A stretch of DNA of 40,087 nt from Rhodospirillaceae bacterium MC! (GTDB lineage: Bacteria > Pseudomonadota > Alphaproteobacteria > MC1). The translations under genes were made by a program, and so were the position numbers. Shown in pieces: positions 1 to 40,087 of this stretch. The stretch covers positions 1 to 40,087 of the forward strand of contig NQOV01000003.1 of the NCBI GenBank assembly GCA_002632265.1. The letters run 5' to 3'. The stretch's first letter is position 1, and each line of letters starts with the position of its first letter. The notes under the pieces were generated by a model. The model saw only the letters and a list, made by a program, of their open reading frames with translations. It had not been told where the DNA came from and did not search any database.

Positions 1-34
1 CATAACCATATGCAAATGAAATCTTATACAACCT

Positions 35-1099
35 ATGATCAAGCAACTAACAAATAATCTAATATTTAAATTCCTATTCACTTCCGTAATAGGTCTAGTT
101 GGTAGTATATTGTTTAAATTTTTAAATGTGCCGTCGCCATGGTTAACCGGACCGATGTTATTTGCTGTTATTTTAGGCTTTACAAAATTGCCATTTTATT
201 GCGAACGCAAGCTTAATAATCCTACATTATATCTAATGGGCGTATTAATTGGGGCGGAATTTAGTAAGGATAAAATGAGCCAAGTTATTCATTATCCCAT
301 AACCATTAGCGTATTGTTTATCTCGGTTTTTACCATATATATTGTTCAGTATATATATTATAGAAAAGTTGTGAAATGGAGTAAATTCGATTCTTTATAT
401 TCTTCTGCCCCAGGTAATTTAGCAATAGTTCTAGCTTTAGCCACTCAAAACAAGGCCGATGTGGAAAAAGTAACCCTTATACAATCATCAAGATTATTTT
501 TAATTTCCTTTTGCATTCCCATTACTTTAAAGTTTATTTTTCATATTCATAACACTCATGAAGTAGTATCAACTCATCTTGATTTATGGGGTCATAGTTT
601 GATTTTTGTGATTCCCATTGTGGTTTGTATACCGCTGGTTTATATATTTCAAAAGATACATGCTCCCTTGCCCGCTCTAATTGCTCCAATGGTTGGCACG
701 ATGATTCTCTCGGCATCAAATGTAATAGGTAAAATAGATCCGCCATTAGTTATAACAATTTTTGTATATTTATATTACGGAATCGCCATTGGTGCATCCT
801 TGAGCAATGTCAGCTTAAAGAAAACACTTCAGTTGACTAAAATCTCAATATTCGCATTTACTTTGATTCTAATAAATGATTTTATCTTCTCTTACATGGC
901 CAGCTCATTCCTAAAGCTAGATTTAATCTTGCTAATGATATCATTCCTACCAGGCGGAATCCAAGCCATGAGCCTAGTTTGTATGGGCCTTGGTCTCGAT
1001 AGCATATTCTGTACAGTCCACCACCTTATAAGAGTCAACGTCTTCGCATTCATCACCCCCGCCCTATCCACCAAAATCTCCAAAAACCCCAACGACTAA
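35..1099 (+). CDS. AbrB-family (PF05145) polytopic membrane protein
   Basis: A 354-residue, very hydrophobic protein with about ten predicted membrane segments. It shows the two internal repeats of the AbrB/'ammonia monooxygenase' membrane family: an N-terminal NVPSPWLTGPM motif (near residue 31), then SSAPGNLAIVLALA followed by DVEKVTLIQSSRLFLI. The second half carries APLPALIAPM and, near the C-terminus, FLPGGIQAMSLV followed by TVHHLIRVNVFAF. These are family hallmarks; the substrate is unknown and the family name is misleading (it is not the Bacillus AbrB regulator). An in-frame stop at 17-19 makes the ATG at 35 the first usable start, although no good Shine-Dalgarno precedes it. It is followed by about 750 bases of repeats and converges with the TrpR-like gene. 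Confident on family, not on role. Confidence 0.8.
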   Translation: MIKQLTNNLIFKFLFTSVIGLVGSILFKFLNVPSPWLTGPMLFAVILGFTKLPFYCERKLNNPTLYLMGVLIGAEFSKDKMSQVIHYPITISVLFISVFTIYIVQYIYYRKVVKWSKFDSLYSSAPGNLAIVLALATQNKADVEKVTLIQSSRLFLISFCIPITLKFIFHIHNTHEVVSTHLDLWGHSLIFVIPIVVCIPLVYIFQKIHAPLPALIAPMVGTMILSASNVIGKIDPPLVITIFVYLYYGIAIGASLSNVSLKKTLQLTKISIFAFTLILINDFIFSYMASSFLKLDLILLMISFLPGGIQAMSLVCMGLGLDSIFCTVHHLIRVNVFAFITPALSTKISKNPND

Positions 1100-1136
1100 C
1101 ATATTTATACCCCAAAAAAATATTCCAACAAAACCC

Positions 1137-1190
1137 CATAACCATAACCATAAAGATAAAGATAAAGATAAAGATAAAGACAACCACAAA
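1137..1190. repeat. Hexanucleotide tandem repeat (GATAAA-like)
   Basis: Nine degenerate 6-bp units in a row: CATAAC twice, CATAAA, GATAAA four times, then GACAAC and CACAAA. It lies just after the AbrB-family gene. The four perfect central copies could vary in number by replication slippage, but no gene reading frame depends on them. Confidence 0.85.
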
Positions 1191-1228
1191 TACCAACACC
1201 AACACCCATTACATCTACTTCCTAATAT

Positions 1229-1269
1229 TTTATTATTGCTGGCCTAAATATTAGGCCAGCAATAATAAA
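1229..1269. repeat. GGCCTAA palindrome, 19-bp stem and 3-nt loop
   Basis: A perfect inverted repeat: 1229-1247 pairs with 1251-1269 around ATA. The stem top is GGCCTAA/TTAGGCC. A second member with the same top but a different lower stem lies at 38226-38268. It could serve as a bidirectional terminator for the convergent AbrB-family and TrpR-like genes, but it lacks a long T-run, and the shared core suggests a repeat family. Confidence 0.85.
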
Positions 1270-1323
1270 CCAAACCCTTTCAAAATCCCTCCCCCACCAA
1301 TAACTTATCTCACACTACCCCAA

Positions 1324-1860
1324 GAGATTGAGAGAAAGGTCGTGCGATATGCCTTAACTTAAGGCGACATGTACTCACATCCACATAACCCCTAAAGTAA
1401 GGTTGCATATTATCCCACTTACCGCAAGCCTTAGGATTGGGAGAAATGGGATAAGATGTGCTTGTAAGCGGTACGCCGTGTACTTAATGCCTACACTAGT
1501 ACCGCTTACAAGTGCAGATCAGCCCACTTACCGCAAGCCTTAGGATTGGGAGAAATGGGATAAGATGTGCTTGTAAGCGGTACGCCGTGTACTTAATGCT
1601 TACACTAGTACCGCTTCCAAGTGCATATTAGCCCATTTATCACGATCCTATAGGATTGGGAGAAAGGTCGTGCGATATGCCTTAACTTAAGGCGACGTGT
1701 ACTCACGTCTACATAAGCCTTAAGGTAAGGTGCATATTAGCCCACTTATCACAATCCGTAGGATTGGGAGAAATGGGATAAGATGTGCCTTAACTTAGGG
1801 CGACGTGTACTCACGTCTACATAAGCCCTAAGGTAAGGTGCATATTAGCCCATTTATCAC
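1324..1860 (+). repeat. Five tandem 108-110 bp units, each with a large covarying hairpin
   Basis: The phrase AGGATTGGGAGAAA (or a variant) recurs at about 1324, 1433, 1542, 1652 and 1760. Each is followed by an imperfect hairpin: about 1333-1420, 1444-1529, 1553-1638, 1663-1747 and 1771-1855. The best, 1771-1855, has a stem of about 31 bp from AAATGGG to CCCATTT, a small inner hairpin GACGTG-TACT-CACGTC, and an unpaired TACATAA. Units 2 and 3 carry a different upper stem (CTTGTAAGCGGTA/TACCGCTTACAAG), still fully paired. The array fills the space between AbrB-family (+) and TrpR-like (-) genes and touches the latter's stop codon. Spacers are related to each other, so it is not a CRISPR. It could be a structured RNA array or an expanding palindromic element; I do not recognise it. 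Confidence 0.85.
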
Positions 1861-2147
1861 AATCCTCCCGTTAGTTGGTCGAGGATTTTTTTGTATTTAC
1901 TGTTATTATTTTGTAAATACTTTGCTACTCGTCCTACTGTTGTTGTGGAGCAGTTTATTATTTCGCTTATTTCTCGGTAGGAGTATTTTTTTGTGTATAG
2001 GAGTTGGGCTATTTTCCAACGTTCTTCGAATGATTCTCGTTCTTTTGGGGAGAAGAGGTCTATGAAGAATTGGTCTACATCTTTTGATGTTTTTAATTCT
2101 AGGATTGCGTTACTTAGGGGGATGTATTTTGGTGGTTGGGATGTCAT
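1857..2147 (-). CDS. TrpR-like YerC/HisR-family DNA-binding regulator
   Basis: A 96-residue protein matching the TrpR-related YerC/YecD family: NAILELKTSKDVDQFFIDLF, then SPKERESFEERWKIAQLL, then the helix-turn-helix YSYREISEIINCSTTTVGRV (about residues 56-75). Family knowledge: some YerC/HisR members (mainly described in Firmicutes) are predicted repressors of histidine genes. A complete his gene set begins about 3 kb away, so a role in his control is plausible but inferred. The ATG at 2147 has only a weak A-rich ribosome-binding region (an AAAAAAG run). The last codons overlap the edge of the repeat array, where AATCCTC...GAGGATT forms a small dyad within the 3' coding end. Confidence 0.8.
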   Translation of the reverse strand: MTSQPPKYIPLSNAILELKTSKDVDQFFIDLFSPKERESFEERWKIAQLLYTKKYSYREISEIINCSTTTVGRVAKYLQNNNSKYKKILDQLTGGL

Positions 2148-2403
2148 TGGCTTGTATGTGCTTTTTTGGGTTGGTTGAAATCGTCATGCAATAATGCTAT
2201 ATTTTATTATGATTTCTTGGGTTTGTTTGTTATAAAAATAGATCTATTTTACTTAAATGTCAAATGAAATTTAATGTAAATATAAATGCTAAGCTTGGTA
2301 TTTTTAAAATAAATAAATAAAAAGATTGTATTTGTTGTAAAATTTCGATATATTTATAGATAAATGTATTATGAAAGAATCACAAATAATAAGGATTTTA
2401 CAT

Positions 2404-3240
2404 ATGAAAAAAATAATTACTTTTATCAGCTTTATAATATTTGCTTATATTATGGTATCTGATACTTCTTATGCTGGTAGTGATGCTAATCAACAAAATA
2501 TTTTAGTGCAGAATCCTAAGGCTACGATTGTATTTAATAATGGTTTGTTGTATATTAAGCCTGCTTATAGATCTAGTTCTTACCGTATTCATATAAAAAT
2601 TGCAAAGAATAAACAGGCTTGGGCCCGTGGATTAATGCACAGAATGAAACCGTTGGGCGAATTTGAGGGGATGTTATTTTTATATCCTACCCCACGCCGT
2701 ACCGCCTTTTGGATGAAAGATACTTACCAAGATCTGGATCTTGTTTTTATTACTCCTAATTGGACTATTGAGTCTATGTATTCTGGCATGCCTGCCCAGT
2801 CTAAGGATTATTATTGGTCGGAAAAGGGTGTTATTGGAGCGGTGGAATTACGTAAGGGGTCTATTGAGGCCTTTGGCTTACATGCTGGCGATCCTGTATA
2901 TTTTACTGATCTTGATGAACAGAAGGTCCAACATAGTCTTGCACGTCAAAAGGCTATTGCCAATGCCAAAGCCCACAGAGCTTTAGACGCTAGAGAGGCC
3001 GCTCGCAAAAGAGCCTTGGCCGCTCGCCGAGCTAAAGCCAAAGCCTTGGCACGCAAAAAGGCCTTGGCCGCTCGCCGAGCTAGGGCTAGAGCCTTGGCAC
3101 GCAAACGAGCTTTAGCCCGCAAGAAAGCCCCAAGAACAAAACATGTTGCAGTAGTACAACATAAAAAAGCCCAAGACGGCTTTGTCTGTATTCCAGAATC
3201 TAAACTAAAAGCCCTAGAGAAAAAAGCTAACTCCCAATAA
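2404..3240 (+). CDS. Exported DUF192 protein with Ala/Lys/Arg-rich tail
   Basis: I prefer the ATG at 2404 (AAGGA at 2391-2395, 8 nt spacing) over an in-frame ATG 33 bases upstream. This gives 278 residues starting with a signal peptide, MKKIITFISFIIFAYIMVSD, and likely cleavage after SYA. The middle is a DUF192 domain (PF02643): ARGLMHRM, EGMLFLYP, TAFWMKDTYQDLDLVFI, and a final GSIEAFGLHAGDPVYF. DUF192 proteins are small exported proteins of unknown function. The rest, roughly 80 residues, is an unusual low-complexity tail of Ala, Arg and Lys resembling histone H1-like or TolA-like helices. It is built partly from a 48-bp (16-residue) duplication at 3013 and 3061. It ends FVCIPESKLKALEKKANSQ. 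It is single-gene, with repeats on both sides. The domain call is firm; the tail's role is unknown. Confidence 0.8.
   Translation: MKKIITFISFIIFAYIMVSDTSYAGSDANQQNILVQNPKATIVFNNGLLYIKPAYRSSSYRIHIKIAKNKQAWARGLMHRMKPLGEFEGMLFLYPTPRRTAFWMKDTYQDLDLVFITPNWTIESMYSGMPAQSKDYYWSEKGVIGAVELRKGSIEAFGLHAGDPVYFTDLDEQKVQHSLARQKAIANAKAHRALDAREAARKRALAARRAKAKALARKKALAARRARARALARKRALARKKAPRTKHVAVVQHKKAQDGFVCIPESKLKALEKKANSQ
3013..3108 (+). repeat. 48-bp coding tandem duplication in the basic tail
   Basis: GCCTTGGCCGCTCGCCGAGC occurs at 3013 and again at 3061, each followed by related Ala/Arg/Lys codons ending GCCTTGGCACGCAAA. The period of 48 bp keeps the frame and adds 16 residues per copy, so copy-number change would lengthen or shorten the tail without frameshift. 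Confidence 0.85.
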
Positions 3241-3248
3241 AAAAGACG

Positions 3249-3341
3249 TGAAAATGAGCTAATATGCACCTTAAATTAGGCTAAAGTAAACATGAGTACA
3301 TGTCTCGCCCTAATTTAAGACACACCTTGACTCATTTTTCC
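3249..3341 (-). repeat. Inverted copy of the covarying hairpin element
   Basis: Read on the minus strand, this matches the unit of the 1324-1860 array from the linker (GCTTACCGCAAACC, 3366 downward) through the hairpin to GGTGCATATTAGCTCATTTT. Its outer stem is AAAATGAG (3251-3258) with CTCATTTTT (3331-3339). An inner stem CTTAAATTAGG pairs with CCTAATTTAAG, and the apex ACATG-AGTA-CATGT is the reverse of the ACATG-TACT-CATGT apex. It sits between the convergent DUF192 and deoC genes, in sense with deoC. Confidence 0.8.
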
Positions 3342-3344
3342 ACC

Positions 3345-3540
3345 CCTTTGGGGTTTGCGGTAAGCATATGGATACCTTTTACCAACAGATGTCTTGACAG
3401 ACGGTCGAAACAGTGTTACATAAAGCTTGCTCGCTCGCACATATGGGAGTTGAGAGTGTCGTAGCGTAGATTGTCTATAACTTTTGTATGTATAGCTTTT
3501 ATATATTTTATTATTACTGGCCTATCCAACCCAAAATACT
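3345..3540. other. Intergenic DNA with element remnants
   Basis: No gene is seen. It begins with the conserved linker of the hairpin element (CCCCTTTGGGG, then TTTGCGGTAAGC). At about 3388-3403 it holds GTCTTGACAGACGGTCG, related to the GTCT-N4-AGAC pair at 38416-38458. At about 3508-3525 there is a half-copy (TTATTATTACTGGCCTA) of the GGCCTAA palindrome. This looks like a graveyard of repeat fragments. Confidence 0.5.
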
Positions 3541-3581
3541 ATCTAGTACAAAACATTATCCAGTACAAAACACTATCTAAA
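3538..3581. repeat. 17-bp direct repeats running into a hairpin
   Basis: ACTATCTAGTACAAAAC (3538-3554) and ATTATCCAGTACAAAAC (3555-3571) are tandem copies, and a third begins ACTATCTAAA (3572). The last copy forms the left arm of the hairpin at 3569-3612. Confidence 0.75.
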
Positions 3582-3612
3582 AAAACATGGCTATTTTTAT
3601 TTAGATAGTGTT
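3569..3612 (-). terminator. Possible deoC terminator hairpin
   Basis: A perfect 13-bp inverted repeat, AACACTATCTAAA (3569-3581) with TTTAGATAGTGTT (3600-3612), lies about 40 bases past the deoC stop. There is no clear T-run after it on the minus strand, so it may stabilise the 3' end rather than terminate by itself. Confidence 0.5.
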
Positions 3613-3653
3613 ATAACAAGCAAGAATTAGCCCTAAGATATGGCTATATATCC

Positions 3654-4328
3654 TTAATAGGACGCTTTTTCGTTTGATGAGCCTGAAACTATGGCGATTC
3701 CTGAACTAGTGCCGATACGAGTAGCTCCTGCGTTTATCATTTCCATGGCGGTTTCGTAGGAACGGACTCCGCCTGATGCTTTTACTTGACAGATATCGCC
3801 TACGGTTTCTTTCATAAGTTTTACGTCTTCGACAGTTGCTCCGCCTGTGCTGAATCCTGTTGATGTTTTAACAAAGCCGACCTTAAGATCTCGGCAGATT
3901 TCGGCTACTTTTTTAATTTCGTCTTTACTTAGGAGACATGTTTCAAAAATAACCTTTAAAAGAGCAGATCCGCAAGCTTTCTGCACCTTAGCGATATCTT
4001 GTTTTACGCTGGCGAAATCCTTATTTTTTACCAATCCCACATTGATAACCATATCAATTTCTTTTGCTCCTGATTCCACTGCTTTACTGGCCTCAAAGGC
4101 TTTTGCTTCGCTGATCATTGCTCCTAGGGGGAATCCCACCACCGCACAAACTTTTACCGTAGTATCCTTTAATCTTTCATGGGCAAAAGGAACATACGAA
4201 CTATTCACACAAACAGAACAGAATTTATATTCTAAAGCTTCATCACATAATTTTTGAATTTGCTCTTGAGTGGCGTTTTGTGCTAAAATTGTATGATCGA
4301 TGTATTTTGCTAGATCCTTACTATTCAT
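3654..4328 (-). CDS. deoC: Deoxyribose-phosphate aldolase
   Basis: Cytoplasmic class I aldolase cleaving 2-deoxyribose 5-phosphate to acetaldehyde and glyceraldehyde 3-phosphate in deoxynucleoside salvage. It has 224 residues, the length of the short bacterial form. Visible active-site segments are EIDMVIN (Asp92), GFVKTSTGF with the Schiff-base Lys154, and VKASGG (Lys183). The protein ends in Tyr, as in DERA enzymes where the C-terminal Tyr helps proton transfer. AAGGAAA lies just upstream of the ATG at 4328. It is downstream of hisC on the same strand with a 111-base gap and a small hairpin with T-run between them, so it may be a separate unit. No other deo gene is nearby. Confidence 0.95.
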   Translation of the reverse strand: MNSKDLAKYIDHTILAQNATQEQIQKLCDEALEYKFCSVCVNSSYVPFAHERLKDTTVKVCAVVGFPLGAMISEAKAFEASKAVESGAKEIDMVINVGLVKNKDFASVKQDIAKVQKACGSALLKVIFETCLLSKDEIKKVAEICRDLKVGFVKTSTGFSTGGATVEDVKLMKETVGDICQVKASGGVRSYETAMEMINAGATRIGTSSGIAIVSGSSNEKASY

Positions 4329-4416
4329 GATATTTCCTTATCTTTTCTTATATTTACTAAAAGTTAAACGCATATATTCCATGCGATATAATTATTATAT
4401 CACAGATCCCCAACAA

Positions 4417-4434
4417 AAAACTATAGTTAGTTTT
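4417..4434 (-). terminator. Small hairpin with T-run after hisC
   Basis: On the minus strand AAAACTA-ACTA-TAGTTTT is followed immediately by more T (TTTTTT in total), directly after the hisC stop. It is a short, weak intrinsic terminator candidate that would separate hisC from deoC. Confidence 0.45.
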
Positions 4435-4439
4435 GAGAT

Positions 4440-5531
4440 TTAAGAAAATGCTTGTAATTTCTCAATTAGGATTTTATTTTGTTCTTCTGTTCCCACCGAT
4501 ATACGAACGCCGTCTGTAATATGGGCTGTGAAATCTCGCACAACAAGACCGTTCTTCTTCATATAATCTATCAGATCATTTGCATTTTTTGCTTGGATCA
4601 TGATGAAATTAGTTGTTGTTTTATATATCTTATAGACATAACTTAAATCTTGCAAGGCCTTAAAGATGATTGAACGTTCCTTATTTAGTAGGGTAATATG
4701 CTCGCCCATTATTTTTAGCGATTGCTCACTTAAGGCATTAATGGCCGTATCAATTGAGCCAGTACTTAAAGGATAAGGAGCTTGCACCACCGATAATAAC
4801 TTAATGATATCTGCATGAGCAACAACCGTACCCAATCTAGCCCCTGCCATGGCGAAAGCTTTGGACATGGTACGCAAGATCACAAGATTCTTATATTTAT
4901 CTAAAAGATTAATCATGGATTTTAGTTGAGAAAATTCAATATAAGCCTCATCAACCACTATAAGAGATGTATCACTTAAGGCCACACATAGATCTTCTAT
5001 ATCTTTAGGATCAAGATCATGACCAAGGGGAGCTTGGGGATTGGTAATAAATACTAACTTTGTACTTTTTTCTTTTGCGGTAGTGATAATGCTTTGAAAA
5101 TCCACATTATTATCTTCTGCTTTAAGTGGTACATCAATCACATTCGCCCCTTGGGTTTGAGCGTATATTTTATACATACCAAAGGTTGGAGTGCTTATTA
5201 TGATAGAATCTTCATAGGCAACACAAAATAAACGTATTAGACAATCTATCCCTTCATCACTACCACGACACATTAAGATTCTTTCTTGCTGTGTTTGATA
5301 AAATTTTGCTAAAAGATCACGTAATTTTTGCGGTTGCGGATCAGGATATCGGTTAATATTTTCCTCCTTTTGCTCACCGTAGAGATTATAAGGATTCTCA
5401 TTTGCATTTAGCCATATGGTTGCTTGCTGGTTATCCTTAGCCATTTCATCTATGGGAACAGTACTACGAGCCGACGCATAAGCCTTCATTGTTTGAATTT
5501 CTTTTCTTGCAAGTTTTTTTACAATATCCAT
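4440..5531 (-). CDS. hisC: Histidinol-phosphate aminotransferase
   Basis: A 363-residue PLP-dependent, fold-type I aminotransferase converting imidazole-acetol phosphate to histidinol phosphate. Motifs in order: LNANENPY (41-48), NRYPDPQ (60-66), CRGSDEGID (88-96), ITNPQAPLG (162-170), VVDEAYIEF (192-200), and RTMSKAFAMAGARLG with the PLP lysine at Lys224. RISVGTEEQN is near the end. AAGGAAG precedes the ATG at 5531. In E. coli hisC lies between hisD and hisB; here it is divergent from hisG across a 166-base control region, and hisD-hisB has only a 77-base spacer in its place. HisC homologues may also act on aromatic amino acids, but context supports histidine synthesis. Confidence 0.93.
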   Translation of the reverse strand: MDIVKKLARKEIQTMKAYASARSTVPIDEMAKDNQQATIWLNANENPYNLYGEQKEENINRYPDPQPQKLRDLLAKFYQTQQERILMCRGSDEGIDCLIRLFCVAYEDSIIISTPTFGMYKIYAQTQGANVIDVPLKAEDNNVDFQSIITTAKEKSTKLVFITNPQAPLGHDLDPKDIEDLCVALSDTSLIVVDEAYIEFSQLKSMINLLDKYKNLVILRTMSKAFAMAGARLGTVVAHADIIKLLSVVQAPYPLSTGSIDTAINALSEQSLKIMGEHITLLNKERSIIFKALQDLSYVYKIYKTTTNFIMIQAKNANDLIDYMKKNGLVVRDFTAHITDGVRISVGTEEQNKILIEKLQAFS

Positions 5532-5623
5532 GTTGTACTTCCTTATGTTCTGATAATTTAATATTCTTATAATTTATCATATAACATGCTAAAAATAAAG
5601 GAAAAAAATAATTTATTTATTTG

Positions 5624-5656
5624 TTGACAATTCTATTATTTTGTGTTACTGTAGTA
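5624..5656 (+). promoter_or_regulatory. hisG promoter with dyad over the -10
   Basis: TTGACA at 5624-5629 and TACTGT at 5647-5652 are separated by 17 bases. The dyad TACTGTAGTA (5647-5656) overlaps the -10 box, in operator position. The TrpR-like protein at 1857-2147 is a candidate binder; that link is inference. The leader of about 40 bases has no run of His codons and no attenuator. Confidence 0.6.
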
Positions 5657-5697
5657 GTACGATGATACAAACTAATCAAAATTAAAGGATCAATAAA

Positions 5698-6597
5698 ATG
5701 GATAATACCAACACTAAAAGATTACGAATCGCCATTCAAAAGAAAGGCAAACTTTCTGAAGAATGCTTGAGTATCTTTTCCAAATGCGGATTAAGTACTA
5801 CAATCGGCTCTAGGCAGTTAATATATAAAGTACCTGAAATGCCCATTGATCTACTCCTATGTAGAGATGATGACATCCCGTCTTTCATCAATGAAAACGC
5901 TTGCGACGCTGGGATAGTTGGTAAAAATGTTTATGAAGAATTTTTATTTGATAATCCCACAAGTATCGATAATTTATATATGGAAGAAAAGTTAGGTTTT
6001 TCCAAATGTCGCTTATCCATAGCCACACCGAAAGAGTTCAATTATACAGGTTTGCAATCCTTACAAAATAAGGTAATAGCCACCACTTATCCGAGAATCC
6101 TAACTAGTTATTTAGAACACAATAACATCACTGCGGAAATCTTTAGAATTGAGGGATCTGTCGAGGCTGCTCCGTCTTTAAATTTATCGGATGTCATCTG
6201 TGATATTGTTTCCACTGGCTCAACTCTTCAAGCTTTGGGATTGGTAGAACAAGATACTATCTTAAATAGTGAAGCTTTACTTATTGCCAACAATCATCTT
6301 AAGGAAGATTCTGAAAAGTATGCCATTCTCACATCTATCAAACAACGTATCGACAGTGTTATCCGTGCGAAATATTCCAAATACATCATGCTAAATTGTC
6401 ATAAGCATAATTTAGATAACATCACGAATCTTTTACCAGGTGTTGGCTCTCCTACGGTAATGGATCTTAAGAATCAAGATCAAGTTGCAGTACATTCCCT
6501 ATGTACCGAGCCTATTTTTTGGGAAACCATGGAACAACTTAAAAAAGCAGGAGCTAGCTCAATCTTGGTGTTACCAGTAGAAAAAATGTTGGATTAA
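5698..6597 (+). CDS. hisG: ATP phosphoribosyltransferase, long form
   Basis: First enzyme of histidine synthesis: ATP plus PRPP gives phosphoribosyl-ATP. At 299 residues it is the long form, in which a C-terminal ACT-like regulatory domain follows the catalytic domain. The N-terminus RLRIAIQKKGKLSEECLSI, the segment DAGIVGKNVYEE, and VICDIVSTGSTLQALGL (PRPP-binding loop) are catalytic. The tail from about residue 228 (LNCHKHNLDNITNLLPGVGS...VLPVEKML) is the regulatory domain that binds histidine. The long form is self-regulated and needs no HisZ, whereas many alphaproteobacteria use a short HisG with HisZ. AAAGGA sits 8 bases before the ATG. It is first in the his operon. Confidence 0.95.
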   Translation: MDNTNTKRLRIAIQKKGKLSEECLSIFSKCGLSTTIGSRQLIYKVPEMPIDLLLCRDDDIPSFINENACDAGIVGKNVYEEFLFDNPTSIDNLYMEEKLGFSKCRLSIATPKEFNYTGLQSLQNKVIATTYPRILTSYLEHNNITAEIFRIEGSVEAAPSLNLSDVICDIVSTGSTLQALGLVEQDTILNSEALLIANNHLKEDSEKYAILTSIKQRIDSVIRAKYSKYIMLNCHKHNLDNITNLLPGVGSPTVMDLKNQDQVAVHSLCTEPIFWETMEQLKKAGASSILVLPVEKMLD

Positions 6598-6606
6598 AAA
6601 AGGGTT

Positions 6607-6639
6607 GTGAAAAAGCCACGCACTCAAGCACTTTTTCAC
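6607..6639. repeat. Intra-operon hairpin between hisG and hisD
   Basis: GTGAAAAAG (6607-6615) pairs with CTTTTTCAC (6631-6639). The 3' flank CCCCCTTTGG resembles CCACCCCTTTGG beside the element at 3249-3341, so it may be a decayed or minimal member of that family. It lacks a T-run and lies inside an apparent operon, so mRNA processing or partial attenuation is possible. Confidence 0.6.
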
Positions 6640-6699
6640 CCCCTTTGGTTGATTACAACTCTTAATAATATATTACAACATTAAAAACGAGATACAATA

Positions 6700-8013
6700 A
6701 TGAAAATTTATGAATATTCCAATCTTGATAAGAAACAAATAGTTGATCTTTGCACAAGAACCCAAGCTCTAGACAATGAAAAACTAGACATCGTTAAAAA
6801 TATTCAAGCTGATATTCTAGAAAATGGCAATAGTGCGATTCTTAAATATGCTAAAAAGTATGATAATCTTCAATCCGATAGCTTAAAAATTTCCCAATCT
6901 CTAATTGATGAGAGTGAGAAATTCATAGACGAATCCCTAAAGAAATCCATAGGCGTAGCCATTGAGAATATTACTAAGTTTCATAAATCTCAACTGGATT
7001 ATATTAATAGCGATAGGAAAAATCACACAAATACCATAGAAACCACAAAAGGGATCAACTGTTGGCAAAGGTTTGTTGCTATAAATAATGTTGGTTTATA
7101 TATTCCTGCAGGAAATTCGCCACTTTTTTCCACTGTCTTAATGCTTGCCATACCTGCGATTATTGCAGGGTGCAAAAATATATCCATTTGCAGTCCTGCC
7201 AATCACAAGGGGCAAGTGGATAATCACATCTTATATTGTGCTAAGATATTAGGAATTAAAAACGTCTACCAGATCGGCGGATCGCAAGCAATTTTTGCTC
7301 TTGCTTATGGCAGTGATGAAATCGAACCAGTAAATAAAATCTTCGGTCCTGGTAATAGCTTTGTAACCATTGCTAAAATGCTTGTAAGTAATAAGGTGGC
7401 AATCGATATGCCAGCAGGGCCAAGCGAAGTCTTGATCATTGCGGATGATAAATCCAATCCTGTATTTTTAGCCAGTGATGTCCTTTCCCAACTGGAACAC
7501 GGCGGAGATTCGCAAGCGGTACTTGTGTGCGATGATCAAGATATCATATCGCAAACACTCAACGAAATATCCAAACAACAAGCCAATCTACCTGCTAAAG
7601 AATTAATCACAAGCTCGCTTGGAAATTCATATGCGGTAAAAGTTAAGAATATGGATCAAGCCTATGAATTTAGCAACGCTTATGCTCCTGAACATTTGAT
7701 CATTCACAATAGGGATTATGAAAATTATCTGGAAAAAATAGAAAATGCAGGCTCGGTCTTCTGTGGTTCGTACACTCCTGAAAGCTTGGGCGATTACGCC
7801 AGTGGCACGAATCACACCTTGCCCACATCAGGATTCGCCACATCCTATTCGGGTTTAAACACCTTAAGTTTTGGCAAAATCATTAGCTATCAAAAAGCAT
7901 CCAAGCAAGGCTTAACCAATATCGGGAATCATGTGGAAAACATGGCAGGGGCTGAAGAACTCTTCGCCCATAAAAATGCCGTTACTGTCCGCCTACATGA
8001 CTTGGGAAAATAA
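6700..8013 (+). CDS. hisD: Histidinol dehydrogenase
   Basis: Zinc- and NAD-dependent enzyme that performs the last two steps, oxidising histidinol to histidine. It has 437 residues, the usual length. Motifs: GLYIPAGNSPLFSTVLMLAI, IGGSQAIFALAYG, KIFGPGNSFVTIAKMLV, IDMPAGPSEVLIIAD, LSQLEHGGDSQAVLV (zinc-site Gln and His), APEHLIIHN with the general base pair Glu331-His332, and SLGDYASGTNHTLPTSG. The ribosome-binding site is poor (ACGAGA). It is 102 bases after hisG, with a hairpin in the gap, and 77 bases before hisB in A/C-rich repetitive DNA (8014-8090). Function is certain. Confidence 0.96.
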   Translation: MKIYEYSNLDKKQIVDLCTRTQALDNEKLDIVKNIQADILENGNSAILKYAKKYDNLQSDSLKISQSLIDESEKFIDESLKKSIGVAIENITKFHKSQLDYINSDRKNHTNTIETTKGINCWQRFVAINNVGLYIPAGNSPLFSTVLMLAIPAIIAGCKNISICSPANHKGQVDNHILYCAKILGIKNVYQIGGSQAIFALAYGSDEIEPVNKIFGPGNSFVTIAKMLVSNKVAIDMPAGPSEVLIIADDKSNPVFLASDVLSQLEHGGDSQAVLVCDDQDIISQTLNEISKQQANLPAKELITSSLGNSYAVKVKNMDQAYEFSNAYAPEHLIIHNRDYENYLEKIENAGSVFCGSYTPESLGDYASGTNHTLPTSGFATSYSGLNTLSFGKIISYQKASKQGLTNIGNHVENMAGAEELFAHKNAVTVRLHDLGK

Positions 8014-8090
8014 GAAAACACACAATAATAACTACAATCATAATCACAATAATACAATACACAATACAATATACATAGGCATACATTATC

Positions 8091-9179
8091 ATGACAGATT
8101 CTCAAGCTAAACAACAAAAATTCGCATTTCTAGATAGAGACGGCACAATAATTTACGAACCGCCAGTAGTTTTTCAAATCTACAAACTAGAAGAATTATA
8201 CTTCATAAAAAACGCCATAACATCACTAAAAACATTGGTGGAAGATGGCTATAAGCTGGTTATTGTTTCCAATCAAGATGATCTCGGCACGCCTAAAAAT
8301 GATCTTGATATTTACAATAACATAAACAATAAAGTCTTAGATATCCTAAAAAGTGAAGATATCACAATTGAAGAAATCCTTACCTGTCCACATCATCCTG
8401 ATGTAGGTTGTAACTGTCGCAAGCCCCATACTGGATTAATGGAACACTACATCAAAAACGATCTTATAGATCTAGAAAATAGCTTTATGGTAGGCGATAG
8501 AGAAACAGATATCGGCTTTGCTCATAATCTTGGTATTAAAGGCTATCTAATATCGGAAGATAATTCATGGCAGGATATCCTAAAAGATGTAAAAGTGAAC
8601 AAAAGAAAAGCCAGTGTTAGCCGAAAAACCAACGAAACAAGCATACAAGTGGAATTAAGCTTGGACGGAAATGGCGATTATCAAGTGGATACAGGATTAA
8701 AATTCTTTGATCACATGCTAGAACAAATCTCTAAACATAGTGGCTTTAACTTAAAGGTCTCATGTCAGGGCGATCTAGAAATTGACGAACATCACACAAT
8801 CGAAGATGTGGCTCTTGCTCTCGGCACATGCTTTAAGGAGGCCATGGGCGATAAAAAGGGAATCGAGCGTTTTGCTTGGGAACGCATTCACATTATGGAT
8901 GAAAGCGTAATCGAAGGAGCAATGGATATCTCTTCACGTCCTGAATTAATTTTCGATGCCGAATTCCATAAGGAATATGTGGGCGACGTTCCTACGGAAA
9001 TGATAGAACATTTTTTCAAGAGTTTCACCTATACCGCTGATATTAATTTATATCTAAAAATCACAGGTAAAAACGCTCATCATCAGATCGAGGCTTGTTT
9101 CAAAGCGTTCGCCTGCATGTTAAAGGACGCCGTGCGAATCTCTTCAAATAAAATTCCATCCACTAAAGGAGTGTTATAA
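8091..9179 (+). CDS. hisB: Bifunctional histidinol-phosphatase / imidazoleglycerol-phosphate dehydratase
   Basis: Fusion of a HAD-type histidinol-phosphate phosphatase (about residues 1-165) and imidazoleglycerol-phosphate dehydratase (about 175-362), catalysing steps eight and six. The HAD part has FLDRDGT (Asp15 and Asp17), VSNQDDLGT, the zinc-binding cluster CPHHPDVGCNCRKP, and VGDRETDI. The dehydratase part has FFDHMLEQISKHSG, DEHHTIEDVALALG, and KGKN-like TGKNAHHQIEACFKAF, and ends STKGVL. This architecture is the E. coli-type HisB, known from enterobacteria and relatives, Campylobacter and some Bacteroidetes. Most alphaproteobacteria have a single-domain HisB. The stop abuts the hisH ATG, and the hisH Shine-Dalgarno (AAAGGAG) is inside hisB. 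Confidence 0.96.
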   Translation: MTDSQAKQQKFAFLDRDGTIIYEPPVVFQIYKLEELYFIKNAITSLKTLVEDGYKLVIVSNQDDLGTPKNDLDIYNNINNKVLDILKSEDITIEEILTCPHHPDVGCNCRKPHTGLMEHYIKNDLIDLENSFMVGDRETDIGFAHNLGIKGYLISEDNSWQDILKDVKVNKRKASVSRKTNETSIQVELSLDGNGDYQVDTGLKFFDHMLEQISKHSGFNLKVSCQGDLEIDEHHTIEDVALALGTCFKEAMGDKKGIERFAWERIHIMDESVIEGAMDISSRPELIFDAEFHKEYVGDVPTEMIEHFFKSFTYTADINLYLKITGKNAHHQIEACFKAFACMLKDAVRISSNKIPSTKGVL

Positions 9180-9839
9180 ATGTCTGATCTTATAATTCTC
9201 AATTGTGGCGGATACAATCTTGCATCCTTACAATTCGCTCTTGATAGAATCAATGTTAGTTACGCTGTTAGTAACGATCTTGAAACGGTAAAAAATGCCA
9301 ACCGTATAATCCTACCAGGAGTTGGCACGGCTCATAATGCGATGATGAACATTGAGAAGTTTAACTTAAAAAACGCCTTACAAGAATTCAAACGCCCACT
9401 TTTAGGTATTTGCTTAGGTCAACAGTTATTATTCGAAAATTCAAGCGAGATCTCGCAAGATCATAAGGCTCAAGATCTCAAAAGGGTAGAATGTTTAAAC
9501 ATCTTAAAGGGATCAGTGCTAGAATTCCATAAAAATGATAAAACCTGCCCAAGCCCCCATATGGGATGGAATGCTCTTAACATCATAGAACCAGACAACC
9601 CACTCTTTAAGGGAATCCCCAACGATACGGATTTAAATAAGGTTTATTTTGTCCATAGCTTTTTCACTCCTTTTGAAGACGCCCAAGCTAAAGCCAATCC
9701 CCACACGGTAGCATATTGCGATTACCAAACAAAAATAATCGCCTCCGCCCATAGGGATAATTTTTTCGGCTGTCAATTTCATCCAGAAAAATCAGGGAAA
9801 ATCGGTTCTCAAATACTTCAAAATTTCACTCAAATATAA
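9180..9839 (+). CDS. hisH: Imidazole glycerol phosphate synthase, glutamine amidotransferase subunit
   Basis: Class I glutamine amidotransferase that supplies ammonia to HisF. It has 219 residues, slightly long for the family (about 200). The nucleophile is Cys78 in LLGICLGQQLL, the oxyanion segment is ILPGVGTAHNAM, and the catalytic His201/Glu203 are in CQFHPEKSG. KVYFVHSFF and PHMGWNAL are also typical. It begins directly after the hisB stop (TAA then ATG), showing translational coupling. The protein forms a heterodimer with HisF encoded two genes downstream. Confidence 0.95.
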   Translation: MSDLIILNCGGYNLASLQFALDRINVSYAVSNDLETVKNANRIILPGVGTAHNAMMNIEKFNLKNALQEFKRPLLGICLGQQLLFENSSEISQDHKAQDLKRVECLNILKGSVLEFHKNDKTCPSPHMGWNALNIIEPDNPLFKGIPNDTDLNKVYFVHSFFTPFEDAQAKANPHTVAYCDYQTKIIASAHRDNFFGCQFHPEKSGKIGSQILQNFTQI

Positions 9840-9863
9840 AAACCAACATAAGGCACTCCACAG

Positions 9864-10589
9864 ATGATAATATATCCAGCAATAGATTTAAAAGATAAAG
9901 AATGTGTACGCTTACTTAAAGGCGACTTTGCTCAAAAGACCATTTACAATCCCAATCCCCTATCCCAAGCCAAGGAATTCATAAAAGATGGCTCTAAATA
10001 CATCCATATTGTTGATCTTGACGGAGCTAAATCCCCAGATGATTCGCAAGCTGATATCATTATTGATATTGCAAAAAATACCAATCTAGAAATCCAAACA
10101 GGCGGAGGCATTCGCAAAGTCGAGCAAGTGGAAAAGCTCTTAAATAATGGTATTAAGCGTGTTATAATCGGTAGCTTATGCGTAAAAGAAAAAGAACTTG
10201 TAGCAAGCTGGCTTGAAAAATTCACGCCAGATAACATCGTCCTAGCCTTAGATGTGAACATCATCGACGGCATACCATACATTGCAACCAGTGGGTGGCA
10301 AGAAAGTTCGGAAGTAAGCTTATGGGAGATTCTAGAATTCTATCACAATAAAGGACTTCACATATTATGTACAGATATCAGCAAAGACGGTATGCTAACA
10401 GGTTGTAATATTGAACTATATAAGGAGATCATCGCCAAATATCCAAGCTATAAACTTCAAGCGTCAGGCGGAGTTAATACCTTAGAAGAATTAAAAGAGT
10501 TATCGGCATTGGATATCTCTGGAGCGATTGTTGGCAAAGCAATTTATGAAAACAAAATCAGTTTAAGCGAGGCCATAAAATCATGCTAG
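9864..10589 (+). CDS. hisA: ProFAR isomerase (phosphoribosylformimino-AICAR ribotide isomerase)
   Basis: A 241-residue (beta/alpha)8 barrel that performs the Amadori rearrangement of ProFAR to PRFAR. Asp8 in [15 protein letters not shown] is the catalytic acid/base. [17 protein letters not shown] and [10 protein letters not shown] form the phosphate-binding loops, LALDVNI carries the second catalytic aspartate, and [11 protein letters not shown] is the C-terminal phosphate site. AAGG precedes the ATG. Its last 7 bases overlap hisF, so the two barrel enzymes are translationally coupled. Confidence 0.95.
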
Positions 10590-11353
10590 CAAAAAGAATC
10601 ATTCCTTGCCTTGATGTGCGAGATGGACAAGTGGTCAAAGGTGTACAATTTAAAGATCATAAAGTTATGGGCAATTATCTTGATCTCGCACGATTCTATC
10701 AAGAAAGCGGGGCCGATGAGTTGGTATTTTACGAAATCAGTGCCTCAACTAAAGGACAAACTGTCGACAAAAAATGGATCAACAACATAGCTAAATATCT
10801 AGATATCCCCTTTGCGGTTGCAGGTGGAATCAAAACCCTAGAAACCGCCAAGATCATTTTAGGCAACGGAGCTGACAAACTTTCCATAAATTCCCCCGCC
10901 TTAGATAATCCTAAGCTCATCGATGAAATGGTCGCAACTTTTGGTTCTCAATGTGTGGTTATTGGTATCGATAGCCGATTCGAAGACGGCGATTATTACG
11001 TATATAAATACACAGGATCAAGCGAAACCATTAAACACACACGCATAAAAACCACAGATTGGATCAAAGAAGTTGCCGATCGTGGAGCTGGGGAAATCGT
11101 CTTAAACTGCATGAGTCAAGACGGCATGAAAAACGGCTACGATATGCAACAACTCCAACTTGCAAGATCCTTAGTTAACATCCCCATAATCGCATCAGGC
11201 GGAGCAGGAGCAAAGGAACATTTTCTTGATGTCTTCACCCAAGCAAATGTAGATGGAGCTTTAGCGGCCAGCGTTTTCCACAATAAAACAATCGCCATAA
11301 AAGATCTCAAACAGTATCTACACGAGAATCATATCCCCATTCGCCTAGTATAA
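10583..11353 (+). CDS. hisF: Imidazole glycerol phosphate synthase, cyclase subunit
   Basis: A 256-residue barrel that joins PRFAR and HisH-derived ammonia to give imidazole glycerol phosphate and AICAR. Asp11 in [18 protein letters not shown] is catalytic, and VVIGIDSRF contains the second aspartate. [12 protein letters not shown] and [16 protein letters not shown] are phosphate sites. Phrases such as [20 protein letters not shown] and [10 protein letters not shown] resemble E. coli HisF ([20 protein letters not shown]) more than typical alphaproteobacterial HisF (KDGRVVKGVNF). This supports foreign origin of the operon. It overlaps hisA by 7 bases. Confidence 0.95.
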
Positions 11354-11388
11354 AGTAACCCTCTCAACCATTTAAGGAAATAAACATC

Positions 11389-12030
11389 ATGACAAACACA
11401 ACAATAAACTTCACAGAACTAAACAATAATATAGACTGGAAAAAAATAGATAATTTAATCCCTGCAATCATTCAAGATGATAAAACCTTACAAGTTTTAA
11501 TGCTCGGCTATATGAATTCCGAATCCCTAGAGCATACCATAAAAACTAGACAAGTAACATTTTTCAGCCGAACCAAACAACGTCTATGGACAAAGGGCGA
11601 AGAAAGCAAAAACTTCCTAAATCTTAAGGATATATACCTAGATTGCGATCAAGATACCTTACTAATCAGAGCCGAACCCCAAGGCAATACCTGTCATAAA
11701 AATGTTTACTCATGCTTTGATAATAGCGAAAAAAACATCACAGTACCCCATAACATCGGCTTTTTAGAAGATCTTAAACAAGTCATTAAAACCAACAAAA
11801 CTAAATCAAGTGAAAGCAGTTACACCGCCGAACTATTCAAGCGTGGTAGTAGTCGCATAGCCCAAAAAATCGGCGAAGAAGGCTTGGAAGTAGCCCTATC
11901 TTTAGCCACAAATGCCGATAATCTAAAAGACGAATACGCCGACCTTTTCTATCATATGCTCGTTGGTTTAGAACAAGCCAACCTAGAAGTATCCGACATT
12001 ATCCAAGTCTTAGAACAACGCCGTAAATAA
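11389..12030 (+). CDS. hisI: Bifunctional phosphoribosyl-AMP cyclohydrolase / phosphoribosyl-ATP pyrophosphatase
   Basis: HisIE fusion for steps two and three. The N-terminal cyclohydrolase half (about 1-115) has QVLMLGYMNSESL, TFFSRTKQRLWTKGEESKN, and the zinc and metal segment DCDQDTLLIRAEPQGNTCH. The C-terminal pyrophosphatase half (about 120-213) has SYTAELFKRGSSRIAQKIGE, EGLEVALSLAT and DEYADLFYHMLV, an all-alpha MazG-like fold. The fused form is common in Enterobacteria and others; most alphaproteobacteria have separate hisI and hisE. AAGGAAA precedes the ATG, 35 bases after hisF. This is the last his gene and converges with the lipoprotein gene only 9 bases on. Confidence 0.95.
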   Translation: MTNTTINFTELNNNIDWKKIDNLIPAIIQDDKTLQVLMLGYMNSESLEHTIKTRQVTFFSRTKQRLWTKGEESKNFLNLKDIYLDCDQDTLLIRAEPQGNTCHKNVYSCFDNSEKNITVPHNIGFLEDLKQVIKTNKTKSSESSYTAELFKRGSSRIAQKIGEEGLEVALSLATNADNLKDEYADLFYHMLVGLEQANLEVSDIIQVLEQRRK

Positions 12031-12039
12031 TACTATCTT

Positions 12040-12672
12040 TTACTTATTAGTTTCATGCTTATTAGTTTCATGCTTTTTAGTTTTTACCACCAAACTATCC
12101 GATAACACTCTTATACCATTTTCGATTTTTTTCTTGGTATCTTGTGAAGTGATATCTTTTTCTAGAATATTAACTGATTCTGATAATATAAGCCTATCTT
12201 CTAGCTTGTACTTATTCATATCATGGACATTATTATAAAGTCTCACCACCGATGACGCCGATAAATTTAAATATTGTAAAGCGTGATATCTTATTTGATT
12301 AAGTTCATTGAGTTTTTTGATTTTTTCTGCCTTATGAAGATTCTTTTTATACTTTTTATTAAGATTTAACAACTTTAAATCATGCTCATAGATCATATAC
12401 AAAATATTCCCATAATGATAACTTGCCACATGATATCCTTTAAGCGAATACTCTTTTAAACATTTTAAGCCAGAATTTTTAATATTATAGAATTCTGCTT
12501 GCTTATCAGGTAATCTACACAGTGCCAATAATTTATCTGTACGGATAGTTTGATCTTTTAAAACATATATACTATGCCCTGTATTTGGAGAAGACGTCGT
12601 TAATTTCTCACAGGCTGATAGCCCTAAAGTTAATATTAATGTTGTTGATAATATCTTAATTATATTTTTCAT
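12040..12672 (-). CDS. Hypothetical lipoprotein
   Basis: I place the start at the ATG at 12672 because TCCTTT (AAAGGA on the coding strand) at 12680-12685 is ideally spaced; upstream in-frame ATGs at 12678 and 12699 are less likely. The roughly 210-residue protein begins MKNIIKILSTTLILTLGLSA followed by the lipobox Cys (LSAC), so it is a predicted lipid-anchored envelope protein. The rest is mostly helical and Lys-rich with no domain I recognise. The C-terminus carries a duplicated HETNK pentapeptide from a 15-bp tandem repeat near 12041-12075. It ends 9 bases from hisIE, in convergent orientation. Confidence 0.65.
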   Translation of the reverse strand: MKNIIKILSTTLILTLGLSACEKLTTSSPNTGHSIYVLKDQTIRTDKLLALCRLPDKQAEFYNIKNSGLKCLKEYSLKGYHVASYHYGNILYMIYEHDLKLLNLNKKYKKNLHKAEKIKKLNELNQIRYHALQYLNLSASSVVRLYNNVHDMNKYKLEDRLILSESVNILEKDITSQDTKKKIENGIRVLSDSLVVKTKKHETNKHETNK

Positions 12673-12801
12673 CTTCATATCCTTTCTCAAATAGTACAAA
12701 CTAGTATATAAACATTAATAAAAAAATACAAATAAAAAATACATCTTAGACAAAAATTTCAGATAAAAATACGTGAAAAATCTGTAGATAATAAATATAT
12801 A

Positions 12802-12831
12802 TGGACAATATACAATTTCATATGCTATAAT
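12802..12831 (+). promoter_or_regulatory. pmbA promoter
   Basis: TGGACA (12802-12807) and TATAAT (12826-12831) with an 18-base spacer lie 66 bases before the pmbA ATG. Confidence 0.6.
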
Positions 12832-12897
12832 ATTTCATGAAATAAATCTAGCTAATCAATCTAGCTTACAAATCTAACTTAAGGGGAAATAAGAGTA

Positions 12898-14211
12898 ATG
12901 GTACAAGACATGCAAAAAACAATCGAACAAGTACTCGACTACGCAAAACAAAACGGAGCGACAGACGCAAGAGCCGTATATTCCAATGGCAGATCTTACA
13001 GTTGGGAACAACGCTTAGGCAAACCCGAAGGCAATAATTTATCCCATTTCCAAGATCTTACCTTGCGAGTGTACATCGGTAAAAGACAAGCTGTGGTTTC
13101 TGCCTCTGATATGTCGGAAAAATCTCTAAAGGATATCGCTCACCATGCGGTTGAAATGGCAAAAGTCATTCCCGAAGATCCATTCATCGGCTTGGCTGAT
13201 GCTGATGAAATCTACAAAGGTCCAGAAAAGGATTTACAAACCTATTCCAATGATGATATCACTATGAACGATCTTAAAGAGATGTCTTCAGAATTGGAAA
13301 ACATTGCTCTTGAAGTGCCAGGCATTACTAACTCCAATGGGGCCAGTGCAGATTTTTCCACATCGGAAAGCTATTCAGCCAGCACCAACGGCTATACAAA
13401 AAAGCTAAAAAGAACCACTATCGCCTTTGGTGTTGGTCTTATTGCAGGCACAGGCAATAATATGCAACGTGATAGTGATTCATCTCACGCCATATTTAAA
13501 GAAGATCTTAGATCCGTAAAAGATGTGGCCTTACGAGCTGCTAAAAGAACAATCGATTCTCTTAATCCGTTAAAAATGCCCACTTGCCAAGTGCCTGTTA
13601 TTTTTGATAATCGCATATCGCCAAGCCTTATAGGAGCTTTTCTTTCAAGTATTAACGGTAAAGCCATTGCACGCAAATCATCATTTTTACTAGAAGCTTT
13701 AAATACACAAGTATTTTCTAAAAATATTAATATTATTGAAGATCCTCACCGCCTGCGTGGTTTCTCATCGAGAACTACCGATATGGAAGGAATAGAAATG
13801 AAACACAATCATCTCATAGAAAATGGTATGCTTCATGAATGGATTTTAAGCTTATATTCAGCTCGTGCCTTAGATCTCAAAACCAACGGCCATGCGAGCG
13901 GAGTGGCTAATGTTCATGTAGAACCATCTAAGCTTTCGCAAGAGGAATTAATCAGCGATATCAAAGACGGATTCCTAGTAACTAGCCTTATTGGTATGGG
14001 AGTAAACCTGCTAACAGGCGATTATTCCCAAGGTGCTAGCGGTTTTTGGATAAAAAACGGTAAAATTTCCCACCCAGTAAGCGAAATGACCATAGCAAGC
14101 AACCTAAAAGATATGTTCCTACATATGACTCCTGCCAACGATCTCGAATTTAGGGGATCACTAAATGCTCCATCATTGCGAATCGAAAATATGACAGTAG
14201 CAGGCAAATAA
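12898..14211 (+). CDS. pmbA: PmbA/TldE family metallopeptidase-complex subunit
   Basis: A 437-residue protein of the TldD/PmbA family. In E. coli PmbA (TldE) pairs with TldD to form a cytoplasmic peptidase acting on unfolded peptides, including microcin B17 and CcdA. Visible family features: an N-terminal domain with GATDARAVYSNGRSYSWEQR, then NLSHFQDLTLRVYIGKRQAVV, and a C-terminal region with VIFDNRISPSLIGAFLSSI, INIIEDPHRLRGFSSR, and GFLVTSLIGMGVNLLTGDYS followed by QGASGFWIKNGK. TldE members lack the HExxxH zinc motif of TldD, consistent here. AGGGGA is upstream. No tldD is in the window. Confidence 0.9.
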   Translation: MVQDMQKTIEQVLDYAKQNGATDARAVYSNGRSYSWEQRLGKPEGNNLSHFQDLTLRVYIGKRQAVVSASDMSEKSLKDIAHHAVEMAKVIPEDPFIGLADADEIYKGPEKDLQTYSNDDITMNDLKEMSSELENIALEVPGITNSNGASADFSTSESYSASTNGYTKKLKRTTIAFGVGLIAGTGNNMQRDSDSSHAIFKEDLRSVKDVALRAAKRTIDSLNPLKMPTCQVPVIFDNRISPSLIGAFLSSINGKAIARKSSFLLEALNTQVFSKNINIIEDPHRLRGFSSRTTDMEGIEMKHNHLIENGMLHEWILSLYSARALDLKTNGHASGVANVHVEPSKLSQEELISDIKDGFLVTSLIGMGVNLLTGDYSQGASGFWIKNGKISHPVSEMTIASNLKDMFLHMTPANDLEFRGSLNAPSLRIENMTVAGK

Positions 14212-14409
14212 CGAATCTATCATGGGTATATATCCCATATAAATAAGCCTATATTCTACTTATAATTTTATTACAAACTAATTTACATTGTAAAATTAAC
14301 AACATAACAAATAACATATAAGATACTGTTATATAGATAGTTTTTACAAAAATAAAATATCATATCATTCATATATATGACATATAAATATGCGAATCAG
14401 ATTATTTTC

Positions 14410-14438
14410 TTGAATTATCATTCATTATTTGCTATATT
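14410..14438 (+). promoter_or_regulatory. Promoter for the chemoreceptor-like gene
   Basis: TTGAAT (14410-14415) and TATATT (14433-14438) are separated by 17 bases, about 50 bases before the ATG at 14490. The rest of the 14212-14489 gap is AT-rich and holds only a short ATGGG/CCCAT dyad at 14222-14238. Confidence 0.5.
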
Positions 14439-14489
14439 TGTACACAATAAAATTATGACTTTAATCAACTTTAGTAAAGTATCGAACAT

Positions 14490-15716
14490 ATGTTACCACA
14501 AAGCAAACTTTTTTCCTTCGCAATGATTCTAATAGCTATTATTGGATTTATAATTAATATACTATCTCTAAGCTATTTGAATCTAGCACTTTTCTTAATT
14601 ATTGGAGTTGTTGGTGTCATCCAAGTTACAATAACTAAAAGTATCCCTAAGGAGAGTGCAGATCAACATGCTCACGCTCACGCCTCACACAATCAAGCCC
14701 ACGGCGACTCTAACCCACATGATTCGCACGCCACCCACGAAAGTATTGACGATGTGCGTTCTTCAAGAGATATTCAATTATCACGCCGTTGGGAGATCGA
14801 AGAATCTGTAGCTACTTTTGGGACATTTTGTGATGGCATACTAGGAAAATTTGCTCGTGATTCTCGTCATATTCGTGAATCTTCAATCGGTTTATCGGAT
14901 CTTACAATCGAAGCGGCGGAAATGAGTGCTAATGTTCGTTGGATTGCGGACGCTATCGTAACAGATGCTGAAAGCGTTCTAACAGAAACAAAACAACTGG
15001 AAACCGCCATTGATAGCATTAAAGATTCCGCTACAGACGCTGGCGACGTTACAAATATCGCCTTTACTGAAATTACAAAAACCATTGAACAAGTGGGATC
15101 TCTTAGAGAACTGGGCAATAAAATTTCTGATATCGTAAGTTTAATTGTCAATATTGCTAGTCAAACTAACATGCTGGCTCTAAATGCTACAATTGAGGCC
15201 GCACGTGCAGGGGAAGCAGGTAAAGGTTTCGCCGTGGTTGCCTCGGAAGTGAAAGTATTATCTAATCGCACCGCAGAAGCTACTGATCAGATTAAAGCGT
15301 CCGTTGCGGGGATCGATGAAAGTATCGGCTTGCTAGAAAATCAACTTACACAAGTGGAAAAAACTTTCGATAGTGTTAAAACCTTTAGTCATAAGGTTTC
15401 CGAAGCCGTTGAAAATCATCATGGTTCAACCCAAGCGATCGGAACATCTATCTTTAATATTAATCAAGGTATTTCGCAAGTAGCTCAAGATATTTCATTA
15501 ATTACAGAACAAGCCGAAACAACCGAAGAATCATCTAAAGATATGAGCAAAGTTTCTCGCCACATTTTCGATACATCAATAACCATGGAAACCATGATCA
15601 ACAGTTTCTTACAAGAAGTTGCAACCGATAAAGACGGTAATATCCTTATTGATGTTCCGCTATTAACCGCCGTATCTAACGAGCAAAAATCTGTAGATAG
15701 CTTGTTTAAAGACTAA
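14490..15716 (+). CDS. Methyl-accepting chemotaxis-like signalling protein with His-rich linker
   Basis: A 408-residue membrane protein. Two adjacent membrane segments (about 7-28 and 31-49) form a hairpin with almost no periplasmic loop, so there is no classical ligand-binding domain. They are followed by a His-rich linker with eight histidines between residues 60 and 83. A long coiled-coil cytoplasmic domain (about 95-400) contains the conserved MCP tip [20 protein letters not shown], then [17 protein letters not shown], which docks CheA and CheW. No HAMP domain or C-terminal CheR-binding pentapeptide is seen. The His cluster suggests metal sensing or binding; that is inference. No che or flagellar gene is present here. 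The start has only a weak ribosome-binding site. Confidence 0.85.
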
Positions 15717-15730
15717 TTGATTTTAGTCAA
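15717..15730. promoter_or_regulatory. FNR/Crp-type box upstream of korA
   Basis: TTGAT-TTTA-GTCAA matches the FNR consensus TTGAT-N4-ATCAA at 9 of 10 positions. It starts right after the preceding stop codon. Relative to the putative korA promoter it centres near -88, further than the classic -41.5, and a terminator lies between them, so function is uncertain. Confidence 0.4.
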
Positions 15731-15736
15731 TTCCAT

Positions 15737-15773
15737 AAAAAAGATAAGAACTCAAAATTCTTATCTTTTTTTT
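15737..15773 (+). terminator. Intrinsic terminator after the MCP-like gene
   Basis: AAAAAAGATAAGAA (15737-15750) pairs with TTCTTATCTTTTTT across a 7-base loop and runs into T's. It is a strong stem of about 14 bp with U-tract, placed between the MCP-like gene and korA. Confidence 0.85.
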
Positions 15774-15776
15774 ACA

Positions 15777-15805
15777 TTGCATTTTAAATAAAATAGTTAT
15801 ATAAT
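15777..15805 (+). promoter_or_regulatory. korA promoter
   Basis: TTGCAT (15777-15782) and TATAAT (15800-15805) with a 17-base spacer lie immediately after the terminator. This leaves a leader of about 110 bases before the korA ATG. Confidence 0.55.
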
Positions 15806-15920
15806 ATAGTTAAACATAAATCATAGTTAAGCAGAGTTAAAAACAAACGTTAAGAACAAACGCTAAAAATAACGAATTATCAAGCATTTTCGGGCCTAGG
15901 GACTAAGGAAAACTTAAATC

Positions 15921-17702
15921 ATGTTATATAAAACATTAAATATGGCTATCGTTGGTTCTGGTGGGGATGGAGTTATATCCATTGCCAACAGTATAATAAA
16001 ATATGGTGCGTCCCAAGGATACTACGGTGTAACCAGTAGAGCCAGCGGTCCGCAAATTCGTGGAGGCGAAGTTGCTGGATACGTAAGACTTTCAACCAAC
16101 ATCATCGGCACTCCTGCACGTCGCCAACATCTTGTAGTAGCTTTTAACGTCAATGATATCAAAGTATTTAAAGCCGAATTAGTCATGAGAGAAGAAACCA
16201 CTCTCATTTACGATAACTCTAAGGGCGATATTCCTGACGATTTTATCCTAACCGCAGGTAATACCATTGGTATCCCCTTTAATAAGATCGCCAAATCAAT
16301 CCCGGGCGGACGTGTGAACATGATCGCCCTAGGTGTTATAGCCTCAATTTTAAAGATGAAACTTGATGTATTACATCAGCAAATAACAACACAATTCATA
16401 AACAAAGGCGAAAACATTGTCAACTCTTCAATCAAATGTTTAAACGCAGGCTACGAATTCCTTGATAGTGATAGTAATAAGAGTGATAATACCAATACCA
16501 ACAAAACCACCTACCAACTAGAAAGCGTAAACCCTAACAATACCCATAAGCACATCTTAATAAGTGGGAATGAAGCGTCAGGGCTTGGAGCGTTAAAAGC
16601 AGGGATTCGCTTTGTTGCTGCCTATCCGATAACTCCTGCCACCGAAGTTTTAGAATGGATAGCTCCTAAAATCAAAGAATTAGGCGGTAGTTTAGTTCAA
16701 GCTGAAGACGAATTGGCGTCAATCGGTATGGTAATCGGAGCAAGCTTTGGCGGTATTCCGTCCTTAACCGCCACATCAGGGCCAGGGCTTTCTCTTATGC
16801 AAGAATTCATCGGCTTAAGCGTAACCGCCGAAGTACCTGCAACAATTATTAATGTCATGCGTGGCGGTCCTTCTACAGGTATCCCCACAAAAACAGAACA
16901 ATCAGATCTCAACTCGGCCTTATTTGGTGCTCATGGCGATAACATCAAGATCACAGTAGCCCCAAATTCCATTGAAGACTGCATACATGCCACCCAATGG
17001 GCGGTATATCTAGCCGAAGAACTTCAAACCTTAAGCATAGTATTATCCGATCAACTCCTAGGGCAAACCATTGCAGTAATTGATAAACCTATCTTTAAAG
17101 ACTATAAAGCCCAACGCAAATTATATCAAGAAAACCTAAAGCAAACATATAATCGTTATCTCATCACAGATGATAACATCTCGCCCATGGCAATCCCAGC
17201 TCAAAAGAACGGCGAATATACGGCAACAGGCTTGGAACATCTGGAAAATGCTCGCCCCTCTTCCGATCCCTTAAATCATAGAGTTCAACTGGGCAAACGC
17301 CGAGATAAAATCATATCATACGATTATGGCGATTATGCCATTGACGTCAAAGGCTCGGATGACGCAACCACTGCTTTTATCTGCTTTGGCTCAATCACAA
17401 ACGCCCTATACGACGCTCAAAATTTACTAGCTCATGAGCAGAATACTAAAATAAAAGTAATTTCCATTCGTCTATTAAGCCCCTTACCGCTTAAGCTATT
17501 ACACGATCAACTAAAAAACATCAGTGATATTATAGTAATCGAACAAAACCACATGCAACAACTTTACAGATATCTAAAATCATTCAAACTATTTGATACT
17601 AAAAATCATATATCCATTGCCGAACCTGGTCCCCTACCATTGCGTGGTATTGATGTTGTGAGATTATTTAACGATACTCTACAAAACAATCATAAATCAT
17701 AA
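15921..17702 (+). CDS. korA: 2-oxoacid:ferredoxin oxidoreductase, fused gamma-alpha subunit (KorA-like)
   Basis: A 593-residue subunit of the KorAB-type enzyme that oxidatively decarboxylates a 2-oxoacid (probably 2-oxoglutarate) to the acyl-CoA while reducing ferredoxin. The N-terminal gamma domain (about 1-185) shows MAIVGSGGDGVISIANSI and SRASGPQIRGGEVAGYVRLS. An Asn/Thr/Asp-rich linker follows. The alpha domain (about 208-593) has GNEASGLGALKAGIRFVAAY, PITPATEVLEW, QAEDELASIGMVIGASFGG, and TSGPGLSLMQEFIGL with GGPSTGIPTKTEQSDL. AAGGAAA is upstream of the ATG. It is followed at 46 bases by the beta subunit. Substrate choice between 2-oxoglutarate and other oxoacids cannot be fixed from sequence by eye. 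Confidence 0.88.
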   Translation: MLYKTLNMAIVGSGGDGVISIANSIIKYGASQGYYGVTSRASGPQIRGGEVAGYVRLSTNIIGTPARRQHLVVAFNVNDIKVFKAELVMREETTLIYDNSKGDIPDDFILTAGNTIGIPFNKIAKSIPGGRVNMIALGVIASILKMKLDVLHQQITTQFINKGENIVNSSIKCLNAGYEFLDSDSNKSDNTNTNKTTYQLESVNPNNTHKHILISGNEASGLGALKAGIRFVAAYPITPATEVLEWIAPKIKELGGSLVQAEDELASIGMVIGASFGGIPSLTATSGPGLSLMQEFIGLSVTAEVPATIINVMRGGPSTGIPTKTEQSDLNSALFGAHGDNIKITVAPNSIEDCIHATQWAVYLAEELQTLSIVLSDQLLGQTIAVIDKPIFKDYKAQRKLYQENLKQTYNRYLITDDNISPMAIPAQKNGEYTATGLEHLENARPSSDPLNHRVQLGKRRDKIISYDYGDYAIDVKGSDDATTAFICFGSITNALYDAQNLLAHEQNTKIKVISIRLLSPLPLKLLHDQLKNISDIIVIEQNHMQQLYRYLKSFKLFDTKNHISIAEPGPLPLRGIDVVRLFNDTLQNNHKS

Positions 17703-17748
17703 ATCATAAGCCATAACGCACAAAGTATAAGGAAATAAGGAGAACATC

Positions 17749-18633
17749 ATGAACGAATCACACAAGCCAGAACAAAAGGATACCCTAACATTCAAAGACT
17801 TCAAAACAGATTACATCCCTGTATGGTGTAAAGGCTGCGGCGATTTTGGGGTATTAGCGTCCCTAACTAAAGCATGTGCGAATCTTGGTTTAAGAACAGA
17901 AAACACAAGTATAATTTCAGGAATCGGCTGTTCTTCTCGTTTACCTGCCTACACAAAAACCTATGGTTTTCATACTATCCATGGGCGAGCTTTACCTGTG
18001 GCCACTGGCTTAAGAGTGGCTCGTCCTGATCTTGCGATCTTTGTTGTATCAGGCGATGGCGACGGTTTATCAATCGGTGGCAATCACTTTTTACACGCTT
18101 GCCGACGCAATGTGGATCTTACCATGATAGTAATGGATAACGAAGTCTACGGCATGACAAAAGGACAAGCTTCCCCAACCACTCCATGCGATTGGGAAAA
18201 ATCCAAGCTAACCCCCCAAGGTACGCACATTGACCCCATTAATTCCATAGCACTGGCATTATCAGCAGGAGCGACTTTTGTTGCAAGAAGTTTTTCCAAT
18301 AATCCCAAACAATTACAAGAAATCATTGAGCAAGCTCACAATCATAAGGGATTCGCTTTCATTCAAGTTCTTTCGCCCTGTGTAACTTTCGTGCCAGAGC
18401 AGAAAAATTGGAAAAACATCGTAGAAGATAGCACCAAGCCCATGGCTAGCAATCGCTATCAAGCATTATCCATGCTCGGAGATCTAGGGAACTTTGAAAC
18501 TGGAATCTTCCTAAAAGAAAACAAACATGAATTCTTCGAAAAAAACGCCAAACACACTAACCCACTTTTAGATCAAAGCAACAACAACGATCAAGCGATA
18601 ATTAATAATTTCCTCACAGAATTCGAAGTTTAA
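17749..18633 (+). CDS. korB: 2-oxoacid:ferredoxin oxidoreductase, beta subunit (KorB-like)
   Basis: The 294-residue TPP-binding beta subunit, partner of the upstream gamma-alpha chain. YIPVWCKGCGDFGVLASL provides the cluster-binding CxxC, and GIGCSSRLPAYTKTYGFHTI and HGRALPVATGLRVARPDL are typical. VVSGDGDGLSIGGNHFLHAC then NVDLTMIVMDNEVYGMTKGQ form the TPP/Mg site (GDGD...N). SPTTP and VLSPCVTF complete the pattern. There is no separate ferredoxin-like delta subunit, as in two-subunit Kor enzymes. The ATG has a strong AAGGAG. This pair would support ferredoxin-based, oxygen-sensitive metabolism. Confidence 0.9.
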   Translation: MNESHKPEQKDTLTFKDFKTDYIPVWCKGCGDFGVLASLTKACANLGLRTENTSIISGIGCSSRLPAYTKTYGFHTIHGRALPVATGLRVARPDLAIFVVSGDGDGLSIGGNHFLHACRRNVDLTMIVMDNEVYGMTKGQASPTTPCDWEKSKLTPQGTHIDPINSIALALSAGATFVARSFSNNPKQLQEIIEQAHNHKGFAFIQVLSPCVTFVPEQKNWKNIVEDSTKPMASNRYQALSMLGDLGNFETGIFLKENKHEFFEKNAKHTNPLLDQSNNNDQAIINNFLTEFEV

Positions 18634-18650
18634 TCTCTCACTCTTTCTCG

Positions 18651-18698
18651 TAACATTCTAACTTTCTAGCTTTCTAACATTCTAATTTTCTAACTTTC
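18651..18698. repeat. Six tandem 8-bp units (TAACWTTC)
   Basis: TAACATTC, TAACTTTC, TAGCTTTC, TAACATTC, TAATTTTC, TAACTTTC run head to tail between korB and the small membrane protein gene. The preceding bases (TCTCTCACTCTTTCTCG) look like decayed units. Copy-number change would alter the spacing of the downstream gene's leader. Confidence 0.85.
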
Positions 18699-18726
18699 TC
18701 ATAAACATTAACAAGGCTCAAGTAAT

Positions 18727-19158
18727 ATGCAACTCTTAACATCTTTTATACTATTTTTCATCGCTTTTATAGGTTGGTCTTTGGCTCTTGGATTGATATA
18801 CTTTATTATATATCTCAAACGAGACAACACTTCACTAAAAAGAGCCTTACTAGATAAATACGCCACCAAGCAATCGACAGATCTAAAAGATAGACTAGTG
18901 GAACAAATGAAAATCGCCCATAATCGCATGCAGGAAGTTACCGACGAAGTAAACGATGAAATTGAAGAAGTACGCAACGAGATCCTACAAGCACAAACCT
19001 TAATTAATCAAACCATTAACGCCCAAAACAATCCCCATAATCAAGAAGAGCAAGAATCTCAAGAGCAAGCTACTCCCTATGTGGACGAAAAAACTTTCGA
19101 ACAAACACTAGAAACCTACAACTTCAACGAAACACAAGCCTTTAAAGTAAAACATTAA
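18727..19158 (+). CDS. Small membrane-anchored coiled-coil protein, unknown
   Basis: A 143-residue protein with one N-terminal membrane segment (about 5-29), a short basic stretch (YLKRDNTSLKRALLDKY), then a charged helical region (about 50-100) with heptad-like spacing (VTDEVNDEIEEVRNEILQAQ), and an acidic Gln/Glu-rich tail. I do not recognise a family. The topology (short N-terminal anchor, cytoplasmic coiled coil) is seen in small scaffold or division-type proteins, but this is not enough to assign a role. AAGG precedes the ATG (AACAAGGCTCAAGTAAT). It lies between korB and hscA on the same strand. Confidence 0.6.
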   Translation: MQLLTSFILFFIAFIGWSLALGLIYFIIYLKRDNTSLKRALLDKYATKQSTDLKDRLVEQMKIAHNRMQEVTDEVNDEIEEVRNEILQAQTLINQTINAQNNPHNQEEQESQEQATPYVDEKTFEQTLETYNFNETQAFKVKH

Positions 19159-19304
19159 TATAAATTATCTCAATTATATTTACACAAATTAAAATAATTA
19201 TACTATATTTATTATAATCACTTATATATCCACATATAAGACACTCTATATTCTACATATGAGAATACTCACAACAAGAAAATATCAAGAAAAGATAATA
19301 TACT

Positions 19305-21212
19305 ATGGCCTTAATTCAAATCCACGAACCAGGAAAAACACCAACACCCCACGAACAAAACGAAACTAAAGCCTTAGGGATAGATCTAGGTACAACCAAT
19401 ACAGTAATCGCCACCGCCATTAGTGAAGACAAAGCCAAAGCCTTGGCGATTTCTGTAAATGCCTTACGTGAGCCGAGTAATTTATTGCCTTCTGTTGTAG
19501 CCTATGATGAAAAAGGGAATCCTTTAGTTGGTCATCCTGCCACTCATATGTTAAAGACTCGCCCCCATGCGGTTATCTCATCGATCAAGCGTTTAATGGG
19601 GAAATCGGCAAAAGATATCAGCACAATCAACAATCAATCCCAATATAATCTTAGGGAAGAAGATAACAACTTAAAAGTAGAAGTAAATGGCAACATTTTA
19701 ACCCCCATTGAGATCTCAAGCCATATTTTAAAGGAAGCGTATACTAGTGCGTCTTCGCAAATGGTCGGCGGATTAAATGGCGATGTGGTAATTACCGTGC
19801 CTGCATATTTTGATGAGGCCTCACGAATCGCCACCAAGCAATCGGCGAAATTGGCAGGCTTAAACGTTTTACGCCTAATCAACGAACCCACCGCCGCCGC
19901 CCTTGCCTACGGACTAGATAGCAAAGCCGAAGGCTTATATTTAGTTTACGATCTCGGCGGTGGTACATTTGATGTATCACTCTTATATATGGAAAAAGGA
20001 ATCTTCCAAGTAAAAGCCACAGGCGGAAATAATACCCTTGGGGGCGATGATTTTGATCACGCCCTAGCTCGCTATTTTCTTGAAGAACGTCAATCACAAC
20101 TTGCCGAAATTGGTAAAGATCAAGAAAATATAACCAGCGATGATCTTAAGAAACTACTTTCAACAACAAAAGCCATAAAAGAATATTTATCCGACAATGC
20201 CCAAGCTAACATCAAGCTAGAGTTTAACAACAATCTAAGCAAGCACGTTATTACTAAAGATAAATTTAACGAAATCATTGCTCCACTTGTGGAAAAGACT
20301 CTTGAGATCTGCGATCAAGTTCTAAGCGATGCTCAAGTGGATGAATCAGCGATAAAAGAAATAATTTTCGTTGGTGGCTCAACTAGAGTTCCACTTGTTA
20401 AGGAACAACTTAGCGAATTCTTCGGCAAAGCTCCACTTAGTAATATAAATCCCGATGAAGTAGTCGCATGCGGGGCAGCCTTGCAAGCTCAAGCACTTAC
20501 AAACGGCTCGAATAATGTGCTAATGGATCTGATTCCTTTATCATTGGGCTTGGAAACCATGGGCGGTATTTGTGAAAAGATCGTCCCACGCAATACTAAC
20601 ATTCCTGTAACCATGGCACAAGAATTTACTACATATGAAGACGGTCAAACGGCCATGAGTATCCACGTTGTCCAAGGGGAGCGAGAAATGGCTACTCAAA
20701 ACCGTTCCCTAGCCCAATTCACTCTTTCAGGAATCCCCCCTATGGTTGCAGGTGCAAGCCGAATCCGTGTAACATTCCATATTGATGCCGACGGAATCCT
20801 AAGCGTATCAGCCACAGAAAGCCTGACAGGAATACAAGCCCAAGTAGAAGTAAAACCCAGCTACGGCTTAGACGAAATCCAAATGGCCACCATGCTAAAA
20901 TCTTCCCAAGAAAATGCACAAGATGACATGATCACAAGACTCCTAGCCGAATCAAAAGTCGAGGCCATGCGTGCTTTACTCGCTTTAGATAAAGCCCTAG
21001 CAGAAGACAGCCAACTTTTAACACCTGACGAACTTCAATCCCTAAACCACCTAAAATCCACCCTTAAGGATCTAAGCGAAAACTCCAAAGATCGCACAGA
21101 AATAAACACCGCCGTAAAATCCTTTGACGACAAAACAAAATTCTTCGCCCAAAGACGCATGGATAAAGCCATGCACACCGCTCTAGAAGGCAAAAAAGTC
21201 GACGATGTTTAA
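19305..21212 (+). CDS. hscA: Fe-S protein assembly chaperone HscA (Hsp70 family)
   Basis: A 635-residue Hsp70 specialised for iron-sulfur cluster transfer from IscU. The N-terminus MALIQIHEPG is characteristic of HscA rather than DnaK. ATPase motifs are LGIDLGTTNTVIATA (phosphate 1), VPAYFDEASR, RLINEPTAAALAYG, YDLGGGTFDVSLL (phosphate 2), and IIFVGGSTRVPLVKEQL. The substrate domain contains LIPLSLGLETMGGICEKIVP with RNTNIPVTMAQEFTTYEDGQ, and lacks the long DnaK C-terminal lid tail. HscA is usually next to iscU, hscB and fdx; here it stands alone. The ribosome-binding site is weak. The role matches the Fe-S-rich KorAB upstream. Confidence 0.92.
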   Translation: MALIQIHEPGKTPTPHEQNETKALGIDLGTTNTVIATAISEDKAKALAISVNALREPSNLLPSVVAYDEKGNPLVGHPATHMLKTRPHAVISSIKRLMGKSAKDISTINNQSQYNLREEDNNLKVEVNGNILTPIEISSHILKEAYTSASSQMVGGLNGDVVITVPAYFDEASRIATKQSAKLAGLNVLRLINEPTAAALAYGLDSKAEGLYLVYDLGGGTFDVSLLYMEKGIFQVKATGGNNTLGGDDFDHALARYFLEERQSQLAEIGKDQENITSDDLKKLLSTTKAIKEYLSDNAQANIKLEFNNNLSKHVITKDKFNEIIAPLVEKTLEICDQVLSDAQVDESAIKEIIFVGGSTRVPLVKEQLSEFFGKAPLSNINPDEVVACGAALQAQALTNGSNNVLMDLIPLSLGLETMGGICEKIVPRNTNIPVTMAQEFTTYEDGQTAMSIHVVQGEREMATQNRSLAQFTLSGIPPMVAGASRIRVTFHIDADGILSVSATESLTGIQAQVEVKPSYGLDEIQMATMLKSSQENAQDDMITRLLAESKVEAMRALLALDKALAEDSQLLTPDELQSLNHLKSTLKDLSENSKDRTEINTAVKSFDDKTKFFAQRRMDKAMHTALEGKKVDDV

Positions 21213-21221
21213 GATATAACA

Positions 21222-21247
21222 TAGTAATCTTATTAATAAGATTACTA
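21222..21247. terminator. Bidirectional palindrome between hscA and the MFS gene
   Basis: TAGTAATCTTAT and ATAAGATTACTA form a 12-bp stem around TA. The right arm is repeated once more at 21258-21270 (TAATAAGATTACT). It separates the convergent hscA and MFS genes and may act as a terminator for both, although T-runs are short. Confidence 0.6.
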
Positions 21248-21270
21248 TTACTAACTAATAAGATTACTAA

Positions 21271-22611
21271 TTAATTAGATACTAAATAATCTCCCAACAA
21301 TTCTTCCTTATAAGTGGTTGTTTTAAATATGGATAACAGAATGGCGATGATGAGAGTACCAACTAGGACAACTCCTGCCAATTCGTAATATCCGACCATA
21401 TAGCCTTTTACGTCGAATAGGTGGCTAATTAGGGTACTACTGCCTGAATAAGCTAAATTGTTAACGAATTGGAAACCGATCAAGAAAGCTACGCCAGTTA
21501 CTTTTTTGTTAAAGGAATCAGCAACATAAGCAAGAACAGATACGGCAATCAAAGGAGTAATAACACTAAATAATATCTTATCGCCAATAATTAGAACCTT
21601 GCTATGCAATTCTCCTGCAAGACCACATCCGCCCATATAGAGAGCAATAATCAAGCCGAGGATCACAATACTTTTCTTCGGAGTAACTGCTTGGATAATA
21701 CGTGAGCTATATAGGATAACAGCAAATACAAGAATTTGCGATGGGCTGACCCATGCGTTAACATTCGCCATTTCTTGGATAGCTTGTTGGGTTTCGGCAG
21801 ATGTAGGATTGGGAGTATCAACCCAGATTTGCAAGGCATAAAGCCCGATCTGTACTGCTTGCACATAGTATATAACAACCACTAAACCCGCAAATAATGC
21901 CAAGATGTAAAAGTGTGGTCTTTTTAGAAGATTAAGCATATCAGACATATCTAATTTTTTTCTTGAACTAGTTTCTGTTTCAAGATTATCAAAGGCCTTA
22001 ACCTTTAGAGTCAGCAAAGCCACAAGCAAAATTGCCGAAAAAACACTAATGGCATAAAATGACATTAGATGATTCATAAGATACATATAAGGCACGGCCA
22101 CCCCTGCCACTGCCAATCCTGCAACAATAAACGCATTCGGCAAAGAGAATTTCCCCCCATGAGCTCGCACATATTTATCGAGATAGCTATACATTCCTGC
22201 ACTCCCAGCAACGAACATATATCCCAACAACACCCCACCAGATAAGGCCCCGATGTAGAATGTTTTAGGATTCATTACCAATGGCTGATATATATAAGTA
22301 AAGAATGGACCAGTAAAGATCCCTGCGATAGCGATAGTTGAAATAAAGGTAATTCTCACTTGAAATTTATCGAGCATATAGCCCATAAGTGGCTTATACA
22401 GTACGGCAACTAAGGCTTGACAACCCATAACAGTACCGATTTTAGTTTCGCTTAAATGTAGATCCTTATTCAACCATATGAAAAAGGTATCACTTAAGAT
22501 ACACGCCCACATACAAGCATAGATAAAAGCAATTATGCTTACTTTGATAAAGGCAACTTTTTTTGTATCGATTTTGCCTTCAGCGATTAGAGTTTGAATA
22601 TTATCACTCAT
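21271..22611 (-). CDS. MFS transporter, oligosaccharide:H+ symporter (LacY-like) type
   Basis: A 446-residue inner-membrane protein with about twelve membrane segments. It has the N-terminal FIYACMWACILSDTFFIWLN segment, the MFS cytoplasmic loop MGYMLDKFQVRITF after TM2, and a central loop (about 205-225, ETETSSRKKLDMSDMLNLLK). The pattern FFIWLNKDLHLSETKIGTVM resembles LacY/CscB-type sugar symporters, so I favour an oligosaccharide substrate. GAGGAAA precedes the ATG at 22611. The GntR regulator gene lies upstream on the same strand. With the fucosidase at 38.5 kb it may import a host-derived sugar, but no substrate can be read from the sequence. Confidence 0.75.
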   Translation of the reverse strand: MSDNIQTLIAEGKIDTKKVAFIKVSIIAFIYACMWACILSDTFFIWLNKDLHLSETKIGTVMGCQALVAVLYKPLMGYMLDKFQVRITFISTIAIAGIFTGPFFTYIYQPLVMNPKTFYIGALSGGVLLGYMFVAGSAGMYSYLDKYVRAHGGKFSLPNAFIVAGLAVAGVAVPYMYLMNHLMSFYAISVFSAILLVALLTLKVKAFDNLETETSSRKKLDMSDMLNLLKRPHFYILALFAGLVVVIYYVQAVQIGLYALQIWVDTPNPTSAETQQAIQEMANVNAWVSPSQILVFAVILYSSRIIQAVTPKKSIVILGLIIALYMGGCGLAGELHSKVLIIGDKILFSVITPLIAVSVLAYVADSFNKKVTGVAFLIGFQFVNNLAYSGSSTLISHLFDVKGYMVGYYELAGVVLVGTLIIAILLSIFKTTTYKEELLGDYLVSN

Positions 22612-23073
22612 AATTTCCTCTTTTATTTTAAGAAGTTTTTATAACAGAATTATTCTTATAACAATTCTTTCTTTTATTTTAAGAACTTTAAAATATTTTT
22701 TTACAAATAGATTCTAAAGCTGTGTCATAGTATATACATTTTTAATTAACAAAGCAATAAAATAAAATAAAAATAATATTTTATTTGAGCTATATATTTT
22801 AAACTATTGAATATATTTAATAAAATATCTAAAATTTTTTGCTTGGTTTTACAATCAAATAAATTATATGACGATAAATCCAACAAGATATATACATGTA
22901 TTAAATAAGATTTAAATGCAATATAAAATCTTATTATCGCACTTATTTTAGGTTATTATATTTGTTTTTAGGCCAGCAAAAAAAGAAGATATAAAAAAAT
23001 TCACATACTCCACCTTTTTTTTGACAATAAGGAAAGCATGTGATTAAAGAAGAGTATATGAGCTACAAATATA
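22612..23073. other. 462-base AT-rich gap without a gene
   Basis: It separates the GntR and MFS genes. TAGTATATACA (22728-22738) resembles the GTATAC operators seen elsewhere with one extra base. TTAGGCCAGCAAAAAAAG near 22971-22986 is a half-copy of the GGCCTAA palindrome at 1229-1269. No coding potential is seen. Confidence 0.5.
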
Positions 23074-23787
23074 CTATAAATGATGAGCTTTTAAGATATC
23101 CACAGCCTCGGTTACGAGGATTTTAGATAGTTTTTCGGCGTCCTTTTTGTTACGATTAAGGATTGAGAAATATAATTGTTCATGTTTGCCATAGGCGATC
23201 TGTAAGTCTTCTTCGGTTAGTTCTTTGTTACTCATTGCTAGAGCGTTAGTTAGAGCCGAGAACATGAAATAAGACAGTTGATTCCATAAAGGATTGCCTG
23301 TTGCTTTAAAGATTGCAGCGTGGAAACGTGCGTCTTGAGTATTGTATTCGTCGATATTGCCAATATTGTTTTTCATATTATGCAAAGCGGTTTCAATATC
23401 CAGTAGATTTTTAGGTGCGGCGTTGGTTGCGGCAAGTTTAGCTACGTGTGGTTCTAGGATCTCCCTAAGATCGAGAACATACACGGCTAATTTTTCCAAC
23501 CAATCATCGGAAACCGATAGCCATTTTAATACTTTTTCATCTAAAAGATTCCATTCATCACAAGGGCGAACTTGTGTTCCCACTCCTGATACTGCTTGAA
23601 TGAATCCACAGAACGACAAACCTTTCAAGGCCTCTCTTACTGTAGATTTACCAACGTTTAATTCCTTAGCTAGATCCACTTCTCTCGGTAAAAGATTACC
23701 TTCTTTATAGAATCCTGTAACTATTCTTTCTGCTATTAAATCTGTTATATCAATACGTAGATTTTTTGATTTTGTTTGTGTAGCCAT
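23074..23787 (-). CDS. GntR-family transcriptional regulator, FadR (FCD) subfamily
   Basis: I place the start at the ATG at 23787, preceded by AAAGGGGA, giving 237 residues; in-frame upstream ATGs up to 23856 lack a good site. The N-terminal winged helix (about 10-75) has LRIDITDLIAERIVTGFYKE, LLPREVDLAKELNVGKSTVR and EALKGLSFCGFIQAV. The all-helical FCD domain (about 85-235) has DEWNLLDEKVLKWLSVSDDW (typical of DgoR/UxuR/LgoR-like sugar-acid regulators), LREILEPHVAKLAA, DARFHAAIFKATGNPLWNQL, and KHEQLYFSI. It likely binds a sugar acid or similar metabolite and represses transport or catabolic genes. It is divergent from grxB, and a perfect TTGTATACAA dyad sits upstream. Confidence 0.85.
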   Translation of the reverse strand: MATQTKSKNLRIDITDLIAERIVTGFYKEGNLLPREVDLAKELNVGKSTVREALKGLSFCGFIQAVSGVGTQVRPCDEWNLLDEKVLKWLSVSDDWLEKLAVYVLDLREILEPHVAKLAATNAAPKNLLDIETALHNMKNNIGNIDEYNTQDARFHAAIFKATGNPLWNQLSYFMFSALTNALAMSNKELTEEDLQIAYGKHEQLYFSILNRNKKDAEKLSKILVTEAVDILKAHHL

Positions 23788-23857
23788 ATTTATCCCCTTT
23801 ATATTTACATGATTAATATTTAGCGTATAAGCCATAATATACCACATAAAAAGCAAT

Positions 23858-23867
23858 TTGTATACAA
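23858..23867. promoter_or_regulatory. TTGTATACAA dyad, candidate GntR operator
   Basis: A perfect 10-bp palindrome about 70 bases upstream of the GntR start codon. FadR-subfamily GntR proteins bind short dyads with GT...AC half-sites. A related dyad, TAGTATACTA, covers the fucosidase -10 box at 39599-39608. Autoregulation is likely but inferred. Confidence 0.5.
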
Positions 23868-24008
23868 TTAATTACTAAGTAGTATATGATTTTACTATAA
23901 ATGTATGTTTTTTATATGTTTTATACTATAAATGATATTCGATTTTTACTTATTATATTTAAAATACCCCACGAATTAAGCAGATTTTTACTCCTATACA
24001 ATATTCAC

Positions 24009-24038
24009 TTGACAATAGAGTAATAATAATCATATAAT
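24009..24038 (+). promoter_or_regulatory. grxB promoter
   Basis: TTGACA (24009-24014) and TATAAT (24033-24038) with an 18-base spacer lie about 40 bases before the grxB ATG. Both hexamers match consensus perfectly. Confidence 0.7.
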
Positions 24039-24080
24039 ATAATGTATTATTAAACACAATTACAAAGGAGTAAGCCTGCC

Positions 24081-24728
24081 ATGAAATTATACATATATGA
24101 GCATTGCCCATTTTGCATCAGAACAAGAATGCTAGCCAACTATAAAAACATTGATATTCCCCTTGAATATCTTGCCATGAATGATACAGATACACCCACA
24201 TCTTTAATAGGGAAGAAGATGTCGCCCATATTGGAAAAGCTTGACGGTACACGCATGGGCGAGAGTTTGGATATTGTAAAGTATCTGGACAATATAGATT
24301 CTCCCATTTTAAAATCCTACGAATCCACTAATGATAACATTAAAAATTGGTTGGAAAAATTATCAAAGGACAATTTATTCTCCACCCTTTACACTCCTGA
24401 AATGGTGGCAAGGGATCTGCCTGAATTTAAATCTCAAGAAGATATTGATTTCATCGTAAATAGATTCAAAAAGAATACAGGATTAAGCATTCAAGAGGCC
24501 TTAAAGCTTAAGGATGAATTATTAGCTAAAGTTCACCCATTACTAGAAGATTTAGGCGAGCTTATAACAAGTGATAGCTATGTGAATCAAGAATTTAGCA
24601 TTGATGATATTATTTTATTTCCCAATGTCAAACGTCTATTTACAATCCCCGGGGTTGTATTTCCTAAAAAAGTCTTAGCCTATGCCGAACGTGTAAGCTT
24701 AGCGGTTAAACTTCCATTAAAAGATTAG
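24081..24728 (+). CDS. grxB: Glutaredoxin 2
   Basis: A 215-residue protein, exactly the length of E. coli Grx2 and unlike the ~85-residue classical glutaredoxins. It has a thioredoxin-like GST-N domain with MKLYIYEHCPFC (redox Cys9 and Cys12), LIGKKMSPILEKLDGTRMGE and ESLDIVKYLDN, then an all-helical C-terminal domain (about 85-215) with FSIDDIILFPNVKRL. It uses glutathione to reduce protein disulfides in the cytoplasm. AAAGGAG precedes the ATG. Grx2 is best known from gammaproteobacteria. It is divergent from the GntR gene. Confidence 0.9.
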   Translation: MKLYIYEHCPFCIRTRMLANYKNIDIPLEYLAMNDTDTPTSLIGKKMSPILEKLDGTRMGESLDIVKYLDNIDSPILKSYESTNDNIKNWLEKLSKDNLFSTLYTPEMVARDLPEFKSQEDIDFIVNRFKKNTGLSIQEALKLKDELLAKVHPLLEDLGELITSDSYVNQEFSIDDIILFPNVKRLFTIPGVVFPKKVLAYAERVSLAVKLPLKD

Positions 24729-24765
24729 AAACAAGAGCAAGAATAAGAGTAAGAGTAAAATATAA

Positions 24766-25215
24766 ATGGAAGAATTCCTAAAACAAGAACAAGAGATCAA
24801 AGAAAAAGAAAAGATTCGCACTCAAGAGTTATCTTTTAAGTTATTAGATAATCCCTACAAGAATCAAGTTGTGAGTTTTAGTTACGATCTCACACATGCA
24901 AAGATCAATATTAAGATCATGGCCATACCCCATAAGTACGCCATAAATCATGATATTTTAAAGGATTATCCTAAGAATATCGACAATATTATCCCAAGCG
25001 ATATTCATGATTATAATCTAGATAATATTTTAGATATCAACAAGCTAGCCCATACCATAACAAGCGAGTTAATGGATAATTTATTGCCAAGTATTATCCT
25101 AGTAAAGCTTACAAGATATTTAGAAGATCAACAAACAACATCCGCATACGCCACTTTAAAGCTACCTAATTTTAATAATGATAATCTCGAAAACTGGCTT
25201 TTTAGTAAGATATAA
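24766..25215 (+). CDS. Hypothetical protein
   Basis: A 149-residue acidic, soluble-looking protein with no signal peptide or membrane segment. It starts with a charged helix (MEEFLKQEQEIKEKEKIRTQ) and contains many Asn/Asp/Ile residues; no domain is recognised. It lies 37 bases after grxB in the same direction; the spacer is a degenerate hexamer repeat (AGAGTA-like) without a clear Shine-Dalgarno. It may be cotranscribed with grxB. It reads as a real gene because of uninterrupted length and position, but function is unknown. Confidence 0.55.
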   Translation: MEEFLKQEQEIKEKEKIRTQELSFKLLDNPYKNQVVSFSYDLTHAKINIKIMAIPHKYAINHDILKDYPKNIDNIIPSDIHDYNLDNILDINKLAHTITSELMDNLLPSIILVKLTRYLEDQQTTSAYATLKLPNFNNDNLENWLFSKI

Positions 25216-25305
25216 CCATATAAAAATATAACTTTGTATATCAACAACTTATGTTGTAACATATTGTAACACTTTACATTGTTTAAGAGTTACAAAAAAG
25301 AAAGC

Positions 25306-25334
25306 TTGACTTTATACTCATTTATGTATATAAT
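25306..25334 (+). promoter_or_regulatory. Promoter of the first outer-membrane barrel gene
   Basis: TTGACT (25306-25311) and TATAAT (25329-25334) are separated by exactly 17 bases, giving a leader of about 50 bases before the ATG. All three barrel genes share the same TTGACT -35. Confidence 0.75.
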
Positions 25335-25390
25335 ATGAGATGTAAAGGATCTTTATATTTAACTAACACAAAAAAAGGATAAGTTATATT

Positions 25391-26125
25391 ATGATTAAAA
25401 AAATTACATTACCATTATTAGTAGCAGGTACTATATTAGGTGTTTCAAGCACAGCCTCGGCTGATTTATTATATGCTGGTATCGGCATGGGTGTAAGTGT
25501 TACTTCACAAGATCAAGGTACTATGAAAGTACCTACATTTGATGCTTGGGCGGACGAACAAACAATTAATGTAGTATCTAAAGCTGGTAGTATGTCTGGT
25601 TCGGCTTTTGTTGGTATTTCGCCAATTCCATTTATTAGTATTGAAGGCGATTTTGAATATACAAGCGTAGCTAATAAAATCAAACAAGACGTTGAATGGA
25701 AACAAGGCGTATTTGGTGATAAACCAGTTGAAACTTCTATTATTACTCCATTCTTAAACGTTGTTTTACACACTCCTACCTTTGGCGGTGTTGGTCTATT
25801 CGCTCTAGCGGGTGTTGGTGCTTCTCGTATGTCAACTACAACTAAAGAAGACAATCCTGATTATGATTACGATTTAGATTTCGATGATAGCGGAATTGAT
25901 GATGACGGTAATAATGAATATCTTACAAAAACTAATGCTCACTGGTCAAGAGCCTTTGACTTTGGTGGCGGTGTTTTCTATGAAGTTCCAGCTACTGTAA
26001 ACTTAGTAACTTTAAGTGCAGGTTTCCGCTATATTAACCTAGGTGGTGCATATACTAAAGCGGCCTTTGACTTAAAAGCTACAAGTAAAGAAGAAGTATT
26101 CTTACGTGCTCAAATTGGATTCTAA
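25391..26125 (+). CDS. Outer-membrane beta-barrel protein, paralog 1
   Basis: A 244-residue exported protein. The signal peptide MIKKITLPLLVAGTILGVSS ends at STASA, and the mature part starts DLLYAGIGMGVSV. Alternating hydrophobic strands and a terminal Phe (LRAQIGF) are hallmarks of BAM-inserted barrels of the opacity/surface-antigen type. Landmarks shared with the two following genes are GSAFVGISP, FISIEGDFEYT, ITPFLNVVLHTP, GLFALAGVG, WSRAFDFGGGVFY and GFRYINLGG. This copy has an Asp-rich insertion (about residues 156-172, DYDLDFDDSGIDDDG), probably a surface loop. T-ending codons are favoured more than in most neighbours, suggesting high expression. Porin or adhesin role is unproven. Confidence 0.8.
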   Translation: MIKKITLPLLVAGTILGVSSTASADLLYAGIGMGVSVTSQDQGTMKVPTFDAWADEQTINVVSKAGSMSGSAFVGISPIPFISIEGDFEYTSVANKIKQDVEWKQGVFGDKPVETSIITPFLNVVLHTPTFGGVGLFALAGVGASRMSTTTKEDNPDYDYDLDFDDSGIDDDGNNEYLTKTNAHWSRAFDFGGGVFYEVPATVNLVTLSAGFRYINLGGAYTKAAFDLKATSKEEVFLRAQIGF

Positions 26126-26200
26126 TTTAATTTATTAGATTATCTTAATTAGCGACTCCATTTATATATACTCTACTTCGAAAAAGTATATGTAAATTAA

Positions 26201-26237
26201 AAATAAACTTTATCTACGGATGAAGTTTATTTTTTTA
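26201..26237 (+). terminator. Terminator after barrel paralog 1
   Basis: AAATAAACTTTATC pairs with GGATGAAGTTTATTT around a short loop and continues in T's to 26237. It is a strong intrinsic terminator. Confidence 0.85.
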
Positions 26238-26251
26238 TTTCTTTATAAATA

Positions 26252-26353
26252 TTGACTCATAATGGAAAAAAATGCTATAATTAGGCCATACAATTAATTA
26301 ATTCCATAAGATAAGAAACAAACATTGACTCACACGGAAAATGTTGCTATAAT
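26252..26353 (+). promoter_or_regulatory. Duplicated promoter of barrel paralog 2
   Basis: Two direct copies about 73 bases apart each carry a promoter: TTGACT 26252-26257 with TATAAT 26276-26281 (18-base spacer), and TTGACT 26325-26330 with TATAAT 26348-26353 (17-base spacer). The homology extends beyond the hexamers (ATTGACTCA...GCTATAAT...GCCATACAA), so this is a true tandem duplication. Confidence 0.8.
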
Positions 26354-26408
26354 GTGCCATACAAAAAATTAATTTATTCAATAACCTAACAATAAGGAGT
26401 CTTTCGCT

Positions 26409-27140
26409 ATGATACAAAAAATTATGAGAATGAAAAAAGTTCTATTAACATTATTATTTACTAGTGGTATATTCGCCATTTCAAGCACGGCCTCGGCTGA
26501 TGTATTGTATGCAGGGGTAGGTGTTGGGATAAATGCCGTTGCAAGATATCAAGGTGATCTTCTAACCCCAGGCACACAACGCAACAAACCACAATGGATT
26601 CGCCTACAATCTACACAAGGTAATCTATCAGGTTCGGCTTTTGTTGGCATTTTGCCTAATTCTTTTATTAGTATCGAAGGCGATTTAGAATATACAAAAA
26701 TGAGTAACCAATACAAACAAGGTGCGGATGAAATGCTTGCCATATACGGTGCTAAACCCATTGAAAACTCTATTATTACCCCATTCCTAAACCTAATCAT
26801 CAAAACTCCAACCGCTGGCGGTCTCGGTCTTTTCGCCATGGCCGGTGCAGGATATTCCCACATCACAACAACCACAGTAGCATACAATCTTAAACAATCA
26901 CACACTAATAGCCGTTGGTCAAGAGCCTACTCATTCGGTGGCGGTATCTTCTACCAAATCCCAAGCTCTCCAATGTCCTTAAGTGTCGGCTTTCGCTACA
27001 TAGATCTAGGCAATTCCTACATCAATGGCGATATCAACGCCACAACAACAATTAGCGAAAACAACTCAAGCCAACCAAACTTTAACCTACGAGACACCAC
27101 AAAAGAAGAGGCATTCCTCCGCCTTGCATTCTCATTCTAA
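26409..27140 (+). CDS. Outer-membrane beta-barrel protein, paralog 2
   Basis: A 243-residue paralog of the gene before it. The signal peptide runs through MKKVLLTLLFTSGIFAISS to STASA and the mature start is DVLYAGVGVGINA. AAGGAG is 9 bases before the ATG at 26409. Conserved barrel landmarks: GSAFVGILPNSFISIEGDLE, ITPFLNLIIKTP, GLFAMAGAG, RWSRAYSFGGGIFYQIPSS, GFRYIDLGNSY and a terminal Phe (RLAFSF). It differs from its neighbours mainly in predicted loops; it lacks the Asp-rich insert but has a longer loop near residues 208-225 (TTISENNSSQPNF). Function is unknown beyond outer-membrane location. Confidence 0.8.
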   Translation: MIQKIMRMKKVLLTLLFTSGIFAISSTASADVLYAGVGVGINAVARYQGDLLTPGTQRNKPQWIRLQSTQGNLSGSAFVGILPNSFISIEGDLEYTKMSNQYKQGADEMLAIYGAKPIENSIITPFLNLIIKTPTAGGLGLFAMAGAGYSHITTTTVAYNLKQSHTNSRWSRAYSFGGGIFYQIPSSPMSLSVGFRYIDLGNSYINGDINATTTISENNSSQPNFNLRDTTKEEAFLRLAFSF

Positions 27141-27496
27141 CACAAAAGGGAAATAAAAAATATTAACTTTATATTCCCTTAAGATTTTAAATTACTAGTA
27201 CACCAAATCATATATACACATAATATAAAGATGATTTACATTCTTTTTACTTCGCCAATCTACTAAGATATATGTAAATTAGCATTATATACTAACAATT
27301 TAATAAAGTTAGCCAGCAATTTCCAATATAAGAAGATCATACAACACAGATATTTTTATTTAAGGTCTGTTATATTATCATATAATAAGCAAAAGAGAAA
27401 AAATAAAGATTGACTTAACGCTAAAATACTGTTATAATTCTTTATACATAAGATTATTTAATTTAATAACTGGTTATAAAAAGGAAATATGCAAAT
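27141..27496. other. 356-base gap: hairpin and promoter
   Basis: It holds a weak hairpin after paralog 2 (AAGGGAAATA near 27146 with TATATTCCCTT ending near 27181) and the paralog 3 promoter. No open reading frame is credible. Confidence 0.5.
27410..27438 (+). promoter_or_regulatory. Promoter of barrel paralog 3
   Basis: TTGACT (27410-27415) and TATAAT (27433-27438) with a 17-base spacer, about 60 bases before the ATG. Confidence 0.75.
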
Positions 27497-28171
27497 ATGA
27501 TAAAAAAAATTGCGTTACCGTTATTAGTTGCAAGTACATTCTTGAGCCTTTCAAATTATGCTCAAGCTAAAAATAGCGTTATCTATGCAGGGATTGGGAT
27601 TGGTTTCAGTCTTACAACCCAACATCAAGGCACATTAGAAATTGCTAACCAACTACCAATTAATATCCAAACTAAATCAGGTAGCCTATCAGGATCGGGC
27701 TTTTTAGGTGTTTCGCCATCAAAATATTTGAGTCTCGAAACAGATTTCGAATATACAGAAGTGGACAACGAAATCAAAAGAGACGATATTGAATCCCAAG
27801 AAATATGGGGCAATAAACCCATTACCACAATACTCCTAACCCCATTACTTAATCTTGTAATACGTACTCCTGATTATCAGGGTCTAGGCTTATTTGCCAT
27901 GGCAGGTATTGGTGGCTCATACATGAAAACCACAGTTACCCACGATAAAAACCCTGATTTTGACATTGATCCACCAACAGATAAATATTCCCAATTCACA
28001 AGAGCTTACGATGTTGGTGGCGGTCTTTTTTACAACATTCCTGATTCTTCCATGTCCTTAAGTGCAGGTTTTCGCTATATAAATTTAGGCGGTACTTTCA
28101 CAAAAAAAGACTTTGCCTTAAAAGCCACCAGTAAAGAAGAAGTTTTCTTACGCTTAACATTTGGGTTCTAA
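27497..28171 (+). CDS. Outer-membrane beta-barrel protein, paralog 3
   Basis: A 224-residue paralog, the shortest of the three. The signal peptide MIKKIALPLLVASTFLSLSN is nearly the same as that of paralog 1; cleavage is likely after AQA, and the mature protein starts KNSVIYAGIGIGFSL. Shared landmarks are GSLSGSGFLGVSP, YLSLETDFEYTEV, LTPLLNLVIRTP, GLFAMAGIGGSYM, FTRAYDVGGGLFYNIPDSS, and GFRYINLGGTFTKKDFALKA with terminal TFGF. The C-terminal quarter (ATSKEEVFLR) is closest to paralog 1, suggesting duplication from it. AAGGAAA precedes the ATG. Confidence 0.8.
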   Translation: MIKKIALPLLVASTFLSLSNYAQAKNSVIYAGIGIGFSLTTQHQGTLEIANQLPINIQTKSGSLSGSGFLGVSPSKYLSLETDFEYTEVDNEIKRDDIESQEIWGNKPITTILLTPLLNLVIRTPDYQGLGLFAMAGIGGSYMKTTVTHDKNPDFDIDPPTDKYSQFTRAYDVGGGLFYNIPDSSMSLSAGFRYINLGGTFTKKDFALKATSKEEVFLRLTFGF

Positions 28172-28203
28172 TTATAAATTCCATGTATAAGAATCCACAA
28201 ACT

Positions 28204-28250
28204 AAAAAAATTAGATCCTAGTAAATTCCCTACTCTGATCTAATTTTTTT
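28204..28250 (+). terminator. Terminator after barrel paralog 3
   Basis: AAAAAAATTAGATC (28204-28217) pairs with GATCTAATTTTTTT (28237-28250) across a 19-base loop. The U-rich 3' arm makes it a good intrinsic terminator. Confidence 0.8.
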
Positions 28251-28323
28251 CTCTTGTTTTGCTAATAACATAATAACTTAACCTATGATCTTGATTATTA
28301 ATGTATATTATCCATATTAAACC

Positions 28324-28351
28324 TTGACTTTTATAATGCTTTCATTGTAAT
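28324..28351 (+). promoter_or_regulatory. Promoter of the small lipoprotein gene
   Basis: TTGACT (28324-28329) and TGTAAT (28346-28351) with a 16-base spacer. The same -35 sequence precedes each of the three barrel genes. Confidence 0.5.
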
Positions 28352-28392
28352 ATAAGATTATATCAATTAACATTTAGTATTAGAAAACGAAC

Positions 28393-28875
28393 ATGAAAAA
28401 ACTCTTTATTATATTCCCTTTTTTATTTTTATTTGCTTGTCATAGTAATTCAGACTATAATTTATTAATGTTAGATTCAAAAAAGATTAATGAATATTCA
28501 TACTCCCTTGACTACGATAAAGATACTTTCCCACGTGATGTCTATGACCAAGAAATATTACTAAAACCTCATGTTATCAATGCCTTAAAGAACATGAAAA
28601 CACGAGGCTTTAAATACGTATATCTCGTAAACCAACACCCAACCAAAGACGAACTTAAAAGCTTATTTCTCCAAAAAAACGTCGCAGGACGCCACACAAA
28701 CGATACAATAAGATTTAGCTTTAAAGTAATCGGCTTAAAAAAACAATACCAAGGCTACATCCTAGATGACCTTATAACTGCCCTAACTCGAGATGTTGTC
28801 GACGCCACTGCTCGCCGTCAAAAATATCTCCAAAGCTCTATAATGGACAATACCATATTAGTAAATAACTACTAA
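28393..28875 (+). CDS. Hypothetical lipoprotein
   Basis: A 160-residue protein with a short signal sequence MKKLFIIFPFLFLFAC; the lipobox LFAC predicts lipid attachment at Cys16. The mature part contains Tyr/Lys/Asp-rich segments (NEYSYSLDYDKDTFPRDVYD, RGFKYVYLVNQHPTKDEL) and no recognised domain. It follows the barrel cluster in the same direction with its own promoter. No clear Shine-Dalgarno is seen. It could be an accessory envelope protein of the barrel set, purely on position. Confidence 0.6.
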   Translation: MKKLFIIFPFLFLFACHSNSDYNLLMLDSKKINEYSYSLDYDKDTFPRDVYDQEILLKPHVINALKNMKTRGFKYVYLVNQHPTKDELKSLFLQKNVAGRHTNDTIRFSFKVIGLKKQYQGYILDDLITALTRDVVDATARRQKYLQSSIMDNTILVNNY

Positions 28876-28939
28876 TCCATTAAGCTATTCAATATAATCC
28901 ACTGTAAGCACATGGATTTTCCTTATAAATAGATTTTCC

Positions 28940-30106
28940 TTATAATTTATTTAGAAAAATCTCCCTTGGAACATCAAAACCATTAAAGCGAGAGGCACAG
29001 GTATTCACATACGCCCCAGTGGGATAAATAATCGCCCTATCGCCATATGTTAGAGATTTTGGTAGATCATAATAAGTGCTTTCATACCATGTATCAAAGC
29101 TATCGCAGGTGTTTCCTGCTAGGATATAGGGTTGAAGATCAAGATCATTTTCCTTGCCATAAATATCAACAAAAAATTGAATGGAATCGCCCACGGTTTC
29201 AATTAATCCGTTATAACGCCCACTATCAAAATACGCCCATGCGATATCATCTTCACGGCGTTGGCTTGTGTTTACAACTTCACTAACTAGCACCGAACAA
29301 TCTGCCACCAAATATCGCCCAGGTTCTGCCATGATCTTCGGATTGATATTATATCTTTTAAAATTCTTATCAATAATACGCTCAATGGCACAGATCAAAT
29401 CTTGAGAATTAACATTCGGACTATCCTTATATCTCACAGGCAATCCCCCGCCGATGTTCATAACATCAAGCTTTACCCCCACTTTTTCCAATCTTTCATA
29501 TAATTTACAAGCGGTTTTAACGGTTCTTTTCCACCCTATATCCGTAATACATTGCGATCCCACATGATAGGCTATGGCATACGGTTCAAGATCTAACTCT
29601 TGTGCTTTGAGCATAAGATCATAGGCCATAGAATCACTACAACCGAATTTTTTCGACAATGACCAAGCACTAGTCTCATTGTGATCATTGGTTAGAATTC
29701 TACACATCACTTTAGATCTTGGAGCATGCTCGGATATCTTTTCCAATTCGGAAATACTATCAAAAACAAACAATCTTACCCCATACTCATAAGCTTTTTT
29801 GATCTCACTAACCTTTTTAACCGTATTCGCATAGGATAAACGATCAGGCGATATCCCCTGATTCAGACAACTTTCAATTTCTTGAATCGACGCCACATCA
29901 AAACTCGCCCCACTTTCGCCTAAAGTATGAATGATCTCATCTGCAGGATTGGCTTTAACCGCATAAAATATCTCCCAATTAACTAAAGATGTTAACCTAT
30001 TATAATTCTCCCTTAACCCATTGATATCAAAGATTAAAGCAGGAGTCGGCATGCTATTAATATGAGTATCAATATATGCTTTTATATCTTCAGAGTATTT
30101 ATTCAT
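28940..30106 (-). CDS. Ornithine decarboxylase family (fold III) PLP enzyme
   Basis: A 388-residue alanine-racemase-fold decarboxylase. Lys51 in IFYAVKANPA binds PLP. SGASFDVASIQEIE, YANTVKK, YHVGSQC, and MNIGGGLPVRY are in the barrel; AEPGRYLVADCSVLV follows. The C-terminal active-site Cys is in NTCDSFDTWYES (CDSxD, as in eukaryotic-type ODC), and ASRFNGFDV ends the domain. It probably makes putrescine from ornithine for polyamine synthesis; some relatives also accept lysine. AAGGAA (GTTCCTTAAT on the plus strand near 30115) lies just upstream. It is divergent from aroQ. Confidence 0.88.
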   Translation of the reverse strand: MNKYSEDIKAYIDTHINSMPTPALIFDINGLRENYNRLTSLVNWEIFYAVKANPADEIIHTLGESGASFDVASIQEIESCLNQGISPDRLSYANTVKKVSEIKKAYEYGVRLFVFDSISELEKISEHAPRSKVMCRILTNDHNETSAWSLSKKFGCSDSMAYDLMLKAQELDLEPYAIAYHVGSQCITDIGWKRTVKTACKLYERLEKVGVKLDVMNIGGGLPVRYKDSPNVNSQDLICAIERIIDKNFKRYNINPKIMAEPGRYLVADCSVLVSEVVNTSQRREDDIAWAYFDSGRYNGLIETVGDSIQFFVDIYGKENDLDLQPYILAGNTCDSFDTWYESTYYDLPKSLTYGDRAIIYPTGAYVNTCASRFNGFDVPREIFLNKL

Positions 30107-30234
30107 AAGATGTGTTCCTTAATGTTTTAGAATTAGTTCTTGATTATGAGTGTATAAATTACTATAATATGTATTAATATGCAACCCTTTAATTATATAA
30201 ATTGTTGTATCACTCAATAATTGCAGAGGATATC

Positions 30235-30681
30235 ATGAATAAAAAAATATTGCTCATTAACGGCCCTAACCTTAATCTATTAGGCACACGAGAACCAGAA
30301 ATCTACGGCCACAATACCCTAAAAGATCTAGAAAATATGTGCATAGAAACAGGCAAAAAACTCAACATTGATGTAATTTGTCAACAATCTAACCACGAGG
30401 GCGTTATTATGGATCTAATTCAAAGCGTCCATAAGGATTACGACGCTCTAATAATTAATCCTGCAGGCTATAGCCATAGTTCTATCGCTATTATGGATTC
30501 ATTACTATCCTTAAGTGGTATCAAGCCGATGATCGAAGTTCATATCTCTAACATTGCCAAAAGAGAAGACTTCCGCCATCTTTCATATGTCTCAAAAGCC
30601 GTTGACGGAACAATCTGCGGACTGGGGCTTAATGGATACAATTTAGCAATTAATGCAATTAATACTTTATTTCTTAAATAA
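30235..30681 (+). CDS. aroQ: 3-dehydroquinate dehydratase, type II
   Basis: Shikimate-pathway enzyme converting 3-dehydroquinate to 3-dehydroshikimate. Start chosen at the ATG at 30235, preceded by AGAGGA; this gives 148 residues, the normal family length. Motifs: LLINGPNLNLLGTREPEIYG (catalytic Tyr19 on the lid loop), CQQSNHEGVIMDLIQ, INPAGYSHSSIAIMD, and EVHISNIAKREDFRHLS (catalytic His and Arg). It forms a dodecamer in known members. The order aroQ-accB-accC is common in alphaproteobacteria. Confidence 0.95.
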   Translation: MNKKILLINGPNLNLLGTREPEIYGHNTLKDLENMCIETGKKLNIDVICQQSNHEGVIMDLIQSVHKDYDALIINPAGYSHSSIAIMDSLLSLSGIKPMIEVHISNIAKREDFRHLSYVSKAVDGTICGLGLNGYNLAINAINTLFLK

Positions 30682-30782
30682 AGTATAGTATACTTAAATC
30701 AAATTTAATCATTTGTATGTTATATTCTTATTTTAATTGATTATCATATTAATATAACAACTAAAGTAATAAGGAAACAATT

Positions 30783-31280
30783 ATGTCAAATACTAACAAC
30801 AAAGACAAAGAATTATTCAACACTGGCGTAGTCCGTAAGTTTGCGGAAATCGTAAGTAAAAATAACCTAACAGAAATCGAATACTCTGTAGGCGATGTTA
30901 AATTAACTGTCCGCCGAGACGCTCCAACAATGAGCGGTGCAGGTGTAAGTATGCCTATGGCGTCAGCTCCTGCTGTAGCACAACCCCAAACTTCTCCGCT
31001 TGCTCCTGTAGTTGTTGATCCCTCTGATGAAGTTCTAGAAAATCATCCAGGGGCGATCCATTCTCCTATGGTTGGTGTAGCTTATCTTTCTTCAGATCCT
31101 GACACTCCTGATTTCGTAAAAGTTGGCGATTCTGTAGAAAAAGGGCAAACAATCTGCCTGATCGAGGCCATGAAAGTATTTAATCCAATTGTAGCTCCTA
31201 ATAATGGTACTGTAACTAAAATAGCCATAGAAAGCGGTTCTCCATTGGAATTTGATCAAGTTATCATGATCATCGAATAA
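30783..31280 (+). CDS. accB: Acetyl-CoA carboxylase biotin carboxyl carrier protein
   Basis: A 165-residue BCCP. The N-terminal part (about 9-50) has VRKFAEIVSKNNLTEIEYSV, the middle is an Ala/Pro-rich linker, and the C-terminal biotinyl domain (about 85-165) has the biotin-accepting Lys131 in IEAMKVFNPI and the thumb SSDPDTPDFV. It carries biotin between AccC and the carboxyltransferase in fatty-acid synthesis. AAGGAAA precedes the ATG. accC follows at 81 bases. Confidence 0.95.
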   Translation: MSNTNNKDKELFNTGVVRKFAEIVSKNNLTEIEYSVGDVKLTVRRDAPTMSGAGVSMPMASAPAVAQPQTSPLAPVVVDPSDEVLENHPGAIHSPMVGVAYLSSDPDTPDFVKVGDSVEKGQTICLIEAMKVFNPIVAPNNGTVTKIAIESGSPLEFDQVIMIIE

Positions 31281-31361
31281 GTAGCGTAAAGAATAAGTAG
31301 CGTGAAAAAGCACTCATTTTATACGAATTAATATATATATAAATTTTAAGGTAATGTTATT

Positions 31362-32705
31362 ATGTTTAAAAAATTACTTATCGCAAACCGTGGCGAAATC
31401 GCTTTGCGAATCCATCGTGCATGTAAGGAAATGGGAATCAAAACCGTAGCCATTCACTCTACAGCCGACGCCGACGCCATGCACGTACGCCTAGCCGATG
31501 AAGCCGTATGCGTAGGCCCTGCATCTTCTAAAGATAGCTATTTAAACGTCCATGCAATTTTATCTGCTGCGATTATCACAGGGGCCGAGGCTATTCATCC
31601 TGGTTATGGCTTTCTATCAGAAAATGCAAAATTTGCCGAAATGGTTGAAGAACACGGTATTACATTCGTAGGACCATCTTCAAAACACATCAAAGCAATG
31701 GGCGATAAAATTACCGCTAAACAAGTTGTAGAAAAAGCAGGAATCCCAGTTGTTCCTGGCTCTGCAGGCTCTGTCGATAGTGTTGATGACGCTAAGAAGA
31801 TCGCCAAAGAATTCGGCTTGCCTGTACTAATAAAAGCTACCGCAGGCGGTGGCGGTCGTGGTATGCAGGTAGTACGAGAAATGAGCGAACTGGAAGAGCT
31901 ATATAAAAGAGCTCGCCAAGAAGCGGGAAGTTATTTCAGTAACGACACAGTTTATATCGAAAAATTCCTTGATGATCCAAGACACATCGAAATCCAAGTG
32001 ATCGCCGATAAACACGGCAACGTATGTCATTTAGGTGAGCGTGATTGTTCGCTACAACGTCGTAATCAGAAAGTACTCGAAGAATCGCCATCTCCTGTGA
32101 TCAATCAAGAAGTGCGTGATGAGATCGGTATGATCGTGGCAAATGCCATTAAAGATATCGGTTACTCTAGTGTGGGTACTGTGGAATTCTTATACGAAAA
32201 TGGGCAATTCTTTTTCATTGAAATGAATACTCGCCTACAAGTGGAACATCCTGTAACAGAACTTGTCTACAACATAGATCTTGTACAAGAAATGATCAAA
32301 ATTGCTTATGGTGATAAACTTTCAATCACTCAAGATCAAATCAAACCCCAAGGCCATGCCATCGAATTCCGTATTAATGCCGAAGATCCCGAAACTTTCA
32401 TGCCGTCTCCAGGTACGATTCTACTTCATCATGCCCCTGGTGGATATGGTGTACGTGTGGATTCAGCTCTATATACTGGCTACTCGATCCCCCCTTACTA
32501 CGATAGTATGATATCTAAAGTTATCATCTTTGGTAAAAGTCGTGATATCTGTATTAAACGTGCTAAAAGTGCCTTAAGTGAATATGTGATCGACGGTGTA
32601 AAAACATCCATTCCCTTACATACACGCTTACTCGAAGATCCGACCGTGCTAACAGGCGATTATACAATCAAATGGCTAGAAGCTGATTTCTTAGCTAATA
32701 AGTAA
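31362..32705 (+). CDS. accC: Acetyl-CoA carboxylase, biotin carboxylase subunit
   Basis: A 447-residue ATP-grasp enzyme that carboxylates biotin on AccB. Motifs: KKLLIANRGEIALRIHRACK, HPGYGFLSENAKFA, the ATP-binding glycine-rich loop IKATAGGGGRGMQVV, HIEIQVIADKHGN, GERDCSLQRRNQKVLEESPS, and FIEMNTRLQVEHPVTE with the metal-binding Glu/Asn pair. AAGGT lies upstream. It ends in a good terminator at 32713-32746, so aroQ-accB-accC may be one unit or accBC alone. Confidence 0.96.
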   Translation: MFKKLLIANRGEIALRIHRACKEMGIKTVAIHSTADADAMHVRLADEAVCVGPASSKDSYLNVHAILSAAIITGAEAIHPGYGFLSENAKFAEMVEEHGITFVGPSSKHIKAMGDKITAKQVVEKAGIPVVPGSAGSVDSVDDAKKIAKEFGLPVLIKATAGGGGRGMQVVREMSELEELYKRARQEAGSYFSNDTVYIEKFLDDPRHIEIQVIADKHGNVCHLGERDCSLQRRNQKVLEESPSPVINQEVRDEIGMIVANAIKDIGYSSVGTVEFLYENGQFFFIEMNTRLQVEHPVTELVYNIDLVQEMIKIAYGDKLSITQDQIKPQGHAIEFRINAEDPETFMPSPGTILLHHAPGGYGVRVDSALYTGYSIPPYYDSMISKVIIFGKSRDICIKRAKSALSEYVIDGVKTSIPLHTRLLEDPTVLTGDYTIKWLEADFLANK

Positions 32706-32712
32706 GAATATA

Positions 32713-32746
32713 GATCAATGAAATTAACTTCTCATTGATCTTTTTT
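32713..32746 (+). terminator. accC terminator
   Basis: GATCAATGA (32713-32721) pairs with TCATTGATC (32732-32740), followed by six T's. It sits 8 bases after the accC stop, just before the Shine-Dalgarno of the acetyltransferase gene. Confidence 0.85.
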
Positions 32747-32761
32747 ATAAAGGGGATATTT

Positions 32762-33229
32762 ATGATAAAAATAACCCAAACATCACTACTAGATAGCCAA
32801 CTATTATCTTCTATCCACGCCCAAGCCTTTCAAGATATGCAGAAACCTTGGTCTGCAGATATTATATATCATACTCTCTTACAAAAACATAATCATAGCC
32901 TAACGGCGTATGATGATAATGATAACAACAATCAACCGCTAGGATTTATCATATATTCGCTAATTACAAACATAGAAAGCGAAATTCTAACCATATGTAC
33001 AATCAAAGCACGATCAGGAATCGCCACCGCCTTAATGGATCAGATGATCGCCCATACTAAAGACGAACAGGTAGAACGAATCCTGTTAGATGTGGCTGTT
33101 GACAACACAAAAGCCATATCCCTATATGAAAAATTCGGCTTTCAAGAAATCGCTATCCGTAAAAACTACTATAAGCGAGATAATACTTCAATCGACGCCA
33201 AGATAATGAAAAAGCAGTTTGCAAAATAG
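32762..33229 (+). CDS. GNAT-family N-acetyltransferase (RimI-like)
   Basis: I choose the ATG at 32762, with AAGGGGA just upstream; an earlier in-frame ATG falls inside the accC terminator stem. The 155-residue protein has the acetyl-CoA-binding GNAT core: PWSADIIYHTLLQKHNHSLT, GFIIYSLI, ILTICTIKARSGIATALMDQ (equivalent of the V-x-x-x-x-RGxG loop, here with Ser-Gly), then LLDVAVDNTKAISLYEKFGF and an RKNYYKR end. This layout is that of RimI-type enzymes acetylating protein N-termini, although the neighbours (accC, purB) are not the usual tsaB. The substrate is uncertain. Confidence 0.75.
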   Translation: MIKITQTSLLDSQLLSSIHAQAFQDMQKPWSADIIYHTLLQKHNHSLTAYDDNDNNNQPLGFIIYSLITNIESEILTICTIKARSGIATALMDQMIAHTKDEQVERILLDVAVDNTKAISLYEKFGFQEIAIRKNYYKRDNTSIDAKIMKKQFAK

Positions 33230-33282
33230 ATAAAGTTATGCTATACTCCTGTTATTCAACTAAATTAATGGAGTATATACAA

Positions 33283-34581
33283 ATGATTTTACGTTATTCA
33301 AAAGAAGAAATGCGAAAAATATGGGAAGATCAAAACAAATTTAAGATCTGGTTTGAGATCGAGGCTTACGCTTGCGACGCTCAAGCAGAATTAGGGGTTA
33401 TCCCTAAAGAGGCCCTAAAAGACATCTGGGAAAAGGGCAATGTGGAATTCGATATCGATCGCATTTTAGAAATCGAAAAGGAAGTAAAGCATGATGTTAT
33501 CGCCTTTTTAACTCATTTAGGCGAGCATGTGGGCGAAAATTCTCGCTTTATTCATCAAGGAATGACAAGCTCGGATATTATCGACACTTGTTTTTCTGTC
33601 CAACTGACCCAAGCGACGGACATTTTACTTAAGGATCTTGAACGTGTCTTACTGGCGTTAAAAACAAGAGCCGAAGAACATAAATATACTATAACCATTG
33701 GGCGTAGCCATGGAATCCATGCAGAACCGACAACATTTGGAATCAAACTTGCAGGATACTACGCCGAATTCAAAAGAAATAAAGAACGTTTGATCCAAGC
33801 ACGCAAGGAAATTGCCATCTGTGCCATATCAGGAGCAATCGGTACGTTCGCCAATGTTGATCCTTACGTGGAAAAATATGTGGCGGAAAAATTAGGGCTA
33901 GAAATAGAACCAGTTTCCACTCAAGTAATTCCTAGAGATCGCCACGCCGTATATTTCTCAACTCTTGCGGTTATAGCCTCATCAATCGAACGCCTAGCCA
34001 CAGAGATCAGACATCTACAACGCACCGAAGTACGTGAGGCCTCTGAATTCTTCTCTAAGGGGCAAAAGGGAAGTAGTGCCATGCCACACAAAAAGAATCC
34101 TATTCTCACAGAAAATTTAACAGGATTAGCAAGAATCGTCCGTTCGGCGGTAGTTCCTGCCTTGGAAAATGTAGCCCTATGGCACGAGCGAGACATTTCC
34201 CACTCATCAGTAGAACGCATGATAGCCCCTGATAGTACCGCCACTTTGAATTTCGCTCTTAATAGATTGGCAGGCGTTATCGAAAAAATGATCGTCTATC
34301 CCGAAAACATGAAAAAGAATCTTTACGATCTTGGTGGATTACACAATTCACAAAGATTCTTACTGGCTCTTACTCAAGCAGGATGTTCTCGTGAAATAGC
34401 TTATAGAATCGTCCAACGTAACGCCATGAAAGTATGGGAAGAGAATCTTAATTTCATCGATCTCTTAAAAGAAGACAAAGATGTTACCGATAATATGACC
34501 CACAAAGAAATCGAAGACGCTTTCAATGACGATTATCACATGAAACATGTGGACACAATCTTTAAAAGAGCTTTTGACTAG
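33283..34581 (+). CDS. purB: Adenylosuccinate lyase
   Basis: Purine-biosynthesis enzyme releasing fumarate from SAICAR and from adenylosuccinate. I place the start at the ATG at 33283, after GGAG; the N-terminus MILRYSKEEMRKIWEDQNKF matches the family, and the resulting 432 residues are normal. Motifs: KHDVIAFLTHL, IHQGMTSSDIIDTCFS (catalytic region), GRSHGIHAEPTTFG with the catalytic His, and the fumarase/lyase signature GSSAMPHKKNPI. It works as a homotetramer. It is on the same strand as the acetyltransferase gene. Confidence 0.95.
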   Translation: MILRYSKEEMRKIWEDQNKFKIWFEIEAYACDAQAELGVIPKEALKDIWEKGNVEFDIDRILEIEKEVKHDVIAFLTHLGEHVGENSRFIHQGMTSSDIIDTCFSVQLTQATDILLKDLERVLLALKTRAEEHKYTITIGRSHGIHAEPTTFGIKLAGYYAEFKRNKERLIQARKEIAICAISGAIGTFANVDPYVEKYVAEKLGLEIEPVSTQVIPRDRHAVYFSTLAVIASSIERLATEIRHLQRTEVREASEFFSKGQKGSSAMPHKKNPILTENLTGLARIVRSAVVPALENVALWHERDISHSSVERMIAPDSTATLNFALNRLAGVIEKMIVYPENMKKNLYDLGGLHNSQRFLLALTQAGCSREIAYRIVQRNAMKVWEENLNFIDLLKEDKDVTDNMTHKEIEDAFNDDYHMKHVDTIFKRAFD

Positions 34582-34611
34582 AGTTAAGTAATACATACAT
34601 ATACGCCTAGC

Positions 34612-34711
34612 AGATCCCACCTTTATCTAATCCACTCTTAGCTAATCAACTCTTAGCTAATCAACTCTTAGCTAATCAACCTCTAGCGGATTTGGTTACA
34701 TGGGTGGGATT
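34612..34711. repeat. 15-bp tandem repeats inside an inverted repeat
   Basis: AGCTAATCAACTCTT-type units of 15 bp start at 34640, 34655 and 34670, preceded by a diverged unit at 34625. The block is flanked by GATCCCACC (34612-34620) and GGTGGGATT (about 34702-34711), which are inverted copies, so transcripts would fold with the array in the loop. It fills the gap between purB and holC. Confidence 0.75.
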
Positions 34712-34877
34712 CGCCATAACTTAGCAAGTGGTTACATCTTGTAAAATATCGTAAAATAGTTTCATAAAAAAATTCACACTATTATCTTATTCACATATTA
34801 GCTTAGATTAAAAAATAACATTATCTTATATATGAAGAGTAAAAAAGAATCGCTACGCCATAAAGGAGGATCTTAAA

Positions 34878-35360
34878 ATGTCAGTTTCAGATAAAGACCA
34901 AGCAGAATCTAAAACCAGTGTATGGTTTTATCATTTACTTCATACCAAATTAATTTCGGCTTTACCGACACTCTTGGAAAAAACCTTAGCAAGTAACGTC
35001 AATGCTAAAATCCTCATGAGCGATGAAGAACAACTCAAAGATCTAGACAATAAACTATGGACATATAAAAATGATAGTTGGCTACCACACGGTATGGACA
35101 ATGAGCGAATCGCAAAAGAATATCCGATTCTCTTATCTCTTAATGATGATGAAAATATCAATAATGCCAAGTTTTTATTTCTACTTATGGGGCAAGATAG
35201 CAAGAAAATACATGATTTTCAACGAGTTTTTGTCATCTTTGATTCAAATGATCAATTACAGCTCTCACAAGCACGAAAACAATGGCTAGAATATAAAAAG
35301 TTGGGAGTAGACATGCAATATTACCAACAAACTCCTAATAACTCATGGATAAAAAAATAA
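34878..35360 (+). CDS. holC: DNA polymerase III chi subunit
   Basis: A 160-residue protein matching HolC: SVWFYHLLHTKLISALPTLL, then DLDNKLWTYKNDSWLPHGMD (the conserved LWTY...FLPHG element), then PILLSLNDDENINNAKFLFL, and QWLEYKKLGVDMQYYQQTPN near the C-terminus. Chi links the clamp loader to SSB at the replication fork. Alphaproteobacterial HolC are often this long. AAAGGAGG precedes the ATG. In alphaproteobacteria holC is often next to pepA, but not here. Confidence 0.88.
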   Translation: MSVSDKDQAESKTSVWFYHLLHTKLISALPTLLEKTLASNVNAKILMSDEEQLKDLDNKLWTYKNDSWLPHGMDNERIAKEYPILLSLNDDENINNAKFLFLLMGQDSKKIHDFQRVFVIFDSNDQLQLSQARKQWLEYKKLGVDMQYYQQTPNNSWIKK

Positions 35361-35441
35361 TAAGCCATTTTTTTCTCAATTATATCTTTAATAGTATTCA
35401 TTTATGATTGATAACTAAATATCTATCATTAATTTTATAAA

Positions 35442-35455
35442 ATGATCAAGATCAA
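35442..35455. promoter_or_regulatory. FNR-type box upstream of pflB
   Basis: ATGAT-CAAG-ATCAA matches the FNR consensus TTGAT-N4-ATCAA at 9 of 10 positions. A TATATT at 35481-35486 would place it near -42 to -46 of a start site, close to the class II position. Anaerobic induction of pflB is established in E. coli; here it is inferred. Confidence 0.5.
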
Positions 35456-35583
35456 GTTTTTTAAAAATTATTTTTAAAAATATATTTTTGTAATACTTAT
35501 AAAAAACATATGTAAAAACATGATCTTACAACTTTTGTTTTACCAGTCAATAACGAAAATACGTAGTTTTTTTAAAGAAAGTT

Positions 35584-35613
35584 CTTGCAAAAAAATATAT
35601 ATGGTGGTATATT
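35584..35613 (+). promoter_or_regulatory. Proximal pflB promoter candidate
   Basis: TTGCAA (35584-35589) and TATATT (35608-35613) with an 18-base spacer, leaving a leader of about 125 bases. Confidence 0.4.
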
Positions 35614-35743
35614 AATAAATGTAAGGAAAATAATATAACTTGTTTTTAATAAAATTTACTTTTGCTAATAACAAAATTTTCCTAATTAATAATTTCATAC
35701 CTTGATTATTTAAAAAGGTATTTACTCTTAAATGGAGGTCATT

Positions 35744-38026
35744 ATGACACAACAAGCATGGCAAGGCTTCACTGGTGAAGCTTGGAAAGAAAGCGTAGAT
35801 GTACGTGAATTTATCCAAAACAACTACACACCTTATGAAGGTGATGATTCATTCCTAGTTAGCGAAGCAACCCCAGCTACAACTAAACTATGGGATACTG
35901 TAATGGAAGGTATCAAAAAAGAAAACGCTACTAAAGCTCCTCTTGATTTTGATGAAAACACTCCATCTACAATTATTTCTCATAAACCTGGTTACATTGA
36001 GAAAGATTTAGAAACTATCGTTGGTTTACAAACAGACGCTCCTTTAAAACGTGCTATCATGCCTCATGGTGGTTTACGTATGGTTCAAACTGCATGTGAT
36101 GTATATGGTAAAACTTTAAACCCTAAAGTTATCGAAATTTATTCAACATATAAAAAGACACACAACGCAGGTGTATTTGATGTGTATACTCCAGAAATTC
36201 GCGCTTGCCGTAAATCTGGTATTATTACAGGTCTTCCAGATGCTTACGGTCGTGGTCGTATTATTGGTGATTACCGTCGTGTAGCTCTTTATGGTTTAGA
36301 TTTCCTTATGGCTGATAAAAAATCACAACATGATTCTTTAAACGATATGGAATATGATGTTGATGTTATTCGCTTACGTGAAGAAATTCAAGATCAATAC
36401 CGTGCATTAGCTGATATGAAAACAATGGCAGAATCTTACGGTTATGACATTTCAAAACCTGCTACAAACGCACAAGAAGCTATTCAATGGACTTACTTCG
36501 GTTATCTAGCTGCTGTTAAATCTCAAAATGGTGCTGCTATGTCTTTAGGACGTACATCAACATTCATCGATATTTACATCGAAAGAGATATCAAAGCTGG
36601 TAAACTTGACGAAGTTAAAGCTCAAGAATTAGTAGATCATTTCATCATGAAATTACGTATGGTTCGTTTCCTACGTACTCCTGAATACGATCAGTTATTC
36701 TCTGGTGATCCAATTTGGGCTACAGAATCATTAGCTGGTATGGGTTTAGACGGTCGTACACTAGTAACACGTACTTCATTCCGTTACCTAAACACTATGT
36801 ACACAATGGGGCCTTCTCCTGAACCTAACATGACTATTTTATGGTCTGAAGATCTTCCTCAAGGTTTCAAAGAATTTACATCTCAAGTTTCTATTGATAC
36901 ATCTTCTGTACAATACGAAAACGATGACCTTATGCGTGCAGACGTTGGTCAAGGAACTCCATCTGATGATTACGCAATCGCATGTTGTGTATCTCCTATG
37001 GTTGTTGGTAAACAAATGCAATTTTTTGGTGCTCGTGCTAACTTAGCTAAAACTTTATTATATACCATAAACGGTGGTGTTGATGAGAAACTTAAAATCC
37101 AAGTTGGACCTAAAGCAGATCCTATCTTAGATGAAGTTCTTGATTATGATACAGTATTCTCTAAATTAGATGGTTTCATGGATTGGTTAGCTACTCAATA
37201 TGTTAAAGCTCTTAACTGTATTCATTATATGCATGATAAATACGCTTACGAAGCTGCTCTTATGGCTTTACATGATCGTGATGTTTTCCGTACAATGGCT
37301 TGTGGTATTGCTGGTATTTCTGTTGCTGCAGATTCACTTTCTGCTATTAAATACGCTAAAGTTAAACCTATTCGTGATGAAAACGGTATTGCTATCGATT
37401 TCGAAATCGAAGGTGATTTCCCTAAATTCGGTAACGATGATGACAAAGTAGATTCAATCGCTGTTGATTTAGTAGAACGTTTCATGAAGAAAATCCGTAC
37501 ACATAAAATGTACAGAAATGCTAAACCTACACAATCATTACTTACTATTACTTCTAACGTTGTATACGGTAAGAAAACAGGTAACACTCCTGATGGTCGT
37601 GAAGGTGGTAAACCGTTCGGTCCTGGTGCTAACCCAATGCACGGACGTGATACTAATGGTGCTGTAGCTTCTCTAAACTCTGTTGCTAAATTACCATTTA
37701 AAGACGCTCAAGACGGTATCTCTTACACATTCTCAATCGTGCCTAATGCTTTAGGTAAAGAAAGAAGTGATCAGAAAACTAACTTGGCTGGCTTAATGGA
37801 TGGTTATTTCCATCACGAAGAAAAAACTGGTAAAGTTATCCGTGAAGGTGGTCAACACTTAAACGTTAACGTTCTTAACAGAGAAACTCTTCAAGACGCT
37901 GTGAAACACCCTGAAAACTATCCACAATTAACAATTCGTGTATCTGGTTATGCAGTACGTTTCAACTCTTTAACTCCTGAACAACAACAAGACGTTATCA
38001 CACGTACATTTACTGCTACTATGTAA
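35744..38026 (+). CDS. pflB: Formate acetyltransferase (pyruvate formate-lyase)
   Basis: Glycyl-radical enzyme converting pyruvate and CoA to acetyl-CoA and formate without oxygen. I choose the ATG at 35744: [15 protein letters not shown] is the usual PflB start, and the ATG 12 bases upstream overlaps the Shine-Dalgarno GGAGG. The result is 760 residues, the same as E. coli PflB. The catalytic Cys-Cys pair is at 414-415 (IACCVSPM), and the radical Gly735 lies in [40 protein letters not shown] and [20 protein letters not shown] are also typical. Codons end strongly in T (GGT, GCT, CGT), unlike the his genes, so expression is probably very high. No activase gene (pflA) is adjacent. Confidence 0.97.
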
Positions 38027-38070
38027 TCTTAAGAATTACTACGTAATGTAAAAGTTGAACCTTAGGTTTT

Positions 38071-38114
38071 AAACAAAAAGAGCAAGAAGTAATTACTTCT
38101 TGCTCTTTTTGTTT
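38071..38114. terminator. pflB terminator, 44-bp perfect palindrome
   Basis: AAACAAAAAGAGCAAGAAGT is followed by AATT and its exact reverse complement, which ends CTTTTTGTTT. It is a perfect bidirectional stem 45 bases past the pflB stop, suited to a highly expressed gene. Confidence 0.9.
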
Positions 38115-38225
38115 GATTACAAGTTGGCTTGGATCAAGTTCATACTTTAAAGAAATAAGAATTATTTTGCAGGAACTAATATTTTATATGCACTTATAAA
38201 GAACCCTAATATCATATGTTTTGCA

Positions 38226-38268
38226 TTTAACAATTACAGGCCTAATATTTAGGCCTGTAATTGTTAAA
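38226..38268. repeat. Second GGCCTAA palindrome, 20-bp stem
   Basis: TTTAACAATTACAGGCCTAA (38226-38245) pairs with its reverse complement at 38249-38268 around TAT. The top GGCCTAA is shared with 1229-1269, while the lower stem differs yet remains fully paired. Confidence 0.85.
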
Positions 38269-38390
38269 CATACAATATAAAAACAACATCTTAAATAAAC
38301 ATAGCTAGTTTTATGTAAAATCCACTATACACTTCCTACAAAACAATCATATCATATTAAAGTACGAACAAGCCCCATGCCTAACTTGTG

Positions 38391-38466
38391 ATCGAACAAA
38401 TTTTGTTCGGCCCGTCTGGCAAGACTTCCGCCCGAATAGGGCAACCGTCTGTTAAGACTAACCGAA
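38391..38466. repeat. Composite repeat with two GTCT-N4-AGAC mini-hairpins
   Basis: It begins with the odd palindrome CGAACAAATTTTGTTCG (about 38394-38410). It then holds CCGTCTGGCAAGACTTCCG and CCGTCTGTTAAGACTAACCG as direct repeats, separated by GCCCGAATAGGGC. Outer TTCGG and CCGAA arms enclose them. A relative, GTCTTGACAGACGG, is at about 3388-3401 in opposite orientation. It lies between convergent pflB and the fucosidase gene. Confidence 0.6.
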
Positions 38467-38480
38467 CCAAACAACCCTCC

Positions 38481-39536
38481 TTAATCTACATCTAAATCAT
38501 ATTCCTTAAAGAAATCAACTTTTTTAAGATTCGCTTTTAATCTCATTAATGGATCGATCCACTTTTGCGGAATAATTCCCTCTCTTGAAGGCGGAACATT
38601 CAACAAACAGTTTACCCCTCTTGATGTTGAACCTAAAACCATACCAAGTAGATCATGATCACTTCTTGGTTCATCATCTTCTTCATAGAACCATTCTTTG
38701 CCGATTGTGTCATTATATTCGCCTGGAATATAATATTGTTCGCCACGAATTGTCTTCCAATTGTAGTAAGATTTTTTAGCGTGTCCTGCTGCATGATTGG
38801 GAATGGTTCGCTCCATTGTCATCATATCAGTTGGCCATACATCAACAGAATTAAGCTCTGTACCATTTTGACAAGAGTGATTATAAGCAAAAATGATATT
38901 TGGCGATACTTTTTTCACAAACTTATATAACTCGATTTTCTTATCCTGCGGTAAAACGAATGGAATATCTACCCATAACATCTCGATTTCACCATAACTA
39001 GTAAGAAGTTCTTCTATTTGATTCCACATAAATTTACGATACTCATCATTTGTATGAGTGTATCCCTTGGCATAAGACGGCCAATCGGGCGTTACATCCA
39101 TACCAAATAAATTAGTGTTATCCCACGCACAATAATAAAAACACGGCTTTATATTATACTTTCTACATGCTTTTACAAACTCCGCTACTACATCAGTAGT
39201 ATCTTTTGAATTCTTCACACTATACTCGCCATACTTCGAACACCAAAGAGCATGCCCTGCCACATGCTTGGTTGTTAAAACCGCATATTGCATACCTGCA
39301 TCTTTCGCCACCTTAATCCACTGATCCACATCCAACGCAGTCGGATTATAAGTCTCAATGGGTTCTTGTGCCGATAACTCTTTCCCATCAAAAGTCGACA
39401 TTCCATAATGAATAAACATCCCATACTTAAGTTGCTGAAATTCTTTCAATCTCTCAATCGATAAAAACTGCGACCCCTTACCATGAAAATCATCCACCGC
39501 CGTATCCGTAGACTGTGGCAAATCTATTTTAGCCAT
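38481..39536 (-). CDS. Alpha-L-fucosidase family (GH29-type) glycoside hydrolase
   Basis: A 351-residue (beta/alpha)8 hydrolase without signal peptide, so cytoplasmic. GH29 landmarks: [38 protein letters not shown], then [37 protein letters not shown], and [10 protein letters not shown] where Asp190 fits the catalytic nucleophile. A later [20 protein letters not shown] and [10 protein letters not shown] segment is typical of the family C-terminal strand. It is shorter than many GH29 enzymes and lacks an extra domain. It would cleave fucosyl oligosaccharides after import. AGGAAG precedes the ATG at 39536. A consensus promoter with an operator-like dyad lies upstream. Confidence 0.82.
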
Positions 39537-39598
39537 TTTTTCTTCCTATTTCTTTAAATTTAAAACATTGCTATTACTATACTGTATAACAATTTATT

Positions 39599-39628
39599 TA
39601 GTATACTACAAGTATACCTAATTGTCAA
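39599..39628 (-). promoter_or_regulatory. Fucosidase promoter with TAGTATACTA operator
   Basis: On the minus strand TTGACA (39628-39623) and TATACT (39605-39600) are separated by 17 bases. The dyad TAGTATACTA (39599-39608) covers the -10 box, and another GTATAC (39612-39617) sits in the spacer. It matches the TTGTATACAA dyad near the GntR gene at 8 of 10 positions. Confidence 0.65.
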
Positions 39629-39644
39629 GCAATAAATACACACA

Positions 39645-39678
39645 AAAAAGCCAGCATATAAAATATATACTGGCTTTT
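39645..39678 (-). terminator. Likely rRNA operon terminator
   Basis: AAAAGCCAG (39646-39654) pairs with CTGGCTTTT (39670-39678) with a further ATATA/TATAT inner stem. On the minus strand the hairpin is followed by six T's. It is the first strong terminator downstream of the 5S gene. Confidence 0.75.
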
Positions 39679-39685
39679 ATTACAT

Positions 39686-39756
39686 CCTAGCTCACTAGGT
39701 CTCTATATACCCTAACTCGCTAGGATATTCTACAAGTAAAAATCCCACTAGGGTAT
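39686..39756. repeat. CTAG-rich short repeats with hairpin
   Basis: CCTAGCTCACTAGG (39686-39699) and CCTAACTCGCTAGG (39711-39724) are 25 bases apart, followed by CCCACTAGGG (39744-39753). ATACCCTA (39707-39714) pairs with TAGGGTAT (39749-39756). It lies in the presumed rRNA trailer. Confidence 0.55.
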
Positions 39757-39764
39757 TTTATTTG

Positions 39765-39863
39765 TGCTCAAAAGTGCCCAGTAGGCAGTTTTAGGCGATA
39801 CGTACATGTATACACAAATACCTAAGTATCGGCTAAAACTGCATAATGGGTGCTTTTGAGTGC
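39765..39863 (+). repeat. Covarying hairpin element near the 5S gene, copy 1
   Basis: An imperfect hairpin of about 99 nt: TGCTCAAAAGTGCCCA with TGGGTGCTTTTGAGTGCA, then GGCAGTTTTAGGCGATAC with GTATCGGCTAAAACTGC. The apex GTACATGTATACACAAATACCTAA corresponds to the GTACT...TACATAA apex of the array at 1324-1860. The GUGC/GUGC step with tandem wobbles is kept. Confidence 0.7.
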
Positions 39864-39907
39864 AAAGAAAATGGTCTAGCTTGCTTTTTGTGTGTATTTG
39901 TGTGAGA

Positions 39908-39992
39908 AAGTGCTTAGCCAGTGTTCTTAAGCGAGACGCCGTGTACTAACACGCCTACATAAGTCTCGCTTAAGGACGCTGGATGAGTGCTT
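39908..39992 (+). repeat. Covarying hairpin element near the 5S gene, copy 2
   Basis: A hairpin of about 85 nt whose outer arms AAGTGCTTAGCCAGTGTTC and GGACGCTGGATGAGTGCTT enclose CTTAAGCGAGAC/GTCTCGCTTAAG. The apex GCCGTGTACTAACACGCCTACATAA contains CGTGT-ACTA-ACACG. Nearly all stem irregularities are G-U wobbles if the plus strand is the RNA. It ends about 38 bases from the 5S 3' end. Confidence 0.8.
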
Positions 39993-40029
39993 TATCACGC
40001 AAAGAGACAGAAAAAGAGTGGTTTAGAAA

Positions 40030-40087
40030 GCTTGGCAATGATTTACTCTCCCGCGCCTTAAGACGAAGTACCATCAACACAAAGAGG
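40030..40087 (-). rRNA. rrf: 5S ribosomal RNA, 3' part (cut by window edge)
   Basis: Reading the minus strand from the window edge gives TGATGGTACTTCGTCTTAAG, then GCGCGGGAGAGTAAATCATT, then GCCAAGC. This is the conserved 3' half of 5S rRNA (GGTACT...GGGAGAGTA...GCCAAGC) and closely resembles alphaproteobacterial 5S. About 60 of the expected 115-120 bases are inside the window. The rest of the rRNA operon should lie to the right. Confidence 0.9.

Follow-up and report, generated by a model that had tools for sequence, protein, structure and literature searches.

Repeats in the window

The window, that is, the whole 40,087-nt stretch of DNA analysed here, holds eight copies of a large hairpin repeat. 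Five of these form an array of direct repeats at 1323–1866 (+ strand), each unit being a long imperfect palindrome of 108–110 nt, numbered here from the neighbouring gene outwards. Unit 1 (1759–1866, +), the gene-proximal one, has the best score (93.9 bits), and its core is identical to the gene-proximal units of contigs C1 and C7. Unit 2 (1651–1757, +) belongs to subfamily A, and units 3 (1541–1650, +) and 4 (1432–1540, +) to subfamily B, which has the tip GCCGTGTACTTAATGCCTACACTA; all three belong to the repeat family and are matched by the covariance model, unit 3 being recognised by its fold as well. Unit 5 (1323–1430, +), farthest from the gene, is the most degenerate (67 bits); it too belongs to the repeat family, and the model matches it at 1342–1414. 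The conserved tip GCGACGTGTACTCACGTCTACATAAGCC lies at 1801–1828 (+), the gene-sense strand being its complement.

The neighbouring gene encodes a TrpR-like regulator (1857–2147, −), identified through Pfam Trp_repressor and its translation, and its TGA stop codon (1857–1859) lies within an arm of unit 1. The last codons and the stop of this gene are supplied from inside the mobile element. Several further genes, for example on contigs C5, C7, C14 and C19, also get their stop from an element. Immediately ahead of the array is a short tandem AAAGAT/AGATAA run (1150–1180), and a different, near-perfect palindrome, TATTATTGCTGGCCTAA-ATA-TTAGGCCAGCAATAATA, occurs at 1229–1266, 3' of an AbrB-family gene. 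Similar GGCCTAAATA pieces are found near other arrays (L087).

A single copy (3245–3343, −) begins about 5 nt past the stop codon of a DUF192 gene (2371–3240, +), the product of which has a long, repetitive C-terminal tail rich in Ala, Arg and Lys (2946–3180). The two remaining copies lie downstream of a 5S rRNA gene, the 3' portion of which (40030–40087, −) was located by alignment to the 5S gene of L044; the gene runs beyond the window. The outer one (39731–39896, +; core hairpin 39760–39866) is the older, being common to the rRNA operons of contigs C8 and C17; the other (39880–40016, +) lies between it and the 5S gene. The contig itself ends within the rRNA operon, no more than about 150 bases from the right edge of the window, and C8 and C17 likewise terminate at paralogous rRNA operons with related elements. 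Such repeats break assemblies at rRNA operons, and may be mistaken for terminators or small RNAs. Another intergenic hairpin, perfect in appearance, occurs at 38070–38115, and both of its strands give sub-threshold matches to a plastid psbA 3'UTR model.

The first-pass annotation of this DNA had placed five tandem units at 1324–1860 and further copies at 3249–3341, 39765–39863 and 39908–39992. All of these were recovered, and the repeat-family analysis agrees that the array consists of five direct repeats of 108–110 nt. Compared with dinucleotide shuffles, single units fold with z values of −6.8 to −10.9, and the whole array with −13.7.

Copy number, covariation and the conserved tip

A covariance model built from 18 copies was run over the 2.05-Mb genome and gave at least 147 clear copies, which group into 71 clusters; two more surfaced in another analysis. 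The search for further copies which had been proposed at the outset was productive. Closer analysis drew on the sequence surrounding the copies and on sampled parts of the genome. It had also been claimed that the stems differ between copies yet stay paired, and the alignment of 125 distinct copies bears this out through strong covariation: 94.3% of cells are paired as against 80.5% when shuffled, both-sided changes occur at 12 of 17 pairs, and the covariation score is 0.473 compared with 0.219 for shuffled alignments and no more than 0.124 when partners are slid. These figures do not amount to a probability, given that the copies share ancestry and that the model was used to fit the alignment. 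Pairing is nevertheless kept by outer arms that differ as widely as AAGCATGGC/GCCATGCTT, GAAGTAC/GTACTTC and AAGTGGGGC/GCCCCACTT.

The constant part is the tip, C-GMC-RTGTA-loop-TACNY-WA-G. As had been noticed for the apex in a few copies, it is nearly invariant, and every one of the 125 rows keeps C at column 34, T at 36 and A at 39, 67 and 72. The stem common to all copies is RTGTA/TACAY, its R–Y pair being G–T in 57, A–T in 44 and G–C in 22 of 124 scorable rows, with one exception; unpaired within the tip are only GMC on the left and, opposite to it, WA on the right. The inner hairpin GACGTG-TACT-CACGTC, put forward in the first-pass annotation as part of the common architecture, is present in one subfamily, the generally shared feature being RTGTA/TACAY instead. 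Similarly, the “unpaired TACATAA” exists only in the minimum-energy fold of one subfamily, whereas TACAY pairs with RTGTA across subfamilies and genomes.

In Rfam no family matched at the gathering score, and below threshold the elements were hit by microRNA-type long hairpins; identification as a riboswitch or small RNA family was rejected for want of an Rfam match. Thus on the three points upon which the original proposal had been made to depend, further copies exist, covariation exceeds that of shuffles and Rfam offers no named family.

Mobility and growth of arrays

When three rRNA operon ends of the genome were compared, the contig of the window (C3) was found to have 137 extra nt (39880–40016) relative to C8 and C17. 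This insert is a complete element. Since it lies between the 5S gene and the older element common to C8 and C17, the new copy must have entered gene-proximally. A clear target duplication is absent at this insertion; in this genome TA often flanks the ends of the elements.

The arrays themselves are polar. Of 35 arrays, 26 have their best score in the gene-proximal unit, where 12.6 would be expected, gene-proximal units are the most like copies at other loci (median identity 0.97, dropping to 0.84), and distal units lose pairing. Tandem arrays are youngest beside the gene and probably grow by repeated gene-proximal insertion. Half-exchanged (chimeric) units exist as well, and a good number of changes affect whole blocks in the two arms.

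A T7-like prophage with genes for a head-tail connector and tail proteins (L066 10075–19999; contig C18, approximately 125–135 kb) carries five copies between its genes, so that these copies entered after the prophage or arrived with it.

In G110 and G214, two genomes of one genus within the same class, a 104-bp element with the ends TATAGCTAGA...TCAGCTATA occupies 18 unrelated sites. For one of the G110 copies, G214 shows the corresponding site cleanly empty, the only such case found between genomes; the lengths fit a TA duplication, but the TATA ends make this ambiguous. G110 also has longer variants of the element (L183, L193), in which the right half of the tip is swapped for about 30 nt of other sequence and the ends are intact.

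The same tip in other genomes

When 385 genomes belonging to the class were scanned with the pattern GMCRTGTACN{4,10}TACNYWAG, it matched 12 times in G214, seven in G110, five in G290, four in G197 and three in G344, with single matches elsewhere; control matches in those five genomes were 0. As the invariant tip bases of these matches are partly a product of the pattern's construction, the independent test is provided by the arms, which lie outside it. Their pairing greatly exceeds that of random stretches in G110, G214, G197, G323 and G010, does so less strongly in G344, G290 and G267, and is lacking in six other single matches within the class. At least seven further genomes from the class thus have the same tip on paired and unrelated arms (G110, G214, G197, G344, G290, G010 and G323). 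Furthermore, the covariance model made from this genome alone recovers elements of G197, G344, G110, G214 and G290.

A sample of 398 genomes from the phylum yielded only four matches from other classes, all of them lacking paired arms, and conserved occurrence across all proteobacteria was rejected on the basis of this sample. A genome-collection match in Spongiivirga was rejected as due to chance, and viral contigs scanned for exact patterns of the tips of this genome returned nothing.

The first-pass annotation had left a choice between selection on structure and the spread of an element that carries a loop motif of its own. The multiple copies, the rRNA operon polymorphism, the empty site and the presence of the tip on unrelated arms together lend good support to spreading.

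Position and orientation

An edge of the element lies −12 to +10 nt from a same-sense stop codon in 48 of the 65 clusters with both neighbours mapped, 7.0 being expected from uniform placement in the same gaps (maximum 17 in 20,000 simulations; ORFs were called mechanically, so that some short genes are missed). The far edge is separated from the next gene by a median of 158 nt and adjoins a convergent stop in one cluster only. Orientation relative to the gene is constant, the gene-sense strand being the complement of the tip as it was first written (the CTWR...GKC strand). Elements are also found 3' of 5S rRNA genes. The genes next to them make up a random-looking housekeeping set, among which there is no candidate enzyme.

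There is one orientation per contig arm in 66 of the 71 clusters, while the strands of the genes would lead one to expect 53.5±2.9. GC skew is negative on contigs with plus-oriented copies and positive on those with minus-oriented ones, near-zero contigs being left aside. Judging from the skew, the gene-sense strand of the element is likely to have the sequence of the leading strand and so to form the lagging-strand template. This claim is confined to the present genome, since G110 has copies on both strands and shows no replication-strand polarity. Stop-codon adjacency and strict orientation were likewise not seen in the other tip-bearing genomes.

Nature of the elements

We take the repeats to be copies of a non-autonomous mobile palindrome (MITE-like, of the Correia type) of about 105–110 bp, which is defined by its tip and moved in trans, and would put the probability of this reading at roughly 0.6. 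What we have is a palindrome that is mobile and non-coding, and not a demonstrated RNA family.

One might instead suppose a selected 3'-UTR RNA element, in which the hairpin either shields the 3' end of the mRNA or leads to its processing (RNase III, exonucleases), or else delays the ribosome at termination, an RNA-binding protein sits on the tip, and mobility explains the distribution only. A selected mRNA function could also account for the position of the copies, their tight spacing from stop codons and their fixed orientation to the gene, and copies are also found behind 5S rRNA. E. coli REPs no more than 15 nt from the stop codon are described, with reference to earlier work, as acting on translation (PMC12306157), and Correia hairpins of Neisseria bind RNase III (PMC2649163); both facts are counted for this explanation. 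It is nevertheless rather unlikely, for the neighbours are random-looking housekeeping genes, pairing is lost in distal units, the copies in other tip-bearing genomes are not fixed behind stop codons, and the extra replication-strand bias is left unexplained. The transcribed hairpin of a mobile element could plausibly also have a secondary role in the decay or the translation of mRNA.

Block-wise changes in both arms, chimeric units and an orientation which tracks replication would all be accommodated if intrastrand template switching at replication kept the palindromes symmetric, the covariation then being a mutational by-product with no selection for pairing. This proposal leaves unexplained the asymmetric conserved tip, its recurrence upon unrelated arms in other lineages and the polarity of the arrays, and we hold it to be improbable.

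The resemblance to REP, BIME and REPIN sequences and their RAYT (Y1 HUH) transposases had also to be weighed. Those are intergenic multicopy hairpins with tandem clusters and a preference for gene 3' ends; the present hairpins of about 110 nt are similarly multicopy, intergenic and clustered, show a strand bias and, in most subfamily A copies, have GTAG on the sense strand. REPs and REPINs are, however, defined by a GTAG/GTGG (or CGTC) tetranucleotide at the foot of the hairpin (PMC6006769, PMC3733652), and here such a foot is absent: GTAG is located in the tip, which is the conserved part, and is replaced by GTAA in about one-third of copies. Nor was Y1_Tnp (PF01797) found in this genome, which is 95.5% complete, or in five of the seven others in which paired arms confirm the tip. 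Movement by a RAYT is thus very improbable. The suggestion that the copies are intrinsic terminators, which their strong hairpins immediately behind genes might invite, is very improbable, as just 3 of 71 elements combine a hairpin with a T-run and terminator-like sites occur beyond the element as often (9/71) as behind ordinary genes (49/362).

Returning to the mobile palindrome, we envisage that the element encodes nothing and would depend on a trans-acting enzyme for its movement. Ordinary MITEs are defined by their ends; here the defining part would be a strand-specific hairpin tip composed of a C–G closing pair, a GMC/WA internal loop, an RTGTA/TACAY stem and a variable loop, and this tip may be recognised by the mobilising machinery. 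The long arms would need only to pair, their sequence drifting by compensating steps and at times being swapped between units. Our best guess is that a putative trans-acting protein binds the tip once the palindrome has folded, either in an exposed single strand of DNA or as a cruciform. New copies would be inserted at TA-rich spots at gene 3' ends, where selection presumably tolerates them, among them the very stop codon and the region following 5S rRNA, the CTWR...GKC strand being gene-sense, and arrays would be extended through successive insertions at their gene-proximal edge.

The recurrence of the tip on unrelated arms in distant bacteria shows which part is constrained, and a 25-nt hairpin might serve as bait for the protein. 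With stop-codon targeting and age-ordered arrays the history of insertion becomes readable, as with leader-side insertion in CRISPR arrays.

Comparison with known palindromic elements

CGTC-tagged REPs, among them RPE-4 and RPE-6 of Rickettsia, come from the alphaproteobacteria, the class to which gene content assigns the present genome, and have no known dedicated transposase (PMC3733652). They are 20–40 bp long with an unpaired CGTC at one end, whereas the present elements are of 105–110 bp and have no terminal CGTC.

ERIC and RUP are closer in size and are palindromic and MITE-like. RUP is tied to IS630-Spn1 through shared ends. DDE_3/IS630 (PF13358), the DDE family covered by the search, was not found in this genome, and an IS630-mobilised MITE was rejected on that ground. 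ERIC of E. coli and RUP of the pneumococcus measure approximately 107–127 bp and have TA at their termini (PMC2229807). An E. coli ERIC copy (L226 96–240) has CAGGAAGGCGACAA and TTACATAAG around its tip, which may resemble Correia CAGGACAAGGCGACGAA and the tip described here; it differs in lacking the GTGTAC stem. A common origin of ERIC and Correia elements is possible and is offered as a lead only.

The nearest relatives are Correia (CREE/NEMIS) elements. A tip scan of IMG/VR viral contigs gave 107-nt palindromes, TATAGTGGATTCAATT...AATTCACTATA, the BLAST matches of which were repeats of N. gonorrhoeae (76% from end to end, at 27 places) together with a copy on a Conchiformibius plasmid; by sequence these palindromes are Correia elements. 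The statement in the first-pass annotation that no named family has this apex is therefore half right: literature searches found no description of the present hairpin family, but Correia-type elements of the Neisseriaceae do possess the apex (Conchiformibius GCCGTGTAC-GGGTA-GTACATCAGG). Correia elements are mobile, TA-targeting non-coding palindromes, the mobilising machinery of which is stated to be undetermined (PMC2649163, PMC2229807). The likeness extends to length and number, for Correia elements are multicopy palindromes of 104–108 bp and here units of 108–110 nt occur in at least 147 copies. The IMG/VR homologues carry the tip GCC-GTGTAC-loop-GTACAY-WA-G; that of Conchiformibius is GCC-GTGTAC-GGGTA-GTACAT-CA-GGG, with CA replacing WA, and that of a gonococcal CREE copy has diverged (GAC-AGTAC-AGAT-AGTAC-GGCAAG).

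The terminal inverted repeat of Correia elements is TATAGTGGATTAA; the ends found here are TAGGATTG...CAATCCTA or AAGGNNGTG... and do not contain it. The elements of G110 and G214 share TATAG...CTATA ends with Correia, and their full-length alignment to gonococcal CREE is significant (z 4.6–5.4), while that of G010 is suggestive (z 3.0). Subfamilies A and B of this genome give z 0.4–0.7 against gonococcal CREE, which is not significant, and 0.4–3.5, near chance, against three Correia-type references; the tip alone joins them. Adjacency to stop codons with fixed orientation and gene-proximal growth of arrays set the present elements apart, no report of either having been found in the CREE literature. 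Because they lack the Correia ends, we have not filed these copies as Correia elements, even though behaviour and tip are shared.

More speculatively, one may imagine a tip-defined superfamily of mobile palindromes spanning alphaproteobacteria, Neisseriaceae (Correia) and perhaps enterobacteria (ERIC), in which an undescribed enzyme, acting on single-stranded DNA, reads the tip and not the ends, the present genome adding insertion in one orientation at gene 3' ends and gene-proximal array growth; we advance this as a tentative idea. Since the tip is common to unrelated stems in the class and to Correia elements, the repeats described here are best seen not as a system of a new kind but as a branch of the Correia-like MITEs that is new and has diverged strongly.
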